Source of the DNA: Acidobacteriota bacterium
Lineage (GTDB): Bacteria > Acidobacteriota > Terriglobia > Acidiferrales > UBA7541
Length of the DNA: 64,000 nucleotides
NCBI GenBank assembly: GCA_013289835.1
Contig: JABCZG010000004.1
Span: forward strand, 62,001 to 126,000
Reading direction: 5' to 3'
Shown: one piece after another, positions 1 to 64,000 of the stretch
Layout of the letters: each line of letters begins with the position of its first letter
Numbering within the stretch: position 1 is the first letter of the stretch
Translations under genes and position numbers: made by a program
Notes under the pieces: generated by a model
The model's database searches: none
Seen by the model: the letters and a program-made list of their open reading frames with translations, nothing else
Told to the model about the DNA's origin: nothing

Positions 1-738
1 GCCGCGATCGACGGCGAGGAAGAAATTTCTCCAGGAGATGAGCTGGTCGCTCCAATCGAAAGCGGCGGTTTTGCGCGATGGATCTTTGAACAGTTCGTCG
101 ACGCGGGCGCGCTCCGGGAGGCGCCAATCGGGGCGCAGCGCGGAAAGAATGGACATGGGAATGACGATGCCGCGGGTCCAGGACGACATTTCATAAATGT
201 TTAGATAGAACCAGTTGGGTAGGAGCATCAGCTCCGGCGGAATCGAAGGTACGAGTTCCCAACCGACAGCGCCGACGAGCGCGAGGTAAAAGCGGACGTA
301 GGAGTTGGTGTGCTCAAGACCGCCGAGGCGATGGACGGTTTCGCGCGCGTGGGTCAAGTGCGCTGAGTCGGTGGAATCGCCGGCGAGCTTCAGTGCGAAA
401 TAGGCTTTGCACGTTGCGTTCAGTTCGGAGGGGCCGCCGGGATAGATGCTCCAGCCGCCATCGGGCAACTGGCGGCGGCGGACGTAATTCGCAAGCTTGG
501 CAATGCGCTCGGGGTCGGCTTTTCCAAGGACGTACAGGTAATAGATGTAGTCGGATTCGAGAGTGGTGTCGGCTTCGAGCTCGCCTTGCCAGAAACCTTG
601 TTCGGATTGGACGGAAAGAAGGTGGTTCGCGCCGCGTTCGATGGATTTTTCCAGGCGCTCGACCCAGCCTTGTTCTTGCACAGAGGTCGGCGCTGGAGCA
701 ACGGAAATTTCTTCTCCCATTCGGGCGAATGACGCCAT
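1..738 (-). CDS. shc: Squalene-hopene cyclase, N-terminal part (runs off the window)
   Basis: Cyclises squalene to hopene/hopanol, the first step of hopanoid synthesis; acts at the membrane. The reverse strand reads open from an ATG at 738 to the window edge, about 246 residues. A class II terpene-cyclase QW-type repeat is visible near residues 48-60 (QGFWQGELEAD, then a TTLESDYI stretch), followed by RRRQLPDGGWSIYPGG, a second QW repeat, and NWFYLNIYEMSSWTRG. The catalytic DxDD motif lies further downstream and is not in the window. The start is chosen because GGGGGAG lies 5-6 bases before this ATG; an in-frame GTG 75 bases upstream is less likely. Family assignment is firm; only the N-terminal half is present. 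Confidence 0.9.
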   Translation of the reverse strand, partial: MASFARMGEEISVAPAPTSVQEQGWVERLEKSIERGANHLLSVQSEQGFWQGELEADTTLESDYIYYLYVLGKADPERIAKLANYVRRRQLPDGGWSIYPGGPSELNATCKAYFALKLAGDSTDSAHLTHARETVHRLGGLEHTNSYVRFYLALVGAVGWELVPSIPPELMLLPNWFYLNIYEMSSWTRGIVIPMSILSALRPDWRLPERARVDELFKDPSRKTAAFDWSDQLISWRNFFLAVDRG

Positions 739-946
739 CAGTGCTCCCCCCAGAGCAGGACTGCCAGCCGGCGCGAGGACGAATCTCAAGCGCGCAGCAA
801 ACTCGAGCTTCACGGCCGTATTCCGTGAGACTTCGCGGAGCAGAACGACGGCGGTTTAGGTTCGAGTAACACCAGTACTACTAAATTATCGCCCCCTTCG
901 GGCGAACGGTCAACGGTTAAGATGCCGTTTGGTTATGGCGACGTTG

Positions 947-1639
947 TCAAATGGCGATGCCGGAGGAGGATTCCAGGGCACGCTGGACGAGAACGTGGAG
1001 GGGGGCGGGCAGCGGTTCGCCTTCGCGTTGGGTCACGGAGGGCTTTTCGCGGAGGAGACGCGAGGGGAGTTTGGTCCAGGCGGGAGAGGCAGAGGGGTGC
1101 GGGTCGGTGGCGTTGCGGAGAATGAGAGCGTCGGCGCGATCGAGAACGATGCGGGCGGAGTCTTTGAAGTCATCTTTGGCGGGATCGACCACGGCGAAGT
1201 AGAGATTGGGTTTCAGGAATTGCAGCAAGGAATTGCTTTCGAGGATGAGAGGAGCAGGCGCAGCGCCGTTCGCAACTAGAGTGTCTTGCAAGGCGGCGCG
1301 CAGGAGTGGCAGGCCTTCGGCGAGAAAACCTTGTTTGGTGCGGAGCCAGAAGGAGCGGTGGGCCCCTGCGGCCAGAAAGCGCGAGCTGTCGGTGCCGGTG
1401 TCAGCGCGAGTTTCCCAACTGATGGCGCAGACGTGTTCGTCGGGGGCGCAATCGCAATTGTCGCCGTTCTGGGCGCAGACGCCGTGGCCGTATTGGGTGA
1501 TTTTTCCAGCGATCCAGTTGGCTTGCGGAAAGGCGGCGATCACGTCGCAAACCAATTGCGTCTTGCCGATGCCGCGGGTGTGGCCGCCCACGACGATGAC
1601 GCGCCAGTGGGCGGATTGCGTTTTTTCACTTGGTGGCAA
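947..1639 (-). CDS. P-loop NTPase with a cysteine cluster, MobB-like, downstream of lpxD
   Basis: A 230-residue protein with a Walker A motif at residues 18-27 (GGHTRGIGKT) in the N-terminal position typical of MobB-like or SIMIBI-class P-loop NTPases. Four cysteines follow at about 55, 62, 64 and 71 (GHGVC, NCDC, EHVC), suggesting a bound metal or cluster. A later NATDPHPSASPAW region could be the base-recognition segment. The start is a TTG that overlaps the end of lpxD by 14 bases, and no other start precedes the P-loop, so it is probably translated from the lpxD mRNA. The function is not known. The neighbours suggest an envelope role, but a nucleotide-cofactor role is equally possible. 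Confidence 0.7.
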   Translation of the reverse strand: MPPSEKTQSAHWRVIVVGGHTRGIGKTQLVCDVIAAFPQANWIAGKITQYGHGVCAQNGDNCDCAPDEHVCAISWETRADTGTDSSRFLAAGAHRSFWLRTKQGFLAEGLPLLRAALQDTLVANGAAPAPLILESNSLLQFLKPNLYFAVVDPAKDDFKDSARIVLDRADALILRNATDPHPSASPAWTKLPSRLLREKPSVTQREGEPLPAPLHVLVQRALESSSGIAI

Positions 1640-2645
1640 GTTTGGCCTCTAGCTCTTTGATGCGCCCGGCCAGCTCCGGCAAGCGGCCATACCAAGCATA
1701 CTGCTCTTTGAATTTTTCGAGGGAACGCGCGGGGGTGCCCCAGACGGTTTGGCCGGTTCGAATCGTTTTTCCGCCGAGGACACCGCTTTGGCCGCCGATG
1801 ATGGCACCGTCTTCCAATTCGCAGCGTTCGCCGAAGCCGGCTTGGCCGCCGACGGTGACGCGATTGCCGAAGGTGCATGAGCCGGAGAGACCGGCTTGCG
1901 CGGCGATTACGGTGTGCGCGCCGATCTGGCAGTTGTGGCCGACGTGCACGAGATTATCGAGCTTAGTGCCCTCGGCGATGCGCGTGTCGTCGAGAGACCC
2001 ACGGTCAATAGTGGTGTTGGCGCCGATTTCCACATCGTCGCCAATTTCGAGGATGCCGGTTTGCGGGAATTTCCAGTACTTCCCTTCTCCGAAGGCGTAG
2101 CCGAAGCCGTCTGCGCCGAGGACGGCGCCGGCATGAATCTCGACGCGATGGCCGAGGCGTACGCCGGCGTACAGTGTGACGCGCGGATGAAGTCGGCAAT
2201 TTTCGCCGATCCAGCAGCCGGCTCCGATGACGGTGTGCGCACCGATTTGCGTTCCTGCACCGACGTGGGCGTCTTCGCCGATTACGGCGTAGGGGCCGAT
2301 GCTTGCGGTCGGTGCGACGCGCGCGAGCGGAGCTACGATTGCGGTGGGATGAATTCCTGTGGCGATGGGGGCGCGATCCAGGACGAGGGCTGCGGCTTTA
2401 GCGAAACTTAATTTTGGATGGGTGCTGCGCAGGATTGTTTTTCCGGGGAGTTCGATGCCTTCGGAGGCTATTACGCACAGTGCAGCTGAGGAGGCAGCGC
2501 GCGGCGCGTGCTTGGCGGCTTCCACGTAGATGAGGTCGCGCGTGCCGGCGCGTTCGGGCGCGGCAACTCCAGTGACTTCCAGGGCGCCGTCGCCTTCCAG
2601 TTTTGCGCCAAGGGCTTCGGCTAATTCCTGTGCAGTCCGTTTCAT
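1626..2645 (-). CDS. lpxD: UDP-3-O-(3-hydroxyacyl)glucosamine N-acyltransferase
   Basis: Third step of lipid A synthesis: transfers a 3-hydroxyacyl chain from acyl carrier protein to the 2-amino group of UDP-3-O-acylglucosamine in the cytoplasm. The 339-residue product has the LpxD N-terminal domain (MKRTAQELAEALGA) and then a long left-handed beta-helix of hexapeptide repeats, including VLGADGFGYAF and LVHVGHNCQIGAHTVIAAQ with the conserved catalytic-type His. A C-terminal alpha-helical tail is present. ATG 2645 is preferred over an in-frame GTG at 2657 and ATG at 2651 because GAGG lies six bases upstream and the protein then starts as the family does. It follows the acyltransferase gene by eight bases, forming a lipid A operon. 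Confidence 0.96.
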   Translation of the reverse strand: MKRTAQELAEALGAKLEGDGALEVTGVAAPERAGTRDLIYVEAAKHAPRAASSAALCVIASEGIELPGKTILRSTHPKLSFAKAAALVLDRAPIATGIHPTAIVAPLARVAPTASIGPYAVIGEDAHVGAGTQIGAHTVIGAGCWIGENCRLHPRVTLYAGVRLGHRVEIHAGAVLGADGFGYAFGEGKYWKFPQTGILEIGDDVEIGANTTIDRGSLDDTRIAEGTKLDNLVHVGHNCQIGAHTVIAAQAGLSGSCTFGNRVTVGGQAGFGERCELEDGAIIGGQSGVLGGKTIRTGQTVWGTPARSLEKFKEQYAWYGRLPELAGRIKELEAKLATK

Positions 2646-2653
2646 GATCATCC

Positions 2654-3562
2654 TCACTCAAAATCGTACAGCGGTGATTCGCCTGTGGGCCGGGTGTTCC
2701 AGCGTCCGTGGATCCAAACCCATTGATCGGGATACTTTCGAATGATGTCTTCGATTACTTTAGTGAACTTCTGCGTGTTTTCCAGGACGTCGCGTTCGGA
2801 ATCGCCAGTGCGAATCAACTCCACGGGCGGCTCGAAGCGCAAGCGGTACTTTCGAACAGCGGCGTCCCAGACGGCGTAGCCGGGTACGACGGCGGCATCG
2901 GTGTGCAGCGCGACGCGCGCAATCCCGGTGGTAGTACTGGCGGGCTTGCCGAAAAAATCCACGAAGACGGCTTCTTCGGGCATGGTGTTTTGGTCAGCGA
3001 GAATGCCGACGGTTCCTGCTTCTTTCAGGACTCTCAGCATTACGCGGGCGGATTCGTTTTTGAAGATGGGGCGGTCGCCCGATAGGCAGCGGTAGCCGTT
3101 GACCAGGGCGTCGATTTTTTTGTTGTCAATCCTACGAGCCATGTAGTGGAGCGGGTAGCCGTACAACGCGTGGGCGAAGGAAGACAGCTCCCATGCGCCA
3201 ATGTGACCGGTTAGATAGAGAACGCCTTTGCCGCGGCGGTGGCCTTCGAGGAAATTTTCGTGGCCGTCGAGAATGACGACCTGTTCGATATTTTCTTTCG
3301 TGAGTTTGGGAAGGCGGGCGAATTCGGCGGCCATCCAGCCGAGGTTGCGAATCATTCCACGAACGATGGTTTTGCGTTGGGCTTCGCTCCAGTCCGGAAA
3401 GGCGATGCGCAAATTTACTTCACCGGTCTTCTGAAGCTTCGGGAGCAGCGCGTAAAGAAGGCGCGCGACGGCGGCGGCAAAACTCCGTGCTACTGGACGC
3501 GGGAGCAAGCCCAGCCCTTTGAGGATGAGCCAGACAGCCGCGTATTGGATCCATTCTTTCAT
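2654..3562 (-). CDS. Lipid A biosynthesis lauroyl/myristoyl acyltransferase (LpxL/HtrB family)
   Basis: 302 residues, the usual family length. Predicted to add a secondary acyl chain to the lipid A precursor at the inner face of the inner membrane. An N-terminal hydrophobic segment (WIQYAAVWLILKGLGLL) anchors it. The HX4E acyltransferase motif is present as TGHIGAWE near residue 118, and LADQNTMPEEAVFVDFFGKPA matches the second conserved block. It ends with the typical WIHGRWNTRP. It lies directly upstream of lpxD on the same strand. The exact acyl chain and position cannot be read from sequence; LpxL, LpxM and LpxP are alternatives. Confidence 0.92.
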   Translation of the reverse strand: MKEWIQYAAVWLILKGLGLLPRPVARSFAAAVARLLYALLPKLQKTGEVNLRIAFPDWSEAQRKTIVRGMIRNLGWMAAEFARLPKLTKENIEQVVILDGHENFLEGHRRGKGVLYLTGHIGAWELSSFAHALYGYPLHYMARRIDNKKIDALVNGYRCLSGDRPIFKNESARVMLRVLKEAGTVGILADQNTMPEEAVFVDFFGKPASTTTGIARVALHTDAAVVPGYAVWDAAVRKYRLRFEPPVELIRTGDSERDVLENTQKFTKVIEDIIRKYPDQWVWIHGRWNTRPTGESPLYDFE

Positions 3563-3657
3563 TGTTTGCGCAAGCTCGCTCGTGTTTGCCGCCGGGCGAC
3601 AGTATGCAAGAGGTCCGTCGCTGGAAGATAGTGGTTCGATGTTAGACTCAATTTTCC

Positions 3658-5409
3658 GTGACTGAAACGACTACACCCATCGTCGAAAAAACTCAGACCA
3701 GTACGGCGGCCCGGATTGGCTGGGCTGTGCTCATCGTGGCAACGCTCTACGTTTGCTATTTCAGCCATCTTGGGGCGATTGGGTTTGTGGGGCCGGACGA
3801 GCCGCGGTATGCGTGGATCGCGCGGGACATGGCGGAGAGCGGGGATTGGGTTACGCCGCGGCTTTACGGGAAGCCGTGGTTTGAGAAGCCTCCGCTTTTT
3901 TATTGGGGCGCGGCGCTCAGCTTCAGGTTGTTCGGCGTGAGCGAGGCGGCTGCGCGATTGCCCAGCGCGGTTTCGGCGCTCCTGGCGACGCTTGCGCTGG
4001 CCTGGCTTGCGTTCCGTCTCTATGGCGCGGAGACCGCGCGCTGGCTATTGCTCCTGCTCCCGACCACAGTCGGCATGATTGGTTTCTCGCACGCCGCCGC
4101 GACGGACATGCCCTTCAGCGGGATGCTCACGATTGCGATGGTGTGCGCGGCGGTGGTGCTCGGCCTAACTCGCGATGAAAACACGCCGATCCTTCCGCGA
4201 ACGCGTTGGCTTGCGCTGCTCCTCTTCGGATTTTTCCTTGGACTTGCGGTGCTTGCAAAAGGACCAGCCGCAATTATTTTGTCTGGTGGCGCCGTTTTCT
4301 TCTGGGCGCTTTTCACGAAGCGCTGGCGCGACGCCTTCCGGCTATTTCATCCGGTCGCGCTCGCTTCTTTCTGTCTGACAGCACTCCCCTGGTATATCCT
4401 CTGCGCTAGACGCAACCCCGGCTTTTTCCGTATCTTCATCATCGAACACAATTTCAAGCGTTACCTCACGCCCGAATTCCAACACATTCAGCCATTCTGG
4501 TTCTACATTCCGCTCCTGATAATTGCGTTGCTCCCTTGGACTGTCGCTACAGTCTCCACCTTGGCGCTTTGGATCAAACTCGCCCGGCGCCCAGAGCCGA
4601 CGGCCGGATTGGATGTTACACAGCTTTTATTTCTGTTTTTTGCTCTGTTCACACTTGTTTTCTTTTCATTATCCAAGTCCAAGCTCCCAGGATACATACT
4701 CCCCTCCATTCCCGCGCTTATGTTGCTGACTTCAAAATTGCTGGCGCGCGACATTACGAATAGCAAATATGTGAAGACTTTGGGCTTGGCGGCTATTTCA
4801 CTTACCGGAAGTTTTTTCTTGGCAGTTGCTTCGGTGGAGGTGATGAGGTGGCGGGTCACGACCCAGCCGAAGCCCTTTGCTTTGATGGGGCTCATCCTTG
4901 CGATTGTTGGTTCGACCTCGACAGTAGTGTGTGCGGCCCGTGGAAAAAAGGGAGGGACCCTTCTCTCTGGAGCAGCTGTTGTGGTCGCGTTTCTCGGCTG
5001 CGCAAATCCTTCCTTTTTCCATTGGCTTGACTCTGTTGTTTCCCCCCGACCAATTGCGCGGATTGTGAATTCGAATCAAAAGGTCTCGAACAGTGTCCTA
5101 TGTTATCGCCTTCGCCGAGGGTGGGAGTATGGAGCTAACTTTTACCTACGTCGCCAACTGAAGGAGTGGGATGGAAACTTTTCGCAATCGGTTCTCGCGC
5201 TAGCTTCACCAGACGGAACACGAGACTTACGCGAGAGGAAGATACCATACACGGTCTTGGACAGCAGGTGTCCTGATGCCATGTTAGTTGAAATTGGCAA
5301 GGATGAAGCGGCAACAGGGCAACAAGGAGCTTTAAGCAGCAGCTTAATTCCGGCAGAAATAGAACGGTCTCTAGCGCGCAGCCTTCCCCGTAGCGGGCAG
5401 GCGCAGTAG
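3658..5409 (+). CDS. ArnT/PMT-family membrane glycosyltransferase
   Basis: 583 residues with about 11-12 hydrophobic segments, matching GT83/PMT polyprenyl-phosphate-dependent glycosyltransferases such as the lipid A aminoarabinose transferase ArnT. The first periplasmic loop carries the family's acidic motif, FVGPDEPRYAWIARDM (about residues 42-57), followed by WFEKPPLFYWG. The start is a GTG and no better start is near. The adjacent divergent lipid A genes suggest envelope glycan or lipid A modification; the donor sugar is unknown. The 3' half is less GC-rich than its neighbours, and the last 39 bases overlap a convergent hydrolase gene. Confidence 0.85.
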   Translation: MTETTTPIVEKTQTSTAARIGWAVLIVATLYVCYFSHLGAIGFVGPDEPRYAWIARDMAESGDWVTPRLYGKPWFEKPPLFYWGAALSFRLFGVSEAAARLPSAVSALLATLALAWLAFRLYGAETARWLLLLLPTTVGMIGFSHAAATDMPFSGMLTIAMVCAAVVLGLTRDENTPILPRTRWLALLLFGFFLGLAVLAKGPAAIILSGGAVFFWALFTKRWRDAFRLFHPVALASFCLTALPWYILCARRNPGFFRIFIIEHNFKRYLTPEFQHIQPFWFYIPLLIIALLPWTVATVSTLALWIKLARRPEPTAGLDVTQLLFLFFALFTLVFFSLSKSKLPGYILPSIPALMLLTSKLLARDITNSKYVKTLGLAAISLTGSFFLAVASVEVMRWRVTTQPKPFALMGLILAIVGSTSTVVCAARGKKGGTLLSGAAVVVAFLGCANPSFFHWLDSVVSPRPIARIVNSNQKVSNSVLCYRLRRGWEYGANFYLRRQLKEWDGNFSQSVLALASPDGTRDLRERKIPYTVLDSRCPDAMLVEIGKDEAATGQQGALSSSLIPAEIERSLARSLPRSGQAQ

Positions 5410-6309
5410 GAAGAAGGAGACGACGCGGTTTTCGTAGGTGCGCTTGTCTTCGTCGTCCATGCTGACGAAATTGCCGTGGGGAATGATGGCTTGCTCGCGC
5501 GGCTCGGGAGCTTTCAGGAACATCTGGCGAGTGATGGCGGCGAGTTCGGGATCGTCCAGGGCCTGAATCCACAAGGTGGGGACGCCGGTGAGGGTAATCA
5601 GCTTCCTCGAGAGCGGCGGATCTTGGCGGTGGGCGTAATTCAAGTATTCAAAGCTGAGTTCCGCGGAGCGCACCATGAAGGGGAAACTGGCGAGGCCGTT
5701 GCGCTCGACACCGACTTTCACCATCTGCTGCGGCTGGTCGTAGACGGAATCGAGGACGAGTGCGCGAATGCGCTTGTCGTTTTCGGCTTCACGTAGCGCG
5801 GCGTAGGCGCCGAGATTGTATCCCCAGACGCCAAACTTGGCGGGGTCCACATCGTTGCGGGCGGCGACCACATCAATGGCAGCACGCACTTCCTCCACTT
5901 CGCGGTAACCGAGGGTAGTGATTCCAGGGTTCTGACCGTGCGCGGCAAAATCAAAGACAAACACGTTGTACTGATGATCCTGCAGCGCGGATTCCAAGGT
6001 CAGCAGCTCGCCGCGGCTGGATTCATAGCCATGGCACAAGAGAATCGTCGGCGCGCCACGCAGACCGGGGAAGAACCATCCCTCGCGAGTGCCCAGGTCG
6101 CCGACGGTGAATTGCACAATCTCCGGGCGGCCGGGAAAGCTGGCCATGCTGATTTCGCTGCCGGTGCGCTGGGGCTTGACGATGCGGTAGACGAGAAACC
6201 CAGAGATGGCGGTGGTGGCGAGTACTGCAAAAAAGACCAAGGCCAGCAGGGCCATCAATAATTTCGTGTACCAACGGGATGGGTAGCGAAGCTCGAAAAG
6301 GATTTGCAT
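5371..6309 (-). CDS. Membrane-anchored alpha/beta-hydrolase-fold protein with Asn in the nucleophile position
   Basis: 312 residues with one N-terminal transmembrane helix (about 16-42) and an alpha/beta hydrolase domain. The oxyanion-hole HG is seen in LLCHGYESSRGE (H93, G94), an acid in QALDDPELA and a His in IIPHGNF. The nucleophile elbow reads WGYNLGAYA, so the GxSxG serine is Asn165; the codon is AAT at about 5816. It resembles BAAT/YfhR-like serine hydrolases in architecture but may be non-hydrolytic or use another mechanism. It overlaps the convergent glycosyltransferase by 39 bases. Confidence 0.8.
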   Translation of the reverse strand: MQILFELRYPSRWYTKLLMALLALVFFAVLATTAISGFLVYRIVKPQRTGSEISMASFPGRPEIVQFTVGDLGTREGWFFPGLRGAPTILLCHGYESSRGELLTLESALQDHQYNVFVFDFAAHGQNPGITTLGYREVEEVRAAIDVVAARNDVDPAKFGVWGYNLGAYAALREAENDKRIRALVLDSVYDQPQQMVKVGVERNGLASFPFMVRSAELSFEYLNYAHRQDPPLSRKLITLTGVPTLWIQALDDPELAAITRQMFLKAPEPREQAIIPHGNFVSMDDEDKRTYENRVVSFFLLRLPATGKAAR

Positions 6310-6535
6310 GCGTCGTCTGGGCTAATTGGCTAGCGGCACGCGCCGCTTTATCTATTCCTCACAATACAAACGTGACAGTTTGCATCGTAGCATACGGCGT
6401 TGGAGCGTTAGGCCGGACCGCGCACGGGTTGTGTCGCATGTATATCGGTTCCGGGCCGAGGCCGCGAGTGGGCCTTTCGCGAATCAGTTATTATAGGAAC
6501 CGCGTGGCGGGGGCCGCGGCGATTTTCCTTCTTCC

Positions 6536-7468
6536 ATGAACCTTGTTGATTTGAGACAGACGACAGTGCGACAGATTGAGCCGCTTCTTGAAGAGGAGGC
6601 GCGACACTGGCGCGATGAGCTCCACTGGGATTACCGCGGAGCGCTGGAACTGATCAAGCGCTTTCTGGACGCGCATGCGCTCGCGGGTTGTGTGGCGTTC
6701 GAGAACGGCTCGGCGGCGGGCTATTCGTTTTACGTGTTGGAGGAGCAGAAGGGGCTGATTGGCGGGTTGTACGTGTCAGCGAAATTTCCGCAGACGGCGA
6801 TTGGGCGGAGGCTGCTGGAGGAGATGCTGTCTTCGATGCGGGCGATTCCACACCTCGCGAGGATCGAAGCGCAGCTGATGCCGTTCAGCGGGCCGGTGGA
6901 CACGCCGCTGCTCGACCAGGGATTCCGGCTGTACTCGCGGCAGTTCATGCTGCTGGATTTGCAGAAGATGGCAGAGGCCAAGCCGGGGGCGTCAAACGGA
7001 ATGCGGCTGACGCGGTGGAATGACCGGTATTTTGATCCGTGCGCGAAGCTGATTTATTTGGCGTATGCGGACCACGTGGATGGGGAGATCAACGATCAGT
7101 ACCGGAGCCGCGCAGGGGCTTTGAAATTTTTGAAGAACATTATCTTGTTGCCGGGGTGCGGGCAGTTTGTGCCGGGGGCGTCGTTCGTGCTGCATCAGCC
7201 GGGGAGTGATGAGTTGGTGGCGGCGGTGCTGACCAGCGAGGTTTCGCCGGGGGTGGGGCACACGACGCAAATCTGTGTGGTGCCGGGCTATCAAGGCCAT
7301 GGACTGGGGCGCATGCTGATGCAAACCTCTGCGGAGGCGCTGCGCGGAATGAAATTCAGGGAGTTGACCCTGACGGTGACTTCGGAGAATCACACAGCAG
7401 TGAAACTTTACGAAAAGCTGGGATTTCAGACCATTAAGATTTTTACGGCGGGGGTTTGGCCGCGGTGA
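6536..7468 (+). CDS. Tandem GNAT-domain N-acetyltransferase
   Basis: 310 residues with two GNAT folds. The N-terminal copy (about 1-145) has a degenerate acetyl-CoA loop (VSAKFPQTAIGRRLLEEM). The C-terminal copy (about 160-305) has a good motif A, ICVVPGYQGHGLGRMLMQ, and ends with the TVTSENHTAVKLYEKLGFQ signature. The substrate is not evident. The ATG at 6536 is used. It is convergent with the following M28 peptidase gene, only eight bases apart. Confidence 0.85.
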   Translation: MNLVDLRQTTVRQIEPLLEEEARHWRDELHWDYRGALELIKRFLDAHALAGCVAFENGSAAGYSFYVLEEQKGLIGGLYVSAKFPQTAIGRRLLEEMLSSMRAIPHLARIEAQLMPFSGPVDTPLLDQGFRLYSRQFMLLDLQKMAEAKPGASNGMRLTRWNDRYFDPCAKLIYLAYADHVDGEINDQYRSRAGALKFLKNIILLPGCGQFVPGASFVLHQPGSDELVAAVLTSEVSPGVGHTTQICVVPGYQGHGLGRMLMQTSAEALRGMKFRELTLTVTSENHTAVKLYEKLGFQTIKIFTAGVWPR

Positions 7469-7476
7469 AGATTGAG

Positions 7477-9513
7477 CTATTTTGTGGTTTGCGTTTGTAT
7501 GACAGTGCCTACTGTTAGCAGTAAACGATGAAGCGGCTCCGGGACCGTGAGGACGAACGGGCGGAGAGTGTAGGTGTTTTGGTTTAGAGCGAACACACAC
7601 TTCAGTTCGAACGTTCTTGGTTCACCCGCCTGAGGCGTGAACATCCACTCCTTCACCATTTGCACAGCCGCTGTGCTCAGTAGCGGATGCCCTTTCAAGG
7701 CGTCGACATTCGAGACAGTTCCGTCGGCTGCAACGGACACGTTGAGAACGACTGTGCCCGCGGTGCGCGTCTGGCGCGCAAGCGGCGGATAAAGGATGTG
7801 TGCAGGGCGCGCAAAGTGAAGATCAGGTCGGCCGGCGAACAGTGCGTCGCCGTCGATGTCGCGCCATTCCCTTTTCTTGCCAGCGGGTTCGAATTCGTCG
7901 CCGGGTTGCCAATGGATGAGCGAGGGCTGCGTGGCGGCTTCGAGGCCGAGTTCGTAGCCAAAACTTGCAATTTTTGCGAGGCCGCGGAAATCCCAATCGG
8001 CGCGGTATTCGTCGGCGGGCTGATGGTAGCGATTGTTGACGTAGTCCTTGGCTTGCGCTTCTCCCCAAGCGCGATCGTGGCCGGCGAATTTTGTTCCTTG
8101 GCTGATGGAAAACGAGGGAATGCCGACGCGGGCCAGGCTGAAGTGGTCGGAACGGTAATAGTGGCCCGCTTCGGGCGAAGCATCGGGTTGGATGGCGAGG
8201 CCGAACCTTTTAGCGGTAGATTCCACGACGGGATAAAAGGTGGTGCGCTCGGCGCCACTAACCTCCACATCCTCGGGGATGCCGATCGGCTGCAGGGCGT
8301 CGAAATTCAAATCCAGGATGGGATCGACGGGAAGATAGGCGGACTTTTTGCCCATGTACTCGGAGCCGAGGAGACCTTGCTCTTCGGCGGTGACGGAGGC
8401 GAACAGGATGGAGCGCGGCGGAGCTTTTTTGGTATTGGCCCAGACTCTGGCGAGTTCGAGCAGAATGCCGCAGCCGGTGGCGTTGTCCACGGCGCCGTTG
8501 TAAATCTTGTCGCCGGATTTGGCCGGGTCAATGCCGAGATGATCATAGTGCGCGGTATAGAGAACGGCTTCGCTGTTTTTGCTGGGGTCGGAGCCTTGCA
8601 GCATGGCCAGGACATTGCGCGAGATGAACGGGCGCAGCTGGCTGGTAATGTGCGCTTTCAAACGCACGGGCAATTCGAGGGGCCTGAAATCGCGAGATTG
8701 TGACTGCAGGAAAAGATTGTCGAGATCGAGCCCGGCCATGCCTACAAGTTTTTTCGCGACATCGAGTTGAATCCAGGAGGCCGCTTGCAATTTCGGGGTC
8801 GCATCTTTTTGAAGGTAGGAACGCTGGGTGCCCCAGGAATTGCGGACGACGTCCCAGCCGTAGCTGGCCAAGTCTTTGCGGTGGATAATTAGAGTGGCGA
8901 CGGCGCCACGGCGGGCGGTTTCTTCAAATTTGTAGGTCCAGCGGCCGTAGTAGGTCAGAGCTTTGCCTTTGAAAAAGTTGGGATCATCGGTGGTGGGTTC
9001 GTTCACAAAGAGCAGCGCCACTTTCCCGCGAAGATCGACATCCTTGTAATCGTCCCAGTTATACTCTGGCGCTTTGATTCCATAACCGACGAAAACAATC
9101 GGCGCGTCAATGTCGGCGGACTCGGACTGGCTCTCGTTGTTGGTCACAAAATCGTCGAGGTTTTTGAGCGGGACCGGCGGGCCGCTTGCGGGGATCAGAG
9201 TGAAGGCGGTTTCCGGAAGCGTCTTGACTTCCACCATTTGGACGTCTTGAAAATAGGTGCCTTTGTCGGAGGCGGGCTTTAAGCCGTAGCTTTTGAACTG
9301 CGCGGCGATGTAGTCGGCGGCTTGGTCGCCACCTTTTTGTCCGGTTCCGCGGCCTTCGAGTGCGTCGTCGGAGAGATACTTCACGTGAGCCCGGATTTTT
9401 TTCGGATCCATTTTGACGGACTTGCTATCTTGCGCTGTAGCGCGATCTGATACTTCGAATGCACAAGCAAGCGCGGATAGGACGAACAAGCAGCTCAGCG
9501 CGGATTTCTTCAT
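7477..9513 (-). CDS. Secreted M28 zinc aminopeptidase with PA domain and a C-terminal TonB domain
   Basis: 678 residues. Signal peptide (about 1-27), protease-associated domain insert (about 130-250), then the M28 catalytic domain. All co-catalytic zinc ligands and the base are visible: H322 in AHYDHLG, D343 in GAVDNATG, E377/E378 in TAEEQGL, D405 in NFDAL and H457 in YRSDHFSLA. After the peptidase, residues about 572-630 form a TonB C-terminal-type domain (HILYPPLARQTRTAGTVVLN ... VKEWMFTP), which is unusual for M28 enzymes. Probably releases N-terminal residues from peptides in the periplasm or outside the cell. It lies 22 bases after nrdR on the same strand. Confidence 0.9.
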   Translation of the reverse strand: MKKSALSCLFVLSALACAFEVSDRATAQDSKSVKMDPKKIRAHVKYLSDDALEGRGTGQKGGDQAADYIAAQFKSYGLKPASDKGTYFQDVQMVEVKTLPETAFTLIPASGPPVPLKNLDDFVTNNESQSESADIDAPIVFVGYGIKAPEYNWDDYKDVDLRGKVALLFVNEPTTDDPNFFKGKALTYYGRWTYKFEETARRGAVATLIIHRKDLASYGWDVVRNSWGTQRSYLQKDATPKLQAASWIQLDVAKKLVGMAGLDLDNLFLQSQSRDFRPLELPVRLKAHITSQLRPFISRNVLAMLQGSDPSKNSEAVLYTAHYDHLGIDPAKSGDKIYNGAVDNATGCGILLELARVWANTKKAPPRSILFASVTAEEQGLLGSEYMGKKSAYLPVDPILDLNFDALQPIGIPEDVEVSGAERTTFYPVVESTAKRFGLAIQPDASPEAGHYYRSDHFSLARVGIPSFSISQGTKFAGHDRAWGEAQAKDYVNNRYHQPADEYRADWDFRGLAKIASFGYELGLEAATQPSLIHWQPGDEFEPAGKKREWRDIDGDALFAGRPDLHFARPAHILYPPLARQTRTAGTVVLNVSVAADGTVSNVDALKGHPLLSTAAVQMVKEWMFTPQAGEPRTFELKCVFALNQNTYTLRPFVLTVPEPLHRLLLTVGTVIQTQTTK

Positions 9514-9535
9514 GAATGCTCCTGGGAAAGAGGAA

Positions 9536-10000
9536 TTACTTCTTGGCGCGATCTTTGAGCAAATTCTTCAGCTCGCTCATGAACTCCTGCACGTCCTTGA
9601 AGTCCATGTACACGGAGGCAAAGCGCACGTAAGCTACTTTGTCCAATTTTTTCAAGCGATGCATGATCATTTCGCCGATTTCAGTGGTCGTGAGCTCGCG
9701 CTCGGTAGCTTCGTGGACCACGGCCTCGATTTCGTCCACGATGGCTTCGAGCTTCGGCGTGGGCACAGGGCGTTTTTCGCAAGCTTTCAGCAGGCCTTGC
9801 AGGATTTTTTGGCGTTCGAAACGCTCGCGGCGGCCGTCTTTTTTGATGACCATGTAAGGAATTTCGTCAATGCGCTCGTAGGTGGTGAAACGGCGGCCGC
9901 ACTTAAGGCATTCGCGGCGGCGGCGAATGGTGTCGCCGACGCGGCCTTCCCGCGAATCGATCACTTTGTCGTCAATGTTCGCGCAAAAAGGACACTTCAC
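9536..10000 (-). CDS. nrdR: Transcriptional repressor NrdR
   Basis: 154 residues. Nucleotide-responsive repressor of ribonucleotide reductase genes. An N-terminal zinc ribbon (VKCPFC ... RECLKCGRRFTTYER) is followed by an ATP-cone domain (IPYMVIKKDGRRERFERQK). The GTG at 10000 is the start: the protein then begins as NrdR does everywhere, and GTG overlaps the TGA of the upstream membrane-protein gene by four bases (9997-10000). An open frame upstream of this GTG is simply readthrough of the overlapping gene. Confidence 0.96.
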   Translation of the reverse strand: MKCPFCANIDDKVIDSREGRVGDTIRRRRECLKCGRRFTTYERIDEIPYMVIKKDGRRERFERQKILQGLLKACEKRPVPTPKLEAIVDEIEAVVHEATERELTTTEIGEMIMHRLKKLDKVAYVRFASVYMDFKDVQEFMSELKNLLKDRAKK

Positions 10001-11103
10001 GGAGCTGATTCTCCTTGCTGCGCGGCCTTTTTGCCAGTACTTTCCTCCACAGCTTCCTTTTCGTGCTCCGCCATTTCTCGCAATTTTCCAAGCGAAAAAC
10101 CTTCGCGAATCAGTAGCGGTACACCAGCCAAACTGCAAGCCGCAAAGGTTATGAGCCAAAGCATCATGGATGCCGCCAAAGCATCTTCGCTTCTTACTTG
10201 AAAGATCTTCATGTAAGCAATCGTTGAGACAGCTTGAGAGCCACCACCTACTCCGGGCAGTTGCAAAAGTGATCCTACTAGCGAAAACGCAAGCACAACC
10301 GTGGCATTCAAAAGGCTTAGGGTCGCTAGCTTACCCCCAAAGCTTTTTGCTATCCAAAAATAAATGAGGAGTATAAGGAACCAATGCGTTGCGGAGTAGA
10401 ACAGCGCAAGCAATAGGTCGCGTCCAGTCCGGATCGTTTGCACGCCTTGCGCAAACTCAAGCAGAATTCTCGCAATTTTACTTCGCCAGCCATGCGTCTC
10501 AATCCATCCCTGCAGTTGTCGTTCGAGAAGCGCCGTGCCGTGCAAGCGTAAGTACACCAGTAGGGTAGTAGCCGCGACAATCCCCAAAAAGAGAATGGCT
10601 GCTCCCGGCTTTGCTGCCTTCTGCAATGCGTGCGCGGTATCGCCAGCATCCGGACCTGCGTGAAAACCAAGCAATGCGACGATAGCGATCACCGCCATGC
10701 TCACAAAATCGAAAATTCGTTCCAGCAGGTACACGCCAAACATTCCAGAGACAGGCAATTTTTCTTTTCGTGCGATGAGAAATGGACGCACGGGTTCGCC
10801 AGGTCGGCCTAGCAGTTGGAGTGCTGAAAATCCCGCAAGCGTCATTTTGTAAACATTCCAAAAGGTCGATGGGCCAAGATTCTTTTGAAAAACGGTCCAG
10901 CGGAGTGCCCTCAGCGCATAGCACACGTAGATGGCAATCAACGAAAGGAGTAGAAGGCTGGGTTTGGCAGCGCGGACCGTGTGCAGCAATTCCGTCGCGC
11001 TGAACTCGGAATGTTGCATCATTCCGACTAAGTGGTAGACGACATACCCCAGCACCAGCAGCCCGGCCAGGAGGGCAAGAAGCTTCCTCGACGAAGTTTT
11101 CAT
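9997..11103 (-). CDS. UPF0104/LPG_synthase_TM family integral membrane protein
   Basis: 368 residues with about eight hydrophobic segments. The pattern of an RWTVFQ loop followed by GFSALQLLGRPGEPVRPFLIARKE and LERIFDFVSM matches the YbhN/AglD/LPG-synthase transmembrane family, whose members flip or transfer lipids or are of unknown function. It has no C-terminal aminoacyl-transferase domain, so lysyl-PG synthesis is not implied. Base composition is slightly lower in GC than the adjacent nrdR. First gene of a probable three-gene transcript with nrdR and the M28 peptidase. Confidence 0.85.
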   Translation of the reverse strand: MKTSSRKLLALLAGLLVLGYVVYHLVGMMQHSEFSATELLHTVRAAKPSLLLLSLIAIYVCYALRALRWTVFQKNLGPSTFWNVYKMTLAGFSALQLLGRPGEPVRPFLIARKEKLPVSGMFGVYLLERIFDFVSMAVIAIVALLGFHAGPDAGDTAHALQKAAKPGAAILFLGIVAATTLLVYLRLHGTALLERQLQGWIETHGWRSKIARILLEFAQGVQTIRTGRDLLLALFYSATHWFLILLIYFWIAKSFGGKLATLSLLNATVVLAFSLVGSLLQLPGVGGGSQAVSTIAYMKIFQVRSEDALAASMMLWLITFAACSLAGVPLLIREGFSLGKLREMAEHEKEAVEESTGKKAAQQGESAP

Positions 11104-11159
11104 GCGGTGTTGAGCCTAGCGGGAGGAGACACTTGCGTCAAGTTGCGCCCACACGATGA

Positions 11160-11507
11160 TCAGGCAATTCCCAATAAGGCGGCTATGCGAGCGCGCACCT
11201 GGTCGAGGACGCTTCGCGGAATCTTACCGGCCTTTTGCGCCTGGCGTTGGCGCCAATCGAGATTTTTCAAATGGTCGGAGAGAATCACCCCACCGATGCG
11301 CGACCCTGGCGGAACAGCGACCTCGAAGGGATAACCCTTGGCATGACTCGTGATGAGACAAACCACGGCGAGACTCGTCTTATCATTGTAACTACGAGGT
11401 GAGAGAACAACGGCTGGTCTTCGGCCTGCCTGCTCCCTGCCCGCTTGCGGGGTAAAATCGAGCCAGATCAAATCTCCCGCGTCCGGCACATACTCACCAG
11501 CTACCAT
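11160..11507 (-). CDS. mazF: MazF/PemK-family endoribonuclease toxin
   Basis: 115 residues. Predicted sequence-specific mRNA interferase. Family signature: PDAGDLIWLDFTPQAGREQAGRRPAVVLSP, then VCLITSHAKGYPFEV and GVILSDHLKNLDWRQRQA, with the catalytic Arg/Thr-Ser region intact. It overlaps the upstream antitoxin by seven bases, the usual antitoxin-first arrangement. Confidence 0.93.
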   Translation of the reverse strand: MVAGEYVPDAGDLIWLDFTPQAGREQAGRRPAVVLSPRSYNDKTSLAVVCLITSHAKGYPFEVAVPPGSRIGGVILSDHLKNLDWRQRQAQKAGKIPRSVLDQVRARIAALLGIA

Positions 11508-11743
11508 AACTCTTTGCCCTGCGGCTCACCCCAGTCGGTTTCGGTGTGCAGGTTTTCCGCGGTGATTTCGTGGATCAAATTCTTGAGGGAGAGTGTTCGT
11601 TCCTTCTTCCGCATGCGCACCACTCCCGAATCTTCCACGGCCATTTCCAAGTGGTCTCCCAAGCGAAGTTTGGCAGCCTGCGCCACGGTCTTGGGAATGC
11701 GCACGGCAATACTGTTGCCCCACTTAGCGATCTGCGTTTTCAT
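11501..11743 (-). CDS. mazE: MazE-family AbrB-type antitoxin
   Basis: 80 residues. Starts at ATG 11743 as MKTQIAKWGNSIAVRIPKTV, the SpoVT/AbrB swapped-hairpin DNA-binding domain typical of MazE. An acidic C-terminal tail (ETDWGEPQGKELW) would bind the toxin. An open frame extends 16 codons upstream but covers the operator and is not used. Expected to neutralise MazF and repress its own promoter. Confidence 0.93.
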   Translation of the reverse strand: MKTQIAKWGNSIAVRIPKTVAQAAKLRLGDHLEMAVEDSGVVRMRKKERTLSLKNLIHEITAENLHTETDWGEPQGKELW

Positions 11744-11758
11744 GGGCACTCCATTTGG

Positions 11759-11773
11759 ATATACACAGTATAT
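11759..11773 (-). promoter_or_regulatory. Putative mazEF operator/promoter palindrome
   Basis: A perfect inverted repeat (ATATAC-TGT-GTATAT on the minus strand) lies 15 bases upstream of the mazE start in a short AT-rich patch, and includes a TATACT sequence that could be a -10 box. Position and symmetry fit an autoregulatory MazE binding site. This is inferred; binding is not shown. Confidence 0.55.
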
Positions 11774-11897
11774 ACAATTTACTGCGGACAAGCAATCGAA
11801 CGGCCTGCGGGCGTGCTGCTACCCATTTTCTGGTTCGGTCGTCTACCTGTTCAAGCGTCAAGACCGATCGCGAACAGGGCGCGAGGTTCCCACACAG

Positions 11898-12797
11898 ATG
11901 ATTACGCGGCGAGAAGCAGTGCGCCTCTTGGGTTCAGCGTCCGCCGGGGCGTGGATCGCGCAGATCAGCTTTGACCTTTCGGTGACACCGACAGCTTCGG
12001 CAGCGTCCAAGGACGACGGTACTCCTCCGCTCGCGCCCGGAACCCCGATGTCCCCGGAGAGGGTCGCTCTGATTGACGCGTTCAAGAAACAATCCCAGGG
12101 GCTGGAAACGAAGTTCGAAACGCGCACTCACAAAAGCGACTGGGTAATGCCCTACCGCCTGTTCCGGCCGGAAGCCACCGGCAAGCTTCCGTTGGTGCTG
12201 TATCTGCACGGCAGCGGCGGGCTCGGCGACGACAACCTGAAACAGCTGGGCCTCGGCAATACTTTTGGCACACGCGTCTGGCTGCTTCCGGAGAACCAAA
12301 AGCGTTTCCCCTGCTACGTGATCGTGCCGCAGACCGATCGCGGATGGTCGCGCTACGATTTCTCGCAAGATCCGCCGAAGCCATCTCCTGGATTGGGCGA
12401 AGGTTCGCGCTTGGCGCTGGAGGTCATCGATGCGCTGACCCGCGAGTTCGCCATCGATGAGCGGCGCATTTATGTCACGGGGCAATCCATGGGAGGGGCG
12501 GGCGCGTGGAATATCATCACCTATCGCCCGCAGTTTTTCGCCGCCGCGGTGATCTGCTGTGGAAGCATCTCGACCGAAGACGGCGCCGGTTCGATTGACA
12601 CGCCGCTGTGGAGCTTCCAGGGCGACTCTGACCAGACCGTCCCTGTGTCCCTGTCGCGCGACCGTATCGCGGCGCGTCGCAAAGCCGGCGGGCATCCGCT
12701 CTACACCGAATACGCAGGGGTGGATCACAATGTTTGGCAATGGGCTTACACCGAGCCGGAACTGGTGAAGTGGGTGTTCGCGCAAAGCCGTGGTTGA
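11898..12797 (+). CDS. Tat-exported esterase/peptidase (PHB-depolymerase or dienelactone-hydrolase-like)
   Basis: 299 residues. Begins MITRREAVRLLGSASAG, a twin-arginine-type signal, followed by an Ala-rich linker. The alpha/beta hydrolase domain has the oxyanion region LYLHGSGGLGDDN, the nucleophile elbow VTGQSMGGAGAWN, an Asp in FQGDSDQTVPV and a C-terminal His in YAGVDHNVWQ, so the triad looks complete. The family includes predicted carbohydrate or feruloyl esterases and peptidases. ATG 11898 is chosen because the Tat signal then sits at the N terminus. The next gene follows after 37 bases. Confidence 0.82.
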   Translation: MITRREAVRLLGSASAGAWIAQISFDLSVTPTASAASKDDGTPPLAPGTPMSPERVALIDAFKKQSQGLETKFETRTHKSDWVMPYRLFRPEATGKLPLVLYLHGSGGLGDDNLKQLGLGNTFGTRVWLLPENQKRFPCYVIVPQTDRGWSRYDFSQDPPKPSPGLGEGSRLALEVIDALTREFAIDERRIYVTGQSMGGAGAWNIITYRPQFFAAAVICCGSISTEDGAGSIDTPLWSFQGDSDQTVPVSLSRDRIAARRKAGGHPLYTEYAGVDHNVWQWAYTEPELVKWVFAQSRG

Positions 12798-12834
12798 GGG
12801 GTTATACAGAACCGAAATAAAGGAGCAAAAAGTC

Positions 12835-13860
12835 ATGCTGAGGCGTTTATTGAATTGCTGCGCAGCCACACTCTTGGCCGCCGCCGGCCTGATGGCAGAC
12901 ACGCCACCTCACGTGCAGACCTTTCCTCTTCGCGACACCACCGGCCTCATTGCGCCAACGGTGAAGACGGAAGCGGTGAACTACATGGGACGCAAATCCG
13001 TCCGCCTCACCATGGATGGAGACGACCGCGATGGCCTGGCCCTGCTGCCGGGGACCGATTTTCAGGATGGAGTAATCGAAGCAGATATCGCGTTGAAGAC
13101 CACTGTGCCGCCGGGCGTTCGTTCCCCCGGCTTCGTGGGCATTGCCTTCCGAGTCAGGCCGGATGCCTCCCATTACGAGTTGTTCTATTTGCGGCCCGGA
13201 AACTCGGACGCCCCCGATCAGGCGATGCGGAATCATGCCGTCCAATACTCTTCCCAGCCTGCGTTCGGCTGGTATCGACTGCGGCGTGAGTGGCCGTCGG
13301 TTTATGAGTCTCATGCGGAACTCGCGAAGGAGACGTGGACAAAGCTTAGGATCGAAGTGGCCGGTCGCTCCGCGAAACTCTACCTCAACGGATCGCCCAA
13401 GCCGAGTCTGGTGGTGGATGGATTGAAGGGAGAGGATTTGCATGGTGCCGTCGGGCTGTGGGGCTTCACCAATGAGGAGGCCTATTTCTCCAACGTGCGG
13501 ATTACCCCCGCCGCGCCGCAAAACCTGAAAAACGAGTCTGATGTAGCCGGATCGTGGGAAATGCGTTATTCCAGCGATGCCGGAGGCATGGAAGCGACGA
13601 TGGATTTGCACCGAGACGGAGACAAAGTGACCGGAACATGGTCCGGCCCATTGGGAGACGCCTGCCCGGTCACCGGCACTTGGCGGAGCGGCTACGTGGA
13701 GCTGTCGTTTCCGGGCGAATGGCCAAAGGACACCCCGCAGGGAGCCCCCGGTCCGGTCAACGCCTTCCTAACCGGCTGGATTGATGGCGATTCGGGCAAG
13801 GGCCGGATGCGCGTGGAAGGCCGTGCCGACGGCGGATGGACAGCCAAGCGCAAACAGTAA
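12835..13860 (+). CDS. Secreted LamG/DUF1080-like carbohydrate-associated protein
   Basis: 341 residues with a signal peptide (about 1-21). Residues about 25-220 read as a concanavalin-like jelly roll: DFQDGVIEADIAL, FVGIAFRV, YELFYLRP, WTKLRIEVAGRSAKLYLNG, GAVGLWGFTNEEAYFSNVRI. A second beta-rich domain follows (GSWEMRYSSDAGGMEATMDLHRDGDKVTGTWSGPLG), seen in Acidobacteria secreted proteins. ATG 12835 is preceded by AAAGGAG. Likely works with the adjacent esterase outside the cytoplasm; the ligand is unknown. The 299 bases after it hold no supported gene. Confidence 0.72.
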   Translation: MLRRLLNCCAATLLAAAGLMADTPPHVQTFPLRDTTGLIAPTVKTEAVNYMGRKSVRLTMDGDDRDGLALLPGTDFQDGVIEADIALKTTVPPGVRSPGFVGIAFRVRPDASHYELFYLRPGNSDAPDQAMRNHAVQYSSQPAFGWYRLRREWPSVYESHAELAKETWTKLRIEVAGRSAKLYLNGSPKPSLVVDGLKGEDLHGAVGLWGFTNEEAYFSNVRITPAAPQNLKNESDVAGSWEMRYSSDAGGMEATMDLHRDGDKVTGTWSGPLGDACPVTGTWRSGYVELSFPGEWPKDTPQGAPGPVNAFLTGWIDGDSGKGRMRVEGRADGGWTAKRKQ

Positions 13861-14159
13861 GTAGCGTCACATTGGCGCTCAAAGCTCGCCGCTTGAGGTC
13901 CCTGTTACAAGCTGAACAAAATGCAGGAAAACTGTCGCTACCCCTTGGGCGAGTGCACGCGCTTGTGTCCCAAGCTCGGGGTGAGTAAGATGCCCAGCAG
14001 AACGGTCGGCTGTACGTACTAAAATCTGTAGGGAACTTTTTGAGAGCAGTTTACGTTCCATAGTTGGCAGGCCGAGATGGACTGCCGGGCGGCCTTTGAG
14101 AGAGTGCCGACTCGCGGACACGCCTTGCGCCGTAAGCAGGTTTAGAGGCTGATGATACG

Positions 14160-14729
14160 TTGGAGCAGGATGCCCAACTGGTCCAGCAATGCCTCCAGGG
14201 CGAAGGGTCGGCCTGGGAGGAACTTGTGCGCCGTCATACGCGCCGGGTCTTCAACATTTGCTACCGCTTTACGGGCAACCGCGCGGAATCCGAAGACTTG
14301 TCGCAGGATGTATTCCTCCGGATCTACCGCACGATTGGAAGCTATCGCTCGGCTCATGGCGGATTCGCAACGTGGATGACCAGCGTGACGCGCAATTTGT
14401 TGATTGACCATTATCGTAGAACCAAGAGGGACCGCGTTACCGATTCACTGGAAGACAAAATGCCTGTAGTAGAAAACAAGGAATCGGCGGGGCGGCGACC
14501 CGATGAGCAGGCGCTGCTGGGCGAGTTGAGCGGTCAAGTGCAATCGGCGCTGACGCGGCTTTCGCCGGAATTGCGCGAAGCTGTGATCTTGCGCGACCTG
14601 CAGCAATTGGAGTATGGAGAGATCCAGACGATTTTGGCGGTGCCGGAAGGAACTGTGAAATCGAGAATCAATCGCGGACGCATCGAGCTGGCGCGCGTCC
14701 TGCAGCAAATGGGAGTGCGGCCTTCATGA
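14160..14729 (+). CDS. ECF-family RNA polymerase sigma factor
   Basis: 189 residues. Region 2 is visible as VFNICYRFTGNRAESEDLSQDVFLRIYR and ATWMTSVTRNLLIDHYRR. Region 4 is LSPELREAVILRDLQQLEYGEIQTILAVPEGTVKSRINRGR. The start appears to be TTG at 14160; no in-frame ATG precedes region 2. It heads an operon with a zinc-finger anti-sigma factor and three membrane/envelope proteins, so it probably drives an envelope-stress regulon including its own operon. Confidence 0.92.
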   Translation: MEQDAQLVQQCLQGEGSAWEELVRRHTRRVFNICYRFTGNRAESEDLSQDVFLRIYRTIGSYRSAHGGFATWMTSVTRNLLIDHYRRTKRDRVTDSLEDKMPVVENKESAGRRPDEQALLGELSGQVQSALTRLSPELREAVILRDLQQLEYGEIQTILAVPEGTVKSRINRGRIELARVLQQMGVRPS

Positions 14730-14766
14730 ACGGAGTTTGCAACTCGAAGCGAGCGCGGAGCACGCC

Positions 14767-15450
14767 ATGACCTGGACTTGCGAACAAACCGAAGCGCGCC
14801 TGAGCGATTATCTCGACGGACTTTTGCAGCCCGCCGAGCACACCGCTTTCGACTTGCACGTCAACACGTGCGAGCGGTGCACGCCGCTAGTCGCGAGCGT
14901 TTCCCATGCGCTTGGCGCTTTGCACAAGCTGGAGCAAGTGGAACCATCTCCGCAGCTCGTGGATGCGATTCTGACCGCCACGCAAGGCCCGCAGACCTGG
15001 CGCAGCGCGAAGCGCTGGCTGCGCGGTCTGCAATCGCCGCGATTTGTTTACAGCGTCGTTTCTGTGGCGGCCACGTTTCTTTTGATTCTTACGGCCTCGG
15101 GCTTTTCCTTGCGCAAGCCCAAGCTGGCGGATTTGGCCCCCGCCACGATTTACCGGAGGGCCAACAGCCAGGTGCATCTTGTCTACGCCCACAGCGCCAA
15201 GTTTGTCAGCGACCTCCGCGTTGTGTATGAGATCCAGTCGCGCATGAACGAAAACGAACAGAATCCCGCGGTCCGGGAGGATACCATTCCGCAAACTCCG
15301 CCAAGCAAGGAACCGGGCCGAACCGACGGCACTAATCCGGCGACACCGCGGCAGCAGAACCGCGCCAATGATGTTGCCCGGAATCTGGAAATTCTCGCGG
15401 CGGAATGCCCGTTGCTGACCGGCGCGTTTGGTGAGAGGAGTTTGCGATGA
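14767..15450 (+). CDS. Transmembrane zinc-finger anti-sigma factor
   Basis: 227 residues. The N-terminal anti-sigma domain starts MTWTCEQTEARLSDYLDGLL and carries the ZAS motif HVNTCERC (Hx3Cx2C). One transmembrane helix (VYSVVSVAATFLLILTASGF) follows near residue 100, and the C-terminal part would lie in the periplasm. It starts 37 bases after the sigma gene and overlaps the next gene by four bases (ATGA). Expected to bind the sigma factor until an envelope signal releases it. Confidence 0.86.
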   Translation: MTWTCEQTEARLSDYLDGLLQPAEHTAFDLHVNTCERCTPLVASVSHALGALHKLEQVEPSPQLVDAILTATQGPQTWRSAKRWLRGLQSPRFVYSVVSVAATFLLILTASGFSLRKPKLADLAPATIYRRANSQVHLVYAHSAKFVSDLRVVYEIQSRMNENEQNPAVREDTIPQTPPSKEPGRTDGTNPATPRQQNRANDVARNLEILAAECPLLTGAFGERSLR

Positions 15451-16103
15451 AGTGTGCAGTCCATTGCGAAGTGGACGCCATCGGCTACTGCCGCAATTGC
15501 GGCAAGGCTATGTGTTCCGCGTGCGTCCGCCCGGTGCGCGACGTTCTCTACTGCGAAGATTGCCTCGCCGGAATAGTGGGAATTCCCGCGGCGAGTGTCC
15601 CAATCGCGGCGGGCGCACCTGCGCCGACGGCGTCCAGCGCGTTGCCGCCGCCGGTTCCAGTTCGTTCCTCGCACAGTCCGGCCGTGGCATTTATTCTGGG
15701 GTTTCTTTTCCCCGGTCTCGGCGCGGTGTATAACGGCGAATACAACAAGGCGCTGATCCACATCGTCGTTTTCGCGACACTTATTTTCGGATTGAGCAGC
15801 GACATGGACGGCGGCATGAAAGCGGTGCTTGGTATCCTGCTCGCTGGCTTCATCTTCTACATGGCATTCGATTCGATGCGCGTCGCGGAGGCGAAACGGG
15901 TGGGAACAGCCACCGCGGACCCGCTCGAATCCTGGAGCACCAATCGCCCCCTCGGACCCATCATTCTGATCATCATCGGCGCGCTATTTTTGCTGAACAA
16001 TTTTGATTGGTTTCCGTGGTATCGCGTCCACCAGTTCTGGCCTGTGATTTTGATCGTCGTGGGCATATTGATGTTCCGCAACCGGCTGGACCGGCGCTCC
16101 TAG
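15447..16103 (+). CDS. B-box zinc-finger membrane protein with LiaF-like transmembrane region
   Basis: 218 residues. The N-terminal B-box-like zinc finger spans residues 1-40 (MKCAVHCEVDAIGYCRNCGKAM, then CSAC and YCEDC). After a Pro/Ala linker come four hydrophobic segments: AVAFILGFLFPGLGAVYNGEY (TM2-like), KALIHIVVFATLIFGL, GPIILIIIGALFLLNN and QFWPVILIVVGILMF. The last two match the LiaF/DUF5668 paired helix. ATGA-coupled to the anti-sigma gene. A cytoplasmic zinc finger on a membrane anchor suggests a signal-relay role; that is inference. Confidence 0.78.
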   Translation: MKCAVHCEVDAIGYCRNCGKAMCSACVRPVRDVLYCEDCLAGIVGIPAASVPIAAGAPAPTASSALPPPVPVRSSHSPAVAFILGFLFPGLGAVYNGEYNKALIHIVVFATLIFGLSSDMDGGMKAVLGILLAGFIFYMAFDSMRVAEAKRVGTATADPLESWSTNRPLGPIILIIIGALFLLNNFDWFPWYRVHQFWPVILIVVGILMFRNRLDRRS

Positions 16104-16116
16104 GAGGATTTTTTCG

Positions 16117-16416
16117 ATGAGTGATCGAATTCGTTGCGCTTGCCGCCGCTGCACCATCCGCAGCCTGATGGGCCCTGCCATTGTGATCACCATCGGCGTG
16201 CTTTTTCTGTTGAGTGAAATGATCGGTGGCAATTTTTCCTTTGACCGCACGTTTCCAGTCATCCTAATCGTGATCGGGGCAATTAGCCTGGCATCCGCCA
16301 CCGCTCCGGCCGATGGGCACATTTCCGGAGTGGCGCCGCCAACTGTTCCCGGTACGCCAGGCTCCGTGCCTCCGCCGCCGCAGAATTCTGTCCCTGGTCA
16401 AGGCCAGGGTCAATAG
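16117..16416 (+). CDS. Small LiaF/DUF5668-like membrane protein
   Basis: 99 residues. Cys-rich N terminus (CACRRC), two hydrophobic helices (GPAIVITIGVLFLLSEMIGG and FPVILIVIGAISLASATA) in the same arrangement as the end of the preceding protein, and a Pro/Gly-rich tail. AGGAGG lies just upstream of the ATG. It looks like a shortened duplicate of the LiaF-like module found in its operon neighbours. Confidence 0.72.
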   Translation: MSDRIRCACRRCTIRSLMGPAIVITIGVLFLLSEMIGGNFSFDRTFPVILIVIGAISLASATAPADGHISGVAPPTVPGTPGSVPPPPQNSVPGQGQGQ

Positions 16417-16422
16417 ATCCTT

Positions 16423-17892
16423 ATGGCCAATTCCCGTCCACGCGGCAGTTCGCTTTTCTCTGGCATGGTTCTCATATTCGTTGGAGCCCTGCTGCTGCTT
16501 CACAATTACCGCGGGCTTGATATTCGAACGGTTCTCGGCCACTGGTGGCCCTTGATTTTGATTGTTTGGGGCGCGGTGAAATTGTACGAGCGCACCGCCG
16601 CCAGTCGCTCCGGCGACCCCGGCTCCGCGCGCATCACCGCCGGAGAAGTTTTTCTTGTTCTCGGACTCCTCGCACTGATGGGAATCGTCGTAGGCGGAGA
16701 AATTATCAACGGCAAACTGCGAGGTCGCGATATTGGCGTCGACTGGGGCGAGAAGCACGACTACGACCTAGACGTCGCGCCGAAACCAGTTCCCGCCGAT
16801 GCGCGCATCACCATTCGCAACACGCATGGCGACATCAGCGTGCATTCTTCCGACGATTCCGAAATTCGCGTCTCGGGCAAGAAGTACGCCCAGTCCTGGA
16901 GCGAAAAGGACGCTGACCATCTGGCCGCTCCCGTTACCTTTGAGGTGGTGCAGAACGGCGACGGCTATGAAATCCATCCGAGCGGCGCGAATTCCAGCGA
17001 CTCGCGCGTAAGCTTCGATCTGGATGTCACGGTTCCCAAGAAAGCTTCTCTCACCGTTCGCAATGAACGAGGCGACGTCACCGTCGCGGACCTCGCCAAG
17101 CCAGTGACCATCAACACGACCAACGGCGATGTGGAGGTGCGCGACATCACGGGAGATGTCACCATTGATACTCGCAAGGGCGACGTCAAGGTCTCGGACA
17201 CTAAAGGCAACGTCAAGCTTTCCGGGCACGGCGGCGAAGTGAATGTCTCCGGCGTCAGCGGTGGGCTTACGCTCGATGGGGAATTTTACGGTCCCATCCG
17301 CGCCGATAAGGTCGCCAAAGGCGTGCGCTTCATTTCGCAGCGCACCGATCTGACGCTCGCGCAGCTCACCGGGCACATGGAAGCGGGTTCGGGGAATTTG
17401 GAAATCGCCGATGCACCCGGGAACCTTACGCTGCGCACGAATTCGTACAACGTGAGCATCGAAAATGCCAGCGGCAAGGTGAAGGTGGACAATCGCAACG
17501 GTGATGTGGACGTGCGCTTCTCCGCTCCTCCCAAGGAAGACATCGAAATCAATAACGCTTCGGCGAGCATCACGCTGTCATTGCCGGAATCATCGAGCTT
17601 CGACATGCTCGCCAATTGCCATTCCGGCGATATTAACAACGAGTTTCATGCGGATTCCTTGAAGCAGACTTCGACGGAGTCCGGTGATTCCCATCTGGAA
17701 GGAAAATACGGAAGCGGCCGCGGTCCCAAGATCACGTTGAAAACAAGCTACGGCTCCATTTCGCTGCATAAGACCAGCTCGGATATGCCAGAGCCGCTAC
17801 CGAAGCCTGCGCCCGCGCCTTCTGTAAAACCGGCTCCGCCTGCGCCTCCGAGGGTAAAAGCACCAGCCGCTCCAAAGCCCGAAGAAAACTAA
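16423..17892 (+). CDS. DUF4097-type beta-helix protein with N-terminal LiaF-like membrane region
   Basis: 489 residues. Three N-terminal hydrophobic helices (SLFSGMVLIFVGALLLLHN, WPLILIVWGAVKLYE and AGEVFLVLGLLALMGIVVGG) are followed from about residue 120 by a regular beta-solenoid typical of DUF4097/DUF4098 (ITIRNTHGDISVHSSDD, VTINTTNGDVEVRDITGDVT, IDTRKGDVKVSDTKGNVKLSG). A Pro/Ala/Lys-rich tail ends it. Starts six bases after the previous stop. LiaF/PspC-related proteins sense cell-envelope damage, which fits the sigma/anti-sigma context. Confidence 0.83.
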   Translation: MANSRPRGSSLFSGMVLIFVGALLLLHNYRGLDIRTVLGHWWPLILIVWGAVKLYERTAASRSGDPGSARITAGEVFLVLGLLALMGIVVGGEIINGKLRGRDIGVDWGEKHDYDLDVAPKPVPADARITIRNTHGDISVHSSDDSEIRVSGKKYAQSWSEKDADHLAAPVTFEVVQNGDGYEIHPSGANSSDSRVSFDLDVTVPKKASLTVRNERGDVTVADLAKPVTINTTNGDVEVRDITGDVTIDTRKGDVKVSDTKGNVKLSGHGGEVNVSGVSGGLTLDGEFYGPIRADKVAKGVRFISQRTDLTLAQLTGHMEAGSGNLEIADAPGNLTLRTNSYNVSIENASGKVKVDNRNGDVDVRFSAPPKEDIEINNASASITLSLPESSSFDMLANCHSGDINNEFHADSLKQTSTESGDSHLEGKYGSGRGPKITLKTSYGSISLHKTSSDMPEPLPKPAPAPSVKPAPPAPPRVKAPAAPKPEEN

Positions 17893-17963
17893 CTGCTTTC
17901 GATTTGCCAGGAATGGGGGGAGGCGCCAGCGCGGCACTTCCTTACTTAGCTACTCCTGCTTAC

Positions 17964-19274
17964 TTACCGATCCGCGAGCCGCTCCAACTCTTTGAAAAAC
18001 GTGGGGTACGAAACTCCCGCGCAATCGGCGTCGCGGATGACCGTCGCGCCGTCAGCGGCAAGTCCGGCAACCGCGAAAGCCATGGCGATGCGATGATCGC
18101 CGCGCGGCTCGATTTCCGCTCCGTGCAATTTGCCGGCACTGCGGCCTTCCACTTTCAAACCATCGGGCCGCTCTTCCACCGTTGCGCCCATGCGGCGCAG
18201 GTTCTCCGCGAGCGCCGCGATGCGGTCGCTCTCTTTCACACGCAGTTCGGCGGCGTCGCGAAACTCGATGCCTTCTTCCGTGTATGGACCCAGCGCTGCG
18301 AGCATCGGCAGCTCATCAATGACCAGTGGGATTTGATCGCCGGCAATCACGCCGCCTTTCAGGGATGCTCCCTTCACCGCTAGATCCCCAACGATTTCCC
18401 CCTGCGAACTCTTTACGCCAAAAATTTGGACCGCTGCCCCCATGGAAGCGAACACATCAAGAATGGCAGTACGCGTCGGATTCAGCCCCACGTTGTGAAT
18501 CAGCAGGTTCGAATCGGCGAATAGTGACGCTGCGGCAATAAAAAATACCGCGGAAGACAAATCACCGGGGACGTCGAGCGATTTGGCGGTCAGCCTGCCG
18601 CTTCCGCTTCCCCCGCCAAAGCCGTGAATCCGAATGGTGCGCCCGTGGCTCTCGATAGCGGCCCCAAATTCCTGCAGCGCTAGTTCGGTGTGATCGCGCG
18701 TGCGGGCGGGCTCCGTAACGATGGTTTCGCCCTCGGCAAATAACCCCGCCAGCAGGACTGCGGACTTCACCTGGGCGCTGGCCATAGGCATTTTGTAGTC
18801 GATGGCTTTTAGCGAAGCGCCGCGAATCTCGAGCGGGGCAAAATTATCGTCGCGCCCACGAATGTCCGCGCCCATCTCTCGCAGCGGGCCAATCACGCGC
18901 TTCATGGGACGCTTTTGCAGGGAATCGTCCCCCGTCAGTTTCGACGAGAACGCTTGTCCTGCGAGGATTCCCGCGAGCAGGCGCATAGTAGTCCCGGAAT
19001 TGCCCGCATCCAGCGCCCGCCAACTGGCTTTCAATCCGCGCGGCCCGTGCCCGGTCACGCGAACGGTATCGCTGTCAATCTTCACTTCCGCGCCGAGCGC
19101 CTTCATGCACCCCAGCGTGCTGTGGCAATCCGCCGCCGCGGAAAAATGCCGCAGCTCGCTGGTGCCCTCGGCCAGGCCCGCCAGCATGGCATAGCGATGT
19201 GAGATGGATTTGTCGCCCGGCAGCTCCAGTCCGCCGGTAAGATATTTGGCAGGTTGAATGGTTTCTTTCTTCAC
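17964..19274 (-). CDS. aroA: 3-phosphoshikimate 1-carboxyvinyltransferase (EPSP synthase)
   Basis: 436 residues. Joins shikimate-3-phosphate and PEP in the chorismate pathway. Signatures: LPGDKSISHRYAMLAGLAEG at the N terminus, LDAGNSGTTMRLLAGILAG, AQVKSAVLLAGL, and RVKESDRIAALAENLRRMGA. It stands alone, convergent with the DUF4097 operon and divergent from the His/Met-rich gene at 19486. Full length with no visible defect. Confidence 0.97.
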   Translation of the reverse strand: MKKETIQPAKYLTGGLELPGDKSISHRYAMLAGLAEGTSELRHFSAAADCHSTLGCMKALGAEVKIDSDTVRVTGHGPRGLKASWRALDAGNSGTTMRLLAGILAGQAFSSKLTGDDSLQKRPMKRVIGPLREMGADIRGRDDNFAPLEIRGASLKAIDYKMPMASAQVKSAVLLAGLFAEGETIVTEPARTRDHTELALQEFGAAIESHGRTIRIHGFGGGSGSGRLTAKSLDVPGDLSSAVFFIAAASLFADSNLLIHNVGLNPTRTAILDVFASMGAAVQIFGVKSSQGEIVGDLAVKGASLKGGVIAGDQIPLVIDELPMLAALGPYTEEGIEFRDAAELRVKESDRIAALAENLRRMGATVEERPDGLKVEGRSAGKLHGAEIEPRGDHRIAMAFAVAGLAADGATVIRDADCAGVSYPTFFKELERLADR

Positions 19275-19343
19275 GCGAAGATTTTAGCATGCTGGCTCTC
19301 TTCGCCTGGTACAGCGCCAAGAGACGCGACGTTCGGACATTTT

Positions 19344-19397
19344 CCTTAACCTTCTTAACTTCCTTTACCTCCTCTACGTCCTTTATCTCCTGTACCT
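19344..19397. repeat. Degenerate 9-bp minisatellite, six copies
   Basis: Six head-to-tail 9-mers: CCTTAACCT, TCTTAACTT, CCTTTACCT, CCTCTACGT, CCTTTATCT and CCTGTACCT. They lie between the divergent aroA and 19486 genes. The minus strand is purine-rich with consensus AGGTAAAGG. The same unit recurs at 25218-25253. Confidence 0.85.
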
Positions 19398-19485
19398 CCG
19401 GCCAGTTTTTGCCAGCGCACCCCCTGTACTCCATCAAGAAACTTCGCGCCCTGCCGATGCGTACTATGGGGTGAGGAGAAATGTC

Positions 19486-20322
19486 ATGTCAGCGCGCAGC
19501 ACGTTCCTGAATCTCGCCACCAGAGCCGGCATCCTGTTTGGCGCACTATTTCTAGTCAGCGTATTGCTTGCCGCCATTCCCGGCCATCGCGCTCCCGCGG
19601 CGCAATCGCAGGGTTCGCAACAATCCTCCGGCTCGCAGGCGCAGGAATCGCAAGGGATGGACCACAGCAGCATGCCCGGAATGGACATGGACGACGCCAA
19701 GGCCAACGAGGCCCATGCTGTCCACGACATGACCCCCGGTCACATGGACGCACACAGCCTGCACATGCACATGACGGCGATGCGGCCCTCGAATCCGGAA
19801 GACACGGCGCGCGCCAAGGAAATTGCGGTGCAGCTGCGCAGCGGAATCGAAAAATACAAGGACTACCACGTCGCGTTGAACGAGGGTTACAAGATTTTCC
19901 TGCCGAATATCCCGCAGGCCGAATATCACTTTACCAATTACAAGAACGGATTCATGGAAGCCTTTTCCTTCGATCCCTCGCGGCCCACTTCCCTGCTCTA
20001 CAAGAAAACCGCCGATGGCTACGAGCTTGTCGGCGCCATGTACACCATGCCCAAGCGCGCCACGGAAGAGCAGCTCAATGAGCGCGTGCCGCTGAGCGTC
20101 GCCATGTGGCATATGCACACGAATCTCTGTATGCCGCCATGGGGACAGCGCGGCTCCGCCGACATGACCAAGTTTGGCCTGCACGGCGGCATCACCACGG
20201 AAGAAGCGTGCGACGCCGCCGGCGGCCACTTCCACCCCGTCGTCTTCGGATGGATGGTCCATGTCTATCCGTACGAAGATTCGCTCGACAAAATCTTCGC
20301 CATGCACCACCACATGGATTGA
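19486..20322 (+). CDS. Secreted Met/His-rich protein of unknown function
   Basis: 278 residues. A signal-anchor or signal peptide (about 10-36) is followed by a Gln/Ser linker and a Met/His cluster (MDHSSMPGMDMDD, HMDAHSLHMHMTAM) of the type that binds copper. The globular part has AEYHFTNYKNGFMEAFSFD, MWHMHTNLCMPPWG and GGHFHPVVFGWMVHVYPYE, again rich in His/Met/Cys. It ends with MHHHMD. ATG 19486 is used because GAGGAG lies seven bases upstream; an in-frame GTG at 19471 overlaps that site. Convergent with the YtkA-like gene, which is also His-rich. Metal binding is inferred from composition. Confidence 0.75.
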   Translation: MSARSTFLNLATRAGILFGALFLVSVLLAAIPGHRAPAAQSQGSQQSSGSQAQESQGMDHSSMPGMDMDDAKANEAHAVHDMTPGHMDAHSLHMHMTAMRPSNPEDTARAKEIAVQLRSGIEKYKDYHVALNEGYKIFLPNIPQAEYHFTNYKNGFMEAFSFDPSRPTSLLYKKTADGYELVGAMYTMPKRATEEQLNERVPLSVAMWHMHTNLCMPPWGQRGSADMTKFGLHGGITTEEACDAAGGHFHPVVFGWMVHVYPYEDSLDKIFAMHHHMD

Positions 20323-20415
20323 TTCCCGGCGCGAAGAAACTCCACGCACTAAATGCAAGGCGTGAATCTTGTGTGAGCAACACGCCTGATTGGAAGTTCT
20401 CCGCTGAGAGACGCT

Positions 20416-21924
20416 TCACTGCACGTGGGCGTCAAACACTCCTGTTTCTACTTGCCCCGCGCGTTTGACCTGCACGAATATTCGGTATTCGCCGGGGCGC
20501 GGAAAACCGTAGGGAAAGCTCACTTCAGCAGGCAGCGGCGCGTTTGACGTTGCCATTGGCATCGCCATCGGCGCGCCAACTTGCAATTCTCCCGACGCGC
20601 CCGCCTGCGCCGTTCGCGCCAACTCCAGCGCGGCCATGGAAACCGAGCCTGCCGGGTGAACGTGCGCGAACACGGCAAGGTCCGTGCTCACAAACTCCGC
20701 ATGCCCGGCCATTCCCATGTACGGCTCCATATTTGTGGCAGGCCTGCCGTCCTTGTCTTCCACGTTGAATTTGAAATTCATCGGCGTATTGCCGCGCAGC
20801 GGAACGCTAGGACGCTGCCACACCATTCGTCCGCCGTCAGCAAGCTGCGACACCGTGGACTCTTCTGCCGATGCGTTTACTGCGCCCCCAGACCAGCTTG
20901 AATCATCGCCCGCCAGCGCCTTGCCCTGAATCTGCGGCAGTTCGAGAGTTCCAACGAGCGTCCACGGAAAACCGTTCTTGTCCACAATGTCCGCGAACAC
21001 CTGGTAGCTCCCCGCAGGCATCGTCGGCAAATCCTCGGCGAACGCGCCATCCGCCGTTCGATCCGGATGCAGATGCCACATCTCCTGCAATCCCGGCGTG
21101 CGGAGCAAAAACAGATGCATCAGGTGATTGTGATCCGGGATCACTTCTTTCATCTTCATGTATCTCGACCACCTGGGGTCCTGCCCTTTGGCGCGAAGGA
21201 TCAGGCGGTTGCCGTTCTCAAGCGTCGTCTCCACGGCCGGGGGCTTGAAAAACGTCACCTCGCGATCGTAATTCCTGGCTTCTGAGTTCCACCACGCACC
21301 TCCCAAATACAAAATGGCAAATACGATGACCGCAGTGATCGCCATAGCGATTCGAGCGCGCCGCGCTCTCCCCGGCGCCGGCGCTTCGCCCGGCCGGAGG
21401 TTGCCTTCGCGCACCGCCGCTCCCGCGATGAAAACCAATCCCAGCGCGAGGAACAGCATCAGGAAAGTCAGCAAGCCTCCCAGAGGTTTGTCCATTTTCA
21501 GTGTCTGCCGCGCAAACGCGGCCACCGGCACGGAAAGCTCCCCTTTGCCTTTGGCGCCGTCCACCGAAACGCGCACTTTCAGCGCGCCATCCTCCATAAG
21601 CCAAAGGCTGCCGGTAAAAAATTGCGGGTCCTGCTTGGATTGTTCGGCCACATCCGGCGTGGGAGGAAGATTGGATCCCGCGCCGCTCAGCCGCATTGGC
21701 ACAATCTCAATCCTTTGCACATCGTTCGAAGCGGACCGGATTTGAATTTCGGCTATGCCGGGAATCACTTGCGGAATTCGAACCGTCACAAACAGGTGGT
21801 AGGGCCCCGCATCGCCTTCGCAATAGACATCCGGGCTGCCGACATGCGCGCTTACGGTAAGCGCGCCCGCCAGGAGCATGGCCAGGACCGCGAGGATTCC
21901 TTTGCGCGATGAAGGATCTTTCAT
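20416..21924 (-). CDS. Membrane protein with two beta-rich domains, YtkA-like; possible mature N-terminal histidine
   Basis: 502 residues. The signal peptide ends LTVSA, so cleavage would leave His27 as the first mature residue (HVGSPDVYCEGDAGP). A beta-rich domain (27-145) is followed by two transmembrane helices (about 148-171 and 190-212). A larger beta-rich region then carries PDHNHLMHLFLL (263-274), MWHLHP (282-287) and FAHVHPAGSVSM (about 430). The last part resembles YtkA/FixH-like domains. ATG 21924 overlaps the TGA of the upstream polytopic gene by four bases. Function unknown; the His pattern suggests copper or another metal. Confidence 0.75.
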   Translation of the reverse strand: MKDPSSRKGILAVLAMLLAGALTVSAHVGSPDVYCEGDAGPYHLFVTVRIPQVIPGIAEIQIRSASNDVQRIEIVPMRLSGAGSNLPPTPDVAEQSKQDPQFFTGSLWLMEDGALKVRVSVDGAKGKGELSVPVAAFARQTLKMDKPLGGLLTFLMLFLALGLVFIAGAAVREGNLRPGEAPAPGRARRARIAMAITAVIVFAILYLGGAWWNSEARNYDREVTFFKPPAVETTLENGNRLILRAKGQDPRWSRYMKMKEVIPDHNHLMHLFLLRTPGLQEMWHLHPDRTADGAFAEDLPTMPAGSYQVFADIVDKNGFPWTLVGTLELPQIQGKALAGDDSSWSGGAVNASAEESTVSQLADGGRMVWQRPSVPLRGNTPMNFKFNVEDKDGRPATNMEPYMGMAGHAEFVSTDLAVFAHVHPAGSVSMAALELARTAQAGASGELQVGAPMAMPMATSNAPLPAEVSFPYGFPRPGEYRIFVQVKRAGQVETGVFDAHVQ

Positions 21925-23111
21925 CGCCGGAGCCGCCGCATCCAGTCTCCCCACGAGAATCCCAGCCGTGCCGTGATCACGGAAACGACTAGCGCCGCAG
22001 CCATCACTCCCAAAAACTGCCCTCGTGTCTTCTCTGCAAGCTGAAATTTGTAAGGATCGTACAGAAAATTCGCCGGATCAAAATACGCAAAATACGCCAT
22101 CCCAAAAAACCGGTTCCGTGCCGCGGGCGACATCAAGAAATTTGCAAAGGGCCACTCCGCCGCAAGGAAACTCAAAACGAATACCGGTCCCGACACCGCC
22201 GCCAACTTCCATCTTCCCCAATGCTCTTTATTATTCAAAAGCACATCAAGAACAACCGCAGGCACGAGCAGCAAAAGGGGGAAATGCAGAGGAACAAGAT
22301 GCGTAATGTTTTGGTAGACCGGGCCAAGCTTCGGCTGTGCCGGAAACAGTGGCAGGATCCATTCCGATGCCAGCTGTATTGCCGTGTAGGTTGCTGCCAC
22401 GGTCGTGCAAGCCCACCGCCGCGCCAGTCCCCACGCCGCGCCGACCAACATCGGAGGCATGCCAATCGCTACCGCCAGGTAGCACCCCGCGTTGTGCAAA
22501 TTTACGGGCCACGTCGCGTCAGTGAGCATCGTTCCCATCTGCACCACGCAATCCGCGCCCACGAACACGAAAAGCCACCCCAGAGTTCGCCGCACGCTTT
22601 CCGTCGCGCGGTTCATCAGCCCTGCCATTAACGCCAGCGCACCCAATTTAATCCCAAATGATCCCAAGGAAAGCAGCACGTGCGGCGGGCTCACAATCTT
22701 CACGTCCAGGCCGTACGCGTTGTGCCACCAATTGTCGAAGGGCGCCGACGTCAGCATGGCCACGCAGCCCCACACGGCGATGAACGCGCCCAGCGGCCCG
22801 CGGAATCCCCAAATCTTCACCGAGGTGCTCTGTGCCACCGCGTCGCCGCCGAACGTAGCTGTCAAAATCATGTAACCGCAGGCAATTCCCACCAGTACGC
22901 CGTTCAATTGAATGAGTATGTGCGCCGGCGTCCAGAACGTGTCCCGCCCAATGGACATGTGCCAGGAAATATCCCAGTGCCCGCCAATCAGGCTGGAAAG
23001 GATACCTGCCACCACGCACCAGATCGGCCACGGGACTGAGTCCACTGTCGCAGAAGCGTGCGCTCCCGTTTGCGCGTGCAATGTTTGCCCAAGAGGAAAA
23101 GCGTCTGCCAT
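21921..23111 (-). CDS. Polytopic membrane protein with conserved-looking His/Trp motif, function unknown
   Basis: 396 residues and about ten hydrophobic helices. Striking polar motifs sit at the membrane edge: GGHWDISWHMSIGRD (about 43-57), then TPAH (61-64), FDNWWHNAYG, SPPHVLLSLGSFG, NLHNAGCY, and NITHLVPLHFP. Several His residues in or near helices are unusual and suggest metal or cofactor binding. ATG 23111 has GGAGGAG nine bases upstream; a TTG 18 bases earlier lies on that site. Translationally coupled to the downstream YtkA-like protein, so the two probably form one complex. I do not recognise a characterised family. Confidence 0.75.
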   Translation of the reverse strand: MADAFPLGQTLHAQTGAHASATVDSVPWPIWCVVAGILSSLIGGHWDISWHMSIGRDTFWTPAHILIQLNGVLVGIACGYMILTATFGGDAVAQSTSVKIWGFRGPLGAFIAVWGCVAMLTSAPFDNWWHNAYGLDVKIVSPPHVLLSLGSFGIKLGALALMAGLMNRATESVRRTLGWLFVFVGADCVVQMGTMLTDATWPVNLHNAGCYLAVAIGMPPMLVGAAWGLARRWACTTVAATYTAIQLASEWILPLFPAQPKLGPVYQNITHLVPLHFPLLLLVPAVVLDVLLNNKEHWGRWKLAAVSGPVFVLSFLAAEWPFANFLMSPAARNRFFGMAYFAYFDPANFLYDPYKFQLAEKTRGQFLGVMAAALVVSVITARLGFSWGDWMRRLRR

Positions 23112-23359
23112 GGTTGCCGGCTCCTCCAACCTTTGTTAGTTCCAGCTCATCTATCGACTGTACTCACGATTTCTGATGACGTTAGGTTACATCGTCGAGG
23201 CTCTCAATGGAACGGTCGCACTTTTCCGTCTGCTACCTCGGTCGCAACGAATCCTCGCGAGACTCGGAAGGCCTAGTACGTCCAGCCTTTTTCTCCCAGT
23301 CGGCCCGCTCCGCTCGTTTGATTGCCTCCCCGTACCCCACCGAGTATCATTGGCGATTC

Positions 23360-25171
23360 ATGCTCACGGCCCGAACTCGTCTGTCTGTGACTCGCGTTGT
23401 TCTTTTTGCCGTTCTCTTTGCATTCGTGACTATTTTTTGCGCTGCGCCTTGCCCAGTGCGAGCGCAAGAGTCGCAGCCAACTCTGCCGCTTAGCCAAGTC
23501 CGGCCGGGTATGCAGGGGTACGCTTTCACCATCTTTGCTGGTGACCAAATTGAAAAATTCGACCTCGAAGTGATCGGTGTACTGGACAATTTTCTCGGAC
23601 CAAAGCAATCCATCATTCTTGTGCAATTGAAAGGGCCGAAGGTCGAGCACACCGGCGTCGTCGCCGGAATGAGCGGCAGTCCTGTCTATCTCGACGGCAA
23701 ATTGGCGGGCGCGCTTTCTCTGAAGCTGGGAATCTTCACCAAAGAGCCCATCGCGGGCGTCACGCCAATCGCCGACGTTTTGAATCCCCCCGCGCAAGCC
23801 GCTTCCTCGCGGGCTGGGGCGCAGCCACTTCCCTTGCCCAACGAATCCGCGACGAGCACCGCCCTGCCTACCGGCTCCGCACTGGAGCCCATCGAGACTC
23901 CTCTGGTTTTCTCCGGCTTCCAGCCCGCGGCCATCCAGCAGTTTGCTGGTCAGCTACAGGGCTACGGCCTCGTCGCGGCGCAAGGCGGCACGGCTGCCCC
24001 GCGCCCGGAAGATGCGCATCTCGTCGCCGGGGACATGGCCGGAATGGTGCTGGTGCAAGGCGACGCCTCGATCAATGCCTCGTGCACCGTCACCGCAATA
24101 CAAGCCGATCGAGTCTTTCTCTGCGGTCATCCCTTTCTCAGCCTCGGCGACGTCCAACTACCGATGGCGCGCAGCCGCGTGGTCACTACGCTTTCCTCTG
24201 AACTTGCCTCCACCAAAATCGTCAACGTCGGCGGCTCCATCGGCACCATTACCGGCGATCACCTCACCGCAGTCACTGGCAAGCTCGGCGCTGCTCCGTC
24301 CATGATTCCTCTCGATCTCACGTTGCAGGTCTCCGGCTCTGAACCTGCCAAACAGAAAACGCTCCACTTCGAAATCGTCAATCAACCAAAGCTCACGCCG
24401 ATTCTCGTGGCGATCACCACTTTCAGTGGACTCACGCAAAATTCCATTTACGGCGAAGGCACCACACTCCATCTCACCGGCGAAATCCAGCTCAAAGGCC
24501 ACGCTCCCGTTCAAATCGAAAACACCTTTGCTCCCACCGATTTTTTCTCTCCCGATGGATTGCCCATCGCGCTCATGATGCAGAATGTCTTTACGCGCCT
24601 TTTTACCAACACGTTTGAGACCACAACCGTGGAACACATTTCCCTGCGGGTCGAAAGCGTTCCCGGCCGCAAATCTTTTTCAATCGAAAGCGCATGGCTC
24701 GAAAAGGGTGAAGCCGCCCCGGGCGAAACGCTGCGCGTGCGCGTGTTGCTGCGGCCCTACCGCGGCGCGGCGCACGTCGAAGAAACCACCGTGCGCGTTC
24801 CGGAACAAGTTGCGCGCGGCACGACGGTGCGCGTGCTCGTCAGCGACGGCGATCTCCTCAACCGTGCCTCTCGCGGCTTCGCCTTCGCGGGAGCCGGCGG
24901 CGGGCCCACGGGCCTCGATCAACTCATCTCGCTCCTGAATCGCGAGCGACGCAATGACCGCCTTTACGTGGGACTTTTTGTCCCCGCGCCAACACTCCTC
25001 TGGGACGACAAGGAACTCCCCAACGTTCCGCTCTCGCAAATCAACGTCGTGGACGGGCGCCCCACTCCCGGCAGCGTCCAGGTTTTGCGCGAATCGTTGG
25101 CGGGCGAATCGTCCATCCCGCTCGGAGGCCCCGTCTCCGGCGTCATCTCACTCAATCTCCAAATCCGGTGA
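23360..25171 (+). CDS. SpoIVB-type (S55) serine peptidase domain protein, secreted
   Basis: 603 residues. Signal peptide (about 10-35, ending PVRAQ), then LSQVRPGMQGYAFTIFAGDQIEKFDLEV, the characteristic lead-in of SpoIVB S55 domains. The catalytic region is KVEHTGVVAGMSGSPVYLDGK (His97 and Ser105/107). A second conserved block is DRVFLCGHPFLSLGD. The C-terminal half is beta-rich. ATG 23360 places the signal peptide at the N terminus. It is GTGA-coupled to the propeller gene downstream. In Bacillus this family cleaves a sporulation signalling partner; here sporulation is not expected, so the substrate is unknown. Confidence 0.82.
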   Translation: MLTARTRLSVTRVVLFAVLFAFVTIFCAAPCPVRAQESQPTLPLSQVRPGMQGYAFTIFAGDQIEKFDLEVIGVLDNFLGPKQSIILVQLKGPKVEHTGVVAGMSGSPVYLDGKLAGALSLKLGIFTKEPIAGVTPIADVLNPPAQAASSRAGAQPLPLPNESATSTALPTGSALEPIETPLVFSGFQPAAIQQFAGQLQGYGLVAAQGGTAAPRPEDAHLVAGDMAGMVLVQGDASINASCTVTAIQADRVFLCGHPFLSLGDVQLPMARSRVVTTLSSELASTKIVNVGGSIGTITGDHLTAVTGKLGAAPSMIPLDLTLQVSGSEPAKQKTLHFEIVNQPKLTPILVAITTFSGLTQNSIYGEGTTLHLTGEIQLKGHAPVQIENTFAPTDFFSPDGLPIALMMQNVFTRLFTNTFETTTVEHISLRVESVPGRKSFSIESAWLEKGEAAPGETLRVRVLLRPYRGAAHVEETTVRVPEQVARGTTVRVLVSDGDLLNRASRGFAFAGAGGGPTGLDQLISLLNRERRNDRLYVGLFVPAPTLLWDDKELPNVPLSQINVVDGRPTPGSVQVLRESLAGESSIPLGGPVSGVISLNLQIR

Positions 25172-27528
25172 ACACCAAAATGTCCAAGTCTCCCAGTCGA
25201 ACCGCGCTCCTCCGAATCCTTTACCTCATTACCTTCCTTAACCTCCTTTACCTCCCGTTCGCCGTCGCCGAACACACCCGCCGCTGGCGCCAGTCCACCT
25301 ACGACGATTTTCTGAAAGGCACTGCGCATGGCGTTGCCGTCCGCAGTGACGGCCGCCTCGAGCTCGCGCCAAAATTCACGCTGCTTGCCGACGCCGATGC
25401 CTCCTACCTCTGGTCCGTCCGCCTCGATCCCAAGGGCACGCTCTACGCCGCGGGCGGCTCTCCCGCAAAAGTATTTCGCTTCGACGCCGGCGGCAAACCC
25501 GCCGTCGTTTTCGATTCCACCGATCTCTCCGCGCAAGCCATCGCCTTCGATTCGAAAGGCACCCTCTACGTCGGCACTTCTCCGGACGGCAAGGTCTATC
25601 GCGTCAGCACCTCCGGCGAAAAATCCGTCTTCTTCGATCCCAAAACGAAATACATCTGGGATCTCGCCTTCGCCCCCGACGGCACGCTCTACGTCGCCAC
25701 GGGCGATAGGGGCCAAGTCTTCGCCGTCGCGCCCGACGGCAAGGGCGAAGTCTTCTACGCCAGCGACGAAGCGCACATCCGCGTCCTCGCCTTCGATGCG
25801 AAAGGAAATCTCATCGCCGGCACGGAACCCAGCGGCCGCGTTCTCCGCATTTCCCGCACATCCGGAAAGTCCGCCACAAAAGATTCGAAGAATTCCGCCG
25901 CGTCCGCTACCGAAGGCTTCGTCCTCTACGAAACCTCCAAGCGCGAGGTCACTTCTCTCGCCGTCGCCCCCGACGGCACCATCTACGCCTCCGCCATCGG
26001 CGAGAAGCAACGCACCGGCGCGCAAGCCCCTGGCACGGTTATCACCACACCGCAAGGCACGACCACCATCAACACCAGCGGCCTCATCGCTTCCATCCAA
26101 GGCCAGCAGCAACAGCCCTTCGTCGCATTCCCTCCCCTGCTTTCCAGCAGCATCTATCGCATTAGCTCGGATGGCGCTCCGGAAGAACTCTGGTCTTCGC
26201 GCGAGGACGTTGTCTACGCGCTCGGTCTCGCTTCGGACGGCCGTTTGCTCGCCGGCACCGGCAACAACGGCGCGCTCCTCGCCATTGACGGCCGCGGCAT
26301 CTTCGCGCAACTCGCCAAAGCAGGCTCCGCGCAAATCACCGGAGTCGCGCGCAACGCCGCCGGAAAAATTTTCTTGTGCACCGCCAATCCCGGAAAAGTA
26401 TTTTCGCTAGGTCCGGAATACGAAGCCGAAGGCACCTACGAATCCCGTTCCTTCGACGCCCAGCATTTTTCGCAATGGGGCCGCCTCGAGTGGTGGAGTC
26501 CACCGCCCGCCGCCGCGGCGAAATCTACAGCCGCATCGAGCGAACCTCGCCTGGAATTTTTTGTGCGCGCCGGAAATACGGAAGACCCCGGCCACGAATG
26601 GTCTCGCTGGTTCGGTCCCTACACAAAATCCAGCAGCCCCGTGGAAGCACCCTCTGCGCGTTTCATCCAGTGGAAGGCCGTGATTCACGATGGCCGCCCC
26701 GGCGATGGAATCGACTGGGTCAGCCTGGCCTACCTCCCGCGTAATGTCGCGCCCGTGATTGACGGCATCGCCCTTCAGGATCCCGGCGTGCGCGCGCAGG
26801 GCCAACAGGGCATCCTTGCAAACCAGCCCGCGACGGTAACGCTCAAGATGCCGCCCGCTCCGAACACCTCCGGCGCCATGGGCTTGATCATCACGCAAAG
26901 CGGCAATCCAGCGCATTTTGAACAGCCGCCGCAGGGCACCATTCAAAAAGGCTATCAATCCGTGGTTTGGACCGCGCACGACGACAACGAAGATGAACTG
27001 CATTACACGGTTTATTTTCGCGGCGAAAACGAACGCGAGTGGAAGCTACTGAAAGACAATCTCGATCAAAAATTCTATTCCTGGGACACCACCACGTTCC
27101 CGGACGGCGCCTACTACTTGAAAATCGTCGCCACTGACGCGCCTTCGAATCCTCCCGCCCTCGCCCTAAAAACCGAACGCGAAAGCGAGCGCTTCGAAGT
27201 AGACAACACCCCGCCAGTCATCGAACATCTCGAAGCAGTCACCGCTATGACAAAGGGAGGCAGCCCCGCATTCGTCTCCGTCATCGCCAAATTCACCGCG
27301 CGAGATAGCGGATCGAGCATCGAGCGCGCCCAGTACAGCGTGGACGGCGCCGATTGGATTCTGGTCGCCCCCAAAGGCGGCATCAGCGACGCACCAGAAG
27401 AACAATACGAATTAACGATCAGCGGTCTCGCCGCCGGCGAACACACCATCGCCGTCCGCGCTTACGACCGCTTCGAAAACGTCGGAAGCGCAAAAACCAC
27501 TGTCACGGTTCCAGCGACAAAACCCTAA
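25168..27528 (+). CDS. Secreted beta-propeller protein with C-terminal Ig-like region
   Basis: 786 residues. The start is GTG overlapping the previous TGA by four bases; ATG 25180 is an alternative. Signal peptide about 14-34. Residues about 50-420 contain repeated blades ending in DGTLYVATGD-, KGNLIAGTEP- and DGRLLAGTGN-like turns (NHL/SMP-30 type propeller). The C-terminal third has fibronectin/Ig-like strands (TPPVIEHLEAV, AQYSVDGADWILVAPKGG, GEHTIAVRAYDRFENVGS). Probably a periplasmic or surface partner of the S55 peptidase. Confidence 0.78.
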   Translation: MNTKMSKSPSRTALLRILYLITFLNLLYLPFAVAEHTRRWRQSTYDDFLKGTAHGVAVRSDGRLELAPKFTLLADADASYLWSVRLDPKGTLYAAGGSPAKVFRFDAGGKPAVVFDSTDLSAQAIAFDSKGTLYVGTSPDGKVYRVSTSGEKSVFFDPKTKYIWDLAFAPDGTLYVATGDRGQVFAVAPDGKGEVFYASDEAHIRVLAFDAKGNLIAGTEPSGRVLRISRTSGKSATKDSKNSAASATEGFVLYETSKREVTSLAVAPDGTIYASAIGEKQRTGAQAPGTVITTPQGTTTINTSGLIASIQGQQQQPFVAFPPLLSSSIYRISSDGAPEELWSSREDVVYALGLASDGRLLAGTGNNGALLAIDGRGIFAQLAKAGSAQITGVARNAAGKIFLCTANPGKVFSLGPEYEAEGTYESRSFDAQHFSQWGRLEWWSPPPAAAAKSTAASSEPRLEFFVRAGNTEDPGHEWSRWFGPYTKSSSPVEAPSARFIQWKAVIHDGRPGDGIDWVSLAYLPRNVAPVIDGIALQDPGVRAQGQQGILANQPATVTLKMPPAPNTSGAMGLIITQSGNPAHFEQPPQGTIQKGYQSVVWTAHDDNEDELHYTVYFRGENEREWKLLKDNLDQKFYSWDTTTFPDGAYYLKIVATDAPSNPPALALKTERESERFEVDNTPPVIEHLEAVTAMTKGGSPAFVSVIAKFTARDSGSSIERAQYSVDGADWILVAPKGGISDAPEEQYELTISGLAAGEHTIAVRAYDRFENVGSAKTTVTVPATKP
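25218..25253. repeat. 9-bp minisatellite, four copies, inside a signal-peptide coding region
   Basis: CCTTTACCT, CATTACCTT, CCTTAACCT and CCTTTACCT occur head to tail in the 5' end of the propeller gene and encode the hydrophobic core LYLITFLNLLYL of its signal peptide. The unit is the same as at 19344-19397. Length changes in steps of 9 bp would keep the reading frame. Confidence 0.85.
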
Positions 27529-27560
27529 CTGGTCGAAGTTTTCTTGAATGTAGATTTCTT

Positions 27561-27606
27561 ACTGACAACGGAAGACTGACAACGGAAGACTGACAACCGA
27601 AAACTG
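27561..27606. repeat. 14-bp tandem repeat, three copies plus four bases
   Basis: ACTGACAACGGAAG occurs twice exactly, then ACTGACAACCGAAA, then ACTG. It fills most of the short gap between the convergent propeller and PilZ genes. No hairpin with a T-run is seen, so it is not a classical terminator. Confidence 0.85.
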
Positions 27607-27610
27607 TTTC

Positions 27611-27958
27611 TCAGTTCGCCCACTTCTCCTGCGGCGGAACCGCCTGAAACTTCTCAATCTCCGCCCCAAACCCAATCCGCCCGTCCCCATACGGTTCGTT
27701 GCGCACATGGACGACCCGCGCCGTGCAGCGCGTCTCTTGCGGCTCGCTCCCGGTCACTTCCGCAGGCATGTGCAGGGTAGCTTCAATCGGCATTCCGACC
27801 TGTAGCGGAGCCGAGGACGCGAAATAAAACCCGCCTCTTGAGACGTTTAGCGCCTCCGTGAAGTGCACCGTCTTATCCGCCGCCAGCCCCAGCGCCCGGA
27901 ACCGCAGCGGGGTGCGAAGAGGAAAACGGGTCAATTGGCGGCGCTCTGAGGCTTTCAT
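27611..27958 (-). CDS. PilZ-domain protein
   Basis: 115 residues, a single PilZ domain. The c-di-GMP binding motifs are present: RRQLTRFPLRTPLRF (RxxxR) and NVSRGGFYF (D/NxSxxG). ATG 27958 is used, with AGGGA upstream. Predicted cytoplasmic c-di-GMP effector with no attached output domain. Confidence 0.86.
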   Translation of the reverse strand: MKASERRQLTRFPLRTPLRFRALGLAADKTVHFTEALNVSRGGFYFASSAPLQVGMPIEATLHMPAEVTGSEPQETRCTARVVHVRNEPYGDGRIGFGAEIEKFQAVPPQEKWAN

Positions 27959-28223
27959 TTTTGGCTTCCCTGATGCGAGAGAAAGCCTTGCGGGGACTCT
28001 CACAACCCGGTAGGAAGTGCTTCCAGCGTAACAGAGCAGCCACCGGGGTCAAGTACCAAACCCCTGCTAGCCAAGGAATACCAGTACCCCTCTTCGACCA
28101 TCGCTTGCGCTGCCATCCCACGCCAGCTCGGGCCTCAGAATGCCATAATGCCTCTTTCATACGCCTCTAAGGTGCGCTAAACAAGAGCCTGTCGCGGAGG
28201 CCAACTGCCGTGAAGACAATCTT

Positions 28224-29240
28224 ATGAGCACTGCACCTCAAGTGGAGAGCACGACGTACCAGCCGCCGAGCTGGGAAGACATTCTCGCCGCCCACGCCCG
28301 GATTGCGCCGAGGATTCACCGCACGCCGGTTCTGACTTCCCGCTCGCTCGACGCCATCGCCGGAGCGCGTCTCTTTTTCAAGTGCGACAATTTGCAAAAA
28401 ACCGGCTCGTTCAAGATTCGCGGCGCCTCCAACGCCATCCTTTCCCTGAGCGAAGCGGAAGCTGCCCGCGGAATTGTAACCCAGTCCAGCGGAAACCACG
28501 GCGCAGCGGTGGCCTGCGCGGCCGCATGGCGCGGCGTTCCCGCGTGGATCGTCATGCCAAAGAATTCGTCCGCCGTAAAAATCAAAGCCATCGAAGCGTA
28601 CGGCGGAAAAATTGTTTTCTGCGAGCCGAAAGTTTCCTCGCGCCAGGAAGTCTGCGATCGCGTCCAAGCAGAAACCGGCGCGCACCTCGTCCATCCCTAT
28701 AACGATGACCGCATCATCGCCGGACAGGCCACCGCGGCGAAAGAGTTGCTCGAAGACATTGGCGATCTGGACGCTGTATTTGCGCCCGTCAGCGGCGGTG
28801 GCCTTTTGAGCGGAACGTGCCTGGGAGCCAAGGGCCTTCGCCCCGGCGTGCGCATCTTCGGCTGCGAGCCGGAACGCGCCGATGATGCCTACCGTTCGCT
28901 CACCACCGGGACGCTGCAATCGCTCGAATCGAGCGACACCATCGCCGACGGTTTGCGCGCCTCACTCGCCCCGCGCACCTTCGCCATCCTGCGCCGCCAC
29001 GTCGACCGCGTATTGCTCGTCAGCGAAGAAGAAATCATTTCCACCGCCCGCCTGGTCTGGGAGCGCATGAAAATCATCATCGAGCCCTCTAGCGCCGTAG
29101 CCATCGCCCCGCTCCTCAAGCCCGGCGTGGTAGCCTCCTTAAACTTGCCGCCGCGCGCCGATGGCAGCGCCCCAAAACTGGGCATCATCTTCTCCGGCGG
29201 CAACGTGGACTTGTCGACCTTGCCCTGGCAGGCGGCATGA
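28224..29240 (+). CDS. PLP-dependent threonine/serine dehydratase family enzyme
   Basis: 338 residues, fold type II PLP enzyme. The Schiff-base lysine lies in NLQKTGSFKIRGASNA; SSGNHGAAVA and the phosphate loop SGGGLLSG are intact. It lacks the ACT-like regulatory domain of biosynthetic IlvA, so it is closer to catabolic threonine ammonia-lyase or serine racemase. The substrate cannot be separated by sequence alone. Confidence 0.9.
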   Translation: MSTAPQVESTTYQPPSWEDILAAHARIAPRIHRTPVLTSRSLDAIAGARLFFKCDNLQKTGSFKIRGASNAILSLSEAEAARGIVTQSSGNHGAAVACAAAWRGVPAWIVMPKNSSAVKIKAIEAYGGKIVFCEPKVSSRQEVCDRVQAETGAHLVHPYNDDRIIAGQATAAKELLEDIGDLDAVFAPVSGGGLLSGTCLGAKGLRPGVRIFGCEPERADDAYRSLTTGTLQSLESSDTIADGLRASLAPRTFAILRRHVDRVLLVSEEEIISTARLVWERMKIIIEPSSAVAIAPLLKPGVVASLNLPPRADGSAPKLGIIFSGGNVDLSTLPWQAA

Positions 29241-29244
29241 CCTA

Positions 29245-29280
29245 AGCAGGTGAGCCGGCCTAGGCCGTCCTCGCCCTGCT
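29245..29280 (+). terminator. Hairpin after the dehydratase gene
   Basis: AGCAGG and CCTGCT pair across an inner perfect stem CGGCC-TA-GGCCG, four bases after the dehydratase stop. There is no T-run, so it may be a Rho-dependent or structural element rather than an intrinsic terminator. Confidence 0.4.
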
Positions 29281-29322
29281 AAAGCATCGCACTCCAGATA
29301 TAGTTGGGAGCAGAAACCCTTG

Positions 29323-29730
29323 GTGATTCAAGCATATATTCGCGTTCTCAGTGATGAAGCTACGATTCATGCGATTCATAAAGAGACAAACATTCGATCC
29401 GCAAGCGTCAATCGACTTAAGGCTCGAAGGGGCAAGCTCGGCGAAGATTTTTGGTGGAACTGGGGAACACCGTATACAACCATCGATACCGACAATCCCG
29501 ATGATGGAATAAAAGCGATGTTGTACGCGCATAAGCCGATCTTCCCCATCATTAGGAAGTACGTGGGATCAAACACTGATGCCTACCTGGAAATCGTCGT
29601 TCGGTATGCCCAAGGCGATGATCCTCTAGGCTTGTGTCTATCGGCTGAGACAATTCTCTTGGTCAGTGAGCTGGGCGGCGCGGTGGACATTGATGCTGTG
29701 CTACTCGTCGAAGAATCTCAAAGCAATTAA
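29323..29730 (+). CDS. DUF4279-like small protein
   Basis: 135 residues. The pattern of an N-terminal AYIRVLSDEATIHAIHKET strand-helix, a central DFWWNWGTP and a C-terminal LCLSAETILLVSELGGAVDIDAVLL resembles DUF4279 proteins, some of which occur near toxin/immunity loci. GTG 29323 is used, with TTG 29320 the alternative; GGGAG is upstream. It is less GC-rich than its neighbours, suggesting acquisition. No cognate toxin is visible nearby. Confidence 0.6.
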   Translation: MIQAYIRVLSDEATIHAIHKETNIRSASVNRLKARRGKLGEDFWWNWGTPYTTIDTDNPDDGIKAMLYAHKPIFPIIRKYVGSNTDAYLEIVVRYAQGDDPLGLCLSAETILLVSELGGAVDIDAVLLVEESQSN

Positions 29731-29844
29731 TCGGCTGTGCCCTATGTCTGTACCGTCCTGGGTTTTGTGGTCGCGGACTCTGGCTCTTTTCGATCTCAAT
29801 CTTCTGGCTCGATTCGATTTGCGCAAGATTTAGAAACCGGGAAT

Positions 29845-31053
29845 TCAGTTTCCGAGCAATTTTGCCGCAAGTTTTGAATTGTAAAAAGAGTCCAGCGCGT
29901 CGTAGAGCTCTTTCGCTTTCGCCGGATCCGTTTCCTTCTGGGTCATGGCAGTCAAGATCGGTTCCAGGAATCGGCCATACTTTGCCAGCGTGGCGCCGTC
30001 CTTTGTGAACAATGCCTGCTGCACTGCTTTTTCCGTTGCGGGCGTAATGAGTTCGAGGCGCCCAAGAAAGGCGCGCGTGGTTTGCGCCGGAGCTGGATTG
30101 ATCGAAAGCGGCAGAATCCCGTCCACGAACGAGCTGGGCACGATGTACAAGAGCCGGCTGCCTTCGTCGAACCAGGAATCCTTCCATGTCTCGACCATGG
30201 CGTGCGCCTCATCCTGGTAGAGGCCCTGCGCGACGAGCATTCCCTCCAGGTCCCGGTACAAATCGTTGATGTTGGCGGTGAGCTCCGGCGCATCGAGCCG
30301 GGCTTCGTCCTGCATTCCTTCGCCCACGCGATAGCCCACGTTTTCACCGCGCCGCTCGAACACCAGGAAATGCGGAACGGTCTCCCCGCTGCGATTTCCA
30401 AGGAGCACCTGCCCGTTTGCCGCTAGCGTCGCCGAAATGGGCACGCGAAAAGTAGAAACGCCGCGATAGAAGAGAAACTTCTCGTGTTGTTCACCAGCCT
30501 TCGTCTTCACTCTCAGTGGCGTGGAAGATGTAGCCCGCGCGGCATAGTAGTGATTACCAGAATTGTCCTGCGGAAGCTCCGTTCGTGAGTTTGGAGCCAG
30601 CGTCACGGAGTCCCAGGAGATGGTGCCATCGGAGCTCGGTTGATCGAGCGTCCTATCAAAAACATTCGCCGTGGGCTCGACGCGGCTGGCCCGCGGATAC
30701 CATTCCGTGATCAACCCTTTCGAAAACGCGACCTTCACCGAAACGGTTTCTTCGCGTGAATCATAAAAATAAAGTACCGGCGTCTCCATCCGGACCGTCC
30801 CGCGCAAACCGCGTTTAAACGCCGCGTTGCGAAAGTGCTCCACAAAGTTGGGCAGGTCCGTCGAGCCCGTCAGCGGCAACCACTCGACGGCCTCGCCATC
30901 CCCGCCAGCGATCGACGTGAACGTGCCCCACTCATGCACCGTGAGTCCAGCGTACGTCGGCCGCGCGACCGTGCCGCCAGACAGAAAGGTAGCCAAAGTC
31001 AGCGAACAAATCAGCAAACCGAAAGCCAGCAATCGTGATGGTTTTGGCGGCAT
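29845..31053 (-). CDS. Secreted conserved hypothetical protein (HEWGTFTS family)
   Basis: 402 residues. Signal peptide about 7-30. Near the mature N terminus is GLTVHEWGTFTSIAGGDGEAVEW, a motif I associate with uncharacterised secreted proteins of Acidobacteria and Planctomycetes. Later blocks: RMETPVLYFYDSREETVSVKV, ITEWYPRA, HFLVFERRG and MVETWKDSWFDEGSRLLYIVP. No catalytic motif is recognised. ATG 31053 is chosen for its GAGGG site six bases upstream. Confidence 0.65.
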   Translation of the reverse strand: MPPKPSRLLAFGLLICSLTLATFLSGGTVARPTYAGLTVHEWGTFTSIAGGDGEAVEWLPLTGSTDLPNFVEHFRNAAFKRGLRGTVRMETPVLYFYDSREETVSVKVAFSKGLITEWYPRASRVEPTANVFDRTLDQPSSDGTISWDSVTLAPNSRTELPQDNSGNHYYAARATSSTPLRVKTKAGEQHEKFLFYRGVSTFRVPISATLAANGQVLLGNRSGETVPHFLVFERRGENVGYRVGEGMQDEARLDAPELTANINDLYRDLEGMLVAQGLYQDEAHAMVETWKDSWFDEGSRLLYIVPSSFVDGILPLSINPAPAQTTRAFLGRLELITPATEKAVQQALFTKDGATLAKYGRFLEPILTAMTQKETDPAKAKELYDALDSFYNSKLAAKLLGN

Positions 31054-31222
31054 GAATAACCCTCCCGGCAGAGCCAGCATTGGTCTTGTTCCAACTGTCT
31101 ACCAAGACGCACTCTGAGGGGAGAGTGTTAACAACACCTAGCGCAGAAGTTTAATCGCTGAGAGGTTTGAAACCTGCGTGGCGGCGCGCTTCAGCGCGGC
31201 CCGCACCAAATGCTCGTCCTAC

Positions 31223-31474
31223 TTACTTGTCCTTGAGCTTGAGTTTCCCGCTAGCCTTATTCGATTCCAGAAACTCGCGAAGCTGCGGAGCGGTCTCCAG
31301 CAACCGCACCCATTGCTCGTAATACAGCGTCACCGGAAAACGTCCCAGACCATACACGCTGACGCCGCCCTTTTCCCCCACGCGAAATTCCAGCGACCCC
31401 GTGCGTCGGCCGGCTCCCTGTTTCTCTAGTTCCGCGAGCTTCGCTTTCAGTTCCTCATACGATGGTTCGGCCAT
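31223..31474 (-). CDS. Small hypothetical protein
   Basis: 83 residues. A short N-terminal coiled coil (YEELKAKLAELEKQ) is followed by a compact beta-rich part, GSLEFRVGEKGGVSVYGLGRFPVTLYYEQWVRLLE, and a Lys-rich tail. GGAGAGG precedes the ATG. Strong ribosome site and typical codon use support a real gene; function unknown. Confidence 0.65.
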   Translation of the reverse strand: MAEPSYEELKAKLAELEKQGAGRRTGSLEFRVGEKGGVSVYGLGRFPVTLYYEQWVRLLETAPQLREFLESNKASGKLKLKDK

Positions 31475-31631
31475 GGCCTCTCCTTCTATCCTTCGAACTG
31501 TGCTTCAAGTTAGGCAGGGATTATACAGTGTCTCCGCACCGTAATTCTCTCCCTACCAACGCCTTTGCGAACCGTCTTGGGGCATCCTCTTCGTGGTAGA
31601 CTGCGGCCACGAAATCACTGCTGGAATCTTT

Positions 31632-34280
31632 ATGAAGACTTGCAAGACGTGCCAGCGGACCTATTCCACGCACTTCGCGAACTGTCCTCAGGACGGCACG
31701 CCCCTCTTGCTATCCGACGATTGGGCGGACGGCACGCTGATCCGCGGAAAATATAAAATCATCCAAAAAGTCGGCCAAGGCGCCATGGGCGCGGTGTACA
31801 AAGCGCTGCACATGCACTTCGACGAAATCCGCGCGCTGAAAGTCATCGCCACGCAGCTCTCCACGGACAAAACTTTCGTCAAGCGTTTCGAACAGGAAGC
31901 CATCCTGGCGCGCAGGCTGCAGCATCCCAGCGCCGTCCGCGTCGACGACATTGACGAAACCGAAGACGGCCAGCCCTTCATCGTCATGGAATTCATCGAA
32001 GGCAAAAGCCTCCGCAGCGTCATGAACACGGAAGGCCCGATGAATCCGCAGCGCGTTTGCGCGATTGTCAAGCAAGTAGCCTCTGCCCTCGACGCCGCAA
32101 ACAAGCTGGGCATCGTCCACCGCGACATCAAGCCCGAAAACATCATTCTTCTTCAAACGACTGAAGGCGAGCTCGCCAAGGTCCTCGATTTTGGCGTCGC
32201 CAAACTAAACAACGGCTTGCAGGGAAACAAAGGCGCTTCGCTCACGGAAACGGGAATGGTCGTGGGCACACCGGCATACATGTCCCCCGAGCAAGCGACG
32301 GCTGCTCCCGGCGAAAACCTGGACGGCCGGTCAGACATTTATTCGCTCGGCGTGGTTATGTACCAGATGCTGACCGACGAGCTCCCCTTCCGCGGCGACA
32401 CCTCGCTCCAGATCGTGATGGCGCACATTCAAATTCCTCCGATCCCGATTCAAGAGGCGCGCCCGCGTTTGCAAATTCCCGATCCCATCGCCGCGCTGGT
32501 GATGAAGTGCCTGGAGAAAAAGCGCCAGCTTCGTCCCCCGAACGGTCAAGCGCTCATTGACGCGCTGGCAACATGGGAATTGGAGCGCCACGAAAAAGAA
32601 GACGGCCCGACGGTCATGACCACGCACCGTCAAGCGCCCCAGCGCACCGCGTCCACGCCGCGCTCCACCGTCCAGATTCCCGCGCCGGTGCCCTCCGCCA
32701 GAAGCACGCAAGCAATGCCGGCGCCAACTATGGCGCAACACGTCGCCACTCCTCCGCGCAGTCGCGGCCTGTTGTGGGCGCTGCTCGCCGTGGCGTTGGT
32801 GGCTTCGGCGGCAGGGGCGTGGTATCTGCGTCGTACCAATTATTTTGCGAGTAAGCAAATCGCTTCGAACGCGCAACCCGCCGATCAACAGCCTTCCGCT
32901 GCTGCGACCGACCCGCAGCCGAGTCCGGACATCCCCGATTCGAAAGCGGAATCCCCCTCCGCGCAAGAGGCCCTGGCGTCGAAGGTCGCTCCATCCTTGC
33001 CTCCGGCGCCCGCGGGAAATGGCGGAGACATTTCTTCCGTCGCGACACCTGCCAAATCTTCCAGCAATTCGGGAAGCTCAAAAGGCGGAATGCGCGCGAG
33101 TGCAGTTGGCAGCTCATCTCCCTACTCTCCCGCCGAGTACAACGCCTACAAGTCGGCGCAATCCGAGAAAGATGAGACCCACCAGATTCAGCGTCTCGAC
33201 GAATTTCTTTCCCGATTCCCCGATTCCGCGCTACTCCCCGATGTGTATGCGCTCTACTACCGCGATTACCGCGAATTGAAGAATTTCCCGAAGGTGATCG
33301 AGTACTCCGACAGACTCGTCGCGCTCGGCGACAAAGCCGATGCCCACGCGCGTTTCCAGGCGCTCTATGAACGCGCCATCGCCTATCACGCTATGCAATC
33401 GAACGATCCCGCGCAAGCAATGCAGGCGCGGGACGCCGCCGCGGCCGGGCTGAGCCTGCTGAACGAACTGAAAAAGCCCGCCAACGTGTCCGAAGAAGCC
33501 TTCGAAGCGCAGAAAAAACCGATCATCGCCTATCTGAACGTGACCGCGGGAACCGCGTCCATTCGAATCAAAGATTACGCTGGCGCCGTCGAATCCTACA
33601 AAGCGGCCCTCGCGCTCGATCCCAACGATGGCAACACCACCTACCGCCTTGGACTTGCCTACTTCACTTTAAATCCGCCGCAACACTTGGACGGATTCTG
33701 GACGCTCGCGCATTTCATAGCCACGAAAAGCAAGGAGGATCCGCGCACCCAGGACGCCAGAGCGTATCTGCGAAAAACCATCGCGAATTATCAGCAAACG
33801 GGTTGCGACACGCTGGTGGACTCGGAAGTAAACGATTTGTTGCAAGCTGCGGCAAGCTCGTGGGAGCGCCCCGCAACCTTCAAATTGCCGGGCAAAGCCG
33901 ACATGGCTGCCGCGCGCAACGCCATGACCATTGCCACCGTCATGTCGGATTTGGGCACTGGTGGAGACAAGGCCAAAGTCACCTGGCTGGCCGCCTGCGG
34001 CATGCAATTTACAAACGTTCCCAGCAAAGTAATCAGCATTACGCCAGGCGATCCGTTGATCTTGAAACTGGCCTTCGTCACCAACGAGCTGGAATTCAGC
34101 ACGAAAAAACTGGCGAACATGGAAGTCACCATCGCCGACCAGCCTGAAGCCAGCGGCCTCGCTGACGGCAGCCTGGTGCGTTTCAATGGAACGCTCGCGA
34201 GTTACGACCCAAAACCATTGCTATTGCATTGGCAGGACGCGAAAATTCACCCGCAAGACGTTCGTCCAACCAGCAAATAA
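31632..34280 (+). CDS. Membrane Ser/Thr protein kinase with N-terminal zinc ribbon and C-terminal TPR-like region
   Basis: 882 residues. Residues 1-22 form a Cys pattern (CKTCQ ... NCPQDG). The Hanks-type kinase domain (about 40-330) has GQGAMGAVYKA, Lys70 in RALKVIA, HRDIKPENI (Asp165), DFGVAKL and GTPAYMSPEQA, all intact. After a Pro/Ala/Ser linker there is one transmembrane helix (LLWALLAVALVASAAGAWYL, near 380-400). The extracytoplasmic part has helical TPR-like repeats (SYKAALALDPNDGNTTYRLGLAYF). Likely an envelope sensor kinase. ATG 31632 is used so that the zinc ribbon is N-terminal. Confidence 0.9.
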   Translation: MKTCKTCQRTYSTHFANCPQDGTPLLLSDDWADGTLIRGKYKIIQKVGQGAMGAVYKALHMHFDEIRALKVIATQLSTDKTFVKRFEQEAILARRLQHPSAVRVDDIDETEDGQPFIVMEFIEGKSLRSVMNTEGPMNPQRVCAIVKQVASALDAANKLGIVHRDIKPENIILLQTTEGELAKVLDFGVAKLNNGLQGNKGASLTETGMVVGTPAYMSPEQATAAPGENLDGRSDIYSLGVVMYQMLTDELPFRGDTSLQIVMAHIQIPPIPIQEARPRLQIPDPIAALVMKCLEKKRQLRPPNGQALIDALATWELERHEKEDGPTVMTTHRQAPQRTASTPRSTVQIPAPVPSARSTQAMPAPTMAQHVATPPRSRGLLWALLAVALVASAAGAWYLRRTNYFASKQIASNAQPADQQPSAAATDPQPSPDIPDSKAESPSAQEALASKVAPSLPPAPAGNGGDISSVATPAKSSSNSGSSKGGMRASAVGSSSPYSPAEYNAYKSAQSEKDETHQIQRLDEFLSRFPDSALLPDVYALYYRDYRELKNFPKVIEYSDRLVALGDKADAHARFQALYERAIAYHAMQSNDPAQAMQARDAAAAGLSLLNELKKPANVSEEAFEAQKKPIIAYLNVTAGTASIRIKDYAGAVESYKAALALDPNDGNTTYRLGLAYFTLNPPQHLDGFWTLAHFIATKSKEDPRTQDARAYLRKTIANYQQTGCDTLVDSEVNDLLQAAASSWERPATFKLPGKADMAAARNAMTIATVMSDLGTGGDKAKVTWLAACGMQFTNVPSKVISITPGDPLILKLAFVTNELEFSTKKLANMEVTIADQPEASGLADGSLVRFNGTLASYDPKPLLLHWQDAKIHPQDVRPTSK

Positions 34281-34395
34281 ATCGCGCCAGTTGTGAGGGA
34301 CGAAAAAACGAGAGTGCGACGGATTTTCGAACACGTCCAAGAATTTTGTTTCGAATGCATGGTCTGTGCAAGAACTCCGCGTAAGGGGATGAACT

Positions 34396-35028
34396 GTGAC
34401 AGAACATGACAGCAAAATTGTGGATTGGGTGAATCTTCCCGAAGGCGCTACGTCGCTGGACCTGTGGCCGGCGTTGCACGACGTGCAAATCGTTTCCATC
34501 CGCTCCAGCTTGCTCGAGCGCACCATCACGCTCCATCTCGAGAGCGATCACTTGCTGGAATTTCACAAACTGCCTCTCGATATGCAATTTCTCTTGAAGC
34601 TGGAAGGCGTGCAATCCGCGCGCGTGCTCCACTTCGCCGTGTGGCCGGGAAAGTTTTTGGTTCCCGCTGGCGTTTCCGGCGAAGAGGAGGCGCGGCTCAT
34701 CGCGGAGTATCAAGCCAAGTGGCGCGAGGAATCGTTGAGTTGGGGCGAACTGGAGAAGGCCGTCACCACGGAATGCAAGCAGGTGATTGATATTGCGGAC
34801 GCGACGCTCGCTACCGCGCCGGACGGTTCCGTGGCGCTTCGTATAAGCGGGTTGTTGAATTACACGGCTTATCACGAGCTTTTTTTGCGGGCCGAGCGGC
34901 TGACTCTCACGCAGGGTGATGGGAGGGAGTTGGGAATTGCGGGTTTGCTAAAGATGGGCGAAGAATATTGGGAGGCTTTGGAGCAGCGCAAGAACGGGGT
35001 TTCCGAGGACAGCCCGCGCGCAACTTAA
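34396..35028 (+). CDS. Conserved hypothetical protein
   Basis: 210 residues, cytoplasmic by composition. GTG start. Begins VDWVNLPEGATSLDLWPALHDVQIVSIRSSLLERTITLHLESDHLL, with no recognised motif. Lies 115 bases after the kinase gene on the same strand and may share its transcript. Confidence 0.6.
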   Translation: MTEHDSKIVDWVNLPEGATSLDLWPALHDVQIVSIRSSLLERTITLHLESDHLLEFHKLPLDMQFLLKLEGVQSARVLHFAVWPGKFLVPAGVSGEEEARLIAEYQAKWREESLSWGELEKAVTTECKQVIDIADATLATAPDGSVALRISGLLNYTAYHELFLRAERLTLTQGDGRELGIAGLLKMGEEYWEALEQRKNGVSEDSPRAT

Positions 35029-35168
35029 ATGGCGCTACGGGGTTACCACATTGGGTGAGGCTCGGATTGGTTTGGGCATCCCCCTGTAGAAGGGGTGCCA
35101 TCCAAATAGGTAGGGTGCGATGGGCTCGCGGCTTTCGCGGCTATCGCAGGTCGAGGGAGACAGAGATC

Positions 35169-36329
35169 ATGAAGAATTACCCGGCAAAATCGAGAGGATT
35201 TGAAGCTGTTTTGAGAGGAACCGGAGCAGTGGCTCTGGCCCTGTGCCTAAGCGTAGGGGCCTTCGCGCAGGATGCGCCACAACAGCCTGCTCCGCCGCCC
35301 CCGCCCGCTCAGCCGCAAGAACAGCAGCCGGCGGACCAGCCGCCGCAACAACCCGCTCCGCCGCAAGGGCAGCAGCCTGCCGACCAGCCACCGGCGCAGC
35401 AACAAGCGCCTCCGCCGCCAGTCTATGCACCGCAGGATGCGGACAGGCCACCTTATTCGCGCGACCGGTCCGGGCCAGGCTCACCGAGCGCTCCGAATCC
35501 GCAGGTTGCCCCGAGGCAATATGCTCCGCCGCCTCAACCTTCTCAGCCAGTTCCGGGCAGTTTGACGTTGCCTGCGGGAACAGTTGTCATGGTTCGGCTG
35601 AACGACTTTCTTTCCAGCGACAAAAGCCAAGTAGGCGATCAATTCACCGCAGTGCTGAGCGAGCCGCTCATCGTGAACGGCTGGGTCGTCGCGCGCCGCG
35701 GCCAGTTGGTTACCGGCACGGTAAAAGATGCGAAGAAGGCCGGCCGGGTCAAGGGCACCTCAGAGTTGGGACTTGAACTCACGAACGTGACGATTGTTGA
35801 CGGGCATCAAATTCCCGTGCTTACCGGACCGTGGAAAGCGTCCGGCGGGACTACCCACGGCGCGGACGCTGCGACAATCGCGGGCGGAACGGGCTTGGGC
35901 GCGGCGATCGGCGCGGCAGCCGACTGGGGCCGCGGCGCAGCCATCGGCGCGGGAGCTGGCGCAGCAGCGGGCCTTGCTACCGTGCTGCTCACGCGCGGTC
36001 GGCCGACCATTTTGGGGCCCGAGGCGTTACTGACCTTTAAGCTGGTCGACCCAGTTTCGATTGACACCACGCAGAGCCAGCAGGCGTTCCTGCCGGTCAC
36101 GCAACAGGATTATCAAGCCGGGAGAATGGAACGCAGAGGGCCGCGCCTCGTTGGCGGGCCGTATGCCGGGGGGCCCTATCCGTGCGGCTACTATGCTCCC
36201 TGCTACTACCCCTATCCTTACGCGGGCTATGTCTATCCCGGGTACGTCGGCGTCTACAGTGGCTATGGCTGGGGCTGGGGACCGGGCTATTACGGCGGCT
36301 ACTACGGTCGGCGTGGGTTCCGGCCTTAG
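35169..36329 (+). CDS. Secreted Pro/Gln-rich protein with glycine-zipper-like and Tyr/Gly-rich tail
   Basis: 386 residues. Signal peptide ends near GAFAQ. Residues about 38-135 are Pro/Gln-rich repeats (QQPADQPPQQPAPP). A folded domain about 140-240 begins LTLPAGTVVMVRLNDFLSSDKSQVGDQFTAVLSEPL, like TraB/VirB10-type or SLBB-like outer-membrane-associated beta domains. A Gly/Ala zipper follows (GAAIGAAADWGRGAAIGAGAGAAAG), then a Tyr/Gly/Pro-rich tail. The glycine zipper suggests outer-membrane or envelope insertion. Confidence 0.7.
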   Translation: MKNYPAKSRGFEAVLRGTGAVALALCLSVGAFAQDAPQQPAPPPPPAQPQEQQPADQPPQQPAPPQGQQPADQPPAQQQAPPPPVYAPQDADRPPYSRDRSGPGSPSAPNPQVAPRQYAPPPQPSQPVPGSLTLPAGTVVMVRLNDFLSSDKSQVGDQFTAVLSEPLIVNGWVVARRGQLVTGTVKDAKKAGRVKGTSELGLELTNVTIVDGHQIPVLTGPWKASGGTTHGADAATIAGGTGLGAAIGAAADWGRGAAIGAGAGAAAGLATVLLTRGRPTILGPEALLTFKLVDPVSIDTTQSQQAFLPVTQQDYQAGRMERRGPRLVGGPYAGGPYPCGYYAPCYYPYPYAGYVYPGYVGVYSGYGWGWGPGYYGGYYGRRGFRP

Positions 36330-36369
36330 ATCAGTCCGGCCTCGGTGAGCTTCTTCCACAGTTTCGACA

Positions 36370-36392
36370 GGGGGCATATACACCCCCCTTTT
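36370..36392 (+). terminator. Possible intrinsic terminator of the Pro/Gln-rich gene
   Basis: GGGGG-CATATACA-CCCCCC followed by TTTT, about 40 bases after the stop. Short stem but correct polarity. Confidence 0.45.
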
Positions 36393-36687
36393 CAGGAAAG
36401 AGTGCAAATCCCTGAGGAAACAATACTTACTCTTCACTCTTTCGCAAGAGAGCGCAGAAGAGTTTGCAATAACATGAAAATAAATGGGATAGATTAAAAA
36501 CTCGCCCCGCAGTTCCGTTCCGGGACGCAAACAACGCAGGTTGGGAGTGGCTAGGTACCCCCACCCCCCATTACATGCATGAATATCAAAACAAAGGGGA
36601 TAGAAAATGGGCAATTTGTAAGTAGTTGATTCTAAAGGGCGCGTTCATTTTTGTTCAAAATGAGAAAGGGGCGATGAGGGAGCAGCG

Positions 36688-36704
36688 CCCCGACCGGGTC
36701 GGGG
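36688..36704. repeat. Dispersed GC palindrome, copy 1
   Basis: CCCCGAC-CGG-GTCGGGG, followed by TAAACT. One of three copies in the window (others near 42237 and 49537). Confidence 0.75.
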
Positions 36705-37306
36705 TAAACTTTCCGCGCTCGACATAGAGTTTTCTCTAAGCTGTATTGTACCAAAGGGATAACAAAAGTCAAGGAAAAGTCGGCCGAATTGATCGCAACT
36801 GAAGCATTCCATTCAGGCCAGGAACCTTGCTCGCAGATGAGGGGAAGAGTAGATAAGGTGACCTCGGAGTTTCCCATCGCTGCGGAATTGCTCCTCTAAG
36901 AAAGAGCGGCGCGGAATAAAGCGGGCGCCAAAACAGTTAGACCTGTGTAGTGGAGATTTGTGCAGTAATGCCTTCGAGTCGGAAGTGCCGGGGCGTGATT
37001 TTCCATTGAAGAGTCGCGAAGCATCTTGCGGAATCAGCGGTGCATCGGAATGAGCATGGGGATCGGTGGCGGGTCGTGATTCGGAAGTTGGGGTGCTGTT
37101 CGCAGGAAATCTCCGCCGGCTAGGTACTAGAGAGTTCAATAAATTTCTGTGATAGGCTTTACGCGTTTTAAGGTGAATCGTTCACGGTCCATGCCCCCTT
37201 CGGCCAGGAACTATCTGTGGAAGCGGTTCTCTGCTTCCTATGGCCGAAATCCTCCGACCGCCAACGCTTTCCCCGGGCCCATTCAAATCTTCGGCGCGAG
37301 CGAACA

Positions 37307-40300
37307 ATGAAACTCTCTACGTCTGGAATTCGCAATTCCTTTTTCATCCTTGCACTGATTCTGACGCTGACGGGCCTTCCCGCGGTGGCCAACGCCCAGG
37401 ACAATCCTGAGGCCGAGAAGAAAGCGACGCTTAGGTCGAAATTCCCGGCAGCGAAGGCGCAGGCCGCGGCCGCTTCTGAAGATGCGGATGCGGACGCTCC
37501 GAAGCAAAAAGCGGTAGAAAAAGACAAAGACGGCCCGGACGAACTTCGCAAGCGCGACGAATGGTTCTACAAACAGCGCAGTTCCGCCAACGGCCACATC
37601 CCCGCCGGGGCACGCGCGAAGTCTCTTGCCCACATGCAACGCATGATGGAGGCGGAGGGCAAGCTGGTGCACCGCCCGGACGGCTCCGTCGCCGAAGTTA
37701 CTCCCTTCGCGGGTTCAGTAACGAACACTTGGACTTCCATCGGGCCGACCCCTACCACTGGCGGAGAATTTAGCCCAGTGACAGGTCGCATCACCACGAT
37801 CGCAATCGACCCAAGCGATGCAACGGGAAATACCCTGCTCATTGGTGGCGCTCAAGGCGGCATCTGGCGAACAACGAACGCCGGGGCAACCTGGGCGGCC
37901 GTCGGGGATCAAAACCCTTCCCTTTCGATGGGTTCGATCGCCTTCGCACCGTCTTCACCCACTACTGTCTACGCAGGGACCGGCGAACAAGCCTCGATTG
38001 GATTTGACATTTACTACGGCGAAGGCGTGCTGATGTCCACAAACAGCGGTGCAACGTGGACGCCGACCTGCACGACTCCCAGCGCGACCTGCCCTTTCAT
38101 CGGACCTTACAGCGACGAAACGCCGTTTGGATTTTTCACGTTGGGAGGAACACGGATTAGCTACGTGGCAGTAAATCCGAGCAACCCGGCGATGGTACTG
38201 GTAGCCGCGCAAACGCAATTTGGTGAGGGGGCTACCGAGGGAGTGTATTGCACGAACAACAGCGGCAACACATGGAGCCTGGTCTCGACAGCGTCGGGGG
38301 AAATGGCGACGTTTGTAGGATTCGCGTCGTCGACAGTAGCATTTGCAGCGCTTGGCAATCCGTTTGGAAGTACAACCGGCACAAATGGAATCTATAAGTC
38401 GACGAATGCGAGCAGTTGCTCGCTAACCTTCACGCAGATTCCCAGCAGTGCTACGACCGGCCTCCCCGCGGAAAACACCATGGGCCGGATTGACCTGGGA
38501 ATCTCGCCGTTGTTTGCCACCGACAACACAGTTTATGCGTCCATCGCGAATGGCGGCGGCCAGAACGCTTCGTCGCCGAATCTCGGAGTTTGGGTAACTA
38601 CCAATGGCGGCACCAGCTGGACACAAACAACCGCGCCGGACGTGTGCAATGCGCAGTGCTGGTACGACAACGTGGTCAAAGTGGATCCCAACGGCGGAGC
38701 GCACGCCTTCTATGGGGGCGCTGCGGTTACCGACAACAGTGGGAACCCAATTTGGGTGGAGCGCACCGCCAATACGGGCGCCGCTTGGGCCACGGTGATT
38801 CCCAACCAGCTGGGAACCGGGCTTCCACATGTGGACACCCACGCGTTGGCGTTCGTGAAGCTGAGCACGGGGAAGATTCGCTTGTACCTGGGCAACGATG
38901 GCGGAATCTGGAGAACGGACGATGCGGAAGCAACGCCTGTGGTCTGGACGAACCTGAATGACTCAACCTTGACGCTGACGCAATTCTATCCCGCGATTTC
39001 CATTCATCCCTCGTCGCAAGCGGTGGCGTTTGCGGGAGCGCAGGATAACGGCAGCCAAATCTACGCAGGACCAAGCACGACTTGGACGGACAACGGAATC
39101 TGCGGTGATGGTACGGGAACGGCGATCGACAACATCGTTCCCAGCACGGTCTATGTGACCTGCAACGGGATTAACATCGCCGTTTCAACCTCGAACGGCC
39201 TGCCCAACACTTTCTTCACGGCAGTGAATGGCATTGACCCTACAGAGTTGTCGGATTTCGTTCCGCCGTTGGTGACGGATCCGAACGCGGCGAACACCCT
39301 CTATACGGGGACGGTAAGCGTCTATCAATCGGTTAACGCTGGAAGCACCTGGGTACGCGTTGCACAGCATCTCGTGAACGAAAACAATGGCGAGGACTTG
39401 ACGGCAATCGCAGTGGCCCCGAACAATTCAAAAGTTGTTTACGTAGGGGGGACACCCACTACCCTTAACGGAGCGCCAGCAGCCGCCCTTTTCGTCGCCA
39501 CCAATGTTACCGCGGGGAGCGCAACCTTCAATCCAGTCACTGGCCAGATGAGCCTGCCACCGCGCCGTGTGAGCAATATTGCTGTAGATCCAGCGGACGC
39601 AACGGGAATGACGGCCTATGCAGCCTTTTCTGGGTTCTCGTTCGTGGGCAGTGGCATCAATGACCCGATCGGACATCTCTTCAAGACCACGGACGGCGGA
39701 GTGACGTGGAAAGATGTGAGTTGCTCGGTCGCAAACTGCTCGGCAACGTTGCCCACGACCGACTTGCCAAATAGTCCGGTAAACGACGTGGTAGTCGATC
39801 CGGATATCCCAGGAACGCTCTACGCTGCGACAGACGTCGGAGTTTTCCAGGGTACCTGCACAACAACCTCGCCGACGACTTGCACCTGGGCGACATTGAG
39901 CACGGGGCTCCCTCGGGTGGCAGTGCTTTCTCTAAAACTGCATCATGCCTCGCGGACGTTACGCGCGGCGACGCATGGACGCGGCGTGTGGGACATCGTT
40001 CTCAATAACTTCACTTTCACCAATCCGCATATTGCGTCTATCTCGCCGGTTTCGGCGCTTGCAGGTGCCACTGCTTTTACTCTGACCGTGAACGGAATCG
40101 GTTTGACAGGCGGCACAGTGCAGTGGAATGGCGCCACCACGGGTGTCACGCAAGGCGGCGGCAGCGACACTTCCTTGACCGCTACAATTGCAACTACGTT
40201 GCTCGGGGGCGGAGGAACGCCACAAATCACAGTGAAAACGGGGGCGGGCACCAGCAACGCGCTGACGTTTACAGTGCTCGGCGGTGCGCCGACAATTACG

Positions 40301-42142
40301 GCGGTGAGTCCGACCAGCGCGCTAGTAAACGCGGCGGCTACCCAAATTACAGTGACGGGAACAGGGTTCGCCTCCAATGCTGTAGTAATTATGAACCCGG
40401 ACGTGGGCGGGACTCTGACCATTACGCCCACTACCGTGACGGCTACACAACTGACCGCGACGGTTCCGGCGAACTTCATGGCCGGATTTGGAAGCACGAA
40501 TTCCGTTGGCGTGCAGAATCCGCCGCCTGGCGGCGGAACGACAGTCACCACGCAAACGGTAACCTTGCCGACGTTCACAGTGATCGCTCCGCCTCCGCCG
40601 AATGACAATTTTGCGAACGCGATTGTGGCAACACCAGCGGGCGCCAGCTTTTTTACCGACATAGAGGACAGTTCTGGGGCGACCAGCCAAACGTCCGATC
40701 CCGTGCCAGCCTGCGCGCAGAACCCGACACAGATTCCGTTTACGACTGGAATCACAAATACCATCTGGTACAAATTCACACCGGCCGCCAACGGAACACT
40801 CAATGACGTGGATACCATCGGAAGCAGCTATGACACCGTGCTCTCGATTTGGACGGGTTCCGCAGGTAGCCTGACCGCATTCGCCTGCAACGACGACATC
40901 GTTCCGGGGATCGTCACACAGTCCCAACTGACGAACCTCAGTCTTATTGGGGGAACGACGTACTACTTCATGGTCAGCTCTTTCGGTCCCGCGGATCCCA
41001 ATCCGATTGCTCTCGGTGGGAAGACCGTATTCAACTTGTCCGCTTCGATAATCGTCCCGGCACCAATCATTACCAGCTTGAGGCCGACCTCAGGGCCAGT
41101 TGGGACCCCCGTGACGATTACGGGCTCGAACTTCGGTGCAACGCAGTCAACGAGCACAGTCACCTTCAACGGAACGGCCGCAACGCCGACGAGTTGGAGC
41201 GCGACGAGCATTGTCGTCCCAGTTCCGGTAGGCGCTACGACCGGCAACGTGTTCGTGGGTGTGCCGGCAGGCGGCCAAAGCAACGGGGTGAACTTCACCG
41301 TGACAAGCGGGGGTTCGTTCACGGTGGCTGGCACCGCTGCAACTGTAACTGCGGGCAGTAGCAGCAACTCTGCGATTACGGTGGCACCAATCAATGGATT
41401 TACGGGGCAAGTGGCAATCACCTGTGGAACCACCTTGCCAGGGGTGACCTGCTCAGCTCTAAACGTGACAGTCCCACCCGGAACGGGCTCACTGGCGATC
41501 AACGTGACCGCTCCGTCCTCTTCAACAACTGCTATGAACTTGTCAAACGGACGAAACCTTTGGGCTGTCAGCCTTCCCGCTGCACCTAAGTGGAGAAGTG
41601 GGTGGTGGACTCTCAGCGGCGGGACGGGGCTCGCTGCATTGATTCTCCTTCTCTTGCCGGGCAGGAAGCTCAGCCGGGCAGCGCTAGGACTGGGGCTCAT
41701 TTGCCTCTTGAGCTTTACGATTGGCTGCGGCGGCGGAGGTGGTGGAGGCGGGGGTGGAGGAACTACGGCTACCACCACGCACCTGACGGTATCCAGTACA
41801 AAAGTTGCGGCGACGGGAACGCTTACCGTCAGTGCGACGGTAACGGGGGGAACACCCACCGGCAGTGTACAGTTCATCGTAGACGGCGCGGCGGCGGGAA
41901 ATGCAGTTCCCGTAGCCGGAGGAACGACCGGCAACATCATGCTGACCGCAGCGAGCGCGCCACCTTTGTTCCAGCTAATCGGAACGCACACGTTGAGCGC
42001 GCATTACCTGGGAGACGCAACTACGGCCGCGTCCAGTTCGGGGACGCTCAACGTAACCGTGACTGGGACGGCAAACCTGCCGATTACGGGCACATCGGGC
42101 GGCACAACCGCAAACGGGAATGTGAGCCTGACGATCAATTAG
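37307..42142 (+). CDS. Very large secreted protein: BNR/sortilin-like propeller, IPT/TIG and Ig-like domains with an internal membrane anchor
   Basis: 1611 residues. Signal peptide ends near VANAQ. Residues about 140-900 are BNR/VPS10-type propeller repeats (GGIWRTTNAGATWAAVGD, TTDGGVTWKDV). Then come IPT/TIG domains (PHIASISPVSALAGATAFTL, PTITAVSPTSALVNAAA), a PPC-like domain beginning NDNFANAIVATPAG, another IPT (PIITSLRPTSGPVGTPV), and a beta domain. Residues about 1435-1475 contain two hydrophobic helices and a Cys followed by a long glycine run (FTIGCGGGG). A final Ig-like domain (PTGSVQFIVDGAAAG) lies after the anchor. ATG 37307 is chosen for its signal peptide. Probably an adhesin or cell-surface scaffold. 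Confidence 0.82.
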   Translation: MKLSTSGIRNSFFILALILTLTGLPAVANAQDNPEAEKKATLRSKFPAAKAQAAAASEDADADAPKQKAVEKDKDGPDELRKRDEWFYKQRSSANGHIPAGARAKSLAHMQRMMEAEGKLVHRPDGSVAEVTPFAGSVTNTWTSIGPTPTTGGEFSPVTGRITTIAIDPSDATGNTLLIGGAQGGIWRTTNAGATWAAVGDQNPSLSMGSIAFAPSSPTTVYAGTGEQASIGFDIYYGEGVLMSTNSGATWTPTCTTPSATCPFIGPYSDETPFGFFTLGGTRISYVAVNPSNPAMVLVAAQTQFGEGATEGVYCTNNSGNTWSLVSTASGEMATFVGFASSTVAFAALGNPFGSTTGTNGIYKSTNASSCSLTFTQIPSSATTGLPAENTMGRIDLGISPLFATDNTVYASIANGGGQNASSPNLGVWVTTNGGTSWTQTTAPDVCNAQCWYDNVVKVDPNGGAHAFYGGAAVTDNSGNPIWVERTANTGAAWATVIPNQLGTGLPHVDTHALAFVKLSTGKIRLYLGNDGGIWRTDDAEATPVVWTNLNDSTLTLTQFYPAISIHPSSQAVAFAGAQDNGSQIYAGPSTTWTDNGICGDGTGTAIDNIVPSTVYVTCNGINIAVSTSNGLPNTFFTAVNGIDPTELSDFVPPLVTDPNAANTLYTGTVSVYQSVNAGSTWVRVAQHLVNENNGEDLTAIAVAPNNSKVVYVGGTPTTLNGAPAAALFVATNVTAGSATFNPVTGQMSLPPRRVSNIAVDPADATGMTAYAAFSGFSFVGSGINDPIGHLFKTTDGGVTWKDVSCSVANCSATLPTTDLPNSPVNDVVVDPDIPGTLYAATDVGVFQGTCTTTSPTTCTWATLSTGLPRVAVLSLKLHHASRTLRAATHGRGVWDIVLNNFTFTNPHIASISPVSALAGATAFTLTVNGIGLTGGTVQWNGATTGVTQGGGSDTSLTATIATTLLGGGGTPQITVKTGAGTSNALTFTVLGGAPTITAVSPTSALVNAAATQITVTGTGFASNAVVIMNPDVGGTLTITPTTVTATQLTATVPANFMAGFGSTNSVGVQNPPPGGGTTVTTQTVTLPTFTVIAPPPPNDNFANAIVATPAGASFFTDIEDSSGATSQTSDPVPACAQNPTQIPFTTGITNTIWYKFTPAANGTLNDVDTIGSSYDTVLSIWTGSAGSLTAFACNDDIVPGIVTQSQLTNLSLIGGTTYYFMVSSFGPADPNPIALGGKTVFNLSASIIVPAPIITSLRPTSGPVGTPVTITGSNFGATQSTSTVTFNGTAATPTSWSATSIVVPVPVGATTGNVFVGVPAGGQSNGVNFTVTSGGSFTVAGTAATVTAGSSSNSAITVAPINGFTGQVAITCGTTLPGVTCSALNVTVPPGTGSLAINVTAPSSSTTAMNLSNGRNLWAVSLPAAPKWRSGWWTLSGGTGLAALILLLLPGRKLSRAALGLGLICLLSFTIGCGGGGGGGGGGGTTATTTHLTVSSTKVAATGTLTVSATVTGGTPTGSVQFIVDGAAAGNAVPVAGGTTGNIMLTAASAPPLFQLIGTHTLSAHYLGDATTAASSSGTLNVTVTGTANLPITGTSGGTTANGNVSLTIN

Positions 42143-42166
42143 CAAGCATTAGTGGAAAGAGAACGG

Positions 42167-42199
42167 GCGGCTCCGAAGTTTTCGGGGCCGCTCTTTTTT
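42167..42199 (+). terminator. Intrinsic terminator of the large secreted protein gene
   Basis: GCGGCTCCGAA-GTT-TTCGGGGCCGC, 11-bp stem with one G:U-type pair, followed by TCTTTTTT. About 25 bases after the stop codon. Confidence 0.88.
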
Positions 42200-42501
42200 G
42201 GGGAACGGGATTTTACAAGGAGCACACGGAGGGCGTCCCGACAGGATCGGGGGAAACGCCGGGCACGGAGGGGGCGCAAAAGAAAGAGGGGCACAATGTA
42301 TTGTGCCCCTACGTGAAACTTTTGACGAACCAAGGTAATCCGGAGAGAAAAGCAGGTCCCTCGCTTTGCTCGGGAGGACGCATCTCCGGTTACGGAGGTG
42401 GGACGGACAGCACCGGAGTCCAAACACCGGACATCGTCAGATGCGAAGAGATATCCTTCGACTCGCTGCACTCGTTCAGGATGACGATCCTTGTCGGATC
42501 G
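42200..42501. repeat. Cluster of intergenic palindromic repeats
   Basis: Three elements in 300 bp. First, copy 2 of the GC palindrome (CCCGA-CAGGA-TCGGG at about 42237-42251) within a longer 60-bp homology to 49523-49580. Second, a perfect palindrome with 11-bp arms (AGGGGCACAAT, GT, ATTGTGCCCCT) at 42287-42310. Third, at the right end, GACGATCC-TTGTC-GGATCGTC (42483-42503), overlapping the stop of the convergent PilZ gene. No gene is supported between 42143 and 42501. Confidence 0.7.
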
Positions 42502-42885
42502 TCAATTGATGTTGGGTGGGAAAACGATGTTCCAGAAGAGCGGCGCTGGCGTCAGGAACTCGACTGGCAGCAGCGAGCCTTCCTGATTCATTTGCCCGGG
42601 ACGCACGACGCTGACCTCCACCTTCTGTTGAGACTTGGGATTCTCGATGGTGAACTTTGTGCCCTGGGCAAAGCCCTCGGGAAGAATAATCATGGCGCCG
42701 GTGGCGCTGACGGTATGCGTGAAGCCCTTGATGGGTTCCGGCTTTCCGGCGACGTGAACGACAATGGCCATACGCAGCAGCACCCGCTGGGCGCGGCGGC
42801 GCTCTTCGGCGGTCGGCTGGCGCTGCAACGCGGGCCGCGCAGGGCTTGCGGCGGGGGCATGCACATTCGGTGAAGGTTTAATCAC
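42502..42885 (-). CDS. PilZ-like domain protein
   Basis: 127 residues. N-terminal Pro/Ala linker, then ERRRAQRVLLRMAIVVHV and THTVSATGAMIILPEGF, matching a PilZ domain with its RxxxR-type and (D/N)xSxxG-type motifs slightly altered (TVSATGA). GTG 42885 overlaps the TGA of the upstream PilZ gene by four bases; an upstream TTG is less likely. Confidence 0.75.
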   Translation of the reverse strand: MIKPSPNVHAPAASPARPALQRQPTAEERRRAQRVLLRMAIVVHVAGKPEPIKGFTHTVSATGAMIILPEGFAQGTKFTIENPKSQQKVEVSVVRPGQMNQEGSLLPVEFLTPAPLFWNIVFPPNIN

Positions 42886-43226
42886 AGTTCCAGCCCCCAA
42901 AAGTCCATCTCAGGTGCGACGAGTTCGATGCCATATTCCCAGCCGTCGGGGCGCTGATTGCCCTTCCAAACGATGACGGCGGCGTTGCTGGTCTCGGTGG
43001 CCAGGTTGGTGAGCGCCAGGCGATGTTCAAGGTCGAGCGAACTGGAGAGCACCACCATGCAGCCGTAAGGATTGACCACGCGCGTGTGAGCTTCGACGGT
43101 GTGGCGCTTGCCGGCGTCGCCGTCCCACTCCAGGCGCACGGGAACACGGGAATTCATGCGGCGGCCGCGACGACTCTCGCGGTGCCGCGAGCCAATCTTT
43201 TTGGTTTCGCGCACCTTAACGGGCAT
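42882..43226 (-). CDS. PilZ-like domain protein
   Basis: 114 residues. Basic N terminus (SRHRESRRGRRMNSRVPVRLEW), then VVNPYGCMVVLS in place of the DxSxxG motif, and a C-terminal EYGIELVAPEMDFWGLEL typical of these acidobacterial PilZ variants. GAGGT lies upstream of the ATG. First gene of a coupled pair. The altered second motif leaves c-di-GMP binding uncertain. Confidence 0.74.
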   Translation of the reverse strand: MPVKVRETKKIGSRHRESRRGRRMNSRVPVRLEWDGDAGKRHTVEAHTRVVNPYGCMVVLSSSLDLEHRLALTNLATETSNAAVIVWKGNQRPDGWEYGIELVAPEMDFWGLEL

Positions 43227-43351
43227 GATTACCTCAATGAAGCCATGCTAGAGTTTTAGGGGAAAAACGGTCAATGGTACGTGCGCGGGCCGTGGCGCAA
43301 ATGGGTAGCTGTCCGTAAGGACAGGGGTAGCAACGGGGGCAAGGACAGGCC

Positions 43352-44236
43352 GTGAAGAATCTGATCGTGAATGCGGATGACTTTGGGTGGACGGAAGGGG
43401 TCAACCGGGGCATCGTCGAGACGTTTCGCAATGGGATTGTGACCAGCACGTCGCTGCTGGCGAACGGTGCGGCCTTTGCGGACGCACTGGAGAAGGCAAG
43501 CTCCGCGCCGGGGCTGGGCGTGGGTGTGCATTTGAACTTGAGCGATGGCGCGCCGGTGGCGGATCGGGAGAGCGTGACGAGTTTGCTCAATGATGAGGGC
43601 GAGTTTGCGGGCGGGCCGGAGAGTTTGCTGCTGCGCCGGGCGCGGCGCGGGCTGCTGCTGGGCGAAGTGGAGCGTGAGTGGGAAGCGCAAATCGAGAAAG
43701 TGCGCGATGCGGGGATCGAGCCGACGCATCTGGACGGGCACAAACACGTGCACATGCTGCCGGGGCTGTTTGAGATTGCGCTGAAATTGGCCAAGCGGCA
43801 TGAGATTGGGGCGATTCGAATTGCGCATGAGGCTTCGAGCTTGCGCGCGGCGCTTTCGTCCGGGGAGAAACAGCGCGGCGCCGTGGTTCTGAAGCAGGGA
43901 GTGCAGGCGCGGGGACTGAAGCTGCTGGCGCGAGACGCGCGGGAGCAAGCTGAACGGGCGGGCATCGGTGCGGCGGATTATTTTTGCGGAATCGCGCAAA
44001 CCGGCGAACTGACCAAGGAAGGCGTGGCGCGCTTGCTGAAGAACCTGCCCGACGGAACGACCGAGCTGATGTGCCACCCAGGATACGTGGACGCGGCGCT
44101 GCTGAAAACGGCGACGCGGCTGCAGGATTCGCGGCGGACAGAACTGGAGATATTGACAGACACGGCGATTCGAAATCTTGTCGCATCGCAGGGGATTCGC
44201 CTGATAGACTATGGTTTCATAACCCAGGAAGCGTAA
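43352..44236 (+). CDS. ChbG/HpnK-family (YdjC-like) carbohydrate deacetylase
   Basis: 294 residues, GTG start. Metal-binding motifs of the family are intact: NADDFGWTEGVNRGI at the N terminus, GVGVHLNLSDG, and THLDGHKHVHMLPG. The late TELMCHPGY block is also conserved. Acts on N-acetyl groups of sugars; HpnK members are linked to hopanoid loci, and a squalene-hopene cyclase gene exists at the window's left end but is not adjacent. Its TAA is directly followed by the ATG of the glycosyltransferase. Confidence 0.88.
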   Translation: MKNLIVNADDFGWTEGVNRGIVETFRNGIVTSTSLLANGAAFADALEKASSAPGLGVGVHLNLSDGAPVADRESVTSLLNDEGEFAGGPESLLLRRARRGLLLGEVEREWEAQIEKVRDAGIEPTHLDGHKHVHMLPGLFEIALKLAKRHEIGAIRIAHEASSLRAALSSGEKQRGAVVLKQGVQARGLKLLARDAREQAERAGIGAADYFCGIAQTGELTKEGVARLLKNLPDGTTELMCHPGYVDAALLKTATRLQDSRRTELEILTDTAIRNLVASQGIRLIDYGFITQEA

Positions 44237-45280
44237 ATGGCATCCGCGGAAGAAAGAATGAAGGGCGATTCGCTCATTCAGTATTCGATTGTCGTTCCGT
44301 TCTTCAACGAACAGGAAAACATCCCACCTTTGTACATGAAACTGACGGAAGTGATGGACGGCATTGGCGAGCCATTCGAACTGGTGTTTGTGGATGACGG
44401 CAGCAAAGACAATACGTTCAAGGTGCTTTCGGATATTTACGAGCATGATGGCCGCGTGAACCTGGTGCGGCTGCGAAGAAATTTTGGGCAGACCGCGGCG
44501 CTGAAGGCGGGATTTGATTTCGCGCGCGGCGAAGTCATCATCTCGATGGACGGCGATTTGCAGCACGATCCCGACGAGATTCCCAAGTTTCTGGAAAAAA
44601 TCGCGGAAGGCTACGACCTGGTGAGCGGCTGGCGGCATCAGCGCAAGGATCACTGGCTGATGCGGCAGATTCCTAGCCGCACGGCGAATTGGATGATGGC
44701 GAAGCTTTCGGGGATCGAGCTGCACGATTTCGGGACGACGTTCAAGGCTTACCGGCGGGAAATTATTCAGGAAATTCCGCTGTACGGCGAGCTGCACCGG
44801 TTTATTCCGGCGCTGGCGAGTTCGACGGGGGCGAAAATTGCGGAAGTGCCCATCGAGAATCTGGAGCGGAAAAGCGGGAAGTCCAATTATGGAATTGGGC
44901 GGACGATTCGCGTATTTCTGGATTTGATCATTGTGAAGTTTTTGCTGGATTACTCGACGCGGCCGCTGCAGTTTTTTGGGTTGTTGGGGATGGGCGGGGC
45001 TGGGATTGGATCGCTGCTGGCGGTTTTCCTGGCGTATGAGAAGTTTTTCCATCATGAAGCCATCATGACGGAGCACGGGCCGTTGATGCTGCTTTCCGTG
45101 GCGCTGTTCGTTAGCGGCGTGCAGTTCATTTCCATGGGATTGCTCGGAGAAATCATTGCGCGAACGTATTATGAATCGCAGAACAAGCCGATCTACGCGC
45201 TGCGCGAAGTAAAGAGCCACCGCAAAGAGATGGGCGATTCGACGGAATCTACGCGACCGTCCGGCAACCCTGAGCGATAA
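44237..45280 (+). CDS. GT2-family polyprenyl-phosphate glycosyltransferase (DPM1/GtrB-like)
   Basis: 347 residues. The GT-A catalytic domain has YSIVVPFFNEQENI, VFVDDGSKDNT, ARGEVIISMDGDLQHDPDEIP (the DxD-type metal site) and SGKSNYGIGRTIRVFLDL. Two C-terminal transmembrane helices follow (LQFFGLLGMGGAGIGSLLAVFLAY and LLSVALFVSGVQFISMGLLG). Predicted to load a sugar onto undecaprenyl phosphate. Zero-base junction with the deacetylase suggests one pathway for a lipid-linked glycan. Confidence 0.9.
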   Translation: MASAEERMKGDSLIQYSIVVPFFNEQENIPPLYMKLTEVMDGIGEPFELVFVDDGSKDNTFKVLSDIYEHDGRVNLVRLRRNFGQTAALKAGFDFARGEVIISMDGDLQHDPDEIPKFLEKIAEGYDLVSGWRHQRKDHWLMRQIPSRTANWMMAKLSGIELHDFGTTFKAYRREIIQEIPLYGELHRFIPALASSTGAKIAEVPIENLERKSGKSNYGIGRTIRVFLDLIIVKFLLDYSTRPLQFFGLLGMGGAGIGSLLAVFLAYEKFFHHEAIMTEHGPLMLLSVALFVSGVQFISMGLLGEIIARTYYESQNKPIYALREVKSHRKEMGDSTESTRPSGNPER

Positions 45281-45310
45281 TCCAGTAAACTTTTTGTCTT
45301 TTTTCGCGGC

Positions 45311-45817
45311 TTAGCTCTGGTGTGCGATTTTGCGGTATTCGCCGCGGTAGAAAAGCAGCGGCTCGCCTTCGGATATTTCCGCGGATTCCACTTCACCGAC
45401 AAAAATGGTGTGATCGCCGGTAATGTAGGAGGCCACGACGCTGCAAGGGAGGCGCAGCAGCGTGTCTTCCAGAAGCGGAACGCCGGCGTGCTTCCAGTCG
45501 TAGCGAATGGAGAGGCGCTCCTCGGCTTCTGCGCTTTGGTCGCCTTTGGCGAAGTATTCTGAGATGGCTTCCTGGCCTTGTTTCAAAACGCTGACGCCGA
45601 AGCGGCGTTTTTTTTCGAGGAGAGGAAGGAGTTTGGCGCGCTGGTCCACGCACACGAGGATGAGCATGGGCTCGAGCGAGACGGAGGTGAACGAATTAGC
45701 GGTCATGCCGTGGACCAGGCCGGGCGCGCGCTCGACGGTGACCACGGTTACTCCCGTCGAGAAATGGCCAAGCGCTTTGCGAAATTGCAGGGTGGTGAGT
45801 GGAGGAGTGGTGATCAT
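45311..45817 (-). CDS. Flavin reductase-domain protein (FMN-binding split barrel)
   Basis: 168 residues. HFSTGVTVVTV and GMTANSFTSVSLEPMLILVCVD are the standard signature, and GDHTIFVGEVESAE is near the end. Reduces FMN/FAD with NAD(P)H, usually to feed a partner monooxygenase. ATG 45817 is preferred over a start 21 bases upstream. It sits next to the F420 reductase gene, divergently. Confidence 0.88.
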   Translation of the reverse strand: MITTPPLTTLQFRKALGHFSTGVTVVTVERAPGLVHGMTANSFTSVSLEPMLILVCVDQRAKLLPLLEKKRRFGVSVLKQGQEAISEYFAKGDQSAEAEERLSIRYDWKHAGVPLLEDTLLRLPCSVVASYITGDHTIFVGEVESAEISEGEPLLFYRGEYRKIAHQS

Positions 45818-45923
45818 CGAAGTTTTTGAAGATACCATACTGGGCGCCGCGAAAGCGACGCGGCGGGGGATTCGGCGCGTGTATGATCGGACGGCACGAA
45901 TAGCTTAGGACGGAGCGAAAAGC

Positions 45924-46601
45924 ATGGCGCGGAAGATTGCAATTTTGGGGGGAACGGGAGCGGAAGGCTCCGGGCTAGCGTACCGGCTGGCAAAAGCGGG
46001 AGAACACACTTTGATTGGTTCCCGCGACGTGGCGCGCGCCGAGGAGACTGCGAAGAAGTTGCGCGAACGCATTGGCGGCGCGGCGCAGATCGAGGGGATG
46101 GACAATTTGTCAGCGGCCACGGCGTGCGATGTCGCGGTGCTCACGATTCCCTTCTCCGGCGCGCCGGTGCTGCTGAAGCAGCTGAAGAGCGTGTGGAAGC
46201 CGGGGACAGTGGTGATTGATACGACCGTGCCGCTGGCCGCGTCGGTGGCCGGAGCGGCGACGCGCATGCTCGGCGTGTGGCAAGGATCCGCAGCGGAACA
46301 AACGCGCGAGCTCTTGCCGGCGGGAGTGAGCCTCGCCGCGGCGTTTCAGAACCTTGGAGCGGAACTGCTCGCTGGAGACGGGCCAGTGGAGTGCGACGTC
46401 CTGGTGTGCGGTGACGACGAAAAAGCCAAGCAGCTGGCGTCCGAATTAGTCGGCAAAATCCCCGGTGCGCGCGCCCTGAACGGCGGCAAGCTCGAGAACG
46501 CGCGCATTGTCGAATCGCTGACCGCGCTCCTGATCGGCCTGAATATCCGCTACAAAGTTCACGGTGCGGGAATCCGCTTCACCGGGCTTCCCCTGAAATG
46601 A
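45924..46601 (+). CDS. npdG: F420:NADP oxidoreductase (NADPH-dependent F420 reductase)
   Basis: 225 residues. Transfers hydride between NADPH and coenzyme F420. N-terminal Rossmann loop AILGGTGAEGSGLAYRLAKAG, then GSRDVARAEETA, VLTIPFSGAP, and the C-terminal LENARIVESLTALLIGLNIRYKVHGAGIRFTGLP that is diagnostic of the family. Heads the window's F420 gene region; cofD, cofG and cofE follow on the other strand. Confidence 0.9.
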   Translation: MARKIAILGGTGAEGSGLAYRLAKAGEHTLIGSRDVARAEETAKKLRERIGGAAQIEGMDNLSAATACDVAVLTIPFSGAPVLLKQLKSVWKPGTVVIDTTVPLAASVAGAATRMLGVWQGSAAEQTRELLPAGVSLAAAFQNLGAELLAGDGPVECDVLVCGDDEKAKQLASELVGKIPGARALNGGKLENARIVESLTALLIGLNIRYKVHGAGIRFTGLPLK

Positions 46602-46687
46602 CGATCTTTCTTTCCGCCTAATATAGCTTCGTTGTTACTTGCTTTGATGCCTGTTTGAAGGTAGAAGTGTGCGAGAGCTATCTACAT

Positions 46688-47239
46688 ATGGCCGAAATCA
46701 CAATTCGTATTTCGGATAGAGTATTGAAGATTGCTGGTATTCTTCTGGCCGCTGTGCTTCTAGCTTGGGTGTGGCCGTATTTATGGGCTTCAGGAATTTT
46801 CGTTCCAAAGTATCGGTTGTTCGTCTATGTTCCAGAAGCTTCCGGTTTGGGCGTAGGTGCCCCAGTCAGGCTCGATGGCGTTCCCGTCGGCTCCATTGCT
46901 GCGATTAAACCTGCCGAATTATCGGCAAGCCCTGAGCGAAGGATTCAGTTAACTTTGCGCATCGACAGGAGCTACCAGGACGCGATCCGTAGTGACTCGG
47001 TTGCAACTGTGATTTCTGAAGGCCTTCTGGGAAGCCGCTATGTAGCGATAGTTCGGGGATTCAGAGGATCCGTGATAAGCGCTAACGGCGAGATTCCATC
47101 GGCTCCGACTCTAGAAGTGACATTCAAAGATTTTACAGATTCTCTAGGGAAAGTGCTGGACTGCTTGCAGGCTGAAAAAAAGTCCCCGGAAAATAAAACC
47201 CAGGGTACTCCAGAAACGCCGTCCAAAAATCAACGTTAA
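46688..47239 (+). CDS. MCE/MlaD-domain protein
   Basis: 183 residues. One N-terminal transmembrane helix (LKIAGILLAAVLLAWVWPYLW) and one MCE domain (YRLFVYVPEASGLGVGAPVRLDGVPVGSIAAI ... SDSVATVISEGLLGSRYVAIV). MlaD-type proteins shuttle lipids between membranes as oligomers. No ABC permease or ATPase partner gene lies nearby, and the codon use is visibly less GC-rich than its neighbours. Short C-terminal tail. ATG 46688 chosen. Confidence 0.82.
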   Translation: MAEITIRISDRVLKIAGILLAAVLLAWVWPYLWASGIFVPKYRLFVYVPEASGLGVGAPVRLDGVPVGSIAAIKPAELSASPERRIQLTLRIDRSYQDAIRSDSVATVISEGLLGSRYVAIVRGFRGSVISANGEIPSAPTLEVTFKDFTDSLGKVLDCLQAEKKSPENKTQGTPETPSKNQR

Positions 47240-47266
47240 ACAGACCGCTCTCAGTTCGGTTGCCCC

Positions 47267-48211
47267 TTAGACGGGAAAAGAAGAGGAGAGTAGGGCGCGG
47301 GCGAGTTTGCGCTTTTGCGCGAGCGTTTTCATCACGGTCGGAAAGACGGCGACTTTCATGTCGAGGGCGGTGATTGCAGAAGCTTGGGCTTTATCGGCGG
47401 GATCGATGATGAAGGTGGCGGTGAAGGGGGCGTAGAGTTTTGCTATGCCGATGGCGGTAGGTGCATGGCCGAGTTGGGCGAGCATTTTGTCGGAGGGGCC
47501 TTTGAGGGACTTGCCGGCGACGATGGGGCAGACGGCGAAGACTTTTTGCTTATGCGCTTGCAACTGCTCGCGGATGCCGGGGACGGCTAGGATTGGGCCG
47601 ATGCTGATCAGCGGATTGCTGGGGCAGATGATGATGCGATCGGCGCTGGCGATGGCTTCGAGGACTCCGGGCGCGGGCCTCGCGGACTCGACACCCACGA
47701 AGCGAATGCCACGCACTACCGGTTCGGCGCGGCGCTTGACGAGATATTCCTGAAAATGCAGTGCCCCTTCGTTCGAGTCGATGATGGTCGGGACGGGATC
47801 GTCGGACATCGGCAGGATGCGGGACTTCACTCCAAGCGCGATACGGATGGAATCGGCGGCCTGCGATAGGGTCTTTCCTTCGGCGAGCAGGGCGGTGCGA
47901 TGGATGTGGGTGGCCAGGTCGCGGTCGCCGAGATTGAACCAGTTGGCGCGGCCGTAGGCGGCGAGGCGCTTTAGGGCGTGGAAGGTTTCGTCGCGAAAAC
48001 CCCAGCCTTTCGCGGAATCGATGACGCCTGCCAGTGTGTACGTGACGATGTCGAGGTCGGGGGAGATTTTCAGGCCGTGGAGGATGATGTCGTCGCCGGT
48101 GTTGACGATGATGGTTAGGTCGCGCGGGTCCATTGTGCCGTAAAGGCCGAGGAGGAGTTTTGAGGCTCCTACTCCGCCGGCTAGGGCGGTGATTTTTCGG
48201 GGTGGTTTCAT
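47267..48211 (-). CDS. cofD: 2-phospho-L-lactate transferase-family enzyme (CofD/FbiA)
   Basis: 314 residues. Joins a phospholactyl or phosphoenolpyruvyl group to the deazaflavin FO in F420 synthesis. Family signatures: [80 protein letters not shown] 48211 gives the usual length. Together with cofG and cofE it forms a same-strand F420 set. Confidence 0.94.
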
Positions 48212-48296
48212 TTTTTGCTTTACGGAATGTAGTTGCATGTAGGAAAAGCGGCAGCTGGGCTGCCGCACTCCACAGGGCCGGGCTGAGGCCCCGCCG

Positions 48297-49490
48297 CTAC
48301 GTTGCGCCTCCCTCGATGGATAAGACAGCAGCTGCGGCGCGCACTTGTGGGGAAAGAAAACCATTACGGCGGAGGAATTCGGGATAGAGCGCTAGGCGTT
48401 CGCGCAAGGTGAAGCCGCGCGACTCGGTTTCGGAGCGGAGGCGGGAAATTTGGGGCCAGGCGGCTTCGGGGTTGATGAAATCCTTGGTGACCGGGGAGAT
48501 GCCGCCCCAATCGTTGATGCCTGCATCGAGCAACCGAGGAAAATCGTTGTAGCTGAGATTGGGCGGGGCCTGGACGTTCATGTGCGGGCCGAGGATGAGG
48601 CGGGCCAGGGCGATGGTGCGCAGCATATCGTCGAGCGAAGGCTCGGGGTGCGCGGCCATGGGAATTTCGGGCTTGGCGCGAAAATTCTGGATGATGACTT
48701 CCTGGATGTGGCCGTAGGATTCGTGGAGCGTTCGAATGGCAAAGAGCGAGTCCACGCGCTCCTCCATTGTTTCGCCGATGCCGATCAGAATTCCCGTGGT
48801 GAACGCGATGGAGAGCTTCCCTGCTGCTTCGATCGTTCGCAGACGCAGTGCGGGCACTTTGTCTGGAGCGTTGGCGTGCGGCAGGCCATTGCGCATCAGG
48901 CGCGCGCTGACGTTTTCGAGCATCAAGCCTACGCTGGCGTTTGAATCCTTCAAGCGCTCAAGGGCGGGGCGGTCCATGACGCCGGGATTGGCGTGTGGAA
49001 GCAGGCCGGTTTTTTCCAGGACGAGCTCGCACATGGCGGCGAGATAGTCGAGCGTGCGCGTGAATCCTTGTTGGCGAAGGAATTCGCGGGCCTCGGGAAA
49101 GATGCGCTCGGGCTGGTCGCCCAGGCTGAAGAGCGCTTCTTTGCAGCCGGCGCGGCGGCCTTGTTCGGCGAGCGCGAGGACTTCGTCGGGGGTCATGAAG
49201 TGGGCACCGGGTTGGCCGGGGTCTTTGCGAAAGGTGCAGTAGCTGCAGTAATCGCGGCACAACGTCGTTAGCGGAATGAAAACCTTTTTCGAGAAGGTGA
49301 CGACGATTCCCTTCCCTCGGGCACGCAGCTTGGTGGCGGCGCTTAACAATTCCTGCAGAGGCGCATGCTCGGCCAGCAATAACGCCGCGGCTCGATCCAG
49401 CGTGAGGCCCTCGCGGGCGCGGGTTAGGGCATTCTCGACTTCGGGATTTGAGGAGGGAGGTGTGACGATTAGTTGCTGGCGCGCGTTCAT
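48297..49490 (-). CDS. cofG: 7,8-didemethyl-8-hydroxy-5-deazariboflavin synthase subunit CofG
   Basis: 397 residues. Radical SAM enzyme that, with CofH, makes the deazaflavin FO. The [4Fe-4S] motif is CRDYCSYC (C78, C82, C85). Other blocks: HANPGVMDRPALERLKDSNASVGLMLENVS, TGILIGIGETMEERVDSL, NDWGGISPVTKDFINPEAAWP. It is a stand-alone CofG, not the CofG-CofH fusion (FbiC) of actinobacteria. CofH is not in the window. Confidence 0.94.
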   Translation of the reverse strand: MNARQQLIVTPPSSNPEVENALTRAREGLTLDRAAALLLAEHAPLQELLSAATKLRARGKGIVVTFSKKVFIPLTTLCRDYCSYCTFRKDPGQPGAHFMTPDEVLALAEQGRRAGCKEALFSLGDQPERIFPEAREFLRQQGFTRTLDYLAAMCELVLEKTGLLPHANPGVMDRPALERLKDSNASVGLMLENVSARLMRNGLPHANAPDKVPALRLRTIEAAGKLSIAFTTGILIGIGETMEERVDSLFAIRTLHESYGHIQEVIIQNFRAKPEIPMAAHPEPSLDDMLRTIALARLILGPHMNVQAPPNLSYNDFPRLLDAGINDWGGISPVTKDFINPEAAWPQISRLRSETESRGFTLRERLALYPEFLRRNGFLSPQVRAAAAVLSIEGGAT

Positions 49491-49522
49491 GGGTTGAGTG
49501 GCAAAGAGTACAACGAAGAATT

Positions 49523-49580
49523 TAACACAGAGGGCACCCCGACAGGGTCGGGGTAGACTCCGGACACAGAGAGCGCAGAG
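49523..49580. repeat. Dispersed GC palindrome, copy 3, within a longer repeat
   Basis: CCCCGAC-AGG-GTCGGGG at 49537-49553, in the gap between cofG and cofE. Flanks (ACACAGAGGGC on the left, TCCGGACACAGAG on the right) match the 42222-42280 copy closely. Confidence 0.75.
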
Positions 49581-49589
49581 AGGAGAAGA

Positions 49590-50390
49590 CTAACGGAATA
49601 AATCTTCTGCGGCGGGGCGGATGATGCGGGCGGCCGGGTCTGATACGGGTTTGTAGCGGTAGCCGCGAATGAGTACGACGGGGGAGCCTTTGGATTTGTC
49701 CATGAGGAGGCCGGCGGCGGCGGCCAGTTCATCGGCGACGGCGAGGATGGTGGCGTTCAAGAGTTTTCCGTGGCGATCCGGGGTGCCGCGCAAATCGAGT
49801 AGCACAGGGACACCTGCCGCGCCGATGGCTACGTTTGTCAGTCCCAGACGCCAAGGGCGGCCGAAGGTATCGCTAATGATGACGGCCACGCGTTTCCCCG
49901 TGCGTTTGCGGAACGCAGTGGCAAGTTTTTTTGCGGAGCGGTCTGGATTTTTCGGGAGCAGCGTGACTATATCATCGCCGGGAACGTTTGAATGGTCCAC
50001 ACCGGCATTGGCGCAGACAAAGCCGTGGTGCGTCTCGGTGATGAGGACGTGATCGGTGCGGACGATGCGCCGCGATTGCTGCAGCACAACTTCCACGGCG
50101 CGAGGGTCTTTCTTCAACTGCTCGGCCAGGGCGAGCGCCTGCGGCGAAGGCGCTACGCTCGCGAGATCAACAAGCGCGCCTTCTGCCTTGGAAACAATTT
50201 TCTGCGCGATGACCAGTACGTCGCCGTTTTCAAAGCGGATGAAAGCTCGCCGCACCGCATCGGCGATTATTCTTACAAGATCATCGCCAGTTTGAATCTC
50301 GGGAATCCCCGGAAGCGAGAACAGTCGCAGCTCCGGCGCAGCCTTGGACTTGCCAGCTGCGGCAGAACGGGATGAAGTTCGTTTCGACAT
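49590..50390 (-). CDS. cofE: Coenzyme F420-0:L-glutamate ligase (CofE)
   Basis: 266 residues. Adds glutamates to F420-0 using GTP. FENGDVLVIAQKIVSKAEGALVDL, VLITETHHGFVCANAGVDHSNVPG, VAVIISDTFGRPWRLGLTNVAIG and RGYRYKP are family blocks. It ends after the ligase domain, with no C-terminal flavin-reductase domain of the FbiB type. Confidence 0.94.
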   Translation of the reverse strand: MSKRTSSRSAAAGKSKAAPELRLFSLPGIPEIQTGDDLVRIIADAVRRAFIRFENGDVLVIAQKIVSKAEGALVDLASVAPSPQALALAEQLKKDPRAVEVVLQQSRRIVRTDHVLITETHHGFVCANAGVDHSNVPGDDIVTLLPKNPDRSAKKLATAFRKRTGKRVAVIISDTFGRPWRLGLTNVAIGAAGVPVLLDLRGTPDRHGKLLNATILAVADELAAAAGLLMDKSKGSPVVLIRGYRYKPVSDPAARIIRPAAEDLFR

Positions 50391-50454
50391 AAGCGCAGAG
50401 AAGGAATCTTACGCGACACGCGAACTCCTTTCACCTGCGAAGATGCGCGGCTGA

Positions 50455-50489
50455 AAAAAAGAAGGGCGCTTGCACTGCAGCAAGCGCCC
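50455..50489 (-). terminator. Intrinsic terminator of the first FecR-domain gene
   Basis: A perfect 10-bp stem GGGCGCTTGC-ACTGCA-GCAAGCGCCC (50464-50489) with a run of A on the plus strand at 50455-50460, which is a T-run when read on the minus strand. About 25 bases beyond the stop at 50515. Confidence 0.9.
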
Positions 50490-50514
50490 CTCTGAGTTAA
50501 CGGCTGTAGATTGG

Positions 50515-52680
50515 TTAGGGCTTAGCCTTCGGTGGCTTGTCGTCCTTCTCCTTGGGAGGGTTTTTGGCCGGCTTCGCTTTCTGGGCTTCCTGCTGTTGCG
50601 TCTGCTTAAGTTTTTGCTCTTCCTGGTCGTGCTTTTGTTCCAGCTGTTCGAGCTGCTGCTGGTGCTGTTGATTGAGTTTCTGCTGTTTCGCCGCGTCAGC
50701 CTCTTGCTGGGCTTTCTGGCGTTCCTGGACTTGCTGCTGCTCGACCTTTTGGCGTTCCTGGTCCTGTTGCGAGCGGAGCTGCTCGAGTTGTTGTTGATGC
50801 TTTTGCTCGAGCTGCGCGTTCGCAGCGTTGGCGGCGTTCGAATTGGTGGGGGCGTTCGCGTTGCTGGGCCGCGCGGCAGCCGGACGGTCGGTGTACGTTT
50901 TCTGGCTGGCGTTCTGAGAGCCGGTGTTCGCTGGCGCAGCGGCTGGCTTGTTGACCTGCGCCGGCGGGGCAACGTTGTTCGGAGTGCCCGGGCGATTGGG
51001 GTTGGCTGCCGGCTGCGGGCCACCTGTCTGGTTGGCTTGCACGTTCCGGGGCGTGGCAGGCTTCGACGGCGGCGCGATCTTAATATTCGGACGCGTTTGC
51101 GCGGCCTCCGGCTGAATCTGCCGGACTTGCGAGGCCGCCAGTGGCTTGCCGCCGTTTGCCTGAATGGCTTGTTGCTGCTTCGCGAAAGAAACCGGAGGAG
51201 GTGGCGGCGCGGTCTTCGCCACGACCGGACGATTCGCCAGAGCAGCGGGCGGCTTCGCAGCCGCGGGAGCGCCGGAGCCGAGCACGGCCTGACGTGCAGG
51301 CGCAACCGGGGGCGTTGTAGCCGCTACAGGAGCAGAAGCAACTTCCCTCTGGTTCACGACCACGCTGTTCTTCGAAACAGATTGCGCGGAGGTGAAGGCT
51401 TGCGGCGTGGTCGCCGAAACGGCGCCAGGCACGCCCTGGTTCATGTAGTGCTGATTGTTGACGGTCACGTTGGTGGTCCGGTTGACGACCGTGGTGTTGT
51501 AGTAGTTGTTCACGACGGTGGTGTTCACGGTGGTGTTCGAAACGTTTACGTTGTTCACGTACGTGCGGCTCACGGGATAGGACGGCACGTATACTTCACG
51601 CGGTCCCAAGGGGAACCAGCCCACGTTGACGCCGGCGGCAAAGCCACCGCCGCCGACTCCAATTCCAACGCCGAAATGCGGACCGCCAACCCAGGCGACG
51701 AGCGCGGGCGCGTAGACGGGACGAACATACGCAACGCCAACGACGGCGACGGGACGCGGCGCGCACGGCACCCAGCCCCAAACTCCGCCGACGGTTACCC
51801 AGCGGCCGTAATGGAACGGGGCGAAGCCCCACGGCGCATCATCGACCCAGGTGTAGCCCCACGGCGCGATGTACGCCCAATGGCCGTAGTGATAGGGAGC
51901 CCAGCCAACGACGGTGACGTGCGGAAACCAGATCGTGCCGTATTCGGGCACGGGGCGCCAGCCGCCGTATTCATCGAGGTCTTCGTAGCCAATGGCGTCG
52001 GTCGAAACGTAGCGTGCGGAAACCGAATGATCGATGCGGCGATCGCGATCGGCGCACCAATCATCAAAATCATCGTCGTCATTTCCCCAGCTCTCGACAT
52101 CCGCGTCGAGCTGATCGGTGCCGACAAACGCGCCGATTTCGCCGGGATGAACTGTGTAAGCTGAACCGCCCCCGGTGACTTCGCCCTGGCCGTCGCGGAC
52201 GACAACCGTTGTGGTGTCGCCAGCTTCGTTCACGACGATCTTGTAGTTGCCCGGGCGGAGGACGGTGAAGGCCAGGTTGGGAGTATCCACTTCAAATGTT
52301 TCGTCGTCGCCGAGGTTGCGCACACGGATGTTCAGAGTGCCTTCGGTGACGCGGATCTGTGTGGTGTTGTCCGTCAAATTGAGAAACGAAAAACCGGTGG
52401 TGCTGCCTAGGCGAATCACAGCCGAGCCGATACTCAATTCGGAGCGGCCGTCGCTATCGTTCCAGAGCTTGTCACCGGTGGTGACGGGGCGATTGACGAC
52501 GGCGGAAACCCAGTCGTCGGTGCCTGCAGGATTGAAGGAAACGGAGCCTCGGGCGAATCCTAGGCGCGCGACGCGGCTCGGGGGATCATCGTCATCGGCA
52601 GCGGCGCGTTGCGGAGCAAAAAGAGCTAGCGCAAGCGCGACGCTGAGGATGCTCACAGCTTTGAGCACATGTTTTCTCAT
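50515..52680 (-). CDS. FecR-domain/DUF6600-type secreted protein with C-terminal Gln-rich coiled coil
   Basis: 721 residues. Signal peptide about 1-28. A FecR-like domain (RVARLGFARGSVSFNPAGTDDW ... DGQGEVTGGG), then the Trp/Tyr/Gly-rich DUF6600 region (YHYGHWAYIAPWGYTWVDDAPWGFAPFHYGRW). An Asn/Thr/Val stretch, a Pro/Ala linker and about 110 residues of Gln/Glu/Lys coiled coil (LEQKHQQQLEQLRSQQDQ) end it. Paralogous to the gene at 52958-54880. No sigma/FecA partner is adjacent, so the FecR domain is not in a classic iron-signalling setup. Confidence 0.82.
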   Translation of the reverse strand: MRKHVLKAVSILSVALALALFAPQRAAADDDDPPSRVARLGFARGSVSFNPAGTDDWVSAVVNRPVTTGDKLWNDSDGRSELSIGSAVIRLGSTTGFSFLNLTDNTTQIRVTEGTLNIRVRNLGDDETFEVDTPNLAFTVLRPGNYKIVVNEAGDTTTVVVRDGQGEVTGGGSAYTVHPGEIGAFVGTDQLDADVESWGNDDDDFDDWCADRDRRIDHSVSARYVSTDAIGYEDLDEYGGWRPVPEYGTIWFPHVTVVGWAPYHYGHWAYIAPWGYTWVDDAPWGFAPFHYGRWVTVGGVWGWVPCAPRPVAVVGVAYVRPVYAPALVAWVGGPHFGVGIGVGGGGFAAGVNVGWFPLGPREVYVPSYPVSRTYVNNVNVSNTTVNTTVVNNYYNTTVVNRTTNVTVNNQHYMNQGVPGAVSATTPQAFTSAQSVSKNSVVVNQREVASAPVAATTPPVAPARQAVLGSGAPAAAKPPAALANRPVVAKTAPPPPPVSFAKQQQAIQANGGKPLAASQVRQIQPEAAQTRPNIKIAPPSKPATPRNVQANQTGGPQPAANPNRPGTPNNVAPPAQVNKPAAAPANTGSQNASQKTYTDRPAAARPSNANAPTNSNAANAANAQLEQKHQQQLEQLRSQQDQERQKVEQQQVQERQKAQQEADAAKQQKLNQQHQQQLEQLEQKHDQEEQKLKQTQQQEAQKAKPAKNPPKEKDDKPPKAKP

Positions 52681-52910
52681 ATCGAAGTCTCTCCTGAAAC
52701 TTGAACGGCAGTTTGGTAAGTGCGCCGCGACACTTTAATTTTTGTGATGGAGGGCCTGGGTTTGCCTAAAACAATAGCACCTTGTGTTGCAGAGCACTCG
52801 CCTGGTCCTTTAATTTATGTCGAAACAGGAACTGCGCGAGCTTGAGTACTCTACTTTTTCTAACACTCGGTGGCAGAAACAGTTGCGTAGGGTTGGTCGC
52901 CGCAAAAAGC

Positions 52911-52940
52911 AAAAGGCCCGCCGGAAAATCCAGCGGGCCT
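52911..52940 (-). terminator. Intrinsic terminator of the second FecR-domain gene
   Basis: 8-bp stem AGGCCCGC ... GCGGGCCT, 11-base loop, with TTTTGC after it when read on the minus strand. 18 bases beyond the stop codon. Confidence 0.85.
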
Positions 52941-52957
52941 GTTTGCATCAATTCTAA

Positions 52958-54880
52958 TTAGCGATGGCCGTGACCACCACCACCACCGTGTGAACCGCCG
53001 CCACCACCGCCATGGCTCGCACCTCCGCCGCCGGAACTGTGGCTCGGCGCAGGACTGGAGCGCGATGGCGCGGGATAGCTGCGGCTGGGCGCGGAATAGG
53101 TGCGCGGCGCGGCAGAAGTTCGCGGCTGCGAATACCCGCGATTGGCGTTTGAAGGCGGTTGATACGAGCGCCCGTTGTTGATGGTAGCTCCCTGGCGGGA
53201 AGCTGCACCATTCGCATTGGATTGCGCACCGCCACTTGCCCACGGCGGACGATTACCTGGTGTCGCACGCGCCGATTGCGTTGACGCGTTTGCCGATGAA
53301 CTCGAACTGCCGAAACCGTTTGGCGCGCGGCCGCGATCAGTCGTATTGCCCTGCGCTTCCCAGCTGCGGGAATTGTTCCCCGCGCGCTGATTGGAAGCTG
53401 CGCCTCCGGGGGTTAGCGAGCGCGTGTTCATGGTGTGCACGGACTCGTTCGAAGCGCCTCGCGAAGGACTTGTACGTGCGACCACCGAACGGCTTTGCAC
53501 GGAAGAGGACGGCCGAGCCGCGTGCGAATTCATGTTGGCCGCGCCCAGCGAGCTGCTCGAACCGGGCTTGAGGCCCGAACCGGGAGAGTTCGAAACCTGC
53601 GCGCCTTTCAACGATGCCTCCGAAATCCGGTTGGCGCCGCCATGAATGGCCTCACCGTTCGCAAACGCGTTGCGATTCGCGACCGTCACCGCGTGTGCGT
53701 TGTGCGAGTTCACGAAATTGACGCTGTGAATGTTGGAGTTCAAAACGGCCGAGTTGCGGAACACCGTGTTGTGAATGTTGATCCGGTTATAAAAGCCGGG
53801 GCTGTGACGGAACCACGGATAGAAGGGTTCGCCAAATCCCAGCGGGAACCAACCCAGCCCGAAGCCGAAACCGCCTCCAAAGAAACCTACGAACGCGGGG
53901 CCATAAACCGGGTATCCAGCGTACACGCCAGGGTACCAGCCCCAGCGTCCGCCAAAATAATTCCAGCGGCCGTAGTGGTACGGAGCGAAGCCCCAAGGCT
54001 CATAGCCAACCCAAGTCCAGCCCCAAGGGCCGACATAGTCCCAATTGCCTTCACTGTAGGGCGCCCAGTCCGGCGAAACGTCGTTGGGATACCACACGGG
54101 ACCGTTGTCCGGTGTCTGGCTCCAGGTGCCGTTGTCATCGAGATCGGAATAGCCCACGGTGTCGCGCGAAACGTACTTCGCGGAATCGGAATTTTCCTCT
54201 CGCAGGTCGCGCTGCTCTGCCCAACTGTCAAGGCCGTCCGGGCCGGGTGCTGCTTCTGTTTTGTATTGAATGTTATCCGTGCCGGAGAACTCGGCGCGCT
54301 CGCCGGCATGAACGGGATAGGTCTTGCCTGCGGCGGCTACTTCACCTTCCCCGCGCAACACCGTGACGCGTGAGGCGTCACCCGTCTCGGTCACGTCAAT
54401 GCGGAACGCTCCAGCCTGCTTTACGATAAACGCCAGGTTGGGCGCGTCCACTTCATACGTGTCGCCCTCGCGCAATTCACGCACGCGGAAGCTGAGGCTG
54501 CCTTCGGCAAGACGCATCTGAATGATATTTTGATCGAGATTGAGGAAGGAGAGAGCGGTCATGCTGCCGAGATGGATGGAGGCCTGGCCTGCTTGCAGCT
54601 CAGCGCGAGAATCCTTGTCTACCCAGACTTTGTCGCCGACGGTTACGGGACGATTTTTTGCGGCGTTGCCCCAATCGCCTTCTCCGCCTGCTTGAAAAGA
54701 AACCGAGCCATCTATAAAGCTGATGCGCGCAACGCGCGTCGGCGGGTCTCGTTGTTCGTCCGCTTGCGCTCTCGGCGCAACAAAATTCAGAACAACGGCC
54801 AGCCCCAGCAACAGGACGGCTTTTCGCACGATGCCTGTGCGCGTCACTTTGCCCTGACCTGCCAATGATGCCGTCTTCAT
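52958..54880 (-). CDS. FecR-domain/DUF6600-type secreted protein with Ser/Gly-rich tail
   Basis: 640 residues. Same architecture as the downstream paralogue: signal/anchor about 15-40, FecR-like domain (RVARISFIDGSVSFQAGGEGDWG), DUF6600 Trp/Tyr repeats (WDYVGPWGWTWVGYEPWGFAPYHYGRW), then a Ser/Asn/Ala-rich low-complexity region. It ends in a Gly/His-rich tail (GGGSHGGGGGHGHR) rather than a coiled coil. ATG 54880 is used. Likely surface-exposed. Confidence 0.82.
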   Translation of the reverse strand: MKTASLAGQGKVTRTGIVRKAVLLLGLAVVLNFVAPRAQADEQRDPPTRVARISFIDGSVSFQAGGEGDWGNAAKNRPVTVGDKVWVDKDSRAELQAGQASIHLGSMTALSFLNLDQNIIQMRLAEGSLSFRVRELREGDTYEVDAPNLAFIVKQAGAFRIDVTETGDASRVTVLRGEGEVAAAGKTYPVHAGERAEFSGTDNIQYKTEAAPGPDGLDSWAEQRDLREENSDSAKYVSRDTVGYSDLDDNGTWSQTPDNGPVWYPNDVSPDWAPYSEGNWDYVGPWGWTWVGYEPWGFAPYHYGRWNYFGGRWGWYPGVYAGYPVYGPAFVGFFGGGFGFGLGWFPLGFGEPFYPWFRHSPGFYNRINIHNTVFRNSAVLNSNIHSVNFVNSHNAHAVTVANRNAFANGEAIHGGANRISEASLKGAQVSNSPGSGLKPGSSSSLGAANMNSHAARPSSSVQSRSVVARTSPSRGASNESVHTMNTRSLTPGGAASNQRAGNNSRSWEAQGNTTDRGRAPNGFGSSSSSANASTQSARATPGNRPPWASGGAQSNANGAASRQGATINNGRSYQPPSNANRGYSQPRTSAAPRTYSAPSRSYPAPSRSSPAPSHSSGGGGASHGGGGGGSHGGGGGHGHR

Positions 54881-55280
54881 GACGAGTCCCCTGTTCACCG
54901 CCGACCTTGACCGCCCGGCGGTCGCCAAAACACGAGGTCCGACGGATAGGAGCGTAACATTTTATGGCTCCCATAGGGTAGAACCCGACTAGGGGAAAGA
55001 AGTTGCCCTAGTGAAGAATAAGGCAACCTCACACTCCGGTTCGAGACTCGTAACTCCATTGTTTCCAATAAGGTACATGGAATCTACACCTTCGGACAGG
55101 TACTGTTCACGAGTCCTAGGGGAAGCCCCCGTAAAAGCTGGTCGCCGCCGTGTTGCGACGGCATGCATCTGGAGGCGGAGATTTGCATGTCGAAGTGTGT
55201 CAGGGCTTGTCGCTTGCCGGGGCTACTGAGGGGGACTAGATTTTCAAGAACGACAAAATAGCGAAGGAGGAACCTTCTTG
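54881..55280. other. 400-bp divergent intergenic region
   Basis: Lies between the divergent FecR-domain and TPR genes, so it should hold both promoters. The clearest structure is an inverted repeat ACTAGGG ... CCCTAGT at 54988-55012. No gene is supported; I could not fix promoter boxes. Confidence 0.5.
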
Positions 55281-56864
55281 ATGACTGGCACTCGAACTTC
55301 CAGAGGTTCTTTGGTGCTCGCCCTGATTTCTCTATTCGTCGGGGCGCCGCCGTCTTTGCGGGCTCAAGAAGACCAATGGGACAAACACATGAAGGCCGGG
55401 CGCAAAGAGTTCGTCCAAGGCATGAGAGAAAAGTATTTTCACGCCTGGGGCGACGCTCGGCCGTACCCATCGTTTGGGAAAGCGGAGGAAGAATTCTTAG
55501 CCGCCCTTGCTGCCGCCCAGGCATTTCCCGCCGGAGATTTGCGGATCGCAGCAACACTCGGCGAACTCGCAGATGCGTACTCGGAGGAGGGCAAGTTTGC
55601 CGAGGCAGAAAACCGTGGGAAGCAGGCCATTACGACCATGGAAGCTTCCCTACAGCCGGACGACCCGCGGCTAGGCTACGCGCTGGTCGGTGTGGCGTTG
55701 ATCTACACCTCAGAAGACAAAACTGAGCAGGCCGCTCCCATCTGGGCGCGTGCTCTGGCGATCCTGAAGATGGCAGGGGGATTACCTCCCGAAGCGCAGA
55801 AGAAGCTTGATTTTGTAGCCGCCAACCTAAAGATGATGGGCAAATCCGCCGGGGCGGAACAAATTCTTCGCTTCCTTCTGGAGCTCAAGGAATCCACGGG
55901 CGTATCGGACCAGGATTTGAGGATTGCGCTGTTCCATTTGGCAAAGGCTCAGCGCGGCCCTGATGCGGAACAAAGCTATTCGCGAATATTGGATATCGAC
56001 AAGCGCGTTTACGGTCCAAATGACCCTGCGGCCGCTGGCGACCTGGAATCTTTCGGCAAGTTCTATGCGGAAGAGGGGAACTATGCCGCGGCATGGCCGC
56101 TCTTGCAGCGAAGTCTGGATATTCTGCAAAAGAGCCCGCCGCCAGCCCATGAATCGAAGATTGACAAAGGATTCGACGCATCGCACCTGGCCCGTGTCGA
56201 GAGACAACTGGCGGAGGCGTACGCGGAATCAGGCAAAGATCGAGAGGCGGAAGAACTGTACAAGCGCCTTGTCTCCATGGAGGAGACCGACCCCAAGAAA
56301 GAGCGCGTGCTGAACGAAATGTCTCTGACCGAAGACTTGCGGGGACTGGCAAGAGTGTACCGCGACGAACACCGCTACAATGAAGCCTTGGAAACCATAA
56401 AACGATCGGCGGTTGGCGACGAAGTTGACACTTCAAAGTTTGAAAAGTCCCAGGCCGCTAGCGGCCATCGACCCACTTGGTCCTGGTTCTGCCAAAACGA
56501 ACTCGCGGAGATTTATCGCGAAAAAGGCGATCTCGCCGCAGCGGAACCTCTCTTCCAGAAATCCGTGGAGGTGGCGCCAACTCTCCCCTTGGCGCCGGGG
56601 CATCCAAAACTTGCGCAGCTGTTCGACAACTATGCGACCTTGCTGCGAGACGAGGGAAAGTACACGGAGGCGGAACCCCTCTACAAGCGCGCCCTCGATA
56701 CTTGGACGAAGAGCCGCTATCCGGAACATCCGGAATTCGCTAAGACGCTTACGAACTACGCTGCACTGTTGCGAAAATTGGATCGGCCCTCGGAAGCGCA
56801 ATCGCTCGAGGCGCAAGCCTCTGCCCTTCTCGCGAAATGTTGCGCCGCGGACTCAGTCAAATGA
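55281..56864 (+). CDS. Secreted tetratricopeptide-repeat protein
   Basis: 527 residues. Signal peptide ends near SLRAQ. At least eight TPR/Kinesin-light-chain-like repeats, e.g. LGELADAYSEEGKFAEAENRG, ELAEIYREKGDLAAAEPLFQKS, NYATLLRDEGKYTEAEPLYKRAL. ATG 55281 used, TTG 55278 possible; AAGGAGG lies upstream. Likely a periplasmic scaffold; partner unknown. Confidence 0.82.
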   Translation: MTGTRTSRGSLVLALISLFVGAPPSLRAQEDQWDKHMKAGRKEFVQGMREKYFHAWGDARPYPSFGKAEEEFLAALAAAQAFPAGDLRIAATLGELADAYSEEGKFAEAENRGKQAITTMEASLQPDDPRLGYALVGVALIYTSEDKTEQAAPIWARALAILKMAGGLPPEAQKKLDFVAANLKMMGKSAGAEQILRFLLELKESTGVSDQDLRIALFHLAKAQRGPDAEQSYSRILDIDKRVYGPNDPAAAGDLESFGKFYAEEGNYAAAWPLLQRSLDILQKSPPPAHESKIDKGFDASHLARVERQLAEAYAESGKDREAEELYKRLVSMEETDPKKERVLNEMSLTEDLRGLARVYRDEHRYNEALETIKRSAVGDEVDTSKFEKSQAASGHRPTWSWFCQNELAEIYREKGDLAAAEPLFQKSVEVAPTLPLAPGHPKLAQLFDNYATLLRDEGKYTEAEPLYKRALDTWTKSRYPEHPEFAKTLTNYAALLRKLDRPSEAQSLEAQASALLAKCCAADSVK

Positions 56865-56966
56865 ATGCAGATCTGCTTGCGCCGCGAAGCAAGACCGGAT
56901 CGAGACTGGTCTGCAACGCCGAGACTCTTCTGTTTTCATTGCCGCTGGGCGGCCCGTGGATCGGCC

Positions 56967-57932
56967 TCAGCGCAAAGCCGAATACAGCGCTTTTTTCCAC
57001 CGGGCAATATCAATCGTCCAGTCGATTTTAGCTTTCGTCTCCTTTCGTAGAAGCGGAGCCCAGACCGCACGGTTACGATCGTTTCCTGCCACGTTTAAGC
57101 GGTCCACCACGGTCATTCCTCGCGTCAGCTCGCTGGCTGTCTCGACATCTACATAGTGATTACTTTGCTGCGTGACAATCGTAGGGTCCAGCGCGATGGA
57201 CATCGCCACGGGATCCGGCAGCGAAATTCCGTGCTCGCCGGTTTGTTCCAGGTAGGCTTCTTGCGCGCGGCTGTTGCATTCGATTGCAAAACGCGCCACG
57301 GGAGTGCCAAAGCCCAGCACCTCATCAATGTTTTTCAGGTTCAACGCGGCTTCGCCTCGGCACAGATGCCAGCCGACCATCTCGACAGGCAGCCCGCTCC
57401 GAAACACAATGCGCGCGGCTTCTGGGTCGCACCAAATGTTGTACTCGGCGGCGGGCGTCACGTTTCCTTCGCAGCAAGGTGCGCCGCCCATGATCACACA
57501 GCGACTCACGTTTGTGGCGATTCCCGGCTTTAGTTCCAGCGCCAACGCAATGTTGGTCAGTGGTCCCAGCGTCACTAGCACCAAGCCGGGATTCGATTCG
57601 ATGGCCGCGACAATGGCATTCACGGCGTGCTGCGTTCGCGCCGCCCGCTTTGGCACCGGATAGCCATGGTCCCCCAAGCCGTCTCGCCCGTGGAACCAGT
57701 CTGCGCTCTGGTGCGCGCGGGTCAGCGGTTTTTCCGCACCCATGTAAACCGGAACATCAGCGCCGCAAAGCTCGGAAGTGTAGAGCGCATTTCGCGTGCC
57801 TTGCTGTACGCCGACATTTCCGGCAACGGTGGTGATGGCCAAAACCTCGATGCTCGGAGAGCGCAGCGCCATGATGAGGGCCATGGCATCATCGGAAGCC
57901 GTATCGGTATCAATCAGGAAGGTGGGTTTCAC
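56967..57932 (-). CDS. Inosine-uridine-preferring nucleoside hydrolase
   Basis: 321 residues, GTG start. Cleaves the N-glycosidic bond of ribonucleosides in salvage. Calcium site IDTDTASDDAMAL (D8, D10, D14, D15), then VAGNVGVQQGTRNALY and the LVTLGPLTNIALAL block. Asp/His residues near the end (SLPDPVAMSIALDP) are conserved. Base preference cannot be read. Confidence 0.92.
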   Translation of the reverse strand: MKPTFLIDTDTASDDAMALIMALRSPSIEVLAITTVAGNVGVQQGTRNALYTSELCGADVPVYMGAEKPLTRAHQSADWFHGRDGLGDHGYPVPKRAARTQHAVNAIVAAIESNPGLVLVTLGPLTNIALALELKPGIATNVSRCVIMGGAPCCEGNVTPAAEYNIWCDPEAARIVFRSGLPVEMVGWHLCRGEAALNLKNIDEVLGFGTPVARFAIECNSRAQEAYLEQTGEHGISLPDPVAMSIALDPTIVTQQSNHYVDVETASELTRGMTVVDRLNVAGNDRNRAVWAPLLRKETKAKIDWTIDIARWKKALYSALR

Positions 57933-58023
57933 GCGGCGTAGAATAGCAAAGATGAGGAACCAGCGCGTTCAAAAAGCATTCCGCGAAAGGAAGCGCATTC
58001 AAATCGTTTGCTGTCGTCAGCTC

Positions 58024-58716
58024 TCACACAGGCAAGCTGGGACGGCCGTTGCCACCGATCTGATAACCAACTCCGCGAATGGTTCGTATGAGCGCACGGC
58101 CGTTGCCGGAGTCCACTTTGCGGCGAAGATAGTTGATATAGACGTCCACGACGTTGGTGCTGGTGTCGAAATCAAGTTTCCAAACTTCGTGCACGATGCT
58201 GGTGCGGGAAACGGGTTGCCCTTCATGGCGCATGAGGAATTCCAGTAGAGCAAATTCTCGCGGACTGAGCCCAATGTCGTGGCTTCCTCGCCGCACCGCA
58301 TGTGTGATGCGATCGAGTTCCAGATCATCAATTTGCAATACCGCGCGCGCGGGACGGTTGCCGCGCCGCAGAAGCGCTCGCACGCGTGCGGCAAGTTCCG
58401 CAAATGCAAAGGGCTTGGCGAGGAAATCGTCCGCGCCGGCGTCTAGTCCGCGTACCCGCTCCTCGACTAACGTGGTGTCCGTCACCATGAGCACGGGCAA
58501 ATCCGGCTTCTTGGAACGAATCCCGCGCAACACCTCCAGTCCGGCCACACCGGGCCGGTTGAGGTCCAGAATCACAAGATCGTACGGCTGATCCAACGCC
58601 AACCGCTGGGCTTCCGTGCCGTCCGAAACAACCTGTACCGTGAATTTCTCTTGCTGCAGCCGCTCGTGTAGAAATTCGGCGAACGGCGCATCATCTTCAG
58701 CGACAAGAATGCGCAT
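58024..58716 (-). CDS. OmpR/PhoB-family response regulator
   Basis: 230 residues. Receiver domain with the acidic pair D8/D9, phospho-acceptor D51 (VILDLNRPG), T79 and K101 (FLAKPF). The winged-helix effector domain follows (LSPREFALLEFLMRHEGQPVSRTSIV ... VDVYINYLRRKVD ... IRTIRGVGYQI). No histidine kinase gene is adjacent, so it is an orphan in this window. Confidence 0.94.
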   Translation of the reverse strand: MRILVAEDDAPFAEFLHERLQQEKFTVQVVSDGTEAQRLALDQPYDLVILDLNRPGVAGLEVLRGIRSKKPDLPVLMVTDTTLVEERVRGLDAGADDFLAKPFAFAELAARVRALLRRGNRPARAVLQIDDLELDRITHAVRRGSHDIGLSPREFALLEFLMRHEGQPVSRTSIVHEVWKLDFDTSTNVVDVYINYLRRKVDSGNGRALIRTIRGVGYQIGGNGRPSLPV

Positions 58717-58931
58717 GGGCTCACATAAACCGCGTAGATTTTGGAAGGGGTAAAACTAGTGTGGGGGGAAGCCGGAGGAGTGTCAAGGAAATGAGTGGAG
58801 CCGATGGCGGATAGTACATCCCCAGAGCGGCGACGCTTTCCTTCTCTTTTTGAAGGATGAAGACCGGGTCTGCTTTCGCAAATCACAAGCCTTCCGGATA
58901 AGATAGGGGCGGAGAAACCCGAAGGATGGCC

Positions 58932-60137
58932 ATGGAGACAGCCTACATTTGCGATGCGATTCGCACGCCCATTGGTAGGTATGGCGGGGCGCTTGCTACG
59001 ATTCGAACCGATGATCTGGCGGCGATCCCGATCAAGGCGTTGCTGGAGCGCAATGCTAGCGTGGATTGGGGCGCGGTGGACGATGTCGTCTATGGCTGTG
59101 CCAATCAGGCGGGCGAAGATAACCGCAACGTGGGCCGAATGGCGCTGCTGCTCGCCGGCTTGCCGAAGGAAGTTCCCGGCAATACCGTGAACCGGCTTTG
59201 CGGCTCGAGCATGGACGCGGTGGCCACCGCGGCGCGCGCGATCAAATGCGGCGAAGCAGAATTGGTGATTGCCGGCGGAGTGGAGAGTATGTCGCGGGCG
59301 CCGTTCGTGGTGGGAAAAGCGCTGGAGGCGTACACGCGCGCGACGAAGATGGAGGACACCACCATCGGCTGGCGCTTTATCAATCCGCTGATGAAGGCGA
59401 AGTACGGCGTGGATTCCATGCCGGAGACCGCGGAGATCGTTGCCGAAGAGTTTCGCATTGGGCGCGAGGATCAGGATGCGTTCGCGCTGAGAAGCCAGCA
59501 GCGCGCGGCGCAGGCGATCTGCAGCGGGCGCTTAAAGCAGGAGATTGTCACCGTGCCCCTCGCTCAGAAAAAAGGCGATCCGATTCTTTTTTCGGATGAC
59601 GAACATCCGCGTCCAGACACCACGCTGGAAGCGCTTTCGAAATTGAAACCCATCGTCAAACCAAACGGCACCATCACCGCGGGAAACGCTTCCGGTGTGA
59701 ATGATGGAGCGTGCTCGCTGTTGATCGCCTCCGAAGCGGCCGCAAAACGCCATGGGTTGGGTCCCAAAGCGCGGGTCGTTGCCGCGGCGGCTGCGGGAGT
59801 CGCGCCGCGCATTATGGGGATGGGGCCATCGCCTGCGACGCGCAAAGTTCTGGCGAAGGCAGGGTTGTCCCTGAGCCAAATGGACGTTGTCGAGCTAAAT
59901 GAAGCTTTCGCCTCGCAAGCATTAGCGGTGCTGCGCGAGCTGGGCATCCCAGATGATGCGCCGCACGTGAACCCCAATGGCGGCGCGATTGCGCTTGGAC
60001 ATCCTTTGGGAGCTAGCGGGGCGCGGCTCGTAACTACGGCGGTCTATCAACTGCTGCGAACCGGAGGCAGATACGCCCTCTGCACCATGTGCATCGGCGT
60101 CGGTCAAGGAATTGCCGTGATTCTGGAGCGCATCTAG
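58932..60137 (+). CDS. pcaF: 3-oxoadipyl-CoA/acetyl-CoA thiolase
   Basis: 401 residues. Last step of the beta-ketoadipate pathway: thiolysis of 3-oxoadipyl-CoA. Catalytic Cys90 in [14 protein letters not shown], His in [14 protein letters not shown], and the second Cys in [29 protein letters not shown] at the N terminus is typical of PcaF. ATG 58932 has GAAGG at good spacing; ATG 58926 is also possible. The adjacent enol-lactonase supports PcaF over a generic thiolase. Confidence 0.88.
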
Positions 60138-60191
60138 AACGATTCGCAGGTCTGCGGGGCCGCGAAGAACTTTCAAGACCACCAAAACAAA

Positions 60192-60970
60192 ATGACCTTC
60201 CTTCAAACCGAGACTGCCCTTATCCACTATCAGCTGGAAGGCCCCGCGGATGCGCCAGTCCTGGTATTTTCGAATAGCCTCGGCGCGAATTACGGCATGT
60301 GGGATTTACAAGCCGCCGAATTTCGAAGGAAATTTCGAATCCTACGTTACGACACCCGAGGGCACGGCGAATCCTCAACGACTCCGGGAACCTATTCAAT
60401 TGAATTGCTGGGAAAAGACGCGCTCGCGCTGTTGGATGGACTGCATTTCGAGAGCGTCCTTTTTTGCGGACTCTCGATGGGCGGAATGATCGGGATGTGG
60501 CTGGCGCTCCACGCGCCGCATCGGCTGAAGAGGCTCGCGCTCTGCAATACCGGCGCGAAAATTGGAACCTTGGAAAACTGGAATGCGCGCATCGAAACCG
60601 TTCGAACGAAGGGAATGAGGGCTATCGCCCCCGCGGTGATGGAAAGATGGTTCACTACAACGTTTCGCGAGAAAAATCCTGCGCCCGTCGCAAGCATCCA
60701 GAAAGCGCTCGAGGATACAAATCCGGAGGGCTACGCAGCGTGTTGCGCGGCCGTTCGCGATTTGATTGTCGTGAGGAACTTGCCAGAATTGGAGTTCCAA
60801 CTTTAGTGATCGCCGGAGCCAACGATTCTGCCACGCCCCCAGCCGACGGCCGTTTCCTCGCTGCGCAAATTCCAGGTGCTCGCTATGTCGAGCTCAACGC
60901 GGCGCATCTCTCCAATATCGAAGACCGCGATCGCTTCGACCGCGAGGTTAGAGCTTTTCTGGATCTGTGA
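60192..60970 (+). pseudogene. pcaD: 3-oxoadipate enol-lactonase with a one-base frameshift
   Basis: Hydrolyses 3-oxoadipate enol-lactone, the step before PcaF's substrate. The first frame (60192-60806) gives the alpha/beta hydrolase N-terminal part: VLVFSNSLGANYGMWD, RYDTRGHGESS and nucleophile elbow LFCGLSMGGMIG. It then runs into a stop. From about 60760 the rest continues in another frame (CREELARIGVPTLVIAGAND, AAHLSNIEDRDRFDREVRAF), carrying the acid and His. One missing base at the GATTTGATT run (60759-60767) explains both frames. It may be a true inactivation or an assembly/sequencing error. Confidence 0.85.
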
Positions 60971-61055
60971 GGAGCCTGCGGTTGCGCGCAAGCCAAGCGG
61001 ACCATTGCCTCACAGTTGCGAGGTACAACTATTCTTGGGCGATCGCGAAAGCCAG

Positions 61056-61409
61056 TTATTCGCAGATGTTCCGGCGCGGCGCGCGCTCGATGAGGAATGT
61101 CCGTGTGACGTTGGCACTATCCGTTAGCAACGCGGTCGCTGGAAAGTGCGACCGGCGCACCTTGCGCTCCGCTCCCCCGTCGCAAGCGTTCCAGTTCTTG
61201 TCCAGTTCGCAATCGAATACAACCGCACCGTCATTGCTAAGGATCACTAAATTGTAGGGAGGGCAAAACTGCTGCGGTTCCTTCGCATGGATGCAACCCG
61301 CCATTTCAGAAGCGAGGCCGCCGGCAATGTGCTCGTAGCTGATGGACGCGATCGCTCGTGGCCGCTTCGTTTGGATTTCCACGCCCGGCGCAGTATTCGT
61401 GTTTCTCAT
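61056..61409 (-). CDS. Hypothetical protein
   Basis: 117 residues. AAGGAG lies eight bases before the ATG. No motif recognised; contains EPQQFCPPYNLVILSNDGAVVFDCELDKN with three Cys. Divergent from the GntR regulator across a region with palindromic operator-like sites, so it may be under that regulator's control. Confidence 0.55.
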   Translation of the reverse strand: MRNTNTAPGVEIQTKRPRAIASISYEHIAGGLASEMAGCIHAKEPQQFCPPYNLVILSNDGAVVFDCELDKNWNACDGGAERKVRRSHFPATALLTDSANVTRTFLIERAPRRNICE

Positions 61410-61530
61410 TTCCTTCTCCTTCAGGTCTCGAACTCGACTTGGAAGAGCCTCACTGGTCGTTCAAACCCCCTCGCGCAGGAAAACCGCGAAAGGTGCACCG
61501 GTACCGCCGTCCAGCTATAGGGCCGATTGC

Positions 61531-61637
61531 ATATAGCTATATAGCACTATTTTTCTGTTGTCAAGCAAGAAATGCGGTCTAGAATGGGTGTCCAAAGTAG
61601 CGGGCTATAGCACCTGGCAGCGTCCGCTCTATAACAC
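61531..61637. promoter_or_regulatory. Operator-like sites upstream of the GntR/UTRA regulator
   Basis: A perfect 12-bp palindrome ATATAGCTATAT (61531-61542) partly overlaps TATAGCAC (61540-61547). A second TATAGCAC (61606-61613) and TATAACAC (61630-61637) follow. The repeated word in the divergent promoter region suggests binding by the adjacent GntR-type protein. Inferred from position and symmetry. Confidence 0.5.
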
Positions 61638-61755
61638 GGTGCAATCTTGGAACAGCGGCCTCGCGCCTTCCAATCTTGCCCTAAGTCCGGATTAGAATAC
61701 GGTTCGCGCTATGAAATCTGTTGCAAGAACGACCCGTCCCGCATTGGGAGACAGA

Positions 61756-62478
61756 ATGCCAGTCAAAAACCGCAACGGCATGCCGGCCTATCAGCGCATC
61801 CAGGCTGTGATCCGCAAGCGCATTGATGCTGGGCAACTGCGGCCCGGGGACGCCGTTGCTTCCGAGCGCGACCTCGCCAAGATCCATCAGGTCAGCCTGA
61901 TGACCGCGCGCCACGCGCTCGCCTATCTCGAGCGCGAAGGCATCGTCGAACGCCGCCGCGGGATCGGCACCTTCGTCGCTGCGCCGAAAATTCATTTCAA
62001 CAAATTGATGAGCTACACGGAGCAGATGGCCAGCCGCAGCCTTACCGCCGCGTCGAAAGTGCTCTTCGCAAAAGTGAGCGAGAACGAAAGCGAGGCCGCG
62101 GCGCGTCTTTCCCTTCCGCCCACGAGCAGCGTGATCAAGCTGGAGCGCGTGCGTCACGCCGGCGGCGAACCTTTTGCGCTTGAGACGTGTTACCTGAATG
62201 CCGCGGAATTTTCTGGGCTGCTGGATACTCCCCTCGGACGCGAGTCCTTATTTGGCATCCTGGAGCGCAACTACAAAATTGAACTCGGCTACGCCGACGA
62301 AGAAGTCGACGCCACCGCCGCCGATCCGCACATTGCCGAATTACTCTCCATTCCGCGTCGCGAACCGCTGCTGCGCATCCGCCAAGTGATCTATTCCAGT
62401 AAAGGCAAGGCCATTATGTACGTCCTGGGTTTTTACCGCTCGGACCGCCACAATCTCGTGATTCGCCGGTTCCGGTAA
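61756..62478 (+). CDS. GntR-family (HutC/UTRA) transcriptional regulator
   Basis: 240 residues. Winged-helix DNA-binding domain (PAYQRIQAVIRKRIDAGQLRPGDAVASERDLAKIHQVSLMTARHALAYLEREGIVERRRG, the standard GntR profile) and a C-terminal UTRA effector domain (SSVIKLERVRHAGGEPFALETCYL). NagR-type regulators of this group sense GlcN-6-P or GlcNAc-6-P, which fits nagB 73 bases downstream. ATG 61756 has GGGAG upstream; ATG 61711 lacks one. Confidence 0.9.
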   Translation: MPVKNRNGMPAYQRIQAVIRKRIDAGQLRPGDAVASERDLAKIHQVSLMTARHALAYLEREGIVERRRGIGTFVAAPKIHFNKLMSYTEQMASRSLTAASKVLFAKVSENESEAAARLSLPPTSSVIKLERVRHAGGEPFALETCYLNAAEFSGLLDTPLGRESLFGILERNYKIELGYADEEVDATAADPHIAELLSIPRREPLLRIRQVIYSSKGKAIMYVLGFYRSDRHNLVIRRFR

Positions 62479-62551
62479 AACGCATGATTTTCGTTTCCCG
62501 TGCGAATCTTTTTCTCACATAATCGAACGGCACTTCCGGAGGGGACGCCGC

Positions 62552-63346
62552 ATGCTGGTCATCCTGAAACGTGACGCCGGCGAGATCAGCCGCCAGGCCG
62601 CGCAACTTGTCGCCAGTGCCGTTCGCAAAAATCCATCGCTCACTCTGGGACTGGCCACCGGCAGCACCATGATCGCTGTCTACCAGGAACTTGTCCGCCT
62701 CAACAAAGCGGGCTCGCTCGATTTCTCCCAGGTGGTCACCTTTAATCTCGACGAATATCTCGGCCTCGCCCCGACGCATCCGCAGAGCTTCCATCATTTC
62801 ATGCAGCAGCATCTCTTCGCCCACGTGAACATCAGTTCTCGCAACATCCACACTCCCGACGGCACCATCCGCGGCGACTACGACAAATACTGCGCCGCCT
62901 ACGAAGACGCCATTCACCAGGCCGGCGGCATTGACTTGCAACTACTTGGCATCGGGCGCAACGGCCACATCGGCTTCAATGAGCCAACCTCCAGCATCGG
63001 CTCGCGCACGCGCTTAAAGGTCCTCGAAAAAGAAACCATCGACGACAACGCCAAATCCTTCGCTCCCGGCGAAGAAAGCCCGCGCTGCGCCATCACCATG
63101 GGTATCGGCACCATCCTCGAAGCGCGCAAAATTCTCCTAATCGCAACCGGCGGCTCCAAAGCTGCCGCCGTCACAAAAGCCATCGAAGGCCCTGTCACCT
63201 CTGCCGTCCCGGCCTCCGCATTGCAGCTCCACCCCGACGTCACCTTCATCATTGACGATCCCGCCGCCGCCCAGCTTACCCAGCGAGACTACTACACGCG
63301 CGTCCTCGAAATGACCGCCCTTCTCACGCCCGACCGCCTCTCCTAG
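62552..63346 (+). CDS. nagB: Glucosamine-6-phosphate deaminase
   Basis: 264 residues. Converts glucosamine-6-phosphate to fructose-6-phosphate and ammonia. LGLATGSTMIAVYQELV, FNLDEYLGL (catalytic Asp), LLGIGRNGHIGFNEP (His and general base region) and IGTILEARKILLIATG are intact. GGAGG upstream. Probably co-transcribed with the GntR regulator. Confidence 0.95.
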   Translation: MLVILKRDAGEISRQAAQLVASAVRKNPSLTLGLATGSTMIAVYQELVRLNKAGSLDFSQVVTFNLDEYLGLAPTHPQSFHHFMQQHLFAHVNISSRNIHTPDGTIRGDYDKYCAAYEDAIHQAGGIDLQLLGIGRNGHIGFNEPTSSIGSRTRLKVLEKETIDDNAKSFAPGEESPRCAITMGIGTILEARKILLIATGGSKAAAVTKAIEGPVTSAVPASALQLHPDVTFIIDDPAAAQLTQRDYYTRVLEMTALLTPDRLS

Positions 63347-63456
63347 TTCGCGAACATCCCCTCTGGGTGCAGTGCGCCTATCAGGAGTACTATTGGCGTC
63401 GCTCGAAGTCGCAGTTGGGGCCGCACACTTCTCAGAGTGTAAGGCGACTGCAAGTT

Positions 63457-64000
63457 ATGCAAACCTACGTTCTCGGAATCGATGTCGGTACGGGTGGCAC
63501 TCGCGCTCTGATTATGGGCGCCGACGGACGTGTCTTCGCCTCCGCCACCGAGGAACACGAAGCATTTGCATCCCCGCAGATCGGATGGGCCGAGCAGCGC
63601 CCGGAAGATTGGTGGCGCGCAGCGGGAATCGCAATTCGCAAAGCACTCGCGAAGGGACAATTGCGGGGAGAGCAGATCTCCTGCGTCGGCTTTTCTGGCC
63701 AAATGCACGGAGCCGTTATGCTGGACGAACGTGGCGACGTGGTTCGTCCTGCGCTGATCTGGTGCGATGTTCGCACCGAGAAACAATGCCGCGAATTGAC
63801 CGAGCGCATCGGCGCCGAGCAATTGATCCGCCTGACTTGCAATCCTGCCCTCGCCAATTTCACCGTTACAAAATTGCTCTGGACTCGCGAGAACGAGCCG
63901 GAAAACTGGACGCGCGTCCGTTCGGTCATGCTTCCAAAGGACTACGTGCGATTCCGGCTGACCGGAGAAAAAGCTACGGATGTCGCGGATGCCTCCGGGA
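63457..64000 (+). CDS. xylB: FGGY-family sugar kinase, xylulokinase type (runs off the window)
   Basis: 181 residues seen. N-terminal phosphate-binding loop LGIDVGTGGTRALIM, then CVGFSGQMHGAVML and LIWCDVRTEKQCRELTE, typical of xylulokinase; TGEKATDVADASG follows at the edge. C-terminal domain missing, so the sugar (xylulose versus a related one) is not certain. Confidence 0.85.
   Translation, partial: MQTYVLGIDVGTGGTRALIMGADGRVFASATEEHEAFASPQIGWAEQRPEDWWRAAGIAIRKALAKGQLRGEQISCVGFSGQMHGAVMLDERGDVVRPALIWCDVRTEKQCRELTERIGAEQLIRLTCNPALANFTVTKLLWTRENEPENWTRVRSVMLPKDYVRFRLTGEKATDVADASG

Follow-up and report, generated by a model that had tools for sequence, protein, structure and literature searches.

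Two coupled genes of a soil acidobacterium as a probable, remote and previously unnoticed relative of methane- and ammonia-oxidising copper enzymes

Results

Organization of the locus

The window, i.e., the whole 64,000-nucleotide stretch of Acidobacteriota DNA that was analysed, contains two genes on the minus strand, termed CA and B here, which overlap at an ATGA in which the start ATG of B occupies positions 21924-21922. An initial annotation had described these two ATGA-coupled genes and a ten-helix product of the first that carries HWDISWHMSIGRD; both descriptions hold, the ten helices being seen in a confident AlphaFold model. The features of the locus are as follows.

21921..23111, minus strand: CA, ten-helix membrane protein of 396 aa, a proposed fusion of a PmoC core (PmoC-like residues ~17-172) and a PmoA-like half (residues ~168-396)
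20416..21924, minus strand: B, PmoB-like exported/anchored protein of 502 aa, with a signal peptide, an N-terminal beta domain, two TM helices and a C-terminal His-rich beta region
22920..22973, minus strand: DISWHMSIGRDTFWTPAH in CA, residues 47-64, putative CuC-site equivalent (PmoC D156-H160-H173), spacing D-x3-H-x12-H
22680..22736, minus strand: DNWWHNAYGLDVKIVSPPH in CA, residues 126-144, putative CuD-site equivalent (PmoC N227-H231-H245, with Asn replaced by Asp126), spacing x3 and x13
21844..21846, minus strand: His27 codon of B, predicted residue 1 of the mature protein after VSA/H, conserved in homologues
19486-20322, plus strand: convergent gene for a secreted protein, the third gene of the initial annotation

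CA lies upstream and B downstream, so that the gene order matches that of pmoC-A-B. The C and A parts form a single open frame in CA, whereas the C, A and B subunits are separate in the operons of copper membrane monooxygenases (CuMMOs, i.e., methane and ammonia monooxygenase).

The PmoC-like half of CA and its copper-ligand positions

Within HWDISWHMSIGRD, residues W46, D47, W50, H51, R56, D57 and H64 of CA are invariant. The CuC ligands (PmoC copper-site ligands as given in PMC12576850) are represented by D47, H51 and H64 in 92/92 CA homologues that cover the site, and the His pair of CuD by H130 and H144 in 93/93, with the x13 spacing found in PmoC; CuD Asn227 of PmoC is replaced by Asp126 in all 93. 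CA and PmoC/AmoC (PF04896, TIGR03078, NF041641) have the ligand patterns D-x3-H-x12-H and [N/D]-x3-H-x13-H in common, as well as a second-shell Arg (R165 in PmoC, R56 in CA) and the motif WHxxIxRDTxxTPxH. All six positions (D47, H51, H64; D126, H130, H144) occur with exact spacing in 92 of 93 CA and 81 of 88 PmoC sequences, but in none of 1,892 other ORFs or 18,600 shuffles.

AmoC/PmoC is also the family that CA homologues match most often (Pfam AmoC in 9/75, best E 1.3e-4; NCBIfam AmoC in 11/75, best E 3.5e-5); for CA, every family model, AmoC (PF04896) included, stays below its curated cut-off. With a PmoC profile, 57 of the 80 CA proteins outscore all ~2,300 negatives, and the best AmoC-model match falls in CA in 11 of 15 whole genomes. 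Profile-profile comparison by hhalign, run with -norealign, gave a score of 39.8 for CA versus PmoC, compared with at most 22 for column-shuffled alignments, in a match that spans 19 columns only and is not returned with realignment. In a blind search of 240 genomes of the phylum Verrucomicrobiota with a CA profile, what was recovered outside the family was confined to two genomes and consisted of canonical PmoC genes next to pmoA. A PDB profile search with the CA or B families returned no CuMMO match. Our data thus provide a strong case from sequence for the PmoC half, and CA and PmoC very likely share common descent.

Predicted structure of CA and its PmoA-like half

The AlphaFold model of CA (pLDDT 90.6) contains ten helices. 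In a Foldseek search with this model, only PmoC/AmoC exceed a probability of 0.5 (0.54-0.85), yet with E-values >0.5. VIA comparison with PmoC gave Z 7.2 (rmsd 3.9, 142 aligned), in a range of middling scores that helical bundles yield, and CA residues 17-172 overlap structurally with PmoC 94-246; the N-terminal part of PmoC is missing in CA, and its PmoC-like part is fused to a PmoA-like half. For this second half (residues ~168-396), the best 12 PDB entries are all PmoA/AmoA (Z 12.4-13.3, rmsd 3.8-5.2, 187-212 aligned) and the best unrelated entry has Z 10.3, to be read in the light of the common helical-bundle arrangement, which can yield Z ~13. A viral fold library gave no match (best probability 0.16), and no PmoA was found in viral contigs.

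CA aligns with PmoA/AmoA (PF02461) end to end in hhalign, with the FP...LD and WP positions in register, and the register is the same in hhalign and VIA (CA 395/396 to PmoA 242). The hhalign scores vary with the subset (24.8 versus 20.6 shuffled, or 24.1 versus 26.5), a PmoA HMM scores CA below shuffles in HMMER, so that the sequence likeness of this half is non-significant by itself, and Pfam AMO (PF02461) gave nothing above cut-off in whole genomes. The PmoA motif GDWDFWxDWKDR was not seen in CA, and the PmoA-like half is no separate subunit. Kinship of this half to PmoA is hence suggested by predicted structure, and it is quite likely that CA is a fusion of PmoC and PmoA.

The marginal conventional E-values, the 19-column PmoC match, the weak PmoA sequence signal and structural scores of a middling size usual for helical bundles would all be compatible with CA being an unrelated ten-helix membrane protein, in which convergence or chance had produced a short His/Asp motif and a packing of helices similar to those of PmoC/PmoA. 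However, the exact spacing of the six ligands is found in none of the controls, the two halves point to adjacent subunits of one enzyme in operon order, and canonical PmoC was recovered blind, all of which make such a coincidence very improbable.

The partner protein B

The AlphaFold model of B (pLDDT 91.4) bears out the layout of a beta domain, two helices and a His-rich beta region that had been read from its sequence. Cleavage is predicted within VSA/H at residues 26/27, as the initial annotation had it, which would make His27 the first residue of the mature protein; His is present at this position in 68/68 covering homologues and Ala at -1 in 66/68, and the anticipated conservation of His extends to seven further residues that are invariant in B homologues. 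With PmoB/AmoB (PF04744), B has in common the signal peptide, the predicted mature N-terminal His (H33 in PmoB), the beta domain, two TM helices and a C-terminal beta region, and both are encoded directly after C-A. In contrast, the HxH counterpart of PmoB CuB H137/H139 is absent from the N-terminal domain (0/69 B homologues), and the C-terminal region of B is larger, with its seven invariant His. The CuB histidines are also missing in verrucomicrobial PMOs (PMC8630023).

A PmoB HMM did not score B above controls, the sequences of B and PmoB do not match significantly, and Pfam Monooxygenase_B (PF04744) gave nothing above cut-off in whole genomes. Among the structural matches listed for B, a list filled by Ig-like domains, PmoB is absent, and the closest to the N-terminal domain are CrdA (Z 10.0, 99 aligned) and CopC (Z 9.0, 95 aligned). 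The copper protein CrdA is also weakly matched by the B family in a PDB profile search, and of the families that the initial annotation had singled out for B, YtkA and CopC are weakly matched by 2 and 1 of 61 members, respectively. B extends beyond the N-terminal fold that it has in common with CopC/CrdA, into two TM helices followed by a second region rich in His, and its gene is coupled to that of a CuMMO-like membrane protein. Kinship of B to PmoB is accordingly only architectural. The PmoB-like layout noted earlier was a good lead, although the key kinship sits in the ten-helix protein, with its PmoC motif and PmoC-PmoA fusion model. The C-terminal domain of B is also found in secreted proteins with HMBD heavy-metal-binding segments. 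This shared domain, the closeness of the N-terminal domain to CrdA and CopC among the matches listed and the incomplete CuB ligands would also suit a non-catalytic copper-handling complex of CuMMO descent or shared ancestry, in which the membrane sites would hold copper for its uptake, storage or sensing, and B would bind copper in the manner of CopC/CrdA.

Distribution and gene neighbourhood

Acidobacteriota, Gemmatimonadota, Verrucomicrobiota, Binatota and others contribute to the 80 loci that were compared, and CA and B lie together in 74 of these; in 5 loci CA is present and B not detectable. No bridging forms with split C and A were seen among the loci examined, and the open-access literature searched held no description of CA-B. 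Many bearers stem from soil and peat metagenomes.

Neighbour-gene clustering and a Pfam scan of the loci revealed no recurrent partner beside CA-B, no neighbour hinting at a substrate and no recurring copper efflux or uptake gene. While the lack of metabolic neighbours fits non-catalytic copper handling, the lack of a recurring copper transport gene speaks against it, as do the six oxygenase-site ligand positions of PmoC, all kept with exact spacing in several phyla, and the PmoA-like half, which is kept as well. We regard this alternative as unlikely.

The initial annotation had further included the convergent Met/His-rich secreted protein in a three-gene metal-handling system. The genes are neighbours in the window and in two close relatives (loci L053 of G022 and L054 of G016), and the secreted-protein gene adjoins CA-B in these loci only; members of its family turn up in 43 of 101 related genomes, mostly without the pair. 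On this distribution and synteny we rejected the three-gene system, whose probability we consider negligible.

The genome of the window encodes PQQ alcohol dehydrogenases; relatives of the model used match widely, so their presence says little about the substrate. An HAO-type multihaem model had 0 matches in 15 genomes, the positive controls likewise being without a match.

Discussion

Methane oxidation and nitrification both begin with CuMMOs, trimeric copper enzymes that hydroxylate methane, ammonia or small hydrocarbons and whose catalytic copper site has been disputed for decades. CA-B look like an unrecognised, very distant relative of these enzymes. There is good support for the proposal of a complex that binds copper or depends on it and in which a mature protein starts with His, but its metal-handling frame is probably wrong, a CuMMO-like oxygenase being the better fit. 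That the complex assembles and binds copper is inferred, as are its O2 chemistry, electron donor and substrate. As a plausible mechanism, D47/H51/H64 and D126/H130/H144 in the PmoC half would hold copper in the membrane, where it could activate O2 and hydroxylate a small substrate with quinol as the electron source. B would form a periplasmic cap and might bind or deliver copper by way of the His at its mature N-terminus and of its C-terminal His-rich domain, related to HMBD-linked domains. We consider it somewhat more likely than not that CA-B are an active oxygenase, and the explanation as a whole, i.e., a deeply divergent relative within the pMMO/AMO superfamily that has two polypeptides in place of the usual three and operates by this mechanism, is probably correct.

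Archaeal AMO, described in the literature as the remotest of the CuMMOs, and the Angelarchaeales CuMMOs are likewise divergent, with a shortened AmoC (PMC10030591; PMC9038741). The Angelarchaeales enzymes have separate A, B and C, and lack the D-site but retain the C-site and the full set of three CuB histidines, whereas CA-B keep the D-site His pair and not CuB.

By keeping the CuC/CuD ligands and not the CuB histidines, CA-B offer a natural experiment on the catalytic-site dispute. There is about an even chance that they represent a phylum-spanning CuMMO class with fused C-A and no CuB site, acting on a small substrate in Acidobacteriota, Gemmatimonadota and others; were this so, CuC/CuD rather than CuB would be the ancestral catalytic core. 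The family escapes Pfam cut-offs, current family models and presumably pmoA/amoA primers, and, if active, CA-B would give Acidobacteriota and Gemmatimonadota a new oxidation capacity hidden from gene surveys. The family is present in cultured strains of Granulicella, Silvibacterium bohemicum, Acidipila rosea, Bryocella elongata and Occallatibacter savannae, which makes CA-B directly testable.

A recurrent, coupled gene pair

Two coupled genes lie on the minus strand of the window:

21921-23111, minus strand: CA, a ten-helix protein of 396 aa, read as a fusion of a PmoC core with PmoA
start ATG 21924-21922, end 20416, minus strand: B, the PmoB-like partner, 502 aa, its start overlapping the CA stop (ATGA)

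The initial annotation was right about this coupling, and the pair recurs. Among 84,980 species genomes scanned, 109 CA relatives were found; of these, 80 loci were retained, and B is detectable at 74 of the 80. The CA-B gap could be measured in 68 pairs and falls between -22 and +95 nt in 67 of them, 38 of which overlap by ATGA; the B start was taken as that nearest to the CA stop, which biases gaps toward small values. Other than CA and B, no recurrent gene family was found next to the pair at the collected loci. At L063, L070, L073, L092 and L108, a CA homologue has no detectable downstream B; three of these are second CA copies in genomes that also hold a CA-B pair. At L235 (genome G251), the CA frame is broken by one internal TAG, possibly a recent pseudogene or a sequencing error.

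A convergent gene (19486-20322, plus strand) had been included as the third component of the proposed metal-handling system. Of 101 related genomes, 43 have its family, and most of these lack CA; the gene adjoins CA-B nowhere except in the window and the two closest relatives of the window. Distribution and adjacency therefore rule it out as a component. Its product is secreted, Met/His-rich and without a Pfam match; regardless of whether CA-B is present, it is kept in 34/36 genus members and also in several further genera of the family.

The first half of CA is related to PmoC

AmoC/PmoC is the sole recurrent family match of CA. The window CA matches the AmoC models weakly (Pfam E 0.075, NCBIfam 0.014); among 75 CA homologues, Pfam AmoC matches 9 (best 1.3e-4) and NCBIfam AmoC 11 (best 3.5e-5). 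With a PmoC HMM, 57/80 CA proteins outrank every shuffled, reversed and unrelated control, and hhalign scores CA against PmoC at 39.8 (best column shuffle, 22). In 11 of 15 genomes searched whole, the best Pfam AmoC match falls in CA. A CA profile run over 240 Verrucomicrobiota-phylum genomes recovered one family member and, in two genomes of 2.2-2.3 Mb, canonical PmoC genes adjoining pmoA (genome-wide E 4e-4 and 5e-4).

DISWHMSIGRDTFWTPAH in the window CA and DGTWHQTIVRDTDFTPSH in Methylococcus PmoC, the latter sequence verified against PDB chains, are identical at 10/18 positions. The pMMO CuC site comprises D156, H160 and H173, and the CuD site N227, H231 and H245 (PMC12576850). Their counterparts in CA, D47, H51, H64, D126, H130 and H144, show the same within-site spacing and are each kept in all 92 or 93 homologues covering the column, with Asp (D126) where CuD has Asn227. 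The six-ligand spacing pattern is present in 92/93 CA proteins and 81/88 canonical PmoC, and in 0/1,892 other ORFs of the same loci and 0/18,600 shuffled CA sequences.

The second half of CA has a predicted PmoA-like fold

We compared the AlphaFold model of CA (pLDDT 90.6, pTM 0.89) with the PDB using Foldseek and VIA-align. Foldseek E-values were not significant; only PmoC/AmoC, from several organisms, exceeded probability 0.5 with compact rmsd. With VIA-align, the first 12 rows are all PmoA/AmoA chains (Z 12.4-13.3, rmsd 3.8-5.2, 187-212 residues, 12-17% identity), mostly over model residues ~168-396; the first unrelated row has Z 10.3, and PmoC, at Z 7.2, covers residues 17-172. Since helical bundles can attain such Z values, we place weight on the ranking, the Z gap and the fact that the two halves match, in the order of the operon, adjacent subunits of a single enzyme. 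At the sequence level, HMMER comparison with PmoA fails and hhalign is marginal (whole protein 24.8, shuffles <=20.6; half alone 24.1, shuffles 26.5). The hhalign and structural alignments end in the same register (CA 395/396 to PmoA 242), and in the hhalign alignment P278 (invariant) and D289 (near-invariant) of CA stand opposite the invariant P121 and D132 of PmoA.

B resembles PmoB in layout

The B model (pLDDT 91.4) bears out the proposed architecture: as in PmoB, a beta domain at the N-terminus is followed by two TM helices and then a large beta region at the C-terminus. The suggested mature N-terminal His also holds at the level of predicted cleavage: the first mature residue is His in 68/68 homologues, and 66 of these have Ala at -1. 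Sequence comparison with PmoB gave no significant match, so it is layout, gene position and the N-terminal His that suggest B as the PmoB counterpart. An HxH counterpart of PmoB's other two CuB histidines was found in 0/69 B homologues; verrucomicrobial methanotrophs likewise lack these histidines (PMC8630023), so their loss in B does not exclude activity.

Among the matches listed, CrdA, a copper protein, comes nearest to the fold of the B N-domain, and CopC also ranks high. The C-terminal region holds seven invariant His; its relatives include secreted proteins in which a heavy-metal-binding (HMBD) segment is present as well. In the secreted proteins at L012, L013, L014, L017 and L018, this segment (CPMD..C..CGM) precedes the domain related to the His-rich region of B.

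Putative mechanism and relation to known CuMMOs

Copper held at the two PmoC-type sites of CA would activate O2 and hydroxylate a small substrate, quinol providing the electrons, and B would cap the complex and bind or supply copper. If so, CA-B works like a copper membrane monooxygenase (CuMMO). The main alternative is a copper-handling complex without catalysis. Neither the operon context nor the PQQ alcohol dehydrogenases, which are common, point to a substrate. A model of HAO-type multihaem proteins gave no match in 15 genomes, and as no positive control responded to it, that result says nothing about the substrate.

We do not file CA-B as a CuMMO member, because CuMMOs have separate subunits, the CuB HxH and the CuD Asn227, whereas CA is fused, both site features are absent and matches fall short of the curated family cut-offs. 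Archaeal AMO has been named the most distant CuMMO (PMC10030591); Angelarchaeales CuMMOs have separate subunits and all CuB histidines, and the D-site is absent (PMC9038741). Our search of open-access papers turned up neither a fused C-A form nor the CA-B family, which goes unmentioned in papers on Acidobacteria comparative genomics (PMC5900883) and Amazon soil MAGs (PMC9455692); with open-access papers as the scope, its novelty is provisional.

Distribution

CA occurs in 16/297 sampled Acidobacteriota genomes (two with fragments only) and 6/36 genus members, and is thus accessory. Among the cultured bacteria that carry it are Granulicella, Silvibacterium bohemicum, Acidipila rosea, Bryocella elongata and Occallatibacter savannae. 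The CA tree groups by phylum, with exceptions, the labels being those of the sequence records, some of which may be wrong for MAGs. One very divergent member keeps the six ligand positions and a B gene with the N-terminal His:

L251:4164-6652, minus strand: the CA-B pair of this member, which belongs to a different family of Acidobacteriota

One Acidobacteriota genome has a canonical AmoC/PmoC gene (L133/L223, G143 contig C71) on a 3.3 kb contig that may be contamination, and a Binataceae MAG (G391) carries a CA-B pair as well as, at the end of a contig, a fragment of canonical PmoC (L134 and L060).
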